From a virus: a stretch of DNA of 39,333 nt. Positions 1-39,333 of the stretch are shown here, piece after piece. How positions within the stretch are numbered: position 1 is the first letter of the stretch; every line of letters starts with the position of its first letter. Below the pieces are notes generated by a model. It was not told where the DNA came from. It saw nothing but the letters and a program-made list of their open reading frames with translations, and searched no databases. A program made the position numbers and the translations under genes. The stretch is from positions 1 to 39,333 of IMG/VR virus record IMGVR_UViG_3300044977_000035; one strand, written 5' to 3'.

Positions 1-127
1 GCTTCCTCATCCGAAGACCAGGCCCGGTTACCGCGCTTGCCCGCTACGACCTTTACACCTGGCACGGCGCGGCCTGCGAACACCTCCAGTTCAATGCGAG
101 CCCGGACCGCCTTGATCCAATCCTCGA
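1..127. repeat. Left copy of 127-bp terminal direct repeat
   Basis: The first 127 bases are identical to 39207-39333. The repeat cuts through the middle of a nuclease coding sequence and holds no gene boundary. Its length equals a common assembler k-mer (127), which points to a circular or circularly permuted contig opened at an arbitrary place rather than a biological terminal repeat. The non-redundant genome is then 39,206 bp. Confidence 0.97.
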
Positions 128-1010
128 TCAGTTCGAGCTTGGGGAATGTTTCGCCAAGGTCCGCCACGCTAAGGTGCTCAACCATCTCGCTCGCGTCGCC
201 TCCTGCCGGGTCGTCGCAGTCCGACAATGGACCAAACGATTCCTCGACGACTTTCAGAACCGCCGGACAAACCGCTTTTGCCTTGCACCACTGGCAAGCC
301 TTTTCAGAAGGCGCGAAGTTCTCCTCCTTAAGCGCTCTTTCGCCTCGCATCCGGTGAATCATGATCGCCTTTTCGGCTTTCGGACGGTTCTCAGCAACCC
401 ACTCGTTGATAGAACCTGGACGGATCACGTAGTCCGGAATCGTGCCGCGTAATGGCTGCTCGATCACCAGATTGACTTCGATGAATTCTTCCGTCAGGCC
501 AAACTTTTCGAGCGCGCCGGAACCGTACATCAGAAGTTGCGTGTTCTCCTCTGCAAGCACTTCCTGATAGCCGAACTTGGCATCTATGACATCCAAAGTA
601 GAATGCCTGTCAGGCCAGCTAACGATAAGAACAATATCACCGCGGCCAGTCGCGCCAGTCTCCCCTGTGATGTGCTCAATCGGAAGGTCTTGCTCAAGCT
701 CAACCTGTACAGTAGCGCCGCGAAGCTCGTACCCGCGAATGCGCTCGCGAACGTTATCAAGAACAGTTTGCACATCTGCGGCTAGCTCCTTGTTGACCGT
801 GTGCCCGAACTTCAGCACGTGGCCATCGTACGACATGGCGTCAACATTGAATTGCAGGCACAGGGTCAGCAGTTCGTGCTTGTCAGAGCCCAGGTCGGCG
901 GCTTTCCGGTCGCCTTCCGGCTGGCCCTCGTTCATCGCGAGCGAATTGGCGCAGGCCAGAAACATCGCCGACTTCGATGGACCGGCTAGCGCGTGGTATT
1001 CGTCACTCAT
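1..1010 (-). CDS. DUF2800 RecB/Cas4-like nuclease, 5' part
   Basis: The minus frame from ATG 1010 stays open to base 1 and continues in frame from 39206 to a TAA at 38966, giving 416 residues once the ends are joined. The N-terminus has the family's GPSKSAMFLAC segment. The middle carries GRGDIVLI followed by DVIDAKFGY, a PD-(D/E)xK-type core. The C-terminal half has CQWCKAKAVC, a cysteine cluster like the iron-sulphur site of Cas4/AddB nucleases. DUF2800 proteins are encoded beside phage polymerases and DUF2815 proteins and are thought to process DNA ends in recombination or replication. The start overlaps the end of the upstream gene by 8 bases, so the two are probably co-translated. The nuclease role is inferred from the family; the exact substrate is unknown. 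Confidence 0.85.
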   Translation of the reverse strand, partial: MSDEYHALAGPSKSAMFLACANSLAMNEGQPEGDRKAADLGSDKHELLTLCLQFNVDAMSYDGHVLKFGHTVNKELAADVQTVLDNVRERIRGYELRGATVQVELEQDLPIEHITGETGATGRGDIVLIVSWPDRHSTLDVIDAKFGYQEVLAEENTQLLMYGSGALEKFGLTEEFIEVNLVIEQPLRGTIPDYVIRPGSINEWVAENRPKAEKAIMIHRMRGERALKEENFAPSEKACQWCKAKAVCPAVLKVVEESFGPLSDCDDPAGGDASEMVEHLSVADLGETFPKLELIEDWIKAVRARIELEVFAGRAVPGVKVVAGKRGNRAWSSDEE

Positions 1011-1437
1011 GCGAATCCTCCGGATAGATTTCGCCAGCTGCGACTTGCGTCATGTAAGCGATGTATTCCGGCCACTGCTGCTCGGTCAGTTTCATCGCGC
1101 CGGTCACGCCGAAGCGAGCGAGTCCGGCAATTGCCTTCTCACGGCTGATCTTCGAAACGGCGTTGGTGGCGCGCTTCACGTCGTCATAGGTCACCGGCTT
1201 TGATTCGGGCGACGAAGCTTGCGAAGTGCTCGAAGTGGTTTCGGATTTCGGTTGTTCGGATTCCGTAGCAGTCGGCACAGGCTTCGCCTTCTGTTCTGCT
1301 ACATCCGCAGACTTTTTTTCTGGCACGACCGAACGCGGTTCGTGCTTCTCTATCGCGGCAGGTGCCTGCATACCGCCAATCGCTTTCGTTAAAGCCTCTA
1401 CCGCTGCGGTCAATTCCGCAATACGTGTTTCAAGCAT
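1003..1437 (-). CDS. Hypothetical protein upstream of the DUF2800 nuclease
   Basis: A 144-residue protein starting at ATG 1437 after an AGGAG ribosome site. The first 30 residues form a predicted short coiled coil (MLETRIAELTAAVEALTKAI). A low-complexity linker rich in Ser, Pro, Glu and Lys follows at about 45-85, and a folded C-terminus of about 60 residues contains KISREKAIAGLARFGVTGA. This plan (oligomerising helix, flexible linker, small domain) is common in accessory replication proteins. It is first in the minus operon, has its own promoter at 1482-1510, and overlaps the nuclease start. I do not recognise a named family; a role with the nuclease is inferred from position. Confidence 0.75.
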   Translation of the reverse strand: MLETRIAELTAAVEALTKAIGGMQAPAAIEKHEPRSVVPEKKSADVAEQKAKPVPTATESEQPKSETTSSTSQASSPESKPVTYDDVKRATNAVSKISREKAIAGLARFGVTGAMKLTEQQWPEYIAYMTQVAAGEIYPEDSHE

Positions 1438-1481
1438 TAGTCATCTCCTTCAGGAAGTGGAATTTACCAACTGCGGCTCGT

Positions 1482-1510
1482 AATTTAGGCGCGCGAAATT
1501 TGAAAGTCAA
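1482..1510 (-). promoter_or_regulatory. Sigma70-type promoter for the minus-strand replication operon
   Basis: Read on the minus strand, TTGACT (1510-1505) is followed after exactly 17 bases by TAAATT (1487-1482), about 45 bases before the start at 1437. It lies back to back with the rightward element at 1516-1552. Confidence 0.65.
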
Positions 1511-1515
1511 GCGTA

Positions 1516-1552
1516 TTTTGCACTTGCGTTAGCGTTTTGCATTTGCTATAGT
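1516..1552 (+). promoter_or_regulatory. Early rightward promoter/operator, copy 1 of the phage element, with an extra half-site
   Basis: CGTTTTGCATTTGCTATAGT at 1533-1552 is one of four near-identical 20-bp elements. TGCTATAGT reads as an extended -10, and TTGCGT lies 17 bases upstream of TATAGT as a weak -35. A second partial copy, TTTTGCACTTGC (1516-1527), precedes the matching TTTTGCATTTGC (1535-1546) by 19 bases in the same orientation. That spacing suits two bound repressor molecules. The gene at 1577 follows. Confidence 0.65.
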
Positions 1553-1576
1553 CCAGTCACTGACCGGGGAAACAAC

Positions 1577-1798
1577 ATGGCTAGCCAAGAAAAGTTCACA
1601 GCAGTTCAGAAGGGCCAAAACAAAGAGGGCCTTAAATTCGCCGTTGTGCATTGCGTGAACATGTTTGGTCAAGACACCGGTTACGACGTATGGGCGTTCA
1701 AGACGAACCACCGTGAAGGCTCGCGCTGGGTCACCTGCAAGAAAGGCATGACACTTGCCGACGCGACAGAATATTTTGAAAAGCGTGTTCAAAACTGA
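1577..1798 (+). CDS. Hypothetical early protein, 73 residues
   Basis: First gene of the rightward early block, starting 25 bases after the promoter element with CGGGGAAAC as ribosome site. A small mixed-charge soluble protein with no signal peptide, membrane segment or recognisable motif. It has a Trp-rich middle (DVWAFKTNHREGSRWVTC) and an amphipathic C-terminal helix. First position after an early promoter suggests production soon after entry, where phages often place host-takeover proteins; that role is inference only. Confidence 0.75.
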   Translation: MASQEKFTAVQKGQNKEGLKFAVVHCVNMFGQDTGYDVWAFKTNHREGSRWVTCKKGMTLADATEYFEKRVQN

Positions 1799-1810
1799 AA
1801 GGAGCACACA

Positions 1811-1957
1811 GTGTGGACCGTCAAGTTTTACACAGGGGCCGAATGGCCCCTGATCAAGAGCGACTTCGGCATCGAGCTTGAATGCGCGGGCGCAACGCGC
1901 GAACAGGCAGAAAAGATAGCCGCCATTCTTAACGAGCATTACCAGGAGAAATCATGA
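1811..1957 (+). CDS. Small hypothetical protein, 48 residues, GTG start
   Basis: Starts at GTG 1811 with AAGGAG 8 bases upstream and ends in a TGA that overlaps the next ATG (ATGA). Begins VWTVKFYTGAEWPLIKSDFG and ends in an amphipathic helix (REQAEKIAAILNEHYQEK). No known motif. The ribosome site, the four-base overlap and the position in a tight gene train support it as real. Confidence 0.65.
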   Translation: MWTVKFYTGAEWPLIKSDFGIELECAGATREQAEKIAAILNEHYQEKS

Positions 1958-2709
1958 AAGCGTTTCACGGCGATCCGGCCATCAAGGAAAAGTACCTCGC
2001 GCGTCTCAAGGCGCATCACGCAGCCGACGAAATCATTCAAGGCACTGGCTACAACGGCACCCATGGTTGCGCAGTTGGCTGCACGCTGAACCGATACGAC
2101 CATCGGGCCTACGAAAACGAACTGGGCCTACCGCAGTGGCTCGCGCATCTCGAAGACCGGATTTTCGAAGGTCTGCCGCCTGTTGCCGCGCAGCGGTTTG
2201 CCGTTGACTTTCTGGAAGCCGTGCCCGTCGGCGCCAATGTCGAAAAAGTGCACTGGCACCTGGCCGTTCAGCGCCATACGCGTGACCGGAATCGCCTGCT
2301 GGAAAACCCGGAGCCGTATGCGAAACAGTGCGTTGAGGCTATCGATCAGGTAATCGCGTACTGCGAGTTGCAAATTGCTGGGAGCGCTACGGAGTCGACG
2401 CGGTCGGCGGCGCGGTCGGCGGCGCGGTCGGCGGCGTGGTCGGCGGCGTGGTCGGCGGCGCGGTCGGCGGAGTCGGCGGAGTCGGCGGCGGAGTCGGCGG
2501 CGGCGCGGTCGGCGGCGCGGTCGGCGACGTGGTCGGCGGCGTGGTCGGCGGCGGCGTGGGCGGCGGCGCGGTCGGCGGAGTCGGCGGCGTGGGCGGCGGA
2601 GTCGGCGACGTGGGCGGCGGGGTGGTCGACGCGGTCGGCGGATCACTTCAAATGGGAAGCTGAAACGCTTCTCACGCTTCTGCGCCGCGCTTCGCAGGCT
2701 GCGGTATGA
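1954..2709 (+). CDS. Ser-Ala repeat protein with conserved N-terminal domain
   Basis: 251 residues in two parts. Residues 1-145 form a globular domain beginning MKAFHGDPAIKEKYLARLKA and containing GCAVGCTLN and FEGLPPVAAQRF. From memory, similar N-termini occur in phage and bacterial proteins of unknown function that also end in Ala-rich repeats. Residues about 147-232 are short units of Ser-Ala-Ala plus Arg, Trp or Glu, repeated around 20 times, followed by a short ordinary tail (FKWEAETLLTLLRRASQAAV). The repeat would form an alanine-rich helix or stacked structure with regularly placed Arg, Trp and Glu. No signal peptide. ATGA overlaps join it to both neighbours. Function unknown. Confidence 0.85.
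   Translation: MKAFHGDPAIKEKYLARLKAHHAADEIIQGTGYNGTHGCAVGCTLNRYDHRAYENELGLPQWLAHLEDRIFEGLPPVAAQRFAVDFLEAVPVGANVEKVHWHLAVQRHTRDRNRLLENPEPYAKQCVEAIDQVIAYCELQIAGSATESTRSAARSAARSAAWSAAWSAARSAESAESAAESAAARSAARSATWSAAWSAAAWAAARSAESAAWAAESATWAAGWSTRSADHFKWEAETLLTLLRRASQAAV
2395..2640 (+). repeat. Degenerate GCGGTCGGC tandem repeat inside a coding sequence
   Basis: About 245 bases of 9- and 12-base units built from TCGGCG plus a variable codon (GCG, CGG, TGG, GAG). All units are multiples of three, so the frame survives gain or loss of units; several other frames stay open here only because of this periodicity. Confidence 0.95.
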
Positions 2710-2975
2710 GTCTCGCAAAGTTCAAGCAGTGGATGGCGATTTCAACGCCCGATGAGAAGAAGGAACTTGCGATCAAGGCGAAGACTTCGCTTAGTCTTCT
2801 CTACCAGCTCGATTACGGCACGCGAAATGCAAGCGCGGATCTCGCCGGCCGCATCGAGCAGGGCGTGAAGTCGATCAACCGGCGCAGGCGTCACACGCCG
2901 CTTCCCGAAGTCCTGAGAGGCGACCTGTGCGAAACCTGTTCGAAATGTCGTTTCTACAAAGAGAGTTGCGAATAA
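2706..2975 (+). CDS. Small helix-turn-helix protein with C-terminal cysteines (Cro-like candidate)
   Basis: 89 residues, ATG overlapping the previous stop. Residues about 20-50 (LAIKAKTSLSLLYQLDYGTR, then ASADLAGRIEQG) match the helix-turn-helix pattern of small Cro/CI-type phage regulators. The C-terminus has a basic patch (NRRRRH) and then CETCSKCRFYKESC, four cysteines that could bind zinc. The next gene starts on its last base (TAATG). With the Xre-type protein at 3455 it forms a pair of possible regulators in the early block. DNA binding is inferred from the pattern. Confidence 0.65.
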   Translation: MSLAKFKQWMAISTPDEKKELAIKAKTSLSLLYQLDYGTRNASADLAGRIEQGVKSINRRRRHTPLPEVLRGDLCETCSKCRFYKESCE

Positions 2976-3343
2976 TGAATATCAAGGAATTCGTAGGCAA
3001 GACTTTCGCGTCTGTCGAAAAGCATGGTGACGATGAAATAGTTTTCACTGAGGCCGCTGGCCGCGCGTACCGGATGCACCACTCGCAGGATTGTTGCGAA
3101 AGCGTCTATATCGAATCCATAGTTGGCGACCTCTCGGATCTGACCGATGAACCTATCCTGCTGGCAGAGGAAGCTACTTCCGAGCAAAACCCGGAAGGCG
3201 CAGAGATCCCGAACTATCAGGACTGCTTCCTGTGGACTTTCTACAAACTCGCTACCCGCAAGGGCTACGTAGACCTGCGCTGGTATGGCGACTCGAATGG
3301 CTACTATAGCGTGTCCGTCGACCTTGATGAGCTAGCCAGATGA
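2975..3343 (+). CDS. DUF7448-like hypothetical protein
   Basis: 122 residues, ATG 2975 overlapping the previous stop. Contains YRMHHSQDCCESVYIESI and GDLSDLTDEPILLAEE, the segments I associate with DUF7448, a widespread phage family in which an HxQDCCE stretch precedes an acidic loop. The C-terminus repeats Tyr-rich beta strands (GYVDLRWYGDSNGYYSVSV). Soluble, no signal peptide. Biochemical role unknown. Linked to the next gene by ATGA. Confidence 0.75.
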   Translation: MNIKEFVGKTFASVEKHGDDEIVFTEAAGRAYRMHHSQDCCESVYIESIVGDLSDLTDEPILLAEEATSEQNPEGAEIPNYQDCFLWTFYKLATRKGYVDLRWYGDSNGYYSVSVDLDELAR

Positions 3344-3504
3344 AAGAATATCTGATACTGCGGCTGCGCAATGCCGCGATAGCCTGCGACCAGAAGGGCG
3401 ACCACAACATGGCCGCGCTCCTTACAGAAGCGATCGACGAACTGGAGAAACACGATGCAGAACTTCGAGACGTTTGGGCAGCGGCTAAGGCGTCTTCGTC
3501 TTGA
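3340..3504 (+). CDS. Small hypothetical protein, 54 residues
   Basis: Starts at ATGA 3340, overlapping the previous stop, and overlaps the next gene by 50 bases. Mostly helical: begins MKEYLILRLRNAAIACDQKG and contains MAALLTEAIDELEKHDAELR, a likely helical hairpin. No known family. The start overlap is the main support. Confidence 0.55.
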   Translation: MKEYLILRLRNAAIACDQKGDHNMAALLTEAIDELEKHDAELRDVWAAAKASSS

Positions 3505-3739
3505 GCGCGGTTGGCAGATCGTAGAACTGGGCAAGAAGGCGCGAATCAGCGCTCACCAGATCAGCGAATACGAGCGCGGCAAGCACTTTCCAAATTTCTG
3601 GAAACTGGTCGAAGTCGCGAACGCCCTTGATGTTTCTTTGGACTACCTCTATCTTGGAGACCTGAATGAAAAAGCTACTCGCAGCGCTTGTGCTGATGTG
3701 CCCGCTTCTGGCGAACGCGGGCTCGTGGTTCCAGTTTGA
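3455..3739 (+). CDS. Xre-family helix-turn-helix regulator (repressor candidate)
   Basis: 94 residues, ATG 3455 after GGAGAAACACG. Residues 7-66 are a typical HTH_3 domain: FGQRLRRLRLERGWQIVELG, then ARISAHQISEYERGKHFPN, then LVEVANALDVSLDYLYLGD. It lacks a peptidase or oligomerisation domain, so it is not a LexA/CI-type cleavable repressor. The last 25 residues look unstructured and overlap the signal-peptide region of the next gene by 74 bases. A candidate to bind the repeated GCAnnTGC elements. With no integrase seen, it may control early timing rather than classical lysogeny. Confidence 0.85.
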   Translation: MQNFETFGQRLRRLRLERGWQIVELGKKARISAHQISEYERGKHFPNFWKLVEVANALDVSLDYLYLGDLNEKATRSACADVPASGERGLVVPV

Positions 3740-4319
3740 AGCCGGGGTCGGCGCACAGAAGTCGTCCGACATGGGCGACGGCACCTGGGTCCAGTACGGC
3801 ATGCCGCACAAGGAAGCGCTGTACGGGCCTGCCTTCATGGCCGGGGTTACCGGTCGCGTCTATGAGCGCGGCGCCGTGGACGTGCGATATCACGCGGATT
3901 ACGTGTACTTTGGCGGCATGCAGGCCGGCTGCCTGTGCACCGAACCGGACGCTACCTATAGCATCGCGCAGCGTCGCAACCTGGGTGGCGGTACGGTCTC
4001 GGAGTTCTACGGCCAGGGGCATGTGCAGGGCATCGCGCTGACCCTGCAACCGGGCTACACGTGGCACGGCATACGGCTTGCGGTCGAAGGCGGCCCGTGG
4101 GTGAACTGGTCCACGTGGCACGAAACGGCATACCTGCCCGGCGATACGGTCAATGCGAGTCACAGGACGGTCGTGCAGCTCGCCTGGGTAGCTGGCGCTT
4201 CGGTGGAATACAACGGCTGGGCGCTATCGTACCGGCACTATTGGGAACGACAAAGCTCGAATCCGTTTCCCGGCATCGTGACCGGAACTGACATGCTGAT
4301 GATTACGAAGAGGTTCTGA
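3666..4319 (+). CDS. Exported beta-barrel-like outer-membrane protein
   Basis: 217 residues, ATG 3666 preceded by GGAGACCTGA. The N-terminus (MKKLLAALVLMCPLLANAGS) is a textbook Sec signal peptide with a predicted cut after ANA. The mature part is a run of short alternating strands rich in Gly, Tyr and Trp (FQFEAGVGAQ, VDVRYHADYVYFGG, IALTLQPGYTWHGIRLAVEG, WALSYRHYWERQS) and ends in Phe, the usual outer-membrane barrel C-terminus. Phages use such proteins to alter the cell surface, for example to block superinfection. It lies in the early block with regulators, not in the virion cluster, which suits a host-modifying role (inference). I do not recognise the exact family. Confidence 0.8.
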   Translation: MKKLLAALVLMCPLLANAGSWFQFEAGVGAQKSSDMGDGTWVQYGMPHKEALYGPAFMAGVTGRVYERGAVDVRYHADYVYFGGMQAGCLCTEPDATYSIAQRRNLGGGTVSEFYGQGHVQGIALTLQPGYTWHGIRLAVEGGPWVNWSTWHETAYLPGDTVNASHRTVVQLAWVAGASVEYNGWALSYRHYWERQSSNPFPGIVTGTDMLMITKRF

Positions 4320-4468
4320 TGGATACGGAAAACCGCATCATGTACGACGCGATTTGCGGCACATGGAAAGTGCTTCACAACGGGAAAGACGCCGGCAAGG
4401 AATTCAGGACGAGCGGCGAGGCGTTCGCCCATCTGCAAGGATTGCTCAAACCGCTGCCGAAACCCTGA
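4319..4468 (+). CDS. Small hypothetical protein, 49 residues
   Basis: ATG 4319 overlaps the stop of the exported protein (TGATG). Contains YDAICGTWKVLHNGKDAGKE and GEAFAHLQGLLK, the size and pattern of a one-strand, one-helix phage mini-protein. Last gene before the terminator at 4503. Confidence 0.6.
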   Translation: MDTENRIMYDAICGTWKVLHNGKDAGKEFRTSGEAFAHLQGLLKPLPKP

Positions 4469-4502
4469 TACACTGTCCGTGTCTCCTTCGTTGTTCTTAA
4501 GG

Positions 4503-4525
4503 GCCCGCTTTCGAGCGGGCTTTTT
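4503..4525 (+). terminator. Rho-independent terminator ending the early block
   Basis: GCCCGCT, loop TTCG, AGCGGGC, then TTTTT: a perfect 7-bp GC-rich stem with a stable tetraloop and a T run, 34 bases after the last early gene. Confidence 0.93.
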
Positions 4526-4528
4526 CTA

Positions 4529-4557
4529 TTGTGCGGTCCGGTCGTTGCGGGTAGCAT
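4529..4557 (+). promoter_or_regulatory. Possible promoter for the AlpA-primase operon
   Basis: TTGTGC (4529-4534), 17 bases, TAGCAT (4552-4557), placed between the terminator and the gene at 4593. A weak sigma70 match, supported mainly by its position. Confidence 0.3.
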
Positions 4558-4592
4558 AGCCAGACCGCGTAAGACAACCTAGGAGAACCTAC

Positions 4593-4769
4593 GTGCTTAT
4601 CCCTATCGCCGACGTTCTGGCGCTTATACCCGTCTCCCGAGCTACTCTTTACCTGCGCATGCAGGAGCCCGACTTCCCTAAAGCGATCAGGATCGGTGGC
4701 CGGGTCTTCTGGAAAACCGAAGAGATCCAGGCATATATCGATTCAAAACAAGAAAAAGCGGAGGCGTAA
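4593..4769 (+). CDS. AlpA-like small DNA-binding protein
   Basis: 58 residues from GTG 4593 with TAGGAG upstream. LIPIADVLALIPVSRATLY, then PDFPKAIRIGGRVFWKTEE and IQAYIDSK, match the AlpA/excisionase-type winged helix (helix-turn-helix, then a wing with the RVFW-type strand). Such proteins act as transcription activators or excisionases. Its TAA overlaps the ATG of the primase-helicase, so the two are translated together; AlpA-like genes beside RepA-type primases are also common in satellites and integrative elements. Here it could activate early genes or help open the origin (inference). Confidence 0.8.
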   Translation: MLIPIADVLALIPVSRATLYLRMQEPDFPKAIRIGGRVFWKTEEIQAYIDSKQEKAEA

Positions 4770-6736
4770 TGCCGCAATACTTCAAGGAGCACGGCGAGCG
4801 CCTCGTCGAGCTCGGCTACCGCATCGTGCCGCTGCCGCCGGGGGAGAAGGGACCGAACCGCAAGGGGTGGCCGCGATTCGAACTGACAGCACAGTCCGTG
4901 CGCAAGATGGCCGCGAACGGCAGTGCGCACGACGGGATCGGCATCCTGGCTGCAACCACGCCTGCCATCGACGTGGACATACTCGACGAAGAAGTCGCGC
5001 AGCAGATGAGCGATGAAATAGACCGGATCTTTGCTGGCCAGTCGCTCATGACGCGCACCGGCCGCGCGCCCAAGTTCCTGATTCCGTTCAGGTCTGACGA
5101 ACCGTTCCGCAAACTTACCTCGAAGGTGTACCGCGATGGAAAAAATGATCACCACGTCGAAATCCTGGGCGACGGGCAACAATGGGTCGCCTACCACATC
5201 CACCCCGAGACTGGGAAGCCTTACCGATGGTTCGACGGAATTGGAGACGATGGCCTACGAACTGTTTCACGTGAGAGCCTACCGTCTCTATCCAGAGGAG
5301 ATGCTCGACGCGTTATTGACGCATTCGAGGTACTTGCGCAGCGAAAAGTACAATCCGGAACGTGGACCCTTGTATCTGGAAGGAAGACGGAACCAAGCGA
5401 CGGAACACCGCCGGCTGACGATCCTTTCGGTGATCAGCCTGTAGGCAAGACGGAATCGGAAGTCGCGCGGCTGCTCGCCCGCCACCCGAATAACGAAGCC
5501 GATTACGATCACTGGTTCGCGGTGCTCGCCGCGGTGAACCACGAACTGGGCGACGCGGGGCGCGAGCTGGCGCACGAATGGTCAGCAGCGTCAGCCAAGC
5601 ACGTCGATGAAGTGTTCGCGAAAAAATGGGAATCGCTTGGCCGGTACAGTGGCCGGATGATCACGCTTCGCAGTCTGCTCAAGGAAGATAAGCCAGAACA
5701 TAAGCCGCGTGCGGCCGAGTCAGACAATCCTTTCCAGATCCGTGAATGGGCGGATTACAAGCAGGACTACCTTTCGACGCCCTGGATTATCAAGGGCGTC
5801 CTGCCGCAGGCTGAGGTAGGCATCCTGTATGGCCAGTCGGGTTCAGGGAAAACCTTCTTCGTGCTCGATCTGGCGGCTACAGTGGCGCGCGGCGCTGAAT
5901 GGCGCAGCAGGAAGGTCAGCGAGTGCCGCGTAGTGTATGTTGCGGCCGAGGCCCGCGAAGGCATCAAGAAGCGCATGGATGCGTACGATCAGCATGTAAC
6001 CCCCGCCGGCAGGCGTCCGGACATTATCGCGAGCGCGCCAAACCTGCTGTCATCCGATGCTGGCAAGCTGGCCGAAGCGATCGGCACGGCAGGTCTGATC
6101 ATTCTCGATACGATGGCCGCTTCGCATTCAGGCGACGAGAACAGCGCGAAGGACATGGGTCTGTTTCTGGCCGCCTGCAAGGATCTCAGCCTCGCCACGG
6201 GCGCCATGGTGCTCGCGGTACACCACACCGGCAAAGAAGAAAGCAAAGGCATGCGCGGCTCGTCAGCCTTGTTTGCGGGCGCCGATTTCGTCATGGAAGT
6301 CTTCAAGAACGAAAAGGAGCACGGCGCGATACTTTCCAAGTCGCGCGATGACTCCAGCGGTGTGACCTTCGGTTTTGCGCTTGACCGGGTGGTTGTCGGC
6401 CACGATCGGGACGGCGACGAGGTAACCACCTGCGTCGTTCGAACGCTTGATTCCGAAGTCACAAAGAAAGCGAAGCGACCGAAAAAGCTGGCAAATCTGG
6501 AAGATTCGCGCTACGACATGCATCGTGAAATGCTTACGATATTCGAACGACTTACTGACGAATCGCCTTCAAGAACCGTTTCTCGCGATGCGGTTATTGA
6601 GGCGGTACAGCGCAAGTTCCCTTCCAAGCTGAAACGTAACCTTGCTGTGGTTCTGCTGAAGTTGGTAGAGATGGGCGTCGTTACGCAGAACGTTGATGAG
6701 TATGGCTTGGCGGACGATGAGTTAGAATCCTGCTGA
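4769..6736 (+). CDS. Primase-polymerase / RepA-like AAA helicase fusion
   Basis: 655 residues. Residues 1-150 resemble the bifunctional primase-polymerase N-terminal domain, with the catalytic pair in PAIDVD (Asp68, Asp70) and VEILGDGQQWV. Residues about 232-300 resemble PriCT-2, a primase C-terminal domain. Residues 345-560 are a RecA-like ATPase related to RepA: Walker A GQSGSGKT (355-362), Walker B LIILDT, and the HHTGKEESKGMRGSSAL segment. The C-terminus looks like a winged helix (VVLLKLVEMGVVTQ). It should open and prime phage DNA at the origin and move the fork. Its stop codon lies in the first unit of the tandem repeat at 6731, a candidate origin. Confidence 0.92.
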   Translation: MPQYFKEHGERLVELGYRIVPLPPGEKGPNRKGWPRFELTAQSVRKMAANGSAHDGIGILAATTPAIDVDILDEEVAQQMSDEIDRIFAGQSLMTRTGRAPKFLIPFRSDEPFRKLTSKVYRDGKNDHHVEILGDGQQWVAYHIHPETGKPYRWFDGIGDDGLRTVSRESLPSLSRGDARRVIDAFEVLAQRKVQSGTWTLVSGRKTEPSDGTPPADDPFGDQPVGKTESEVARLLARHPNNEADYDHWFAVLAAVNHELGDAGRELAHEWSAASAKHVDEVFAKKWESLGRYSGRMITLRSLLKEDKPEHKPRAAESDNPFQIREWADYKQDYLSTPWIIKGVLPQAEVGILYGQSGSGKTFFVLDLAATVARGAEWRSRKVSECRVVYVAAEAREGIKKRMDAYDQHVTPAGRRPDIIASAPNLLSSDAGKLAEAIGTAGLIILDTMAASHSGDENSAKDMGLFLAACKDLSLATGAMVLAVHHTGKEESKGMRGSSALFAGADFVMEVFKNEKEHGAILSKSRDDSSGVTFGFALDRVVVGHDRDGDEVTTCVVRTLDSEVTKKAKRPKKLANLEDSRYDMHREMLTIFERLTDESPSRTVSRDAVIEAVQRKFPSKLKRNLAVVLLKLVEMGVVTQNVDEYGLADDELESC

Positions 6737-6783
6737 GGTTGCTGAGGTTCTGCTGAGGTTCTGCTGAGGTTCTGCTGAGGTTC
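6731..6783 (+). repeat. 11-bp tandem repeats (iteron-like)
   Basis: One 9-base TGCTGAGGT unit, then four exact copies of TGCTGAGGTTC, directly after the primase-helicase. Two inverted TCAGC cores follow the hairpin at 6788-6818. The arrangement resembles replication-initiator binding sites. Confidence 0.9.
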
Positions 6784-6787
6784 TGAT

Positions 6788-6818
6788 GTTGCTTACGTGT
6801 CTTTAAGACGTAAGCAAC
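6788..6818. other. Perfect 11-bp inverted repeat in the candidate origin
   Basis: GTTGCTTACGT, a 9-base spacer, then ACGTAAGCAAC. No T run follows directly, so it is a poor terminator. Together with the adjacent iteron-like repeats it looks like part of a replication origin; alternatively it shapes the leader of the next mRNA. Confidence 0.85.
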
Positions 6819-6859
6819 GTCAGCTACGTCAGCAAGCGTTTTTAACAAGGAGCTGAAAA

Positions 6860-7036
6860 GTGTTTATTAAATTACGTTGGGCTTACACGAAAGATCCGGT
6901 CGTTTTCAATACGGATCACATCTCGCATTTCTCCCGTGGTAGCGGTTGGACAATCCTTCATACGACGGATGGCAGAGCGCATGAAGTACACGAAAAGCCT
7001 GATGAAATTCTTGTATTGCTGGAAAAGCCGCGATGA
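6860..7036 (+). CDS. Hypothetical protein, 58 residues, GTG start
   Basis: GTG 6860 preceded by AAGGAGCTGAAAA. Begins VFIKLRWAYTKDPVVFNTDH and ends EILVLLEKPR, a small beta-rich protein without known motifs. Its TGA overlaps the next ATG. Probably expressed with the primase operon or after the candidate origin. Confidence 0.65.
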   Translation: MFIKLRWAYTKDPVVFNTDHISHFSRGSGWTILHTTDGRAHEVHEKPDEILVLLEKPR

Positions 7037-7218
7037 AACGCGATTCGGTTTTGTGCGTCGCCTGTGGTCGGGGCTTCGACGTGGGTTTGCTGGAGCTTGT
7101 TCGCTGGTCGGGGCCGCTGTGGTGCCAGTCGTGCATCGCAATGGCGGATGAGAAGCTCCACGAAGCCGCAGGACGGGCTGAGAAGGCCCAGCGAATACCT
7201 TCGGGTACGCCGGAATGA
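7033..7218 (+). CDS. Small zinc-finger-like protein, 61 residues
   Basis: ATGA overlap with the previous gene. CVACG near residue 8 and CQSCI near residue 31 form a treble-clef or zinc-ribbon pair (CxxC...CxxC), followed by a helix (MADEKLHEAAGRAEKAQR). Small zinc proteins of this type in phages bind nucleic acid or host proteins. It ends just before a terminator. Confidence 0.75.
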   Translation: MKRDSVLCVACGRGFDVGLLELVRWSGPLWCQSCIAMADEKLHEAAGRAEKAQRIPSGTPE

Positions 7219-7222
7219 AGAA

Positions 7223-7240
7223 ACCCGCCAGAAGGCGGGT
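7223..7240. terminator. Bidirectional terminator between convergent genes
   Basis: ACCCGCC, loop AGAA, GGCGGGT. The plus strand continues TTTGCTTT, and the minus strand continues with T-rich sequence. It separates the plus gene ending at 7218 from the minus gene ending at 7247. Confidence 0.9.
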
Positions 7241-7246
7241 TTTGCT

Positions 7247-7429
7247 TTAGTGGAGTGGCGCGAAGCCGAGCGTGATGGAGCCGCCTGCCCAGGCCGCGAG
7301 CGCGTCGCGGTCTTCCATCCCGTGGTAGGCCGCGAGCGCATCGCCGGCCAGCTCGCGCGTGGGCGTGTCGGCCGTGAACGTGGCGCCGGTTGCGATGTCG
7401 CCGGGGTAGAGGACGACGTAAATGATCAT
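7247..7429 (-). CDS. Small hypothetical protein, 60 residues, reversed gene
   Basis: ATG 7429 overlaps the stop of the upstream minus gene (ATGA), so it is probably translated by coupling; no good ribosome site of its own is seen. Begins MIIYVVLYPGDIATGATFTA; the rest is Ala- and Asp-rich (DALAAYHGMEDRDALAAWAG). The strand is opposite to its neighbours, and the pair has its own promoter at 7587-7606, a moron-like arrangement. Function unknown. Confidence 0.6.
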   Translation of the reverse strand: MIIYVVLYPGDIATGATFTADTPTRELAGDALAAYHGMEDRDALAAWAGGSITLGFAPLH

Positions 7430-7557
7430 TGGAGGCAGATCCGTGAGTAGTCGACCGTGCGACGGATGATCCAGTGGCGCTTTGTCGCCACTTCCCACAT
7501 GTCCCAGCAGAACATTTCCAGATAGGCGTTAGCCAAAAGGCAGAGTTGGGTGTGCAT
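7426..7557 (-). CDS. Tiny hypothetical protein, 43 residues, reversed gene
   Basis: ATG 7557 with AGGAG 8 bases upstream; an alternative ATG at 7562 lies in another frame. Begins MHTQLCLLANAYLEMFCWDM and is rich in Trp and Cys, then basic (ATKRHWIIRRTVDYSR). Could be a small membrane-associated or protein-binding peptide. The promoter element, ribosome site and stop-start overlap support it. Confidence 0.6.
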   Translation of the reverse strand: MHTQLCLLANAYLEMFCWDMWEVATKRHWIIRRTVDYSRICLQ

Positions 7558-7586
7558 GACATTTTCTCCTTGTTGTCCGCAGTTCG

Positions 7587-7606
7587 ACTATAGCAGCTGC
7601 AAAACG
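7587..7606 (-). promoter_or_regulatory. Phage promoter/operator element, copy 2, for the reversed gene pair
   Basis: On the minus strand CGTTTTGCAGCTGCTATAGT, with a perfectly palindromic GCAGCTGC core. It lies 30 bases before the start at 7557. Confidence 0.65.
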
Positions 7607-7666
7607 AAAAGCAAGATATGTCAGGGCACTGACAATATGGTCGCGCGTGAGCGAACAGGCTTTCAG

Positions 7667-7686
7667 GTTAGTGAGCGCTCACTAAC
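7667..7686. promoter_or_regulatory. Perfect 20-bp palindrome, TetR-type operator candidate
   Basis: GTTAGTGAGCGCTCACTAAC is its own reverse complement. The TAGTGAGC half-site resembles many TetR-family operators. No TetR gene was recognised in this genome, so a host regulator could be the partner. Confidence 0.7.
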
Positions 7687-7746
7687 TTGCCAAGCGAGCA
7701 GGGAAGCGCGCCTCGGAAATATCGGCTTACGATTCGTAATTTGTTA

Positions 7747-7962
7747 GTTTCACGTAAGAATTGCTGTAAGTTTCACGACAGCTTGCGTACAGTGTTTCAC
7801 GGCGGAAATCGGTATGCGCGAGTCACTACCTGCCTTTGAAGCCCGTGCGACAAGGGTTTCCGGGTTAGGGTGGTATTTGACATAATGAAGATTATCGATG
7901 TTGCGAATGAGAATCGATCGCGATTGATATCGTGAAACACCATTCTGTAAGTTCCACGTAAG
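7747..7962. repeat. Dispersed GTTTCACG and GTAAG repeats
   Basis: GTTTCACG at 7747-7754, 7770-7777 and 7794-7801, inverted as CGTGAAAC at 7931-7938, and as GTTCCACG at 7951-7958. GTAAG touches three of them on either side. The clustering in non-coding DNA next to the terminase operon suggests protein binding sites. Confidence 0.7.
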
Positions 7963-8134
7963 CTTCGGTTAGGGTTTACCCTTAGTTGAAAGGCGTTTGT
8001 AAACTCTGGGAACCCTCCGGCCCCGCCGGACGGGGGTGTGAGAATTTGCAGACTGCTTCTCCGATTCGCGAACCAGAAAAACATCGATGGGATAAACTAT
8101 CGAAAATTTCCAGTTCGTGAGAGGAGCGCCCACC

Positions 8135-8257
8135 ATGCCGAAACAGCCATTCACGCATAAGCCGAACGTGCCCCGTCGCGGCGCGAATCCGGCACGCGAG
8201 CAGCACGGTGAGAAAGTGAAGCCGCAGAAAATCCTTGCTGGACGGAAGACGAAGTGA
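8135..8257 (+). CDS. Tiny basic protein, 40 residues, first late gene
   Basis: ATG 8135 with GAGGAG 8 bases upstream. Begins MPKQPFTHKPNVPRRGANPA and ends KILAGRKTK. Very rich in Lys, Arg and Pro, like the mini-proteins at 10477-11147. Its TGA overlaps the next GTG start. Likely disordered; it could bind nucleic acid or virion proteins (inference). Confidence 0.6.
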   Translation: MPKQPFTHKPNVPRRGANPAREQHGEKVKPQKILAGRKTK

Positions 8258-8472
8258 GCGCCGCCGTCCTGAAGTTCCAGAAAAACGGAACGCCGGCCGT
8301 GCTTTGCGACAACCTTGCGGAGCAGGCCGAACGCATCGAGTTCATGCTGGTCGTGTGCGTGATGAAGTGCGGCGAAGTCAGGCACCACTGGTCGCAGGTT
8401 CCGAACAGCCTGACGGCGCTCGGCGCAGCGGAGACGCTCAAGGAAGCCATGTTGAGGAATTGCGACGAATGA
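8254..8472 (+). CDS. Hypothetical protein upstream of TerL, 72 residues
   Basis: GTG 8254 overlaps the previous stop (GTGA), and its own stop overlaps the TerL start (ATGA). Begins MSAAVLKFQKNGTPAVLCDN and contains EQAERIEFMLVVCVMKCGEV and LTALGAAETLKEAMLRNCDE. Helical, no helix-turn-helix seen. The small terminase often sits here, but this protein is short and lacks its features; the candidate at 31636 fits better. Confidence 0.7.
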   Translation: MSAAVLKFQKNGTPAVLCDNLAEQAERIEFMLVVCVMKCGEVRHHWSQVPNSLTALGAAETLKEAMLRNCDE

Positions 8473-10475
8473 GCCTGACCAACGCCTCCGCGCTCAAGGT
8501 CATTTCGGAAGACAGGGCGCTGGCCAGCGCCATGCTGTTTCCGCACCGGCATCCGAAAGCGTCACCCCCGTTCCACATCGAAATCATGGATGCGTGGGGC
8601 GCCCGCGATGAGTACGTGCTGGTGGAAGCGTTCCGGGGCGCGGGCAAGTCCACCCTGTCGGAAGAGTTCCTGCTGGTCGAAGCGTGCTTCGGCAATTTCC
8701 AGTACGCGCTGATCATTGGCGAGACGTACACGAAAGCCTGCCAGCGGCTGGAGGCGATCAAGCACGAAGCCGCGAAAAACATGAAGCTGTTCGGCCTCTT
8801 CGGCAAGATCGCGAAGGTGGCCGGCAGGCTGTGCAATGAGCATCAGTTCGAGCTTCCGAATGGTGTTCTGCTCGAAGCGCATGGATGGGAAGAGGAGTTG
8901 CGCGGCTTCAAGTGGCACGACTGGCGGCCCGACCGCGCGTATCTCGACGACATTGAGAACGAGGGCATGGTCAAGGACAAGGCCGCAGTCGATGCGACCA
9001 TGCGCAAACTCTACCTCCAGCTCGCGCCGGCGATGGACGAAGAGAAGCGACGGTTGCGCGTGACGCAGACCCCGCTGGCTGAAGACTGCCTCGTAGCCCG
9101 GTTGAGGGCGAACCCCGACTGGACCTGCCTGCGGGTGCCGATCTGCAACGGGGAAATTGACGATCCGAAGACGGTTGCCGCATGGCCGGGGCTGTTCCCG
9201 ATGGACGTGGTAAGGAAGAAGCGCGACGAGGCGGAACGCGCGGGGCAGCTGCGGGGTTTCCTCCAGGAGTACATGCTGCTGGCGATTGGCAGTCAGGACA
9301 AGCCGTTCGAGCCGTCCGACATCCGCGAAGTGGCGATCGATCCTTTCCCGTGGCTGCCGAAGGTCGTCATCATGGACCCGGCGCGCACGACCGACGTGAA
9401 GAAGTCCGACCAGAGCGGCAAGGTGGTGGTGAGCCGGATGGCGACCACGATCTATGTGCACGAGAGCTCGGGCGAGTTCCACAAGCCCGACGCCGTGATC
9501 CAGGAGGCGTTCGATACCTCGGAGCGCTTTGGGGATGCGACGGTCGCCATCGAAAAGAACTCGCTTGACGAGTGGCTGCTGCAACCGATGCGCGCGGAGA
9601 TGCTGAGGAAAGGCAGGAGCCTGCCGCTGAAAGCCTTGCAGGCGCCGCAGGACCGCAGCAAGGATCAGTTCATCATGGGACTGGAGCCTTTCTTCAAGGC
9701 GGGCGATATCGTGCTCGTGGGCGGCGAAGGAAGGCACCCGAAGCTCGCGGCGCAGATCAAGAATTTTCCGTCAGGCAAGAAAGACATTCTGAACGCGCTG
9801 GCCTACGCCCAGCGGGTGTTTTCAGGCACGATGGTGTATGAAGACTTCGGCGCGCACAATCTGACCGACGGTTACGAGCCCAGCCAGCGCGACCCGCTCG
9901 CGATCTGCTTTAATGCGAACGGCAGTGAGACGACGGCAGTCGTGGTTTGCGTCGAGGGCGACCGGATGGTGGCGATTGCGGACTGGATATCGCCCGTGCC
10001 GCCGGCGCAGGCCGTGCCTGATATCATGAAGCTGGTGAAGGCGTTCTTTCCGCGCGCGAAGGTGAACGCATGGCTGCCGGCCGACGTGGTGGACCAGCAG
10101 GACCGTATGCCGCTCATGGCGGCGCTGCGCGGCGCGAAGCTGGTACCCATGCGCGGGGCCTATGCCACGATGGCGCGCGGCACGCTCTCGCCCATGATCA
10201 GGACCGAGATGAAGGGGCGGCGGCTCTTCCTCGTGGACAGTCAGGCGCGGCACACGATGAACGCACTGGCCGGCGGCTATGTGTTCCCGGTCGAGAAAAA
10301 CGGTCAGGTGAGCAAGGAACCGGAGCGCGGGCCTCACAGGACGTTGCTCGAGGGGCTGGAGTGCGCCGCGCACGTGATCACGTCGAGCGCTGGTAATTCG
10401 TTGCCGGATGATCTATATTCGGCGACAAACCCTCATGGGGCTCAATATTTCACTTCTCTCCCTAGGAGAAACTGA
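8469..10475 (+). CDS. Terminase large subunit with extra C-terminal domain
   Basis: 668 residues from ATG 8469 (overlapping the previous stop). The ATPase domain has Walker A RGAGKST (56-62) and Walker B AYLDD with acidic residues at 160-161. The nuclease domain has VIMDPARTTD (Asp303), VAIEKNS (Glu362) and SGKKDILNALAYAQ. The motor cuts and packages phage DNA at the portal. It is longer than typical podovirus terminases (about 590): residues about 475-665 hold another strand-rich segment (DPLAICFNANGSETTAVVV, KVNAWLPADVVDQQDRMPLM) whose order looks like a degenerate second RNase H fold. That reading is inference from pattern alone. Confidence 0.93.
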   Translation: MSLTNASALKVISEDRALASAMLFPHRHPKASPPFHIEIMDAWGARDEYVLVEAFRGAGKSTLSEEFLLVEACFGNFQYALIIGETYTKACQRLEAIKHEAAKNMKLFGLFGKIAKVAGRLCNEHQFELPNGVLLEAHGWEEELRGFKWHDWRPDRAYLDDIENEGMVKDKAAVDATMRKLYLQLAPAMDEEKRRLRVTQTPLAEDCLVARLRANPDWTCLRVPICNGEIDDPKTVAAWPGLFPMDVVRKKRDEAERAGQLRGFLQEYMLLAIGSQDKPFEPSDIREVAIDPFPWLPKVVIMDPARTTDVKKSDQSGKVVVSRMATTIYVHESSGEFHKPDAVIQEAFDTSERFGDATVAIEKNSLDEWLLQPMRAEMLRKGRSLPLKALQAPQDRSKDQFIMGLEPFFKAGDIVLVGGEGRHPKLAAQIKNFPSGKKDILNALAYAQRVFSGTMVYEDFGAHNLTDGYEPSQRDPLAICFNANGSETTAVVVCVEGDRMVAIADWISPVPPAQAVPDIMKLVKAFFPRAKVNAWLPADVVDQQDRMPLMAALRGAKLVPMRGAYATMARGTLSPMIRTEMKGRRLFLVDSQARHTMNALAGGYVFPVEKNGQVSKEPERGPHRTLLEGLECAAHVITSSAGNSLPDDLYSATNPHGAQYFTSLPRRN

Positions 10476-10476
10476 C

Positions 10477-10638
10477 ATGGCCGTTTCCCGCAAGATTACC
10501 CCGAAAGCCCCGTCGCAGAATCCCGTCGCCTTTTACAAGGGCGAGCAGCAGGGCGGCGCGCAGGGCAAGCCGTCGAGCGTCGGTGAGAAGCTCCAGGGTG
10601 GCCCGATGCGCGAGAAAATGCGCCGCAACGGGCTCTGA
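10477..10638 (+). CDS. Small basic protein, 53 residues
   Basis: ATG 10477 with AGGAG upstream, directly after TerL. Begins MAVSRKITPKAPSQNPVAFY; rich in Lys, Gln and Gly, and ends REKMRRNGL. Probably disordered. First of four short, very basic genes between the terminase and the HNH gene. Confidence 0.65.
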   Translation: MAVSRKITPKAPSQNPVAFYKGEQQGGAQGKPSSVGEKLQGGPMREKMRRNGL

Positions 10639-10640
10639 TC

Positions 10641-10778
10641 ATGGAAAAGAAGAAAGGCCGGATGGATCGGGTCTACTCGGCGCCCGGCAAGAAAGCGCCT
10701 GAAGCGAAGATCAAGGGCGGCGGCAAGTCAGTTGGCGGTGAGAAGGGCAAGCCGAAAACGCCGAAGATGGGCGGCTGA
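10641..10778 (+). CDS. Small Lys/Gly-rich protein, 45 residues
   Basis: ATG 10641, two bases after the previous stop. Begins MEKKKGRMDRVYSAPGKKAP and continues with GGGKSVGGEKGKPKTPKMGG. Extremely basic and without hydrophobic core, so it must be disordered or bind an acidic partner such as DNA. Confidence 0.55.
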   Translation: MEKKKGRMDRVYSAPGKKAPEAKIKGGGKSVGGEKGKPKTPKMGG

Positions 10779-10779
10779 C

Positions 10780-10926
10780 GTGGCGCACCGCCAGGCGAAA
10801 GACATCGGTAGTCAGTCACAGGCAACCGACGTGCGCAAGACTCCCGGCAAGATGTCGAAGCCGCCACCGATGGGCGCCAAGCGCAGGATCATGGGCCGCG
10901 AGCAGAACAGGAAGAAGCCGAGATGA
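10780..10926 (+). CDS. Small basic protein, 48 residues, GTG start
   Basis: GTG 10780 follows the previous stop by one base; its stop overlaps the next ATG. Begins VAHRQAKDIGSQSQATDVRK and ends GREQNRKKPR, with a PPPMGAKRRIMG stretch. Same disordered basic type as its neighbours. Confidence 0.5.
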   Translation: MAHRQAKDIGSQSQATDVRKTPGKMSKPPPMGAKRRIMGREQNRKKPR

Positions 10927-11147
10927 AAAAGGTATCAGCCAAGGATCGCGCCGGCAACAACGGGCGCAACTGGTCGGAATCCGTCGATCTGCGCTCCGGT
11001 AATCCATGGGGCGGTAAGAAAACGGATACGGTTTTCGGCCGCACGTCGAAGAAGCCGGAAGAGGACGATCGTCCGAAACGCACCCCGGCGGACCGCAATA
11101 CCGGCTCGCCACTCGCGAAGAAACTTGCCGGTAAGGTGATCGGATGA
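10923..11147 (+). CDS. Small basic protein, 74 residues
   Basis: ATGA overlap with both neighbours. Begins MKKVSAKDRAGNNGRNWSES and contains NPWGGKKTDTVFGRTSKKPE, ending PLAKKLAGKVIG. Basic, polar, largely disordered. The unbroken overlap chain supports a translated gene. Confidence 0.65.
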   Translation: MKKVSAKDRAGNNGRNWSESVDLRSGNPWGGKKTDTVFGRTSKKPEEDDRPKRTPADRNTGSPLAKKLAGKVIG

Positions 11148-11683
11148 AACGGTGCTCGAAGTGTGGTACCGAAAAACCCTTGACGGACTTTTCGTTCTTC
11201 AAGGGCGTTCCACGTTCGCACTGCAAGATTTGTAAAGCAGCAACTTCCGCCGCATGGCGGACGGCGCATCCGGGCAAGATGAAAGCCAAATCGGCCGCGT
11301 GGTACGCGCGAAACGCGCAGCGTAAGCAGGAAACGAATGCCGTATGGCGAGCGGCTAACCCGGAAAAAGCGAAGGCAAACCAGGAGCGGGCAACCGCTAA
11401 GTGGCGTGCCGCCAATCCGCACAAAGTGACAGCAAAGCAGGCTAGACGCACTGCTGCACAGATTCAGGCCACGCCTCTGTGGGCGAATCAGACGGCGATA
11501 GCGCAGTACTACCTGATCGCCAATTACCTGTCGGCAGAACTGCATTCGCCGTTTCAGGTCGATCACGTAGTGCCGCTTCAGTCAAGACAGGTTTGCGGCT
11601 TGCATGTTGAAACCAATCTGTCGCTTCTGCCGGCAGCTTGGAACGCAAAGAAAGGCAATCGGACATGGCCCGGAAAGCCGTAA
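11144..11683 (+). CDS. HNH endonuclease with N-terminal zinc ribbon
   Basis: 179 residues. The N-terminal CSKCGTEK...HCKICK is a zinc ribbon. Residues 40-105 contain repeated AAWRTAHPGK-like helices (AVWRAANPEKAKAN, AKWRAANPHKVTAK), as in DNA-binding repeats of this family. The C-terminal HNH core is FQVDHVVPLQS, GLHVETNLSLLPAAWNAKKG. Its end overlaps the portal start by 19 bases. HNH enzymes next to TerL and portal can assist packaging cleavage in some phages; others are homing nucleases. Tight in-operon placement favours a packaging or genome-processing role, but homing cannot be ruled out. Confidence 0.87.
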   Translation: MKRCSKCGTEKPLTDFSFFKGVPRSHCKICKAATSAAWRTAHPGKMKAKSAAWYARNAQRKQETNAVWRAANPEKAKANQERATAKWRAANPHKVTAKQARRTAAQIQATPLWANQTAIAQYYLIANYLSAELHSPFQVDHVVPLQSRQVCGLHVETNLSLLPAAWNAKKGNRTWPGKP

Positions 11684-13848
11684 AAAAAGAAGAGAAGGAA
11701 AAGCCAGTCGTTGAGACTGTGGATTCGCGCGTCATTGACGCGGATCGCCTTAATGAAGAAATAGAGAATTGGGCCGAGGATCTGACTTCCGATGCGTATG
11801 CGGAAGCCATGAAACTGTACCCAAAAATCCAGAAGAGCTACGAAAACAAGCAGCAGCAATCGGACCGCGTGGAAGAGTGCTGGAACATCTACAACGCAAT
11901 TCCGGACGAGAATCAGCAGTATACCGGAAATTCACAATGCTATGTTCCAGTAGTCAGAGATTGCATTAACGCGCGCTGCAAGCGGACCCTAGCTACCCTC
12001 TTCCCGGCGAACTACAAACACGTAGACGCCGTAGGCCCTGCGGATATCACGCCTTTCCCTACGCTCGCCTTGCTTGAGCATTACATCCGCAAGACCAATC
12101 TGAAAGATATCGTGCGTGCGGACATCCTGTCCGGCGACGTGACAGGGCAATGGTGTCTGTACGTTGACTGGATGCGGACTACACGGCGTGTCACAGAACT
12201 AGTCAAGAAGCCGCCGATTCTGATGGATGAGGAAGCCGGTGTTGAGGCAGAAGACATCACGGTTGATGAAGAGTGGGATACCGAAGAGAAAGAGATCGTC
12301 GATGAGATGCCCGACATCACACCGATGGCGGTCGATGATCTGGTGGTGTATCCGCCTACGGTAAACGACGTTGAGAAAGCCACAGCCACGGCAGTGCGCC
12401 TGCGCCTGTCCAAGGAATCGGTCCAACAATTTGTGGATGAAGGCGTGTTCGTCGGCTGGAATGCCGAAGAAATCATGGACTTGCTAAACGAGCCCGATGG
12501 CGGCCGGCAGAAGCGCGTTCCGAACAAACGCCGCACGGCCGACGCAGGCGTGCGCACCGAAGGCACGTACAAGTACGCGCTTGTCTATGAGGTTCACGCG
12601 AACATCGAGTTGGAAGAAGACAAGGGCAAAGAGCCCGTTTTCATCTATTTTGCGGGTCCGGAAACGATTCTTGGGATTATCCGTAACCCCTTTTGGTCAA
12701 AAAAGCGGCCGATCATTACGGCACCGGTAGAGCGTATCCAGGGCACGATCTACGGCATTAGTCGGGTCGAACCTGTGAAATACATGCAGTGGAACATAAA
12801 CGATTATTTCAATATGGGAATGGACAGCGCGCAATATGCGCTGCTGCCTATCGTCATGACCGACCCGCTGGCGAACCCCAACTACCAGAGCATGGTGATG
12901 GGGCTGGCCGCCGTGTGGTTGACGAATCCCCAGACGACCCAGTTTGCCCAGTTTCCTGCGATCTACAAGGATGCCGTTGCCCTATGCAACGCCATCAAGG
13001 CGCAGATTCAGGAATCGATGGAAGTGAACGATGCCATGCTTGGCAAGATGCCGCAGGGCAAAAAGAATCAGGCGCAGGCCGCCGCACAGGCCCAGTCGCA
13101 GGAGTCGAATATCATTGACCACGCGAAGCGCTATGAAGGCTGCATGCTGAACCCGCTTCTGGAGCGCATGTTTGAGCTTGACCGCCAGTTCCGCACGAAG
13201 GAAATCACGGTCGTGACGATGGGCGAAGTAGGCGCACGGGCGAAGCAGGAAGAGATTCCCGTACAGGCATTCAACGAACGCTACTTCTTCCGCTGGTGCG
13301 GCACGGCCTACCAGACCGGCATGCAGCGCATGCAGCAGATGATTGCCTGGATGAACGTGCTACGCGGTGTGCCGCCCCAGCAGCTCGATGGCCGCCGGCT
13401 GAACGTGGGTCCGATCCTTGAGATGGGTACCGAGCAGATCTTCGGGCCTGAAGTCGGACCGCGTATCCTGATCGATGAGCGCAACCTGTACACCGTGGAC
13501 CCGAACGATGAAAACCTGATGATGCACAACGGCTTGCCTGCCGAAGTGCATCCGGCGGATGACGACCAGCAGCACATGGCTGCACACATGCATGGCGCGC
13601 AACTGACAGGCGATCCGCACGGCCTGTACCGCGCCCACATCCAGGCGCACCAGCAGGCGATGAACCAGAAGATGCAGGCGCAGATGCCGAAGCCCCAACC
13701 CGGCCAGCAGGGCGCACCGGGCGGAGCAGGACCCGGCATTGCTGGAACGCCGCGCCCCGGCGCGCAACCCGGCCAGCCGCGCCCGCAAGGCCCCGCTGGA
13801 ATGGTCAATCCTGACCAGATGCAAGACCCACAGGCGATGCCGCGATGA
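11665..13848 (+). CDS. Portal protein
   Basis: 727 residues from ATG 11665; the in-frame TTG upstream lacks support. Size, position after the terminase and features fit podovirus portals: an N-terminal helical wing (YENKQQQSDRVEECWNIYNA), a beta-rich middle (KYALVYEVHANIEL, PVFIYFAGPETILGI), the NPFWSKKRPIITAPVERIQG and YMQWNINDYFNMGMDSAQYA stretches, and a long helical barrel. The last 60 residues are Gln/Pro/Gly-rich and probably flexible inside the head. It forms the ring through which DNA enters and leaves. Its stop overlaps the M48-like gene start (ATGA). Confidence 0.87.
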   Translation: MARKAVKKEEKEKPVVETVDSRVIDADRLNEEIENWAEDLTSDAYAEAMKLYPKIQKSYENKQQQSDRVEECWNIYNAIPDENQQYTGNSQCYVPVVRDCINARCKRTLATLFPANYKHVDAVGPADITPFPTLALLEHYIRKTNLKDIVRADILSGDVTGQWCLYVDWMRTTRRVTELVKKPPILMDEEAGVEAEDITVDEEWDTEEKEIVDEMPDITPMAVDDLVVYPPTVNDVEKATATAVRLRLSKESVQQFVDEGVFVGWNAEEIMDLLNEPDGGRQKRVPNKRRTADAGVRTEGTYKYALVYEVHANIELEEDKGKEPVFIYFAGPETILGIIRNPFWSKKRPIITAPVERIQGTIYGISRVEPVKYMQWNINDYFNMGMDSAQYALLPIVMTDPLANPNYQSMVMGLAAVWLTNPQTTQFAQFPAIYKDAVALCNAIKAQIQESMEVNDAMLGKMPQGKKNQAQAAAQAQSQESNIIDHAKRYEGCMLNPLLERMFELDRQFRTKEITVVTMGEVGARAKQEEIPVQAFNERYFFRWCGTAYQTGMQRMQQMIAWMNVLRGVPPQQLDGRRLNVGPILEMGTEQIFGPEVGPRILIDERNLYTVDPNDENLMMHNGLPAEVHPADDDQQHMAAHMHGAQLTGDPHGLYRAHIQAHQQAMNQKMQAQMPKPQPGQQGAPGGAGPGIAGTPRPGAQPGQPRPQGPAGMVNPDQMQDPQAMPR

Positions 13849-14186
13849 TTGCGCGCTCAACCCTGTGGGGTACCGTCCAGTTTGGCGAGCACTTCTACCG
13901 CCTCACGCCACTAGAACAGGAAGCCGTCATCGCGCACGAGGAAGGGCACATCCACCACCGGCACGCGTGGAAGCGACTTAAGTGGATGCTTACTCTCCGC
14001 TGGATCCGGCACAGGGAAGAGCTTGAGCCGATGCTCGTCGCGCAGGAGCTGGAAGCCGACCAGTACGCCGCAGAGCGCGGGCACGCGCCGGGGCTGATCT
14101 CTTTCCTGCTACGATCCCCTCTGGACGCAAAGCTGGACGGGTATCCTACCCACCGGCAGCGCATAGGAGCGATCCATGTCCGATGA
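13845..14186 (+). CDS. M48-like zinc metallopeptidase
   Basis: 113 residues with HEEGHIHHRH (zinc motif His31-Glu32-x-x-His35) and a downstream ELEADQYA giving the third ligand, the signature of M48-type peptidases in minimal form. No signal peptide or membrane helices, unlike HtpX. It is linked to the portal stop by ATGA and runs 11 bases into the fibre-like gene. Among head genes it could trim scaffold or another head protein, or act on the cell envelope; the target is not known. Confidence 0.8.
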   Translation: MIARSTLWGTVQFGEHFYRLTPLEQEAVIAHEEGHIHHRHAWKRLKWMLTLRWIRHREELEPMLVAQELEADQYAAERGHAPGLISFLLRSPLDAKLDGYPTHRQRIGAIHVR

Positions 14187-15912
14187 ATTCGAAATCAACA
14201 TCCCGATTGTGCATGGCGAAGGCGTCGGTGTGCCCATCGGCCAGATCCAGAACGCGATTAACATCATCTGCCAACAGATGCAGACTGACCTCAACCTGAT
14301 CGCGTCGGGCGGCTTCCCTCTCACGGATGTGGATATCACCGGCGGCACGATCACGGGCGTTACGATCAGCAACAGCACGGGTGTCACGCAATCGACGAAC
14401 GACAATTCGACGCTGCTGGCCACTGACCAGTTCGTCAACCAGCAGATTATCCGCTCGACGACGACGGTTCCGCTCACGGTTACCGGCGGCGTGTACAACC
14501 AGGCGACGCTTGGCACGGGTTTCCAGCCCGTCGTTTTCGCCACGGCGGGCGTAGTCACCGGCATCCTGACGATTGCGGTTCCGGGTACCGGCTACGCCGT
14601 GGGCGACCTTGTCACGCTGGCCGGCGGCAACGTCGATGCGACGCTTCGCATTACAGCCATCGGCGCAGGCGGTAGCGTCACGACCGCATCGATTCTTTAC
14701 GGCGGCACGGGCTACACGACTGGCGCCCAGCTCACGGGTACACCAATTCCTCCGGGCGACCGCAATGTCATCCTCACGGGCGTCCTGACGAGTAACGTCA
14801 CGTTCATCATTTCGGCGGGCACGTTCGATACTGCCTCGCGCCGGCCGTCTTTCGTCAACAACACGACAGGCGCATTCAGCATTACGGTATTCCTGAGTAA
14901 CGGCGCGGGCGGCACGACCGGCACCGGCTACGTGCTGCCACAAGGCACGAACAACTCAACCTCCGTCCTGCTGCAAACGGATGGCGAGACAGGTGTCTGG
15001 CCTATCGATACGCCCTTGGGCATTGGAGCCGTAGCGGCGAGCGGCGGGACGATGACTGGCGGTACGATCAACAACACGACCATCGGCGCGACCATTCCGA
15101 GCACCGGAGCGTTCACCACGTTGACCGCTACGACTCCCGTCGCTGTATCGAGCGGCGGGACCGGGCGCGCGACGCTGCTCGCGCATGGCGTCCTGGTGGG
15201 GGAAGGGACCGGAGGTATTAACCAGCTCGCAGTCGGTAACACAGGCCAGATGCTGCTGGGCTCGTCCGGCGCCGATCCGGGGTTCGGGAACAACCCGACG
15301 ATCACTGGCGGCACGATTGACAATGCAGTAATCGGCGGCACGACGCCTGCTGCGGCCACCGTGACAACCCTGAACGTGACGACTTCCGGCACGTTTGCCG
15401 CGATCAACAATACGCCGATCGGACCAACGACTCCGAGCACGGGCGCGTTCACCACGCTCAGCAGCACCGGCAACTTCACCCCGAGCCAGACGAATGGCAT
15501 CGTAGGCACGACCACGAATAACAACGCCAACGCGGGCAGCGTGGGCGAGTATGTTCCGAACACCGGCACCGCAGTTTCGCTGACAACAGCAACAGCGGCA
15601 AACGTGACGAGTATCAGCCTGACAGCGGGCGATTGGGACGTGTGGGGATCAATCGAGTACGATGCGGCGGGTAGCACTACGATTTCGCAGTCTGTCGGAG
15701 GAATCAATACGGCTTCGGCCACGCTACCGGCTTCGCCATTCAAGACAATAACGACTTACGCCCTGGCTGCAGGCGGTACTATCGCCGGTCCGGTACCGCA
15801 GCAGAGACTAATTCTAGCTTCGACTACTACTGTCTTTCTAGTCGGGTTTTGCGCCTTTGCAACCGGTACGCTAACGGCGACTGGCGTTATCCAGGCGCGG
15901 CGGATACGTTGA
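14176..15912 (+). CDS. Fibre-like protein with repeated beta segments
   Basis: 578 residues, starting MSDEFEINIPIVHGEGVGVP. Rich in Gly, Thr, Asn and Ser. Repeated units such as TIGATIPSTGAFTTLTATTP, PIGPTTPSTGAFTTLSSTGN and VIGGTTPAAATVTTLNVTTS are typical trimeric fibre shaft repeats, and the C-terminal 120 residues look like a knob domain (GDWDVWGSIEYDAAGSTTIS). Its position between portal and scaffold, far from the tail genes, is unusual for a tail fibre, so it could decorate the head or collar. Receptor binding is plausible but not shown. Confidence 0.8.
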   Translation: MSDEFEINIPIVHGEGVGVPIGQIQNAINIICQQMQTDLNLIASGGFPLTDVDITGGTITGVTISNSTGVTQSTNDNSTLLATDQFVNQQIIRSTTTVPLTVTGGVYNQATLGTGFQPVVFATAGVVTGILTIAVPGTGYAVGDLVTLAGGNVDATLRITAIGAGGSVTTASILYGGTGYTTGAQLTGTPIPPGDRNVILTGVLTSNVTFIISAGTFDTASRRPSFVNNTTGAFSITVFLSNGAGGTTGTGYVLPQGTNNSTSVLLQTDGETGVWPIDTPLGIGAVAASGGTMTGGTINNTTIGATIPSTGAFTTLTATTPVAVSSGGTGRATLLAHGVLVGEGTGGINQLAVGNTGQMLLGSSGADPGFGNNPTITGGTIDNAVIGGTTPAAATVTTLNVTTSGTFAAINNTPIGPTTPSTGAFTTLSSTGNFTPSQTNGIVGTTTNNNANAGSVGEYVPNTGTAVSLTTATAANVTSISLTAGDWDVWGSIEYDAAGSTTISQSVGGINTASATLPASPFKTITTYALAAGGTIAGPVPQQRLILASTTTVFLVGFCAFATGTLTATGVIQARRIR

Positions 15913-15964
15913 CTTTTAGTAGCAAACAGCATATAACCGGCGAAAGCCTTTTTAGGAGCGTATC

Positions 15965-16474
15965 GTGCGCAAAATCCGATTGGCCGAATTGATCGGCAAA
16001 CTGTTCTGCGGCATTCAGGGGCAGACGCCTTCCATCCCGGACAACGGCTCGATGCCCGATCAGGTGGGGCTCATCAACGCGCTGATTTCCGTGAACCCGT
16101 GGCCGGCGACCGCGTACAACGTCGCGGCGAACACCACAGCTTTCACCGCGACCCAGCAGCAGATTTTTTCCGCTGAGCAGACTTATCTGCTGATCAGCTC
16201 GCTTAGCGCAGGCGCAGCCGTTACGCTCCCGACTGTCGCCACGATGCTGACGACGATGACTCCCCAGCAGGCCGTAGTCGGATCGACTGTCGTGCTTCGC
16301 GTCCTGAACACTTCAGGCCAAACCGCAACGATCACGACGAACACCGGGTGGACGCTCAACGGCCACGTGATCATTCTTACCGCCACATACGTGGACTACG
16401 TTATGCAGATCACTGCTGTTGGCGCTACTCCGACCGCTACGCTTCAATCGGTCGGCGCAGGCGATGCTCCTTAA
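15965..16474 (+). CDS. Hypothetical virion protein, 169 residues
   Basis: GTG 15965 with TTTAGGAGCG upstream. Begins VRKIRLAELIGKLFCGIQGQ; the rest is Thr/Ala/Val-rich strands (VTLPTVATMLTTMTPQQAVV, VVLRVLNTSGQTATITTNTG), like a beta-sandwich decoration domain. Between a fibre-like gene and the scaffold it is probably a head decoration or fibre-associated protein (inference). Confidence 0.65.
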   Translation: MRKIRLAELIGKLFCGIQGQTPSIPDNGSMPDQVGLINALISVNPWPATAYNVAANTTAFTATQQQIFSAEQTYLLISSLSAGAAVTLPTVATMLTTMTPQQAVVGSTVVLRVLNTSGQTATITTNTGWTLNGHVIILTATYVDYVMQITAVGATPTATLQSVGAGDAP

Positions 16475-16483
16475 GGAATAACG

Positions 16484-17200
16484 ATGAGCAAACTTCTAAA
16501 ACGACTGCTCGGCCTTCTGTTCCCGGGGATTGACGGAGAAGCTGATGAACCTGATCTTCCTGATCCTGACGCACCTGATCCCGATCTCCCTGATGATGAC
16601 GATCTTCCTGAGCTGGACGATACTCCTGAGCCTTCGTCTCGCGCCGCGCCGCGCCGGTCTGCTGCTGACGAGCGTCTGGATCGCGTGGAAGCTGAACTCG
16701 AAACGCGCAAGCGCGCATTCGAGGCGACCCAGCGTACTCCCGCAGTAGACCCGGAGTACCAGCGCGAGGAAGAGCGGCTCCGCAACCCGGAACTGACGGA
16801 CATGGAGCGCTGGCAGATCAACGCCAACCGCACCTTGCGAGCCACGCAGCAGCAGGCACAGATGGCCTTGCAGCAGGCGCAGGACATGTCCGACCGGGCG
16901 CGCTTCGAGGCCAAGCTGAACAGCGACCCGCGCCGCGCGAAGTATGCGGAGCGCGTGGAAGCGGAAATCCAGAAGGCCCGCGCCGCCGGCAACACGCAGG
17001 CGAGCCGCGAGGATGCCTACTACTGGATGCTCGGCAAGGATATCGCTGATGGCAAGCTGAAGGCCAAGCCGAAAGCGGGCGGTGCACCCAACGTCAACCG
17101 GGGCAAACCGGCGGGCGTGCGCAGCGACGTGCAGGGACGCGGCCGGCCGCAATCGGATCGTGAGAAGCGCGCCGCGCGTCTCGCGGATATGAATATTTAA
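16484..17200 (+). CDS. Head scaffolding protein
   Basis: 238 residues directly upstream of the capsid gene. The N-terminus is strongly acidic (GEADEPDLPDPDAPDPDLPD). The middle is a long Gln/Ala/Arg coiled coil (RTLRATQQQAQMALQQAQDM), and the C-terminus is basic (GRPQSDREKRAARLADMNI). Acidic start, helical middle and basic capsid-binding tail are the usual scaffold plan. Position supports the call. Confidence 0.8.
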   Translation: MSKLLKRLLGLLFPGIDGEADEPDLPDPDAPDPDLPDDDDLPELDDTPEPSSRAAPRRSAADERLDRVEAELETRKRAFEATQRTPAVDPEYQREEERLRNPELTDMERWQINANRTLRATQQQAQMALQQAQDMSDRARFEAKLNSDPRRAKYAERVEAEIQKARAAGNTQASREDAYYWMLGKDIADGKLKAKPKAGGAPNVNRGKPAGVRSDVQGRGRPQSDREKRAARLADMNI

Positions 17201-17215
17201 CCCGCAGAGGAAACC

Positions 17216-18637
17216 ATGAAACTGCTACATAAACTGGCCCTCATGTGGGCTTCGCTGTTCCCCGGCGTTACCAACCAGTCGACGAGCTTCACGGCTGACG
17301 TCGAGGCGTACATCCAGGAAGAAGTCGAGCCGCTCGCGCGCCGCCAGCTGGTCGCGTACCAGTTCGGCAAGCCGCTGAAGCTCGACACGAATCGCGGCAC
17401 GACCTACACGGCCTCGCGCTACACGCGCCTGCCGCTGCCTTTCGCGCCGTTGCAGGAAGGCGTAGCGCCCCCCGGCGAAGCGATGACGCTGCAACAGGTC
17501 TCCGCGACCGCCCAGCAGTGGGGCGACCGCGTTATCATCACCGACGTGGCCAACCTGACCATCAAGCACCCGCTGTTCCAGCAGGCTTGCGAGCTGGTCG
17601 CGCTCCAGATGCCGGAAACGCTGGAACGCAACACGTTCAATACGCTGCTCGCCACCACACAGGTGAACTACGCCAACGGCAAGGCCAGCCGCGCCAACCT
17701 GCTCGCAACCGACGTGATGACGCCGCACGAAGTGGACCGTATCGTCGGTTCGTTCCTCACCTACGGTGTGCCGCGCTTCATGGGCGACGAGCGTGAAGAC
17801 ATGATGATCGAGGCGGGCGCGTATCGCGATCCGTCGAAGTCGCCGGCCGTCATGCAGCACTACATTGCGTTGATCCACCCGCTGTCGGCGCAGGACATGC
17901 GCGAAAACACGACCATTGCCACGGCGTGGTCGTACAGCGACATCAACCGCCTGTACAACAACGAACTCGGCCCGTTCAACGGCGCGCGCTTCGTTGAATC
18001 GAACATGATGCCGTACTGGACGGGCGCTGCGCAGATCAACGGCACGGCTTCGACCTCGGGCGGCACGCTCGCGACCAACGCCGGTTACCAGATCATTGTG
18101 ACTGCGGCGCCGGCCGCAACGTCGGTTGAGCAGATCATTTACCAGGTGTCGAACGCGATCAGCGTCACAGGCCCTACGGGATCGATCAGCGTCACGCTGC
18201 CGAACGTTCCGAACTACGTCTTCAGCGTGTATATCGGCACGAGCGCGACGCCCTCGAACCTCGCCACGGCTATCGGCTTGGGCGTGCCCGTTACCGGCCC
18301 GCTGGCTGGCCAAGCCACGCAGCTCGCGCCGAACCAGACGGTCACGCTCACCGGTATCGGCGTCGCGCAAACGCCGCCGGCCGCACCGGCAACTGGTGTC
18401 TCGGTGTTCCCGACGATCTTCATCGGTAACCACTCGTACGGTCAGGTGCTGCTCGAAAACCCCGAGTTCCATTACCTGACGGGCGCTGACAAGTCGGACC
18501 CGCTGAACCAGACCCGCGTCGTCTCGTGGAAGGTGTTCTACGGCTCGATCATTCTTAACCAGGCGTTCCTCGCCCGGACTGAGGCAGGTTCTGCATTCAC
18601 GCCGGGTTACACTGCTGGCACCGTGACAACCCCGTAA
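17216..18637 (+). CDS. Major capsid protein (HK97-fold, N4-gp56-like) with inserted domain
   Basis: 473 residues. The N-arm and core (FTADVEAYIQEEVEPLARRQ, FGKPLKLDTNRGTTYTASRY, LPLPFAPLQEGVAPPGEAMT, WGDRVIITDVANLTIKHPLF) match the N4-gp56-like capsid group. Residues about 275-398 look like an inserted beta-sandwich (VEQIIYQVSNAISV, GSISVTLPNVPNYVFSVYIG), like the insertion domains that stabilise capsids or face outward. The C-terminal core returns with IGNHSYGQVLLENPEFHYLT. It follows the scaffold by 15 bases with AGAGG as ribosome site. Confidence 0.88.
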   Translation: MKLLHKLALMWASLFPGVTNQSTSFTADVEAYIQEEVEPLARRQLVAYQFGKPLKLDTNRGTTYTASRYTRLPLPFAPLQEGVAPPGEAMTLQQVSATAQQWGDRVIITDVANLTIKHPLFQQACELVALQMPETLERNTFNTLLATTQVNYANGKASRANLLATDVMTPHEVDRIVGSFLTYGVPRFMGDEREDMMIEAGAYRDPSKSPAVMQHYIALIHPLSAQDMRENTTIATAWSYSDINRLYNNELGPFNGARFVESNMMPYWTGAAQINGTASTSGGTLATNAGYQIIVTAAPAATSVEQIIYQVSNAISVTGPTGSISVTLPNVPNYVFSVYIGTSATPSNLATAIGLGVPVTGPLAGQATQLAPNQTVTLTGIGVAQTPPAAPATGVSVFPTIFIGNHSYGQVLLENPEFHYLTGADKSDPLNQTRVVSWKVFYGSIILNQAFLARTEAGSAFTPGYTAGTVTTP

Positions 18638-18646
18638 GGAGCCTAG

Positions 18647-19156
18647 ATGCCCCCGCGCACCCCCAACAGCCCCCCGCCGCAAGGCGGTGAGGGCGAAGAC
18701 TTCCTCGAAAAGGGCGAAGAGATCATCGGCGATCCGATCGTCCCGGAAGAAACAGTCGCAGAGCTTCAGGCACGCATCCGGCGCCTCGAAGCCGCGCTCG
18801 CCCATTCCGATGAGCAGCGCGCGAAGTCGGAAGAAGACGCCTCGCGCCTCTCCGCGCAGGCCCAGTCGAGCATGTTCACGACCAACGTCACGGAGCGTTT
18901 CGCGCGCAAGTCGGACACCGGCGAGGATCTGTGGTGGTATCGTATCGACCTGGCTCCTTGTGGCGGGATCGACATTCGTGTGAACGGCGTGCAGTACGTG
19001 CACGGCGAGACGTATCTGTTCAATACGAACCTGCTGCGCAGCGTGAAAGAAATCATCTCGCGCACGTGGGGCCACGAAGCAAACATCCACGGCGAGAATG
19101 AGAACGTCTACAAACGTGCCCAGGACCGCGTATTGCGCGGCGCCGGCCGCCGATAA
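18647..19156 (+). CDS. Hypothetical head-associated protein, 169 residues
   Basis: Nine bases after the capsid stop. Residues 1-40 are Pro/Gly/Glu-rich, 38-75 form a coiled coil (VAELQARIRRLEAALAHSDE), and 80-160 a beta-rich domain with LWWYRIDLAPCGGIDIRVNG and VHGETYLFNTNLLRSVKEII. Likely a minor head or head-stabilising protein by position. Family not recognised. Confidence 0.75.
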   Translation: MPPRTPNSPPPQGGEGEDFLEKGEEIIGDPIVPEETVAELQARIRRLEAALAHSDEQRAKSEEDASRLSAQAQSSMFTTNVTERFARKSDTGEDLWWYRIDLAPCGGIDIRVNGVQYVHGETYLFNTNLLRSVKEIISRTWGHEANIHGENENVYKRAQDRVLRGAGRR

Positions 19157-19166
19157 GAGGAACAAG

Positions 19167-19553
19167 ATGGACGAACCGACCGTAGTTTCCGGCAACTTTG
19201 CTATCAACCTGCCTGCGCCGAATGGTGCAACGCTTTCGATCAGCGAGTACATCACCGTGGGCGAGTCGCTCGAGTCGCTGAACACGCGGATGGACATCGC
19301 ACGCGAAGCGCTGGAGCGCCAGCAGGCCATTCTGGAAATCCCGGAGCTGGGCAAGAAAGTCGAGATGCTGGAGAACATGCTGACCCAGCATCAGAAAGCC
19401 TACGTCGCGCTGCTGGAAAAGAAGAAGGGTGCGAAACGCCTCGCAAGCGCTGAAGAAAGCCAGCTAGCCAATCTGCCCGTCCAGATCAAGTCAATTACGA
19501 CCGAACTGGAGAAGGGCAAGGCCAAGATTGCGGAAGTGAAGAAGGCGGCGTAA
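19167..19553 (+). CDS. Coiled-coil protein before the adaptor, 128 residues
   Basis: ATG 19167 with AAGAGG upstream is preferred over an earlier in-frame ATG inside the previous gene. The first 40 residues are strand-like (VVSGNFAINLPAPNGATLSI); the rest is a Glu/Lys coiled coil (MDIAREALERQQAILEIPEL and IKSITTELEKGKAKIAEVKK). Its stop overlaps the next ATG (TAATG). Probably a minor structural protein. Confidence 0.75.
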   Translation: MDEPTVVSGNFAINLPAPNGATLSISEYITVGESLESLNTRMDIAREALERQQAILEIPELGKKVEMLENMLTQHQKAYVALLEKKKGAKRLASAEESQLANLPVQIKSITTELEKGKAKIAEVKKAA

Positions 19554-20263
19554 TGGCTTACCTCCAGGCTCAGCAGATTGTCAACCTCGCGTTGCAGATC
19601 GCGAAGTGCCCTGGCTTTACCAGCCAGGGCGGACAGTTTCTGAACATGACCCTGGAGGACTTGTGGTTGCACCGTGACCTGAAGATCAACCGGGTGACGG
19701 AGTTCATCACGGTGCAGGCCAATCTGTACGGCCCGTTTCCGCTTCCGACGAACTATCTGCGCACGTACGACCTGTTTTTCGAGCAGAACAATCTCCCGTA
19801 TTTCCTGAATCCGATCAGCACGCAGGAATACGATGCGGAGTTCAAGGATCCGTCGATTGCGAACTATCCGTACGAGTTCATGACGATCCTGTACGACGAA
19901 GACACGGCCCTTGTGCAGAACCCGCCTTCTGCCGGCCAGCTCTTCATCTACCCGCAGTCAAGCGGGCAGATCGTGCTCACGCACCGCTACATGGTCCGCC
20001 AACCGGATATCGTGGCGCCGGAAACCTCGACGGTCATCCCGTGGTTCCCGGACCAGGATTACCTGATCACGGCTACCGCTGCGCGTCTGTTCCAGATCAC
20101 GGACGACACGCGCCGCGATAAGTTCCTGGCCGATATGGAGAAGATGCTCCGTACGCACCTCATCATGGAGGGAGACGAGCAGCAGGTCGTCAAGTCGGTC
20201 AAGCTCGATCCCCGGCGCTTCCATTCGAATCGGACCTTGAAGCCAACTAAAATCACCGACTAG
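19553..20263 (+). CDS. Head-tail adaptor protein (tail tubular A-like)
   Basis: 236 residues. N-terminal helices (QAQQIVNLALQIAKCPGF, LEDLWLHRDLKINR), the PFPLPTNYLRTYDLFFEQN turn and a helical C-terminus (DTRRDKFLADMEKMLRTHLI) match adaptors of the T7 gp11 / SU10 type, which ring the portal exit and hold the tail nozzle. It is directly followed by the nozzle gene. The assignment is by pattern and order. Confidence 0.72.
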   Translation: MAYLQAQQIVNLALQIAKCPGFTSQGGQFLNMTLEDLWLHRDLKINRVTEFITVQANLYGPFPLPTNYLRTYDLFFEQNNLPYFLNPISTQEYDAEFKDPSIANYPYEFMTILYDEDTALVQNPPSAGQLFIYPQSSGQIVLTHRYMVRQPDIVAPETSTVIPWFPDQDYLITATAARLFQITDDTRRDKFLADMEKMLRTHLIMEGDEQQVVKSVKLDPRRFHSNRTLKPTKITD

Positions 20264-20271
20264 GAGGCCGT

Positions 20272-21906
20272 GTGGCAATTCGGGACGGCAAGCCGGTACG
20301 CTTCACGCCGAAAGGTCTTTGCGACGCGTTCGATTCAACGGACGCCTTCGCGGGCGCGTGCGCGCTGCTCACCAATCTCGTTTTCGATCAGGCCAACCCG
20401 GAAGTGATCGTGAGCCGCCCTGGCGTCGGCTCGCCGCAAACTTCCTTTGCCGGGTTCACGTCCCCGACTTTCGTTTCTGTGCAGATCACCATCGGCACGA
20501 TGGTGTACGGCATGGTCTCGAGCGCCCGCAATCCGGGTCAGGACGAGCCATTCGCCTATAACCTGCTAACCAGTTCGTTCATCACGATCAGCGGCGTGAC
20601 GGCGGGCAACACGCCCACGTCCCCTGCGACTTCGGGCGCGTGGACGCCGCCCACGATGGCGGTCGTGAGTACGTATATCCTCGTCACGCATCCAGGGTTC
20701 AGCGGAGTCGGCGCCAACATCTTCGGCGCGATCAACATCGCGAACCCGGCCGCGCCAGCGTGGACTGCGCAGGATCTCGCCACGAATCCGATGGGCCACG
20801 TACCGACGTCGGTTGCGAACTTCAATAATCGGGCGTACTTCGCGTACGGCGCGACGGGCAACCATCTTGCGCTGAGCGACGTGCTCGCCCCGCTCACGCG
20901 CACGAACGCCTCACAGGACCTGACGATCGGCGATACGACGCCCATCACCGCGCAATCCGGCCTACCTGTCCAGACCATCTCGTCAGGCGTGATCGGCGCA
21001 CTGGTCGTGTTCAAGGCGTTTAGCATCTGGCAGATCACGGGCGATCCGTCGATCAACAACCTGGGTGAGAACTTCATCACCTTGACCACAGGTTGCGCCG
21101 CGCCGCGCAGCATCGCGCTGACGCCATTCGGAATCGTGTTCGTGGGCGTGGATGCACCGTACGTGCTGAACTTCCTGGGCACGCTCGCACCCCTGTCGCA
21201 TACCCCCGGCGCCGATGGCCCTCCGGATGTACAGGTGCCTTTCCAGAACGCGACGACGCCCTCGCGGATCGCGGCGAGCTTCTCAGGCAACATCTATCGG
21301 GTATGCCTCGCCACGTCGATACAGGGCGTCGCGCAGACGAACGACTACTGGTACGACATCCGGCGCAAGCGCTGGAACGGGCCGCATTCGTTCTCTTACG
21401 ATTGCGCCTCGCAGTTCGGAAACGGCTTCATCCTGTCAGGCGCTGCGCACGGCGCCGCGCTCTTCGAGGGCCCAAGCCTGAATACGCCTTCGAGCGTGTA
21501 CAGCGATAATGGCACCGCGATTCAGGTGCATTTGCGTTCGTCCACGTTCCCGAAGACCCAGCAGATGGCCGAAGTGCAGGTTGTCGAATCGACAATCGAA
21601 TTTGCGGCTTCCGGCGCGTCCGTCAATTACAGCATCACCGGGCTCGATGACCAAGGTAATACGATAGACGCTACGTTCGTAGCAACGCCCGCAGCGGGCA
21701 TCACGTGGGGCGGCGGGGCGGTGTGGGGCGGCGGCGCTATCTGGACTTCGGCGCAGGCGATACCGCACGTCTACAATATCCCGTGGACAGTTCCGCTGGT
21801 GTTCCAGAAAATGGCGCTTGATGTGATGGCGCCAGCCTCCAGCGGCGTTTCGATTGGAACGTTTTTTGCCCGGTACCAGAATACCGGCTACACCAACAGG
21901 CAATGA
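20272..21906 (+). CDS. Tail nozzle-like protein (tail tubular B-like)
   Basis: 544 residues, GTG 20272 after TAGGAGG. Almost all beta strands with repeated VGV-type turns and blades, as in the beta-propeller tail nozzles of podoviruses (IRDGKPVRFTPKGLCDAFDS, WYDIRRKRWNGPHSFSYDCA, GGGAVWGGGAIWTSAQAIPH). The length and the place after the adaptor fit. It would form the tube end that contacts the cell. Confidence 0.72.
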   Translation: MAIRDGKPVRFTPKGLCDAFDSTDAFAGACALLTNLVFDQANPEVIVSRPGVGSPQTSFAGFTSPTFVSVQITIGTMVYGMVSSARNPGQDEPFAYNLLTSSFITISGVTAGNTPTSPATSGAWTPPTMAVVSTYILVTHPGFSGVGANIFGAINIANPAAPAWTAQDLATNPMGHVPTSVANFNNRAYFAYGATGNHLALSDVLAPLTRTNASQDLTIGDTTPITAQSGLPVQTISSGVIGALVVFKAFSIWQITGDPSINNLGENFITLTTGCAAPRSIALTPFGIVFVGVDAPYVLNFLGTLAPLSHTPGADGPPDVQVPFQNATTPSRIAASFSGNIYRVCLATSIQGVAQTNDYWYDIRRKRWNGPHSFSYDCASQFGNGFILSGAAHGAALFEGPSLNTPSSVYSDNGTAIQVHLRSSTFPKTQQMAEVQVVESTIEFAASGASVNYSITGLDDQGNTIDATFVATPAAGITWGGGAVWGGGAIWTSAQAIPHVYNIPWTVPLVFQKMALDVMAPASSGVSIGTFFARYQNTGYTNRQ

Positions 21907-21907
21907 C

Positions 21908-22471
21908 ATGGCAATCATCGGAACGCTACCTAACAACATCCAGGACGGGCAGGCAGTAGACGCAAGCCCGGTGATGGCGGATTTCAACTTCATCGTTACC
22001 CAGGTGAATGCGAATGCCAACCCGACTGGCACGCTTACGGCACCCTCAGGCACCACGACTGTTTTCTACCAGGCAGCGGCTCCGGCAGGCTGGACCACGA
22101 ACAGCGGTTTTACCGATCATACCCTGTGGATCAGTGCGGCGAATGGCGGCACACAGGGCGGAGCGATAGCGTACAGCAACATGTTTTCCAACGCGTGGAC
22201 GAGCGGCGGCCATGCGCTCACCACGGCGGAACTCGCGGTGCACAACCACGGCGTGACTGATCCGCAGCATTTGCATGTGGTCGCGGCAGGCTCAGCGCTG
22301 GTGTCGCTCGCGACGGGCGGCGTGCAGTTCGATGTGATCAGCGGGAGCCAGAACACCGCGTCGGCTTCTACCGGAATCAGCATCCAGAACGCAGGTAGCG
22401 GAAATGCCCACTCGCACGTCACGCAGTTTAACGCCCAGTACGCGGCCATGATCATGGCGACGAAATCATGA
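21908..22471 (+). CDS. Tail collar/fibre protein with HxH metal-binding motifs
   Basis: 187 residues from ATG 21908. The start MAIIGTLPNNIQDGQAVDAS is common in short podovirus tail proteins. LAVHNHGVTDPQHLHVVAAG and NAHSHVTQF supply histidines like the metal sites of T4 gp12-type collar domains, and the C-terminal AAMIMATKS fits the closing strand of that fold. Likely a short tail fibre or collar. Its stop overlaps the next start (ATGA). Confidence 0.75.
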   Translation: MAIIGTLPNNIQDGQAVDASPVMADFNFIVTQVNANANPTGTLTAPSGTTTVFYQAAAPAGWTTNSGFTDHTLWISAANGGTQGGAIAYSNMFSNAWTSGGHALTTAELAVHNHGVTDPQHLHVVAAGSALVSLATGGVQFDVISGSQNTASASTGISIQNAGSGNAHSHVTQFNAQYAAMIMATKS

Positions 22472-22788
22472 AGGGTCCTATCTGCCCGCTTATCCGCAAG
22501 AAGTGTATCGAGCACGACTGCCGCTTCTGGACGCACGTCACCGGCAAGCATCCGCAAAGCGGCGCGCCGCTCGATCACTTCGACTGCGCGGTAGTGTGGC
22601 TCCCTGTCCTGCTGGTCGATACCGCGCGGCATACGGTCGGCGTGCAGGCCGCAGTAGAATCAATGCGCAATGAAGTCATACAGCGTCAAGACCAACTTAA
22701 CACCGCCGTGGCTCTCGGGCAGCGCGAAGCGGCAAAGCGAATCGGGGATGAACAATGGGCGACAGAACGCTTACCGAAGGCGACGTAA
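22468..22788 (+). CDS. Conserved cysteine-containing phage protein, 106 residues
   Basis: ATGA overlap with the collar gene. CPLIRKKCIEHDCRFWTHV plus a later DHFDC gives four cysteines that could bind zinc or an iron-sulphur cluster; a long helix follows (VQAAVESMRNEVIQRQDQLN). From memory, proteins of this type sit near tail and lysis genes in many phages, with no assigned function. Confidence 0.75.
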   Translation: MKGPICPLIRKKCIEHDCRFWTHVTGKHPQSGAPLDHFDCAVVWLPVLLVDTARHTVGVQAAVESMRNEVIQRQDQLNTAVALGQREAAKRIGDEQWATERLPKAT

Positions 22789-22946
22789 AAGCGATTGTTG
22801 ACGAACTGGAAAAGCGCGCAACACAGCGTTTTCAGGTCAACGTAGGGCGCGGGGTGCTGGGCCTCGCCTGGAAAGCGGCACTCTATCTCACGATCTGGCT
22901 GGCGGCCTATGGCGCGGCCGGAGGGTTCAAGAAGTTCTTTAACTAG
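22755..22946 (+). CDS. Small membrane protein in the lysis region, 63 residues
   Basis: ATG 22755 lies inside the end of the previous gene. An amphipathic N-terminal helix (VKAIVDELEKRATQRFQV), then one membrane segment (GVLGLAWKAALYLTIWLAAY) and a short basic tail (FKKFF). Its place before the endolysin suggests a holin accessory or spanin-like role, but no spanin motif is seen. Confidence 0.7.
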   Translation: MGDRTLTEGDVKAIVDELEKRATQRFQVNVGRGVLGLAWKAALYLTIWLAAYGAAGGFKKFFN

Positions 22947-22955
22947 GAGTAGACC

Positions 22956-23162
22956 ATGTTCGCAGCACTCGAAGCAGAATTCAATTCCATCATCAACGAT
23001 GTGAAGTCGGTTCCGGAGAAGCTGGAAGCGCTTGTCGGCCTGCACACGAAGTCGCAAGCCGTCGAAGCACTGGCCGCGCCGATGACGACGGTCATCGAAG
23101 ACGCGAGCAAGACAACGGAAGTCAAGGTCACGGAAATCCTGACGATGGTGGGCAAGCTGTGA
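22956..23162 (+). CDS. Small helical protein, 68 residues
   Basis: ATG 22956 with ACTAGGAG upstream. Begins MFAALEAEFNSIINDVKSVP; helical throughout with no membrane segment. Its stop overlaps the endolysin GTG (GTGA). Function unknown; possibly a lysis accessory. Confidence 0.7.
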   Translation: MFAALEAEFNSIINDVKSVPEKLEALVGLHTKSQAVEALAAPMTTVIEDASKTTEVKVTEILTMVGKL

Positions 23163-23701
23163 CTCCGGATACACTATCCGCAGCCCTTGGTATCCCGCTC
23201 GCGCGAGCGCAGACATGGGCTGATCCGTTATCTGCGGCGATGGCTCTTTATGCGATCGATTCGCCAGCGCGTCAGGCTGCGTTCCTCGCGCAGATCGGCC
23301 ACGAGTCCGGAGGCCTGATCTACGTGCGCGAACTGTGGGGGCCGACGCCGACGCAGGAAGGCTACGAAGGCCGCGCCGATCTCGGCAACACCGAACCGGG
23401 CGACGGGTTCAAATTCCGCGGCCGGGGCCTGATTCAGGTCACTGGTCGCGCGAACTACTCAACGTGTGGCGCAGCGCTGAACCTGCCTCTCACGGTTTCG
23501 CCTGAGTTACTCGAAGCCCCGGGCAATGCCGCGCAATCGGCAGCATGGTTCTGGACTTCGCGTAGCCTGAACGATCTGGCGGATATCGGCGATTTCAACA
23601 CGATCACTCGTCGGATTAATGGCGGGCTGAACGGGCTTGCGGACAGGCTGGCGCTTTACGCGTCCTGCCAGAAAGTATTGGGGGATGGCGATGGCACTTG
23701 A
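23159..23701 (+). CDS. GH19-type endolysin
   Basis: 180 residues, GTG start. QIGHESGGLIYVRELW carries the likely catalytic Glu49 and Glu58, FRGRGLIQVTGRANY is the substrate-cleft segment, and RINGGLNGLADRLALY is the C-terminal part typical of GH19 chitinase/lysozyme-like phage enzymes. It has no signal peptide, so it needs a holin to reach the wall. It cuts peptidoglycan glycan strands. Immediately followed by the holin. Confidence 0.9.
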   Translation: MTPDTLSAALGIPLARAQTWADPLSAAMALYAIDSPARQAAFLAQIGHESGGLIYVRELWGPTPTQEGYEGRADLGNTEPGDGFKFRGRGLIQVTGRANYSTCGAALNLPLTVSPELLEAPGNAAQSAAWFWTSRSLNDLADIGDFNTITRRINGGLNGLADRLALYASCQKVLGDGDGT

Positions 23702-24074
23702 TCCGATCACGGCAGGCGTAGATCTTGCCAATACGATTGTCTCGCGCATCTGGCCGGACAAGACGGCGGAGGAACAGCAGCAGTTGGCCGCCGTACTGTC
23801 GATGGTGCAAGGGCAGCTTGCGATCAATCAGGCGGAAGCGGGCAGCGCCAGCGCCTTTACATCAGGCTGGCGGCCGTACATAGGCTGGGTATGCGGCACG
23901 GGCTGCGCGTGGAACTGGATCGGTCTGCCTATCGCCACGTGGGCGGCGATGGCGCTCGGCCACCCGATCAACGTCTCGCCGGCAGATCTTACGCAGATGC
24001 TCCCGCTACTGATGGGCATGCTAGGCATGAGCGCGACGCACGCATGGGAAAACGTACAGACGAGCAAGAAATGA
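23691..24074 (+). CDS. Holin, 3TM family
   Basis: ATG 23691 gives about 6 bases after the GGGGG ribosome-like site; ATG 23685 is the alternative. The sequence starts MALDPITAGVDLANTIVSRI, has a charged stretch, then GSASAFTSGWRPYIGWVCGT, the hallmark of the 3TM holin family, with membrane segments there, at GLPIATWAAMALG and at LTQMLPLLMGMLGMSATH. It opens the inner membrane for the endolysin, whose gene overlaps its start. Confidence 0.82.
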   Translation: MALDPITAGVDLANTIVSRIWPDKTAEEQQQLAAVLSMVQGQLAINQAEAGSASAFTSGWRPYIGWVCGTGCAWNWIGLPIATWAAMALGHPINVSPADLTQMLPLLMGMLGMSATHAWENVQTSKK

Positions 24075-24295
24075 AACAGTACCTGATCAATTTCGCGATC
24101 CTGCTGGACGAACTGGGGAACACACTCACCGGCGGCGACCCGGGCGAGACGATCAGCAGCCGTGCAGGCAAGGGCCTGAAAGAGGGCAAGACATGGGCCT
24201 GCGTCCTGTGCCGCTTTCTTGACCTGTTCCAGAAGGACCATTGCCTGAAATCCATCAACCCTGACGACGGCACGCGAGCCGTGGTGAAAGACTGA
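24071..24295 (+). CDS. Conserved small phage protein, 74 residues
   Basis: ATGA overlap with the holin. Contains NFAILLDELGNTLTGGDPGE, TISSRAGKGLKEGKTWACVL and CRFLDLFQKDHCLKSI; three cysteines near a helix. From memory, a similar small protein is found beside lysis genes in many phages. No membrane segment, so not a spanin. Function unknown. Confidence 0.78.
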   Translation: MKQYLINFAILLDELGNTLTGGDPGETISSRAGKGLKEGKTWACVLCRFLDLFQKDHCLKSINPDDGTRAVVKD

Positions 24296-24858
24296 TGAAC
24301 AATCTAGTAAAAATCGCGCAGGGTATCGACACGGCACCACTCCTGCTCGCTATCGCGCGCCAGCCCCGGCTGTGGAACCGGCATGGGATGCGCACGGAGT
24401 ATGAACAGAGTCCGCACGCGCAGGCCGACGATATCTGGTTGCGGTTCAATGACGAAAAGCCGTTCAAGGAATCGGGCGACTACTCCGGGATCAGCGACCA
24501 GCACGACTCGATCTTCTATCCGGAATGGTACGCCCTGCCCCAGGCGCGGCCGATCGTCTACGGGCTCATGGCACGTGTCGAGGGAACCCGGCTCGGCGGC
24601 ATCCTGATTACCCGGATTCCAGCGGGCGGCCGCATCCTGCCGCACGTGGATGATTCGTGGCACGTGAAGCATTACAATACGAAAATTTACGTGGTCCTGC
24701 AAAGCAATCCGCAATGCGTGAACCGCGTTGAGGATGAACAGGTCGTGATGGCCCCCGGCGAGGCGTGGTACTTCGATAACACGAAGGAGCACGAAGTGGT
24801 GAACGACGGACCGGACGACCGGATCAGTCTTATCGTTTCGATCAGGTGCGAGAAATGA
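24295..24858 (+). CDS. Aspartyl/asparaginyl beta-hydroxylase-like 2OG-Fe(II) dioxygenase
   Basis: 187 residues, ATG on the previous stop (TGATG). The double-stranded beta-helix core has PHVDD (His117-x-Asp119), EHEVVNDG (His166) and DDRISLIV (Arg176, ten residues later), the Fe and 2-oxoglutarate set of the AspH-like family. Such enzymes hydroxylate protein side chains or small molecules. It overlaps a cupin gene and lies between the lysis genes and the internal virion proteins, so its substrate could be a virion or host protein (inference). Confidence 0.82.
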   Translation: MNNLVKIAQGIDTAPLLLAIARQPRLWNRHGMRTEYEQSPHAQADDIWLRFNDEKPFKESGDYSGISDQHDSIFYPEWYALPQARPIVYGLMARVEGTRLGGILITRIPAGGRILPHVDDSWHVKHYNTKIYVVLQSNPQCVNRVEDEQVVMAPGEAWYFDNTKEHEVVNDGPDDRISLIVSIRCEK

Positions 24859-25136
24859 TCAGCTTTCACAACATCGGCGGCGTGATCCTGCGCGAGGAAA
24901 AGCTCGAAGCCGGTCAGGAAGTTGAGAAGCACGTCCACGCTTACGACCACCTGAGCTATCTCGCGAGCGGACGAGCGCTGATCGAAATCGGCGATGAGCT
25001 ATTCATCATGGGCGGCCCCGCAGCGATAGAGGTAAAGGCAGGACAGAAACACCGGATTCAGGCCATCACCGATATCACGTGGCTGTGCATCCACGCGGAG
25101 GCAATTGCCGACCCGGAAACACTGAACAGGGAGTAG
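24855..25136 (+). CDS. Small cupin protein
   Basis: 93 residues from ATG 24855 (ATGA overlap with the dioxygenase). Cupin motif 1 is seen as KHVHAYDHLSYLASGRALIE (His26, His28, His32) and motif 2 as GQKHRIQA (His66), giving a plausible metal site. It could be a second enzyme or a sensor or partner for the dioxygenase. Translational coupling of the two suggests a joint reaction. Substrate unknown. Confidence 0.82.
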   Translation: MISFHNIGGVILREEKLEAGQEVEKHVHAYDHLSYLASGRALIEIGDELFIMGGPAAIEVKAGQKHRIQAITDITWLCIHAEAIADPETLNRE

Positions 25137-25139
25137 ATC

Positions 25140-26123
25140 ATGCCTTTTGCCATCGCGGCACCCGCCATCGGCGCCGGTATCTCCGCACTCACGGGCCCGA
25201 GCTCGCAGGCGAGTGGCGGTGGGTCAAACCTCTACACGCCCACGGGGCTCAGTACCGCCGATCAGACGTGGCAAGGTCTGCTCGGCAATGAGTACAACAC
25301 GTACAACCAGAACGGAATCAGCCAGTACGGCTTGCAATCCCTGCTCGCGGGGTTGCAGAACCAGCAGGCTTACGCGCCCCAGTTGCAGCAGGGCGCGAAT
25401 GCGGCCGGCGCGCAGTACGGCACGCTCGGCCAGCAGCTGGGCGGCGCTTCGGGCACGGAATTCAATGCTGCGAACCAGATTTACAACACCGCTTTCGACC
25501 CGCAGAACGCGCTGTTCAACCAGCTATCGAACCAGCAGCAGCAGCAAAGCGGCGCCACGAACTCGATGTACGGGCTCGGCTCTTCCGGCGTGGGCGCGGG
25601 AATCGCGAACCAGAACCAGCAGAACTTCGATATCAACTGGCAGAACCAGCAGTTAGGGCGCCAGACGCAGGGCTTGCAGGCCATCGGGCAGGCGTATGGG
25701 CAAGCGGGCCAGCTCGGGCAGGCAGGCGCACAGGCGACGCTCACAGGCAGCCAGTTGCCCTACCAGACCGCGCAGGGCATCGCAGGCACGCCGGGGCAAC
25801 TCGGGAACACCTACGGCCAGTACCTGCAATCGAACGTGTACAACCCGGCGCAAGGCATGGAAAGCCAGATCATCCCTTACCTGAATTACGGCCAGGGGGC
25901 GACAAGCAACGCCTACAATCAGGCATCGAACAGCGCGGGCGCACTGGGTAGCGCGGTCTCGCAGGGAATCGGCGGCCTGGGTACCCAGTTGCAGAACGCT
26001 GGCGGCTTCGCCAACCTGTTCGGCGGCACGACCGGCTCATTTGGCGGGGGTAACTTCTCCGGGGCGTTCAACTCCAATCCGTACTACAGTGGCGGCGGTA
26101 ACTCATACGGCTTCACGAGCTAG
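25140..26123 (+). CDS. Gln/Gly/Asn-rich internal virion protein candidate
   Basis: 327 residues, rich in Gln, Gly, Asn, Ala and Tyr, almost without charged residues after residue 60. It starts with a hydrophobic stretch (MPFAIAAPAIGAGISALTGP) and ends in a Gly/Ser/Tyr tail. The next two genes are also long, low-complexity and Ala/Gln-rich, the pattern of podovirus ejection proteins that leave the head with the DNA and form a channel through the envelope. Placed by composition and order only. Confidence 0.75.
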   Translation: MPFAIAAPAIGAGISALTGPSSQASGGGSNLYTPTGLSTADQTWQGLLGNEYNTYNQNGISQYGLQSLLAGLQNQQAYAPQLQQGANAAGAQYGTLGQQLGGASGTEFNAANQIYNTAFDPQNALFNQLSNQQQQQSGATNSMYGLGSSGVGAGIANQNQQNFDINWQNQQLGRQTQGLQAIGQAYGQAGQLGQAGAQATLTGSQLPYQTAQGIAGTPGQLGNTYGQYLQSNVYNPAQGMESQIIPYLNYGQGATSNAYNQASNSAGALGSAVSQGIGGLGTQLQNAGGFANLFGGTTGSFGGGNFSGAFNSNPYYSGGGNSYGFTS

Positions 26124-26131
26124 GGGGCATC

Positions 26132-27640
26132 ATGGCAGGACTTGGCGGCCTTCCCGCATTCCTCCAGTACCAGCAGGCGGCGCAGCAACAGGCGAACCAG
26201 AATCAGCAGGCGCAAATCCAGCTTGCCCAGTTCCAGCAGTCGCAGGCCCAGCAACGCCAGCAGCAGGCCGCAATGGCCGCTGCGGGTAACGCGCTGCCGC
26301 AACTGCTGGCCAGTGGTCAGGCAGGCGCGCCGCAGCAAGGGCAAATGCCGCCCCCGCCGCAGCCCCCTCAACCGGGTCAACCGTCACAGCCCCAGCAAGC
26401 TCCGCAACAGGCTGGCGCGCCCATGCCGGGGCAAGGTCCTGCACCGGGCGCCGTCAAGCCGCCCTTGCCCCCGTTTCGCCCCATGCCGACGACGCCTAGC
26501 CAGGTGCAGACCGCTCCTCAGGGCGCGATCCCTGCGCCTCCAGTACCTCAATCGGCGCCGCCCCAACAGCCCCAGCAAGGGCAGGGCGGCCCTTTGACCC
26601 TGCAAAGCGCGATCAAGGTCTTGCAGGACCAGGGTCTATCCGGCGCTGACCTCATGGTTGGATTGCAGCAACTGACGCCGTTGCTCGATGCGCAAGCCAA
26701 ACAGCAGGCAACGCAGGCACAGCAGCAGTTCAACCAGCAACTTCAGCTAGCCAAGCTGGGCGAAGCGCGCGATTCGTTGCAAGCCCGTATCGATGCTGCA
26801 AAGCAGGCGTCCGAAAACCGCAAGCTGGGAATCGAAGAGCGCGCACAAGCCGCTGCGGACTCGCGCGCCTTGCAAGGCCAGTTGCTTCAATTCCGCATGG
26901 ATGAGGCGCGTGCGAAACATGCCGCCGATCCCGATGCGAAGTTGAGTCCCGATGACGTGCACTTCCTCGCCCAGCAAGCCGTGGCCGGGGACACCTCCGT
27001 CTACCAGAACCTGGGACGCGGTGTGCAGGGCGCGCAAAATATCGTAGCCATCCGCCGCGAGGTGGAGAAGATCCGCACTGCGCAAGGCGAGACCGGAGCC
27101 GATCAGGCCGCCGCTACTGCCACCTTCCAGGGTGAGAAGGCAGCGGCGCGCACAGGCGCGACGAAGGCGGCGAACGTCGGGATGGCCGTGGCCGAAGCGC
27201 AGCAGACTTTCCCGATTGTCCGTCAGGCGTCGGCCGCATTGCCGCGTACGCAGTTTCCGGGCGTCAATGCCGCGATGCAGGCCGCGCAGACCGGCACGGG
27301 CGACCCGCGCGTGGTTGCGCTGGGCACCGCGCTAAACACCGCAGTGAACGCCTACTCACGAGCAATCAGCCCGACAGGTACGCCCACCGTGGCCGACAAG
27401 GAACACGCACGCGAACTGTTGACTACGGCGAGCACGCCCGAACAGCTCGACGCGGTGCTGAACGTTATGGAACGCGAAATGAAGGCAGCCCGTCAGGCGC
27501 CGGCTGAAGTGCAGGCACAGCAGAAAGCCCGCATTTCCGGTCGCGGCGAAGGCGCGCCGGCACCGGGTACCGTGGAAGGCGGTTACCGGTTCAAGGGCGG
27601 CGATCCGTCGCAGCAGTCGAGCTGGGAGAAAGTGCAATGA
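26132..27640 (+). CDS. Gln/Ala-rich internal virion protein candidate
   Basis: 502 residues. The first 60 are a Gln-rich helix (QYQQAAQQQANQNQQAQIQL), 70-160 a Pro/Gln linker, and the rest a long Ala/Gln coiled coil with charged spots (LGEARDSLQARIDAAKQASE). Ends YRFKGGDPSQQSSWEKVQ. Likely an ejection protein; its stop overlaps the next start. Confidence 0.75.
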   Translation: MAGLGGLPAFLQYQQAAQQQANQNQQAQIQLAQFQQSQAQQRQQQAAMAAAGNALPQLLASGQAGAPQQGQMPPPPQPPQPGQPSQPQQAPQQAGAPMPGQGPAPGAVKPPLPPFRPMPTTPSQVQTAPQGAIPAPPVPQSAPPQQPQQGQGGPLTLQSAIKVLQDQGLSGADLMVGLQQLTPLLDAQAKQQATQAQQQFNQQLQLAKLGEARDSLQARIDAAKQASENRKLGIEERAQAAADSRALQGQLLQFRMDEARAKHAADPDAKLSPDDVHFLAQQAVAGDTSVYQNLGRGVQGAQNIVAIRREVEKIRTAQGETGADQAAATATFQGEKAAARTGATKAANVGMAVAEAQQTFPIVRQASAALPRTQFPGVNAAMQAAQTGTGDPRVVALGTALNTAVNAYSRAISPTGTPTVADKEHARELLTTASTPEQLDAVLNVMEREMKAARQAPAEVQAQQKARISGRGEGAPAPGTVEGGYRFKGGDPSQQSSWEKVQ

Positions 27641-29178
27641 TGCCGTGGGAAAAGTACGCACAGGACACCGCCGCCGACACGACCGGCCCTTGGGACAAGT
27701 ACAAGGGCGCGAGCGCTGCACCGGCGCAGGCCGCCGCGCCTGCCAGTCCGCTCGATCGTCTCCCGCCGGACGTGTCTCCCGGTAACCAGCAACCAAAGAA
27801 TGCTGACGACATCGCGCACCGCGTGCTTGGACTCGGCGAGGCCGGTCTGTCTGCTGCGACTGGCGCAGTGGGCGGCGCGGCCGGCCAGCTGTACGGCATC
27901 GGCAAGACGCTTGCAAGCGGCAAGTTCGGCACGCAACAGGGCGTCCAGCAGGGCGAACAGGCAGGCGTGAACCTCGCTAACAAGCTCACCTATCAACCAC
28001 GTACGCAGACCGGCCAGGGGCTCACGGAAGACGTAGGCAAGGCGTTCGAAGCATCTCGCCTTCAAGGCTTACCCGTCGAAGCCGGAACCTTGGGCCGCAT
28101 CGGGGAGGTTCCGCGCGGCGCTTTGGCGACGGGAGAAGGCGCAGCGAACATCGCAGGAAAGGGCGCGGCCGCAGTCGGGAAGGCGGCGGGCAGCGCGGCC
28201 GCAAAAGCACTTCCCGAAGTCGATCCGGCAACCGCCGCACTGGCTCGCGACGCGCACGCAATGGGTTTTCGCCTCACGCCGGACCAGGTAGTGGGCGGCA
28301 AGTACGCGAAGGCAATTGGCGAAGGCGCGGCCAATCTGCCGCTATCCGGCAGCAACCTGAAGTACAACCGGGACGTGTTCACGCAGAACGTAGCCAAGCT
28401 GGCCGGCGTCGAGGGCGACAAGCTGACGCGCAAAGCGTTCGGAGATGCGACGAAGAAAGTCGGCTCAGGCATTGGTGAGCTGAACAATAAGTACGACTTG
28501 CCCATCGATAAGTCTTTTGTGCCACAACTGCGTACGGAAGCACGAGGCCAGTCGCCCGAAGTGGCTGGCGCAGTGAACTACTTCGCGGATCGTATCGCAA
28601 AGAACACGGCTGGCGGCAATCTCAATGGAACCGTGTTCCGGCGCATCAACACCGAGCTAAACAACCGCATCAAGACGACTAGCAACGGCGACCTGAAGTA
28701 CGCGCTCGGCAACATGCAGGACAAGTTGCTCGACCTGCAACAGGCGCAGATGAGCCCCGCCGACAAGGCAGCACTTCAGGGCTTGCGACGCACGTATGCG
28801 ATTCAGCGCACCATTGAGCCACTGGTTGCGAAGAGCCCTACTGGTGATGTTGCTCCCTCGGCGCTGCTCGGTGCGATTACTTCCACTAAAGCGGGCAAGG
28901 CGGCGGCCGCACGCGGCGCGTCGGGCGATCTTGGCAAGCTGGCGGATATAGGCCAGCGCTTCCTCAAGGAAAACCCCTCCAGCGGGACGGCGGAGCGTAG
29001 CTGGGCGCAAGGCATTCCCTCCGCGCTTGGCGGCCTCGCAGGCGGCACGGCGGGTGTGGCGGGGGCAGGTTTGGGCGCACTAGGAGCGGCAGCAGGCACT
29101 ATCGGCGCAGCGAACCTGTACAACCGGTTCGGGCCTGCTATCACTAATCGGTTGATCGGTGTACCGCCCATGCCGTGA
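27637..29178 (+). CDS. Ala/Gly-rich internal virion protein candidate
   Basis: 513 residues, starting ATGATG on the previous stop. The N-terminus has two WxKY-type repeats (PWEKYAQD, PWDKYKGA). The middle is Ala/Gly-rich helix (GEGAANIAGKGAAAVGKAAG), and the C-terminus has hydrophobic Gly/Ala stretches (ALGGLAGGTAGVAGAGLGAL) that could cross a membrane. Fits a podovirus DNA-ejection protein. Last gene of the main late operon. Confidence 0.75.
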   Translation: MMPWEKYAQDTAADTTGPWDKYKGASAAPAQAAAPASPLDRLPPDVSPGNQQPKNADDIAHRVLGLGEAGLSAATGAVGGAAGQLYGIGKTLASGKFGTQQGVQQGEQAGVNLANKLTYQPRTQTGQGLTEDVGKAFEASRLQGLPVEAGTLGRIGEVPRGALATGEGAANIAGKGAAAVGKAAGSAAAKALPEVDPATAALARDAHAMGFRLTPDQVVGGKYAKAIGEGAANLPLSGSNLKYNRDVFTQNVAKLAGVEGDKLTRKAFGDATKKVGSGIGELNNKYDLPIDKSFVPQLRTEARGQSPEVAGAVNYFADRIAKNTAGGNLNGTVFRRINTELNNRIKTTSNGDLKYALGNMQDKLLDLQQAQMSPADKAALQGLRRTYAIQRTIEPLVAKSPTGDVAPSALLGAITSTKAGKAAAARGASGDLGKLADIGQRFLKENPSSGTAERSWAQGIPSALGGLAGGTAGVAGAGLGALGAAAGTIGAANLYNRFGPAITNRLIGVPPMP

Positions 29179-29292
29179 GCGCAGCAACGGCAACGAAAGG
29201 CGAGATGAGACCTATCCTGAAAAGGCAGTGAATGCAGTAAGCTGAACCGGCGGCAGTAACGCCAACCCAGAACAGGAACTCGAGTAAATGCT

Positions 29293-29466
29293 TCATTGCT
29301 TGAAGTCATCCATGCAGGATGGATCACGAAAAGCACCGCAAACGTAGCCCCATGAAAGGGCGACGTGCGACGCAGCCTTGATAGTTTCCGCTTTGTCCTG
29401 CTGACCGGCGGAATAGGAAAAGCAGCCGACGATAGCGGCGAAGAGTAAGGCGCAGACAAGTTTCAT
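29293..29466 (-). CDS. Small lipoprotein-like exported protein, reversed gene (moron candidate)
   Basis: 57 residues from ATG 29466 with GGGAG upstream. The start MKLVCALLFAAIVGC is a signal peptide ending in a plausible lipobox (IVGC, Cys15); ordinary Sec cleavage further on is the alternative. The mature part is short with three further cysteines. It stands alone on the minus strand between plus-strand late genes, with its own copy of the phage promoter element at 29492-29511, the hallmark of a moron. Small phage lipoproteins often block superinfection at the cell surface; that is a hypothesis here. Confidence 0.72.
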   Translation of the reverse strand: MKLVCALLFAAIVGCFSYSAGQQDKAETIKAASHVALSWGYVCGAFRDPSCMDDFKQ

Positions 29467-29491
29467 GGTGATCTCCCAGGTTGTTACGACC

Positions 29492-29511
29492 ACTATAGCA
29501 ATTGCAAAATG
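29492..29511 (-). promoter_or_regulatory. Phage promoter/operator element, copy 4, for the lipoprotein-like gene
   Basis: On the minus strand CATTTTGCAATTGCTATAGT, with a perfect GCAATTGC core, 26 bases before ATG 29466. The ATG of the divergent ATP-grasp gene (29509) lies inside its far end. Confidence 0.65.
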
Positions 29512-30852
29512 AAAATACTAGTCATAGATGTCGGATCGAACGCGCTTGACCTGTGCATGCGCTGGCAGATGCAGGGCCATATCGTGAAGTGGTACGACAA
29601 ACCGCGTCCTGACGGCACCGACCGCCACGCGGGTGAGGGCATCGTGGAGAAGATCCGCGATTTCAATGACCTGCGAAAGAAGTGGATCGGCTGGGCGGAT
29701 CTCATCTACACGCCTGACAATGTGTGCTATCTCGATCTGCTGGAGCCCTACCGCAAGATCGGTTACCCCATCTTCGGTTGCAATCTCGAAGCTGTGGAGT
29801 GGGAGCTGGACCGCGAAGTCGGACAGAAGGTCATGGAGGAATGCGGCATGCCGGTCATTCCGGGCAAGACCTTTCACGACTACGATTCAGCGGCGGCTTA
29901 CGTAAAGAAGGAGGGTAAAGCGTTCGTCTCCAAGCCTTCCGGCGACGGCGAGCGTGCAATGTCCTACGTCGCGAATAACGCGGCGGATATGGTCTACATG
30001 CTGGAGCGTTGGAAGAAGATTCCGAAGTACGTGAAAGCGGCCCGCGAAGAGGGGTTTATTCTCCAGACCAAGGTAGACGGGATGGAAATGGCTGTCGGCG
30101 GCTGGTTTGGTCCAGGCGGCTGGAGCGCCGCCGGGTGGGTTGAAAACTTCGAGAACAAGAAACTCATGAACGGCGATCTCGGGGTCAACACTGGCGAAAT
30201 GGGCACTACCGTCCGGGTTATTCGAAAAAGCAAACTGGCGGATATGGTCCTTAAGCCAGCTACGGAGCACCTGAAGCGCGTCGGGTATGTCGGCTACGTC
30301 GATGTGAACTGCATGATAACGCACGATGGAACCCCCTACCCGCTCGAGTGGACGATGCGCGACGGCTGGCCGATCCGCCACAACCTGACGGCACTGATTG
30401 AAGGCGATCAGGCCCAGTGGATGCTGGACCTGATCAACGGCAAGGATACGCTGAAGATAAAGCGCGATACGGTCTGCATCTCCGTCCTGATGGCGCTTCC
30501 TGACTTCCCTTATTCGAAGATCACGAACAAGGAACTGTGCGGAATCCCGATCTATAATGCGGAAGACCTCGATCACCTGCACTACTCTGAAGTCATGATT
30601 GGCACGGCGCCGCGCGAGGTGAACGGCAAGGTAGTCAGTCTTCCGGGTCCCGTAACCGCAGGCGATTATGTGCTTGTCGCCACGGGGCAGGGAGAGTCGA
30701 TAACAGGCGCACGCCGCAGCGCCTACAGCGCATTGAAAAAGGTGAAGATACCCAACTCGCCTTTTTACAGGACGGACATTGGTGCGGGCCGTTTGAAAAA
30801 ACAGCTTCCCGATCTTCAGCGCCTGGGGTACGCAATAGGTCTTTCTTACTAG
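29509..30852 (+). CDS. PurD-like ATP-grasp ligase
   Basis: 447 residues. The start MKILVIDVGSNALDLCMRWQ is a Rossmann strand, so the start codon is credible although no Shine-Dalgarno lies before it. The ATP-grasp middle has AFVSKPSGDGERAMSYVANN, ILQTKVDGMEMAVGG and VDVNCMI...YPLEWTMRDGWP, the ATP- and metal-binding places. The whole looks like phosphoribosylamine-glycine ligase (PurD), but a phage copy next to an HExxH protein may join an amino group to another substrate or to a peptide. Amidoligase systems with peptidases in phages have been proposed from comparative genomics. Reaction unproven. Confidence 0.82.
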   Translation: MKILVIDVGSNALDLCMRWQMQGHIVKWYDKPRPDGTDRHAGEGIVEKIRDFNDLRKKWIGWADLIYTPDNVCYLDLLEPYRKIGYPIFGCNLEAVEWELDREVGQKVMEECGMPVIPGKTFHDYDSAAAYVKKEGKAFVSKPSGDGERAMSYVANNAADMVYMLERWKKIPKYVKAAREEGFILQTKVDGMEMAVGGWFGPGGWSAAGWVENFENKKLMNGDLGVNTGEMGTTVRVIRKSKLADMVLKPATEHLKRVGYVGYVDVNCMITHDGTPYPLEWTMRDGWPIRHNLTALIEGDQAQWMLDLINGKDTLKIKRDTVCISVLMALPDFPYSKITNKELCGIPIYNAEDLDHLHYSEVMIGTAPREVNGKVVSLPGPVTAGDYVLVATGQGESITGARRSAYSALKKVKIPNSPFYRTDIGAGRLKKQLPDLQRLGYAIGLSY

Positions 30853-30860
30853 GAGTCATC

Positions 30861-31472
30861 TTGAAAATCTCCGAGCCCTATCCGGGCGTTTTACATCTTG
30901 AGTTTGCGACTCGCAAAGACCTTACTTTGACGATGGCACGCGTACAAGAATTTTACGAATCGCCCTATCCGCACATCAAAGGGCGCTATTTCACCTGGGC
31001 GCAGTTTGTTGATGCGTACTCTGACGACAAGGGCAATCTGACCTACTTTCAGGAGTGGGAAGGGTTCAACGTCCCTCGCGCGATTCTGACCACGTTTTAT
31101 CAGATTTTCACAGATCTTTCGCCGCGCGAGGAGTGGCTGCGTACAGTGTCCGACGAATGCGAATATCTGATCGGCACCGATAAGGATAGTGACCCGTCTG
31201 CGGTCCTGCATGAGCTTGCGCATGCAAAATACAAACTGAACCCCGAGTACAGAAAACAGGTTCGCGCGATAACTGACAAGATGACGCAGGATCTTGGCTT
31301 TCGTTTCCAGCGCGATCTCCGCGCGGCCGACTACCCTGACGATGTTGAAATACTTCGTGATGAGGTTCACGCCTACCTCAAAACGTCAACGGAAGAGGAA
31401 CTAGTGGAGACGTTCCCCAGCGTGTCGCCTGAAGAGCGCGCACCCTATGAAGCAGCATTACGCCTGTTATAG
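30861..31472 (+). CDS. HExxH metallopeptidase-like protein
   Basis: 203 residues from TTG 30861, fixed by AGGAG five bases upstream. VLHELAHAKYKL gives the zinc motif His117-Glu118-x-x-His121, and RDEVHAYL (Glu168, His170) 50 residues later offers the third ligand, as in gluzincin-like peptidases. The N-terminus has a beta-rich domain (IKGRYFTWAQFVDAYSDDKG). No signal peptide. It follows the ATP-grasp gene by eight bases and probably works with it, for example to cut a substrate before or after ligation (inference). Confidence 0.75.
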   Translation: MKISEPYPGVLHLEFATRKDLTLTMARVQEFYESPYPHIKGRYFTWAQFVDAYSDDKGNLTYFQEWEGFNVPRAILTTFYQIFTDLSPREEWLRTVSDECEYLIGTDKDSDPSAVLHELAHAKYKLNPEYRKQVRAITDKMTQDLGFRFQRDLRAADYPDDVEILRDEVHAYLKTSTEEELVETFPSVSPEERAPYEAALRLL

Positions 31473-31483
31473 GAGTCATGATC

Positions 31484-31639
31484 ATGCCTATGAAGTCCAA
31501 AGCACAGAACCGTTTCATGCACGCCGCTGCGGAAGGAAAAGTAAAAGGTGTGCCGAAAAAGGTCGGGAAAGAATTTGTCAGTGCGCAGCACGGCAAATCG
31601 TTAAAAGGCTTGCCTGAAAAGAAAAAGGCCAAAAAATGA
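31484..31639 (+). CDS. Small basic DUF3008-like protein, 51 residues
   Basis: ATG 31484 is eight bases after AGGAG; ATG 31478 is too close. MPMKSKAQNRFMHAAAEGKV, then KKVGKEFV, resembles DUF3008, short basic proteins of unknown function that often begin MPxKSKAQ. The last 12 residues are Lys-rich. ATGA overlap with the next gene. Confidence 0.72.
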   Translation: MPMKSKAQNRFMHAAAEGKVKGVPKKVGKEFVSAQHGKSLKGLPEKKKAKK

Positions 31640-32169
31640 CTGGCCGTACGCGCCGCGCGGGCGGGATCTCCGAACAGGCGATCAAGACCGCGCTTACCGA
31701 ATCAAAAGGGGATATCTTCCTCGCTGCCTGCGCGCTCGACTGCACTCCCCGCGAGCTGGACACCTACATCCGGCGCAGTGCTGCCCTCCAGGCTTTCGCT
31801 GGCGCGATAGAACAGGTCAAAATTGACCCTGCGTACTCCCGCCTCAGCACCGAGCAGTTCGAAAATCAGGTCGCTGATCTTGTACGGGCTTTCCGCGTTG
31901 ATGGAATAAAGGAAGTTCACAAGCTCGCCACGATGGAGTTCGGCGACAGCGCCGCCCTCGCCAAAGTCAAACTCGACGCGGCGCTTGCTCTCACAGGAGG
32001 CAGTAGCACGCGGCAGGGTAATAGCGAAACTGAGAACGCCTTGGCTGAATTGAATACTCTTTATCATGCGAATGCTCCAAGGATTAAGGAAATACGCCAA
32101 ACAGTGATCACCCTTCGGGATGACAGGGAAGCTCTTCCACTAACGATCGAACAGCGGCAAGATCCTTGA
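31636..32169 (+). CDS. DNA-binding protein, terminase small subunit candidate
   Basis: 177 residues. The N-terminal 50 have a helix-turn-helix pattern (AIKTALTESKGDIFLAACAL, then RELDTYIRRSAALQ) as in small terminases; a helical middle (LARTY-like turns absent; VADLVRAFRVDGIKEVHKLA) suits oligomerisation. In this map it follows the virion block and precedes the replication block. The large subunit is 23 kb away, which is unusual but known. Its last 62 bases overlap the convergent gene at 32108. Function is a moderate inference. Confidence 0.65.
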   Translation: MTGRTRRAGGISEQAIKTALTESKGDIFLAACALDCTPRELDTYIRRSAALQAFAGAIEQVKIDPAYSRLSTEQFENQVADLVRAFRVDGIKEVHKLATMEFGDSAALAKVKLDAALALTGGSSTRQGNSETENALAELNTLYHANAPRIKEIRQTVITLRDDREALPLTIEQRQDP

Positions 32170-32908
32170 GCGCCTGTTCGCGCTCCTTTCTCAGTGCCCG
32201 CCAGTTCGGTTCCTCACTCGGGTAGTGCTGTATCTTCTTCAGGCTGATATAGCCGAAGCGGGCCATTTCTTCGACCATCGCCCGGTGGCCGGCCTTCGTG
32301 ATTTCGGCACGCGGCAGGCAACCTGACACCAGCCAGTCCCACGCAGGCATGAACTCGTCTCGCTCGGGCGCGAGGCGCTTCTGGATATACCAGTGCTCCT
32401 TCGGCTTCAGGCGCATCTTCATGTAAATAACCTGCTGGATAGGCCAGCCCGATTCGCGCGCTACTTCTCCGTTCGTCATCTGCTGGCCCCCGCACACCTG
32501 CCATATCTCGCGAAGGTGCTCGCTGGTCGGTGTGTGCAGGTCCACGTATTCGTCGTACACGGTCCACGAGACCGGATCGGGTATGACGGCACACTCTCGC
32601 GTCGCGGACGCCACCTGGTCGATTCTGGCAAGCCGCAGGGGGCATTCCACGAACACCAGGGCGTCGCATTCCCAGGCGGTGTTCGTGGTGTCGACCAGCA
32701 CGCCGCCACTCACCTTCCACTTTTCGACTTGCCGGCCGTCAGGATCGAGGGACGGCATGGTCTGGCAAAGCGGAAGATCGAGCAGCTTCGAGCTGTCGAA
32801 AATCGCAGGCCGGTGCAGCGAATACGAGCGGTTCAGCACGACGTGCGTGAACTGCTCGTGCGCGCGGTGAACCGAAGCCGACAGGTCGGTTGTCTTGAAC
32901 AGCTTCAT
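32108..32908 (-). CDS. Hypothetical protein, 266 residues, end of the minus operon
   Basis: ATG 32908 overlaps the previous stop. The N-terminal half is beta-rich (FTHVVLNRSYSLHRPAIFDS, VSGGVLVDTTNTAWECDALV); the C-terminal half is helical and holds a helix-turn-helix-like part (NGEVARESGWPIQQVIYMKM) and a coiled coil (NWRALRKEREQALKDLAAVR). No signal peptide. Not recognised. Its 3' end overlaps the convergent plus gene by 62 bases. Confidence 0.75.
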   Translation of the reverse strand: MKLFKTTDLSASVHRAHEQFTHVVLNRSYSLHRPAIFDSSKLLDLPLCQTMPSLDPDGRQVEKWKVSGGVLVDTTNTAWECDALVFVECPLRLARIDQVASATRECAVIPDPVSWTVYDEYVDLHTPTSEHLREIWQVCGGQQMTNGEVARESGWPIQQVIYMKMRLKPKEHWYIQKRLAPERDEFMPAWDWLVSGCLPRAEITKAGHRAMVEEMARFGYISLKKIQHYPSEEPNWRALRKEREQALKDLAAVRSLVEELPCHPEG

Positions 32909-33213
32909 GGCTCGACCATGCCTAAAGAACGCGAGTAGGCGAGGTAGTGCTCAGTCTTAGCCAGCTTCGTAGATACTGCTACCTGATCGGGCGAGCCGAT
33001 GTCGAACCAGAACTCGCCATTCGAGATTTCCCCCAAGCGATGTACCATCGCAAGCAAGTCGTTCAATTCGGCGTATATCCGTTCTGCGTTGTTTTCGGTA
33101 CGCTCCGGGTGACATTCAGCCAAGCCAAAGTGCGCAGCTTTAAGAGCAATCTGTGCAACTTCCGTCGCCTCTTCGGCGAGCTTGACAAGATAATACTGCG
33201 AGAGGGTCATCAT
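32905..33213 (-). CDS. MazG-like nucleotide pyrophosphohydrolase
   Basis: 102 residues. AEEATEVAQIAL (Glu14-Glu15, Glu18) and YAELNDLLAMV (Glu49, Asp52) form the ExxE...ExxD metal site of all-alpha MazG-like NTP pyrophosphohydrolases. These break down noncanonical or alarmone nucleotides and can help phage replication. ATGA overlaps at both ends. The chemistry is inferred from the motif. Confidence 0.72.
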   Translation of the reverse strand: MMTLSQYYLVKLAEEATEVAQIALKAAHFGLAECHPERTENNAERIYAELNDLLAMVHRLGEISNGEFWFDIGSPDQVAVSTKLAKTEHYLAYSRSLGMVEP

Positions 33214-33626
33214 AGATCGTACTCCCGGACTTCCGGCATGCCGAGCGCGCGGCGGGCAGCGTTGCGCACCTCGTGCGTGACCGCGTGCGCCAGGTCGTCA
33301 GGGTTGAGCAGCCGGCGCGCAAAAGCCGCAAGGTCGATCAGCGGTTTCGTATCGCTGCGCAGTGGCGCGTAGAGGTTTTGCTCGTTCGGCAGATTGGCAG
33401 GCTGCCCCGCGCCAAGGTAGGGGTGTTGCGCCTGCTGTTGCGCGGCTTGCGATTTCAAAGTCGTATTGAAAGCTTCCTTATCGCGAGACGCTTCGAGCGC
33501 GGCGATGCGCTTCTCTTGCGCGTCAAAGCGCTCTCGCACGGCGGTCATCGCCGTTAATAACTCCTTAGACATCGGTGTTTTGAAGTCTCCTGCTGCTGTA
33601 GCCATTACACAAGTAGGATCAAGCAT
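33210..33626 (-). CDS. Hypothetical coiled-coil protein, 138 residues
   Basis: ATG 33626 follows AAAAGGAG and overlaps the helicase stop (TGATG). A coiled coil (VRERFDAQEKRIAALEASRD), a Gln/Pro linker and a C-terminal helix pair (DLAHAVTHEVRNAARRALGM). Not recognised; the overlaps suggest co-translation with the helicase. Confidence 0.72.
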   Translation of the reverse strand: MLDPTCVMATAAGDFKTPMSKELLTAMTAVRERFDAQEKRIAALEASRDKEAFNTTLKSQAAQQQAQHPYLGAGQPANLPNEQNLYAPLRSDTKPLIDLAAFARRLLNPDDLAHAVTHEVRNAARRALGMPEVREYDL

Positions 33627-34996
33627 CACTTTCTCCTTTTCATTGCCTTCATAAGAACTTCCTGCACCGTCGCCTTGCTTTCAAGGCGCTCCAGCACGTC
33701 GAAGTCCACCGTATCGTTTGCCAATATGTAGTGAATAAATACCGGCCTGTCATGCCCTGCCTGCAACTGGCGAACCGGGCCTACCCGCTCGATGATCTGT
33801 TGATGCTCTTCCAGATTCCAGTTCACCGAGAAAAACACGAGGATGTTGCCGCCATCCTGTAAATTAAGACCGTGCCCAGCGCTAGCAGGATGAGCAAACA
33901 GAACCGGAATTTTCCCCGCGTTCCAGCTTCTAATAGTTTCTGGATCGGAATCAAGCACGCGGCCGCGAGGAAAAGCGGCGCGCAGACGATGCAGATCATG
34001 CTTAAAATGGTAAGCGACAAGAATGGGAGCCCCTCCCGCTTCCTCGATGATGTCGTCCAGGGCCTGAATTTTTGCATCGTGGACCTCCGTCCAGTTTTTC
34101 GATTCATCGGTATAGATCGCGCCGTTCGCGAGCTGGAGGCACTTCTGCGTCTTGCTCGCAGCGTTTAGCGCCTCAATCGCTGTCGGACCAAGATGCCCTT
34201 CCAGTTCGAGGAACATCTTCCTTTCCATATCCCGGTACTGCTGGCGCGCCTTGTAAGGCAGATCCACAACTATCCGGTTCGTGATCGGCTCGGAGAGATT
34301 GAAGTAGTCCTTCGCATCCAAGCTCAAGCACACGTCGGAGATGAGACTCTGTATCTCTTTCTGTGCGCAATCTACAGGTTCCAGTCCGTACCCGTCGTAG
34401 CTCGTCCTGAACCAGCGTTGCGAAAACGCTGAAAAAGACTTCCCAAGTCGATGACCCCCATCCACGAACCACATCGGCCCCCACAAGTCTTTCAGCCCAT
34501 TCGGCGCTGGTGTACCCGTTAAGCCGATCCATCGCTCCACCTTTTTGTGTGCGACTTCCGCCAATGCTTTGGCGCGCTTCGTACCCTGGCGCGTGCGGAA
34601 GCCTTTAAGTTTCGTTACCTCATCCGCGACGATCGTTTTGAACGGCCACGGGCGGGGGTTGTACTTGAACCAGTCCACTAACCACGGGATGTTCTCGTAG
34701 TTGATAGTCCAGATAGCAGAATCTTCACGGAGCGCAAGGGCGCGTTGCTCCGCTGTGCCAACAATCGGCGTGACAGGCAGATCGATCCCCCACTTCTTGA
34801 CTTCGTCCGGCCAGGTGCTTTGCGCAACCCGGAGCGGCGCAAGTACAAGGGTCGGCGATGAATCGACAAGGCTAAGCGCTTCGAGAGACTTAAGAGTCGA
34901 GATCGTTTTGCCGAGGCCCATCGGTACGAAAGCATTGCATCTATCCTTATCCAAAATGTGATCGATGATTAGCTGCTGGTAAGGGCGGAGTTGCAT
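33626..34996 (-). CDS. SNF2-type DNA helicase/translocase
   Basis: 456 residues from ATG 34996, coupled to the small gene before it by TGATG. Begins MQLRPYQQLIIDHIL, as the family does. Motif I MGLGKT, motif II ADEVTKLKG (DEVT in place of DEAH), motif III LTGTPAPNGL, motif V SAGHGLNLQ and motif VI QQIIERVGPVRQ are all visible. Phage SNF2 proteins move along double-stranded DNA and help recombination or replication. It lies with VRR-NUC, polymerase and DUF2800/DUF2815 genes, a known gene team. Confidence 0.9.
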   Translation of the reverse strand: MQLRPYQQLIIDHILDKDRCNAFVPMGLGKTISTLKSLEALSLVDSSPTLVLAPLRVAQSTWPDEVKKWGIDLPVTPIVGTAEQRALALREDSAIWTINYENIPWLVDWFKYNPRPWPFKTIVADEVTKLKGFRTRQGTKRAKALAEVAHKKVERWIGLTGTPAPNGLKDLWGPMWFVDGGHRLGKSFSAFSQRWFRTSYDGYGLEPVDCAQKEIQSLISDVCLSLDAKDYFNLSEPITNRIVVDLPYKARQQYRDMERKMFLELEGHLGPTAIEALNAASKTQKCLQLANGAIYTDESKNWTEVHDAKIQALDDIIEEAGGAPILVAYHFKHDLHRLRAAFPRGRVLDSDPETIRSWNAGKIPVLFAHPASAGHGLNLQDGGNILVFFSVNWNLEEHQQIIERVGPVRQLQAGHDRPVFIHYILANDTVDFDVLERLESKATVQEVLMKAMKRRK

Positions 34997-35088
34997 CACC
35001 GGAACCCCGATTTCCAGAGCGCGCCTAGCGTGAACCCGACGCCAAACGCGATCCACAAGGCGCCAACCACTAACAGATGCGTGTCCAT
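34996..35088 (-). CDS. Tiny single-span membrane protein, 30 residues
   Basis: ATG 35088 inside the end of the VRR-NUC gene, with AGGA upstream; its TGA overlaps the helicase ATG. Begins MDTHLLVVGALWIAFGVGFT and ends in a basic tail (WKSGFR): almost entirely one membrane helix. Its main role may be coupling of translation, but a membrane peptide is equally possible. Confidence 0.55.
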   Translation of the reverse strand: MDTHLLVVGALWIAFGVGFTLGALWKSGFR

Positions 35089-35357
35089 GAGTAATCCTGT
35101 ATGAAGTAGTCCACCGCTTCCTTGCTGTCGATCACGAAAACGAGACAGCCCGCCTTACGCAACTTGGCATGTTCGCGTGCCTGATCTTCCCGGAGCGGTT
35201 CACCCGGCGCCTTAAGTTCAACGAACGCCACGTGGCCGTTAAGCGCGAAGATACGGTCAGGAACGCCCTTGTGGCCGGGGCTTACGAATTTGCGTTGCAA
35301 GCCCCCGGCTTCGCGTACGCGCCGGATGAAATACTGCTCGATATCACGTTCTCTCAT
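35070..35357 (-). CDS. VRR-NUC domain nuclease
   Basis: 95 residues from ATG 35357 (ATGA overlap). Standalone VRR-NUC: RERDIEQYFIRRV, KGVPDRIFAL (Asp), VAFVELKAPG (ExK) and REDQAREHAKLRKAG form the PD-(D/E)xK-like active site. Phage VRR-NUC proteins cut branched DNA such as Holliday junctions or flaps. It sits beside the SNF2 helicase as in many phage replication modules. Confidence 0.88.
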   Translation of the reverse strand: MRERDIEQYFIRRVREAGGLQRKFVSPGHKGVPDRIFALNGHVAFVELKAPGEPLREDQAREHAKLRKAGCLVFVIDSKEAVDYFIQDYSWTRIC

Positions 35358-35479
35358 CCGTAAACCCGCCTGGATTGTACGTAGCCGCAACTCTTGCATA
35401 ACCGAAGCTGAAAGCCGTAAGAGCCGTACGGCGACGAAATAACGTCTCCCCAATTTGACCATCTATGAAAGTGGAACAT
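35354..35479 (-). CDS. Small zinc-binding-like protein, 41 residues
   Basis: ATG 35479 (or the adjacent ATG 35482) follows GGAGGGG and overlaps the previous stop. HFHRWSNWG and LCKSCGYV provide His and Cys residues for one zinc ion. Similar tiny HxH...CxxC proteins are frequent in phage gene trains. Its stop overlaps the VRR-NUC start. Confidence 0.65.
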   Translation of the reverse strand: MFHFHRWSNWGDVISSPYGSYGFQLRLCKSCGYVQSRRVYG

Positions 35480-35655
35480 CATCCCCTCCACCAAAACATT
35501 ATTCCGTAAATCATACCGAGCACGATCACACCGACAATCGCGCACAGACGTTCGTAGCGCTTGCAGACCGCGATATCGAAGCGATGGTAAGGCCCGAAGG
35601 CCTGCTGGATGGTCCTCGGAACGGGTTTGAATTCTTTCGAGTAGTCGTCTTTCAC
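35479..35655 (-). CDS. Small protein with C-terminal membrane segment, 58 residues, GTG start
   Basis: GTG 35655 overlaps the previous stop (GTGA), and the stop overlaps the next ATG. Begins VKDDYSKEFKPVPRTIQQAF; the C-terminal 22 residues (LCAIVGVIVLGMIYGIMF, then WWRG) form one membrane helix, so it is a tail-anchored type protein. Easily missed because of its size and GTG start. Function unknown. Confidence 0.6.
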   Translation of the reverse strand: MKDDYSKEFKPVPRTIQQAFGPYHRFDIAVCKRYERLCAIVGVIVLGMIYGIMFWWRG

Positions 35656-35843
35656 GCCATCAACCCCTCGAAGAATTCGCGAGCGACTCGCTTGGCTTCG
35701 CGAATCGTGTCAGCCGAACCGATATAACCTTCGCCGTTTTCCTTTGTCACCACTTCGTAAAGCTCAAGCTCTGCATCCCACTTGGCGAAGCACTCAACGC
35801 CCATGTCAGGGAAAGATGCGATACGTTCTGTGCGCTTGGTCAT
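35652..35843 (-). CDS. Hypothetical protein, 63 residues
   Basis: ATG 35843 after AAGGAGAAACGAG, the first gene behind promoter copy 3. Strand-rich start (RIASFPDMGVECFAKWDAEL), then a helix (SADTIREAKRVAREFFEGLM). Size and shape suggest a small regulator or partner protein. Not recognised. Confidence 0.72.
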   Translation of the reverse strand: MTKRTERIASFPDMGVECFAKWDAELELYEVVTKENGEGYIGSADTIREAKRVAREFFEGLMA

Positions 35844-35872
35844 CTCGTTTCTCCTTCGTTGTTAGTGAATGA

Positions 35873-35892
35873 ACTATAGCAGTTGCAAAACG
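35873..35892 (-). promoter_or_regulatory. Phage promoter/operator element, copy 3, internal to the minus operon
   Basis: On the minus strand CGTTTTGCAACTGCTATAGT, 30 bases before ATG 35843 and just after the polymerase stop codon. It can start a separate transcript for the genes from 35843 to 32108. Confidence 0.65.
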
Positions 35893-35898
35893 AAATTG

Positions 35899-37959
35899 CT
35901 ACTCCTTCCTGTACCTGTACCCTTCGAATCCGGCAGCAGCGAGGGGCAGATCGGGAGCCCACGTCGGGTTGGTCGCGAGCAGCGCAGACAGGTGCTGCGG
36001 ATTGAATTCGGGCCTGTCAGGCGCGTAGCAGATATCCTCATCATGCACGGGCAGCTTGATTTCGTAACCGGCTTCGACAATGCGAAACGCGTTTGACTTG
36101 AACACATCGCGAGCCACGGCCTGCGTCATGTTCTCGACCAGCTTGCCGCCGTAAGTGGAAAGGCGTTGCCACTTTCGCGAGTACTGGTTCAGGCCCATGT
36201 AACTGATCTTGTCGCCGTCAACACGCGGCGCGGGATACGAGAGCGACCGGCCAGAAGGCAGGATGATACGAAGCCAGTTGCCCTTGCGAATCATCGTTAC
36301 CTTGCGGCACTTCACCTCTACGCCTTCGTTCTCAATGGCCGCGATGGCCGAGTCCCTGACATCCTTCCACGAACTGGCGATACGGCTATTCGCACGGCGC
36401 CACATGCGTTTGATTGCATCGCACATGATGAAAGTTTCCGACTTGAGGCCAAACGTGGGCTTCTTGAACATCTGGCACCATTCGTAAAAACCCTCCGCTT
36501 CGTACATCACGTCGCCTGGAACTTCGGCCTGCATCTCGTCAAGGTCGATACCGTAAGTCGCGGCTCCCGTGATGAATGCACCAACGCCGCCTTCAAAGCC
36601 CAGGAACAGTTCGATAACCTTACCTATCTGGCGCTGCATTTTCGTGACTTCAGACGGCGGTATGCGGAACGTGCTCCCGTAGCCGAGCTTGTAAAGGTCT
36701 TCGCCGTTACCGGCATCAAAGTCACGAAACGCCTGTAGCTTCCACTCTTCGCCGGCCAGCCATGCGAGTACGCGCCCTTCGATGTTCGACAGGTCAGCGA
36801 CTACCAGTTTCTTGCCCGGTGGCGCGATGATCACGCCGCGCATCGCGTTCGCGCACAGGTCCATCACGTTATCCGTGACAAGATCCGCACAACCCGCCTT
36901 GATCGACTCAATGCCCGTCTCGATCACGTCAGCGGGCAGCGTGGGACGCATCAAATTTTGAGGTTGAAACAACCGGCCGGCATCTCGCCCAGTTCGCCCA
37001 GCCCCTGAGAACTGTATAACGCCACGCAAGTACCCGTCGCTTGACGTGGACCGGATCACCCGCTTGTACTTGCTTACCGAAGACGTGGACGCCATCAACC
37101 TTATAGAAAGAAGCTCGCGCACCCCATCTGGCAAAGAAGGGTCCAGTAAGCGTCGTTCCAGGGTGTCGGCTCGCATGTCAGGGAGAGATACGCCGTGCTC
37201 TGTAAGGATGTGCTCAAGGAGCTTATCGCGCTGCGTCGCGGATGTAACCGCTCCATCCGTTGCTTCGCTAACATCGTTTGCAAGGCCGGCTTGCGCAACG
37301 TCGACTGCTTCGATGGCCTTCGCAGATAGTTCAAGATCGACATAGACACCTTCGTTGTTGACGCGCTGGTCCAACTGCCATTCGCGGAGATGCCAATCCA
37401 GATTGGGGTAGTTCCACTTCGGCATTTTCTTGTGGAGCTCGCGCATTGAGCGGATATCCGACTTGGCGTACTCGATGAACTCCGCCCACTCTGCCGGATG
37501 CGTCTCGCGAGTCTTGCGCCGTAACTTCTGGTTCGCAGGTTGCGGCATGCAGAACATGCGGATGAGCTGGCGCCCGCGCTTGTCCTTTGCCTTGTCCGCA
37601 TCCAGCCTGAAGATATCGCAAAGCGTGGCTAGCGAACCGGGCAGACCGTGACACAAGGCCTGGATCATAGTATCTCTTTGCTTTTTCTCGACAAAGAGTT
37701 TCCGAAGCGACGGTCGCGCGTGCTTCATCACGACTAGGTCGAAACCGCCCCAGTTGTGACCCCAATGTTCCTCCGCGTCAGCGATTGCGTCTTCGAGCTC
37801 GGACGGCATGCATGTGTGAAGCGTGGCATCCCAGCAGGATACTGCGCCGTCATCCACGGCCCATGGAAAAAGCAGGATCTCTGCTTTTTCCGCGTAGCGA
37901 TGTGCCCCGTCATTAATCGGGATTTCGCTGAACGTTTCCGTGTCGCCCCAGAGTTTCAT
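35899..37959 (-). CDS. DNA polymerase I (family A) with 3'-5' exonuclease
   Basis: 686 residues. Exonuclease: WGDTET (Asp6, Glu8), NWGGFD (Asp74) and YAKSD (Tyr164, Asp168), all three acidic sites present, so proofreading looks intact. Polymerase: GRTGRDAGRLFQPQN, motif A VVADLSNIEGR (Asp389), the motif B region RQIGKVIELFLGFEGG and motif C LPVHDED (His639-Asp640-Glu641). It is shorter than bacterial Pol I because the 5' nuclease domain is absent, as usual for phage replicases. With the primase-helicase it forms the core of phage replication. Confidence 0.95.
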   Translation of the reverse strand: MKLWGDTETFSEIPINDGAHRYAEKAEILLFPWAVDDGAVSCWDATLHTCMPSELEDAIADAEEHWGHNWGGFDLVVMKHARPSLRKLFVEKKQRDTMIQALCHGLPGSLATLCDIFRLDADKAKDKRGRQLIRMFCMPQPANQKLRRKTRETHPAEWAEFIEYAKSDIRSMRELHKKMPKWNYPNLDWHLREWQLDQRVNNEGVYVDLELSAKAIEAVDVAQAGLANDVSEATDGAVTSATQRDKLLEHILTEHGVSLPDMRADTLERRLLDPSLPDGVRELLSIRLMASTSSVSKYKRVIRSTSSDGYLRGVIQFSGAGRTGRDAGRLFQPQNLMRPTLPADVIETGIESIKAGCADLVTDNVMDLCANAMRGVIIAPPGKKLVVADLSNIEGRVLAWLAGEEWKLQAFRDFDAGNGEDLYKLGYGSTFRIPPSEVTKMQRQIGKVIELFLGFEGGVGAFITGAATYGIDLDEMQAEVPGDVMYEAEGFYEWCQMFKKPTFGLKSETFIMCDAIKRMWRRANSRIASSWKDVRDSAIAAIENEGVEVKCRKVTMIRKGNWLRIILPSGRSLSYPAPRVDGDKISYMGLNQYSRKWQRLSTYGGKLVENMTQAVARDVFKSNAFRIVEAGYEIKLPVHDEDICYAPDRPEFNPQHLSALLATNPTWAPDLPLAAAGFEGYRYRKE

Positions 37960-37995
37960 AGTAGCTTCAATTGTTCGAAAGGCATATCAGGCCAT

Positions 37996-38253
37996 TCATG
38001 CTTCTGACATCCACGTTGCGAGGGCCTCACGAAGCCGAGCTCGATAGTCCGGATTGCCGGGCTCGCACAGCAATTTCGCCGCTGCCTCGGCCAGAATGCG
38101 GTTCTTTGATTGCTCCTGCTTCAGTCTTTCTTCGGCGACAGACACGAAGCACAAAGGCTCTCCAGGCCCAGACCTTGTGCTCGCGCGTCGGTAGCGCCGA
38201 TGTCCCAACCCGGTGTAATACAACCTGGCCACGGTTGGTAGTTTATCCCCCAT
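37996..38253 (-). CDS. Hypothetical protein, 85 residues
   Basis: ATG 38253 after GGGAGGTTCAC, chosen over an earlier in-frame ATG without a ribosome site. Begins MGDKLPTVARLYYTGLGHRR; basic, with a C-terminal helix (LAEAAAKLLCEPGNPDYRAR). Precedes the polymerase. Unknown. Confidence 0.65.
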   Translation of the reverse strand: MGDKLPTVARLYYTGLGHRRYRRASTRSGPGEPLCFVSVAEERLKQEQSKNRILAEAAAKLLCEPGNPDYRARLREALATWMSEA

Positions 38254-38299
38254 GTGAACCTCCCAAGATTGCTCAAATTCCACCAGTTAATCCGGAGAG

Positions 38300-38317
38300 C
38301 TATAATAGTTGAAGACG
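38300..38317 (-). promoter_or_regulatory. Degenerate fifth copy of the phage promoter element
   Basis: On the minus strand CGTCTTCAACTATTATAG matches the element CGTTTTGCAACTGCTATAG with one deletion and three changes. It lies about 50 bases before the gene at 38253 and could start the polymerase transcript. Confidence 0.4.
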
Positions 38318-38359
38318 TGGCGCGCACGGCACGATTCCCTACTGCACCGTACGTGCCAC
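38317..38359 (-). other. Long hairpin between the DUF2815 and polymerase transcripts
   Basis: GTGGCGCGCACGG and CCGTACGTGCCAC pair over 13 positions with one G-U and one mismatch, around a 17-base loop. No T run follows on either strand, so it is at best a weak terminator; an RNA processing or pausing signal is possible. Confidence 0.6.
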
Positions 38360-38368
38360 TTCTTCATA

Positions 38369-38956
38369 CTACGCCAGATCGTCTTCCGCTTCGATAGCAT
38401 CAAACCCGTCATCAGAGACGCGAGACGCGCCGCCGAAGCTGTCGCCTGGGCCGGCAAACTGCACACCGAGCAGTCCGCAGCGCACGCCCCGGTGCGTTCC
38501 TACCTGCGCCCACAGCTCCACCTTGGCGTTGACGTAGCAGCCGGCGTAGATGATGCCTTCCTTGCCGGTGAGGCGTTGCGCCTTGCCCGTGGCCGGGTCC
38601 ATGATGTTGTGCAGGAACAGCGGCGCACCGTCTTTCTGCTTGCGCACCGCAGACAGAGCCCACATGTTTTCAAAGCCTTCGTACACCTCGCCGGCTTTGT
38701 CTTTCTTGTTCTTCTGGTAAGAGAATGCTTTCTTGTCGCCCCGAAGGTCTTCAAGCATGCTATCTGCATTCTTACCCCACGCGGCGAGCGCCTCCTTACC
38801 GATCGCTTCTTTTACAGCCTTGTCGTTTGCGCTGTCGGGCGACAGAATGAACGTGGCCGTGTGGCGGAAGTCGCCCTTGCCTTCATACTGGCCCGGTTCG
38901 AAAAGGTCATCAATGAACGCGATGCGGACGTGCCTCAACTGAACGATGGTACCCAT
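38369..38956 (-). CDS. DUF2815 ssDNA-binding-like protein
   Basis: 195 residues from ATG 38956 after AAGGAAAT. Family segments include GTIVQLRHVRIAFIDDLFEP, FRHTATFILSPDSANDKAV, IIYAGCYVNAKVELWAQVG and a strongly acidic C-terminus (DDGFDAIEAEDDLA). The acidic tail and OB-like strands suggest a single-stranded DNA-binding protein like T7 gp2.5. It lies between DUF2800 and the polymerase, a conserved order in many phages. Confidence 0.85.
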   Translation of the reverse strand: MGTIVQLRHVRIAFIDDLFEPGQYEGKGDFRHTATFILSPDSANDKAVKEAIGKEALAAWGKNADSMLEDLRGDKKAFSYQKNKKDKAGEVYEGFENMWALSAVRKQKDGAPLFLHNIMDPATGKAQRLTGKEGIIYAGCYVNAKVELWAQVGTHRGVRCGLLGVQFAGPGDSFGGASRVSDDGFDAIEAEDDLA

Positions 38957-38965
38957 AATATTTCC

Positions 38966-39333
38966 TTAACAGAGATCGTCTTCGACGGTCTCAAATCCGT
39001 CTTCGACTGGTTTGATTTCAATGGCCGGACGCTTGTCCGATTCGTGAACCACGTGCGGTTTGCCGTCAGGCTGAACAATAAGCTGCTCGATCTGTTTCAA
39101 ACGCCGTGGCTGATCCTTCAGCGCTTCAAGAATCGGCTTAGGCCCGAGCAGCTTGAAGCTGTACATCTGGTCAACCTTCATCTTGAACTTCTTCATGAGG
39201 TTTTCTGCTTCCTCATCCGAAGACCAGGCCCGGTTACCGCGCTTGCCCGCTACGACCTTTACACCTGGCACGGCGCGGCCTGCGAACACCTCCAGTTCAA
39301 TGCGAGCCCGGACCGCCTTGATCCAATCCTCGA
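38966..39333 (-). CDS. DUF2800 RecB/Cas4-like nuclease, 3' part
   Basis: Continuation of the gene that begins at 1010. The segment 39206-38966 is unique; 39207-39333 repeats the left end. It contains AGRAVPGVKVVAGKRGNRAW and FKLLGPKPILEALKDQ and ends TVEDDLC. The C-terminus is acidic. Nine bases separate its stop from the DUF2815 start on the minus strand. Confidence 0.85.
   Translation of the reverse strand, partial: EDWIKAVRARIELEVFAGRAVPGVKVVAGKRGNRAWSSDEEAENLMKKFKMKVDQMYSFKLLGPKPILEALKDQPRRLKQIEQLIVQPDGKPHVVHESDKRPAIEIKPVEDGFETVEDDLC
39207..39333. repeat. Right copy of 127-bp terminal direct repeat
   Basis: Identical to 1-127. See the left copy for the interpretation. Confidence 0.97.

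Follow-up and report, generated by a model that had tools for sequence, protein, structure and literature searches.

The window, i.e., the whole stretch of 39,333 nucleotides that was analysed (IMG/VR virus record IMGVR_UViG_3300044977_000035, positions 1 to 39,333), carries a gene for a 2OG-Fe(II) oxygenase which overlaps a gene for a small cupin. Both ORFs lie where an earlier note on this DNA, made from the sequence alone, had placed them, and both passed the respective family profiles. The pair and its neighbours are arranged as follows:

23159..23701, + strand: endolysin (GH19 / phrog_181), lysis part of the oxygenase-cupin operon
23688..24074, + strand: three-TM holin (GTA_holin_3TM, PF11351)
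24071..24295, + strand: small protein (phrog_34710 / phrog_3342), translationally coupled to the oxygenase by a stop/start overlap at 24293-24297
24295..24858, + strand: 2OG-Fe(II) oxygenase of 187 aa, PF05118 (AspH / proline cis-hydroxylase family), with H117, D119, H166 and R176
24855..25136, + strand: single-domain cupin of 93 aa, PF07883, start ATG 24855, with invariant H26, H28, H32, H66 as well as C78 and H80
25140..26123, + strand: putative DNA-ejection-type protein (gp7/gp14-like) with the Gly/Ala zipper N-terminus MPFAIAAPAIGAG, assigned by profile comparison and position
26132..27640, + strand: Gln-rich second gene of a presumed ejection/internal virion cluster, assigned by position only, with no family match
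27637..29178, + strand: third large gene of the same presumed cluster, assigned by position only, with no family match

The reading frames are tightly interlocked. The stop codon of the small gene overlaps the oxygenase start in the sequence TGATG, oxygenase and cupin share an ATGA (cupin ATG at 24855, oxygenase TGA at 24856-24858) and the ejection-type gene begins 4 nt after the cupin. For the cupin, the ATG at 24855 is favoured by its relatives over the longer listed form starting with GTG (24846). The late context described in the earlier note was confirmed: endolysin, three-TM holin, the oxygenase-cupin pair and virion genes follow one another in a single gene run. A scan confined to the sigma-70 consensus revealed no promoter-like site between positions 22000 and 30000.

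Further along the late region, positions 29509-30852 encode a PurD-like ATP-grasp protein (TIGR00877 with E=1.9e-32 but far below the cutoff; PF01071, E=3.4e-10), which is followed at 30861-31472 by an ORF that contains the motif HELAH and matches no family. Two ORFs outside this region were also noticed. The ORF at 1954-2709 is composed of long SAARSAAWSAA-type short repeats and has no match in Pfam or NCBIfam; its opposite strand likewise reads as an Arg-rich repeat ORF. At 13845-14186 a small M48-like metallopeptidase (PF01435, E=2.8e-6) containing HEEGHIHH directly precedes the gene at 14176.

The oxygenase matches PF05118 (Asp_Arg_Hydrox) with 54.5 bits at a cutoff of 22.6. H117, D119, H166 and R176 are invariant across 44 oxygenase relatives and were therefore assigned to a metal and 2OG site of the type HxD...H...R. 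In the AlphaFold model (pLDDT 96.3, pTM 0.91) the protein adopts a double-stranded beta-helix. The closest solved folds are a proline 3-hydroxylase (Z 15.8), a nucleoside-antibiotic hydroxylase (15.6) and L-proline cis-4-hydroxylase (14.9), and the top sequence match is 4p7w (E=2.8e-9). PHD2 and human AspH trail the top fold matches by about 1-2 Z units, and with neighbours of such similar score the substrate type is not fixed by the fold. The term "AspH-like", as used in the earlier note, holds at the family level but not for the metal motif, which is HxD...H...R as in proline cis-hydroxylases and not HxG...H. An animal-type AspH was rejected, as the phage protein has HVD where human AspH has HTG in the alignment, and a TPR domain is absent from its 187 aa. 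Rejected as well was the architecture of the free-proline cis-3/cis-4 hydroxylases (about 290 aa including a C-terminal region), given that the phage protein stops at 187 aa; the solved proline hydroxylase chains measure 290-292 aa, and their alignment with the phage oxygenase reaches only about their residue 175-179.

The cupin passes PF07883 (Cupin_2) with 31.2 bits at a cutoff of 27.2, and its four His residues H26, H28, H32 and H66 together with C78 and H80 are invariant in 20 cupin sequences. The AlphaFold model has a pLDDT of 88.7 and a pTM of 0.78. Purifying selection acts on both genes, with pairwise dN/dS values of 0.12-0.23 for the cupin and 0.05-0.12 for the oxygenase. Due to the invariant metal residues, the fold matches and the low dN/dS, oxygenase and cupin look like maintained metalloproteins. 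A reading of the cupin as short tail fibre adhesin, derived from the label of PHROG 24280/12032, was discarded for this 93-aa globular cupin because the PHROG label also covers small cupins that Xanthomonas phages encode in their replication region. One of these is the small cupin of Xanthomonas phage Elanor (URA07046.1; L085:5947-6312), which is labelled "short tail fiber adhesin" and lies near the DNA polymerase. This gene is probably mislabelled; PHROGs 24280 and 12032 are labelled similarly. In those Xanthomonas phages a gene overlaps the cupin as well, which by Pfam is no oxygenase.

The earlier note had suggested that co-occurrence across phage genomes should be checked, and the two genes do co-occur elsewhere. 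A cupin adjoins the oxygenase in every close IMG/VR relative of the latter. For a wider set, IMG/VR and GTDB genomes were searched with profiles and near-copies were removed, which left 126 loci: in 82 of them the cupin directly follows the oxygenase, in 12 it directly precedes it, in 11 a GNAT acetyltransferase gene follows instead, five have neither partner and 16 form a bacterial outgroup. Restricted to the loci found through the oxygenase and not picked for the cupin, these numbers are 72, 7, 11, 5 and 16. Thus, the cupin is adjacent in 79 of the 95 distinct phage-type oxygenase loci of the oxygenase search, whereas a GNAT takes its place in 11 and five have neither. Cupin and GNAT together were found in none of the loci. 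The pairing persists despite inversion of the gene order, and the genes overlap or sit within a few bases of each other. None of the 16 bacterial AspH outgroup loci has a cupin or GNAT of these families alongside. In the phylogenetic tree the phage oxygenases split from the bacterial outgroup with a support of 99; the cupin-paired oxygenases and those occurring alone form one clade (99) which is separate from the GNAT-paired ones, and few partner changes are seen.

Among 40 close relatives, which were identified by means of the major capsid protein and extend at least 7.5 kb downstream of it, 39 keep both genes. The pair therefore behaves like a core gene pair in this lineage, and the view of the earlier note that a basic phage needs neither gene holds only in part.

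Genes of other kinds were also observed in or beside this position. In one locus a sulfotransferase-like ORF, recognised by eye from the sequence GLPRSRTAWFS, lies directly 5' of the oxygenase (L259:9547-10002), and a third kind of group-transfer enzyme may therefore use the slot. Two Vibrio phages of the Zobellviridae (L278:5989-6492 and L280:5974-6429) carry a GNAT of the slot family and no oxygenase; there the GNAT is flanked by head and tail genes on one side and by a small zipper-type gene and then a very large gene on the other.

Comparison of the flanking sequences showed that the upstream neighbours are diverse and comprise 27 sequence clusters in 101 loci, while on the downstream side a gp7/gp14-type DNA-ejection gene is present almost without exception and usually begins 2-4 nt past the cassette. 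Its product is short and opens with a Gly/Ala zipper, and the equivalent gene in related loci matches P22 gp7 / DNA ejection (phrog_598, PF25688, phrog_21132). The window protein itself (25140-26123) has no direct family match; its profile was recovered against the DNA-ejection group of the related loci with a probability of 80% and E=1.3e-5.

The N-terminus of the ejection protein follows the set of enzymes encoded beside it. Several miscalled starts of ejection genes were settled by hand or by eye before the N-termini were counted. In the clade with oxygenase and cupin or oxygenase alone, the ejection protein starts with Met-Pro-[Trp/Phe/Tyr] in 98 of 99 loci. One prophage of this type, with an MPW/MPF ejection protein, is that of Paraburkholderia tropica LMG 22274 (L237). 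In the single exception, L131, an HNH-like ORF (by eye; past position 4600) sits between the cupin on one side and the ejection gene on the other. The MP[WFY] start was present in none of the nine resolvable loci with oxygenase and GNAT, most of which start with MVA; Pseudomonas phage PfAn1, for instance, combines oxygenase and GNAT with an MVAAAVG start. For a test blind to the enzymes, IMG/VR DNA was scanned for ATGCCNTGGGGNGCNGC, which marks MPWGAA ejection genes, and for MVAAAVG as a control. The counts cover distinct ejection-like ORFs preceded by 1.2 kb or more of DNA, whereby "ejection-like", a definition set after the first loci had been seen, refers to a length of at least 110 aa and to A/G/S/N/Q making up half or more of the first 60 residues. 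Among the matches listed, MPWGAA ORFs were accompanied by an oxygenase in 26 of 26 and by a cupin in 23 of 26 cases; the listed MVAAAVG matches had oxygenase and GNAT in 16 of 23 cases, neither in seven and a cupin in none. The difference between the two sets of listed matches corresponds to a Fisher p of 0.003 for the oxygenase and 5e-11 for the cupin, both calculated with kinship ignored.

The sole pair-less member among the 40 capsid relatives (L611) carries a GNAT of the slot family, which replaces the pair in place. Its ejection protein starts with MGGLVGG, is homologous over the remainder and has no Met-Pro start. The N-terminus of T7 gp14 (MCWAAA) is similar, yet T7 has neither oxygenase nor cupin, and P22 gp7 carries PWGAAIGGG at its C-terminus, also without the two enzymes. 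Since the oxygenase also occurs together with MVA N-termini lacking Pro2, this residue is not a universal substrate. The lack of Pro2 in phages with oxygenase and GNAT, together with MVAAAVG proteins free of these enzymes, means that the simple equation of the oxygenase with an N-terminal prolyl hydroxylase fails for some members of the family.

Because of the pairing, the constant downstream ejection gene, the N-terminus tracking the enzymes, the replacement in L611, the proline hydroxylases among the nearest folds and the lack of an own promoter in the sigma-70 scan, we tentatively favour, as a possibility somewhat short of probable, that the pair is a late-expressed maturation cassette modifying the adjacent gp7/gp14-type ejection protein. 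Activity, substrate, target residue and purpose we infer alike. Translational coupling would ensure that oxygenase, cupin and ejection protein are made together. The oxygenase would then hydroxylate the ejection protein using Fe(II), O2 and 2-oxoglutarate, most plausibly near the conserved N-terminus, where Pro2 and the aromatic residue 3 would be exposed after removal of Met; a candidate substrate peptide is PFAIAAPAIGAG. The four-His cupin might serve as an auxiliary metalloenzyme for this protein, and in other phages a GNAT may substitute for the cupin or for the entire pair, with a different N-terminus of the client. The purpose could be to stabilise or solubilise the outer-membrane pore or to help its insertion into the membrane; T7 gp14 is such an outer-membrane pore and is water-insoluble without its partner (PMC8954989). 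The earlier note had named a virion protein or a host molecule as target. The virion branch is favoured by the constant ejection neighbour and the covarying N-terminus; nothing specific supports the host molecule.

A more general form of the maturation proposal, which we regard as unlikely, is that exchangeable phage cassettes covalently mark the N-terminus of pore ejection proteins: oxygenase and cupin would hydroxylate a Pro-aromatic start, a GNAT would acetylate starts with small residues, and client and enzymes would co-evolve. Acetylation of small-residue starts by the GNAT is compatible with the rule, established in eukaryotes, that an N-terminal proline blocks N-acetylation (PMC2762599). 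The idea is weakened by the existence of MVAAAVG ejection proteins without GNAT and by small second residues being common anyway.

Alternatively, the oxygenase might hydroxylate a free small molecule, e.g., proline or another amino acid, and form with the cupin an auxiliary metabolic pair which adjusts the metabolism or 2OG of the host in late infection. The top sequence and fold matches do include the free L-proline cis-4- and 3-hydroxylases, and earlier authors class phage AspH/2OG genes as AMGs (PMC12195039; PMC3037559). We consider this improbable, though credible: the gene to which the module is tied is structural and not metabolic, the 187-aa protein ends without the additional C-terminal region of the 290-aa proline hydroxylases, and late coupled expression would be odd for a metabolic gene.

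A further possibility is that the target modified before lysis is a different phage protein (of the tail or fibre, or the second or third ejection protein) or a component of the host envelope, and that the ejection gene is a neighbour by position only. Tail and lysis genes also belong to the operon, lipid hydroxylases are among the members of PF05118, and the oxygenase matches LpxO weakly (E=0.0055, far under the cutoff). We judge such a target as doubtful, since the ejection gene is constant while the upstream tail and lysis neighbours vary, and the enzyme is small and its score is not at the level of LpxO.

Somewhat less likely than these two is an insertion-slot (moron) effect, in which the gap before ejection genes tolerates accessory genes and the correlation arises through linkage and common descent. 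GNAT, the sulfotransferase-like ORF (L259) and the HNH gene (L131) also lie in or beside the slot, and few partner changes are needed on the tree. As cassette and ejection gene are adjacent, one recombination could carry the cassette along with the 5' end of the ejection gene, and linkage or ancestry may explain the N-terminal correlation, for the replacement in L611 is a lone case and the deeper division coincides with one branch of the tree. For further cassette swaps, 398 bacterial genomes of one family were searched, and the ejection gene was found in 10. Six of these have an intact pair, in one (L640) an inserted element truncates the cupin, and the other three (L641-L643) either have unrelated DNA immediately 5' of the ejection gene or are broken loci, so that no informative swap was among them. 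With regard to the features of a moron, the sigma-70 scan revealed no promoter-like site, stops and starts overlap and 39 of 40 close relatives keep the pair; this retention, the purifying selection and the lack of an own promoter in that scan speak against the insertion-slot effect, as do the pairing that survives inversion and the presence of just two main partner types which never occur together.

Highly improbable is a non-catalytic role of both proteins as chaperones or scaffolds that keep company with a very insoluble ejection protein, as T7 gp13 or P22 gp14 do by position. T7 gp14 does require a partner (PMC8954989), and T7 gp13 ("probable scaffold") and P22 gp14 (head morphogenesis) fill the equivalent slot, but the catalytic residues are invariant in both the oxygenase and the cupin family and the slot GNAT has no detected sequence homology to gp13 or P22 gp14.

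Phage AspH genes have been reported earlier for Limnohabitans phage DC33, cyanophages and pelagimyophages (PMC12195039, PMC3037559, PMC7029224); in the parts of these reports considered here they are treated only as auxiliary metabolic or host-type genes, and neither a cupin nor a link to ejection proteins is mentioned. Both protein families are known, but the cassette is undescribed in the open-access literature searched: within this scope no report was found of the oxygenase-cupin pair, the exchange with GNAT or the link to ejection proteins. In a review on ejection proteins (PMC8954989) the words hydroxylation, acetylation and post-translational are absent. Ejection proteins build the DNA-delivery channel of short-tailed phages, and the maturation of these very insoluble proteins is poorly understood. 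If the maturation proposal is true, virion assembly would include a maturation step carried out by a conserved and exchangeable enzyme module, and phage "AspH" genes, until now classed as metabolic, would gain a concrete, testable substrate.

Compared with known systems, the cassette shows partial likeness to several. The AspH of DC33 branches with the phage-type oxygenases and is directly followed by a GNAT. The database record of this phage (L003; PQ492659.1) says Inoviridae, while its paper describes a tailed dsDNA phage; the classification is likely a taxonomy error of the database. In T7 (genes 13-14) and P22 (genes 14-7) a small gene, encoding gp13 and gp14, respectively, also stands directly before the gene of the outer-membrane-pore ejection protein (PMC8954989), but T7 gp13 (PF11090) and P22 gp14 (PF11039) belong to other Pfam families than the cassette enzymes. 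A homology of the slot GNAT to either of them was considered and rejected, as profile comparisons found none. The small four-His cupin TM1459, whose Mn-binding site is formed by H52/H54/H58/H92 with Cys106 nearby, has a His spacing of 2/4/34 identical to that of the phage cupin, and in both a Cys follows the site (PMC5031596). The structures of TM1459 and KdgF match the model of the phage cupin with fold Z 11-12, but identity is 12-19% and alkene cleavage or uronate chemistry has no support here. Animal AspH (5jqy) shares with the phage oxygenase the Pfam family, the fold (Z 14.2) and the 2OG-binding Arg, but has HxG, without the metal carboxylate, in place of the HxD of the phage enzyme, and contains a TPR domain which the latter lacks. 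L-proline cis-4-hydroxylase (4p7w/4p7x) and proline 3-hydroxylase type II (1e5r/1e5s), the proline hydroxylases among the top fold matches (Z 14.8-15.8), resemble the oxygenase in the double-stranded beta-helix and in HxD...H...R; with about 290 aa, an extra C-terminal region, 19-22% identity and free proline as substrate, they differ from the phage enzyme.

Follow-up and report, generated by a model that had tools for sequence, protein, structure and literature searches.

The window, by which we mean the whole 39,333-nucleotide stretch of DNA analysed here (IMGVR_UViG_3300044977_000035), comes from a Paraburkholderia-type phage and carries a gene for a PurD-like ATP-grasp ligase that belongs to a large, nearly virus-only subfamily. 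Judging from its residues, the enzyme is unlikely to synthesize GAR. We tentatively favour the reading that it is an active late amide-bond ligase, which would probably modify a protein at virion assembly or entry. The HExxH gene that follows it is an independent accessory gene, inserted into a variable slot behind the ligase. The features discussed below are, in order along the window:

24295–24858, plus strand: aspartyl/asparaginyl beta-hydroxylase-type protein
24846–25136, plus strand: cupin protein
25140–26123, plus strand: probable internal virion or ejection protein of 327 aa, named from position and conservation (no family match)
26132–27640, plus strand: probable internal virion or ejection protein of 502 aa, named from position and conservation (no family match in Pfam or PHROGs)
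27637–29178, plus strand: DNA ejection protein (PHROG 26400, from PHROGs), upstream of the ATP-grasp gene
29144–29493, minus strand: two small ORFs (50 and 66 aa), outside the module
29509–30852, plus strand: PurD-like ATP-grasp ligase, ATG start, 447 aa, a core late gene of the phage group
30850–30859, plus strand: direct repeat TAGGAGTCAT, left copy, containing the TAG that ends the ATP-grasp gene and the ribosome site of the HExxH gene
30861–31472, plus strand: HExxH zincin-like protein, inserted cassette, TTG start, 203 aa
31470–31479, plus strand: direct repeat TAGGAGTCAT, right copy, beginning at the HExxH stop
31478–31639, plus strand: small basic protein of 53 aa (PHROG 16759), the next gene in many relatives
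31636–32169, plus strand: 177-aa protein of unknown function, a near-constant downstream neighbour in the cluster

The ATP-grasp protein and its relation to PurD

In a comparison with one near relative, the ATP-grasp gene showed a dN of about 0.03 against a dS of about 0.56; it is therefore a real coding gene, and it is under strong purifying selection. Its median identity within the window's cluster was 83%, compared with 49–62% for the ejection genes. Based on Pfam annotation (E up to 0.1), the protein contains GARS_A (3.4e-10, above the cut-off) and GARS_C (5.4e-8, slightly below the cut-off) and nothing else, while PHROGs gave no family match. Solved PurD proteins were matched as well. The PurD-like character noted in the preliminary description was thus borne out, and the purD model TIGR00877 aligned over residues 1–427. 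However, the score of 112.6 bits is far under the curated equivalog cut-off of 288 bits and does not place the protein in the PurD equivalog, whereas the intact host purD in three Paraburkholderia genomes with such prophages reached about 570 bits. In the predicted structure (pLDDT 86), the whole chain resembles PurD, including the N, ATP-grasp and C domains, and 386 residues matched 2qk4 (VIA Z 31.8, rmsd 3.3). Among the viral folds of BFVD, none was closer to the model than TM 0.49.

An alignment to 32 PurD proteins provided 97 invariant columns, of which the ATP-grasp protein keeps 28, including E99, K142, E193, K217, E280, R284, R421 and D423. The N-terminal GGREHA motif, a mark of PurD membership, is absent in all aligned phage members; the D and E of PurD's GDPE are missing from the window protein, the PurD hinge Glu is replaced by Gln186, and the metal-site Asn by Thr282. 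Over 37 phage clusters defined at 60% identity, E99, K142, E193, E215, K217, E280 and R284 are invariant, so the catalytic Lys/Glu/Arg set of the ATP-grasp superfamily (K142, E193, K217, E280, R284) is complete. The replacements R102 (K in PurD), E215 (D), E230 (G), T233 (A), D265 (Y) and T282 (N) are fixed or nearly so across these clusters and two plasmid proteins. In the phylogenetic tree, the phage and plasmid members form a single long-branched clade apart from PurD, with a support of 94.

Because the GGREHA motif has been lost, the phosphoribosylamine site of the phage ligase appears to be altered. The low TIGR00877 score, the missing motif and the fixed subfamily replacements together make GAR synthesis unlikely; the preliminary description had already held simple purine synthesis to be unlikely. 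It had also pointed out that the phage has no other purine genes, and none came up among those window ORFs that were compared with Pfam and/or PHROGs, a set that included part of the small ORFs. Consequently, a true PurD raising the purine supply during infection, to which the fold and the full-length alignment would lend themselves, is most improbable in view of the score, the loss of GGREHA, the 28 columns kept, the intact host purD genes and the lack of other purine genes among the scanned window ORFs. It is improbable, too, that a former enzyme has been retained in the virion for a structural or binding role: the position behind the ejection genes and the two changed active-site positions are consistent with this, but the seven residues invariant in all 37 clusters argue against it.

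Literature searches on ATP-grasp proteins with ejection or internal virion proteins and Paraburkholderia prophages, and on phosphoribosylamine-glycine ligase or phosphoribosylglycinamide synthetase with prophage, returned nothing on the phage PurD-like subfamily.

The HExxH gene and the slot behind the ligase

The preliminary description had proposed that the ATP-grasp enzyme and the HExxH protein form one peptide-modifying system. The arrangement on which the proposal was built is present: the HExxH gene starts with TTG eight bases after the ligase gene, and AGGAG lies 5 bases ahead of the start. The ORF is a real coding gene, since it aligns with 81 family members that share invariant residues (R27, E30, Y32, E33, H117, E118, H121, D167 and E168).

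Co-occurrence of the two genes was evaluated from both sides. A scan of viral contigs yielded 133 stretches encoding ATP-grasp relatives, and in none of the 80 loci kept (75–96% identical) was the HExxH gene found. Likewise, none of the 82 HExxH-family loci outside the window had an ATP-grasp ligase of the window type nearby. The unrelated contig L433 supplied a second adjacent pair, in which the HExxH gene precedes a ligase of 43% identity by 10 bases; in the nearest relatives of L433 the HExxH gene is missing. The genes are therefore not conserved together, being adjacent in only 2 of about 280 phage loci, and these two directly adjacent pairs hint at most at a weak functional link.

The junctions tell the same story of independence. 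In the window the HExxH gene is flanked by two 10-bp direct repeats in the order TAGGAGTCAT, HExxH gene, TAGGAGTCAT, while L014 has only one TAGGAGTCAT, placed after the stop of the ligase gene and before the following gene, and L004–L006 carry another short stretch in the HExxH position. Thus, the content of the slot behind the ligase varies, and in the window phage the HExxH gene has been inserted there as a cassette.

On the strength of the 2 in about 280 loci and the insertion signature, we rejected the ligase-peptidase pair. The adjacency in the window and again in L433 speaks for a single peptide-modifying system, yet with the site empty in relatives and the fetched HExxH-family viral loci free of the ligase, such a system is very improbable. 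Absence of the HExxH gene from most relatives had been named beforehand as an outcome that would count against the proposal, and none of the close relatives has the gene. What stands of the proposed modifying system is amide-bond ligation as the likely chemistry; the partnership with a peptidase does not.

The HExxH protein itself belongs to a large uncharacterised phage family with an RxQEFYES motif, which includes the window protein (30861–31472) and L228–L307. A pattern search with the window protein alone found no relative, and the relatives were recovered only with a three-member alignment. At least 259 viral stretches encode members, many of them on large contigs. The window protein has the invariant motif residues and matches the family HMM at 1.9e-56, the window protein itself having contributed to that model. 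Its structural model (pLDDT 95) gave a weak best fold match to PPEP-type zincins (VIA Z 5.9, rmsd 4.7, 134 residues), and Foldseek returned no match at E up to 0.001. The annotation of one family member, XacN1 ORF432, as an ABC transporter ATP-binding protein looks wrong.

Distribution and genomic neighbourhood of the ligase

Scans of viral stretches led by the plasmid proteins and by L433 confirmed at least 525 and at least 571 ligase relatives, respectively. In cellular genomes of the host family, the subfamily was present in 6 of 398, three of the six being known as Paraburkholderia prophage loci. Among 398 Pseudomonadota genomes, no member was found besides the known prophage, and the matches obtained with a looser cut-off in the same genomes look like ordinary PurD. 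Plasmid homologues occur in Halarchaeum, Roseomonas and Sphingomonas (in two pieces), and the tree places the proteins of Halarchaeum and Roseomonas (L337 and L338) among the phage sequences, inside the ligase clade. The phage members L369–L374 are divergent, with about 30% identity to the window protein and up to 44% to the haloarchaeal protein, and may point to another host range.

A search of a phage collection with the portal protein gave no match and thus supplied no isolated close phage. MW202796 has little sequence in common with the window beyond the ligase gene and a remote terminase. In L008 (IMGVR_UViG_3300037852_000046, 79073 bases), two different hydroxylase gene copies are located about 40 kb apart, which suggests that two related phages have been joined, either in tandem or through the assembly.

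In most clusters, the ligase gene sits directly behind a large gene for an internal or ejection protein. In 170 of 259 loci, a large same-strand gene ends no more than 5 nt from the start of the ATP-grasp gene, most often with an ATGA overlap. For the other long ORFs of these loci the figure is 218 of 549; as the sampled loci are related, the Fisher p (5e-12) overstates the difference. Counted by cluster, the arrangement occurs in 26 of 37. Gene overlap is common in phages. The upstream proteins differ strongly in sequence (mean column identity of 10%), and some match families of DNA ejection proteins, internal virion proteins with an endolysin domain, SLT transglycosylases, tail lysozymes and tape-measure proteins; many have no family match. 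In many relatives of the window, the end of the DNA ejection gene is overlapped by the ATP-grasp start (ATGA), and in the window itself the two small opposite-strand ORFs lie between these genes. One of the two has a signal-peptide-like start, and both run against the late operon. A T7-promoter-like sequence, TACGACCACTATAGCA, precedes the ATP-grasp gene; a phage promoter series was considered and rejected, as the sequence occurs only once in the window. It lies on the plus strand in a short intergenic stretch common to many relatives, from which the small minus-strand ORFs run.

Genes for the Asp/Asn-hydroxylase-type protein and the cupin precede the ejection genes in all 60 of the window-cluster loci with enough upstream sequence, and in several other clusters a GNAT acetyltransferase gene is found upstream in their place. 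In the L433 and L452 clusters, whose contigs carry PhoH and nuclease genes, the ATP-grasp gene is away from the ejection genes; therefore, the ligase does not have to act on an ejection protein. A MazG-like gene is located nearby in the window.

Proposed function and comparison with known systems

ATP-grasp enzymes form an acyl phosphate, which is then attacked by an amine. Based on the above results, we suggest that the phage ligase would act late in infection, using ATP to form an acyl phosphate and then linking a carboxylate with the amine of an acceptor that is not phosphoribosylamine. Since Gln186 and Thr282 replace the PurD hinge Glu and metal-site Asn, the residues predict ligase activity and do not prove it. 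The likeliest acceptor would be a protein, whether one of the internal or ejected proteins of the virion or a host protein encountered on entry, since the genes around those for the ejection proteins encode candidate protein modifiers of the GNAT and Asp/Asn-hydroxylase types. The more specific idea that the ligase is carried inside the virion and injected along with the ejection proteins, or attaches an amino-acid-like group to them, is rather unlikely. If true, a very large set of phages would share a virion-linked covalent modification of a new kind.

A small-molecule acceptor is also possible. It may quite conceivably be that the enzyme couples an amino acid with a nucleotide or another metabolite of the infected cell, serving nucleotide supply, DNA modification or the blocking of a defence signal, the place beside the ejection genes being simply a late-gene slot. 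Most of the near structural neighbours (PurD, PurT, PurK, PylC and biotin carboxylase) act on small molecules, the PhoH-bearing phages keep the gene outside the ejection module, and the MazG-like gene fits this reading. The plasmid relatives among metabolic genes also speak for it and against a protein-directed role. On the other hand, the window ORFs that were scanned revealed no gene set for DNA hypermodification, and the recurrent position behind a large late gene, seen in 26 of the 37 clusters, speaks against it. A protein-directed ligase is still the reading we tentatively prefer.

Whichever acceptor applies, a conserved enzyme with an apparently altered substrate site is encoded in hundreds of phage contigs under Pfam labels that name PurD domains only, and automatic assignments of such phage genes to purD or purine metabolism are likely wrong. 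The usual position behind ejection-protein genes offers a handle on phage chemistry at assembly or entry.

With PurD (TIGR00877, PF01071/PF02843), the phage ligase shares the entire domain order and fold, the ATP-grasp catalytic residues and the C-terminal YRxDIG motif. It differs in falling far under the equivalog cut-off, in lacking GGREHA and in the fixed replacements listed above, and the subfamily occurs mainly in phages and not alongside purine genes. The plasmid PurD-like proteins of Halarchaeum and Roseomonas have the same TGExGT, PLExTxR and RxDIG signatures but their identity to the window protein is 32% and 26%, respectively, and they are encoded on plasmids among metabolic genes. 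The HExxH protein shares its motif, HExxH and DE pair with the RxQEFYES family of XacN1 ORF432 and relatives, although the other members are found mostly in large phages and without the window-type ligase.

The R2K-clade (DUF4343) ATP-grasp ligases of phages are predicted to form peptide or amide bonds, and a role in phage-host conflict has been proposed for them (PMC4431377, PMC7824862). The window protein had no match to the R2K (DUF4343) Pfam family at E up to 0.1; it belongs to another clade and has the full PurD architecture with a C-terminal GARS domain. The two groups have in common that they are phage-borne ATP-grasp enzymes predicted to form peptide or amide bonds. In its mode of action, the phage PurD-like protein most likely resembles an ATP-grasp amide ligase.
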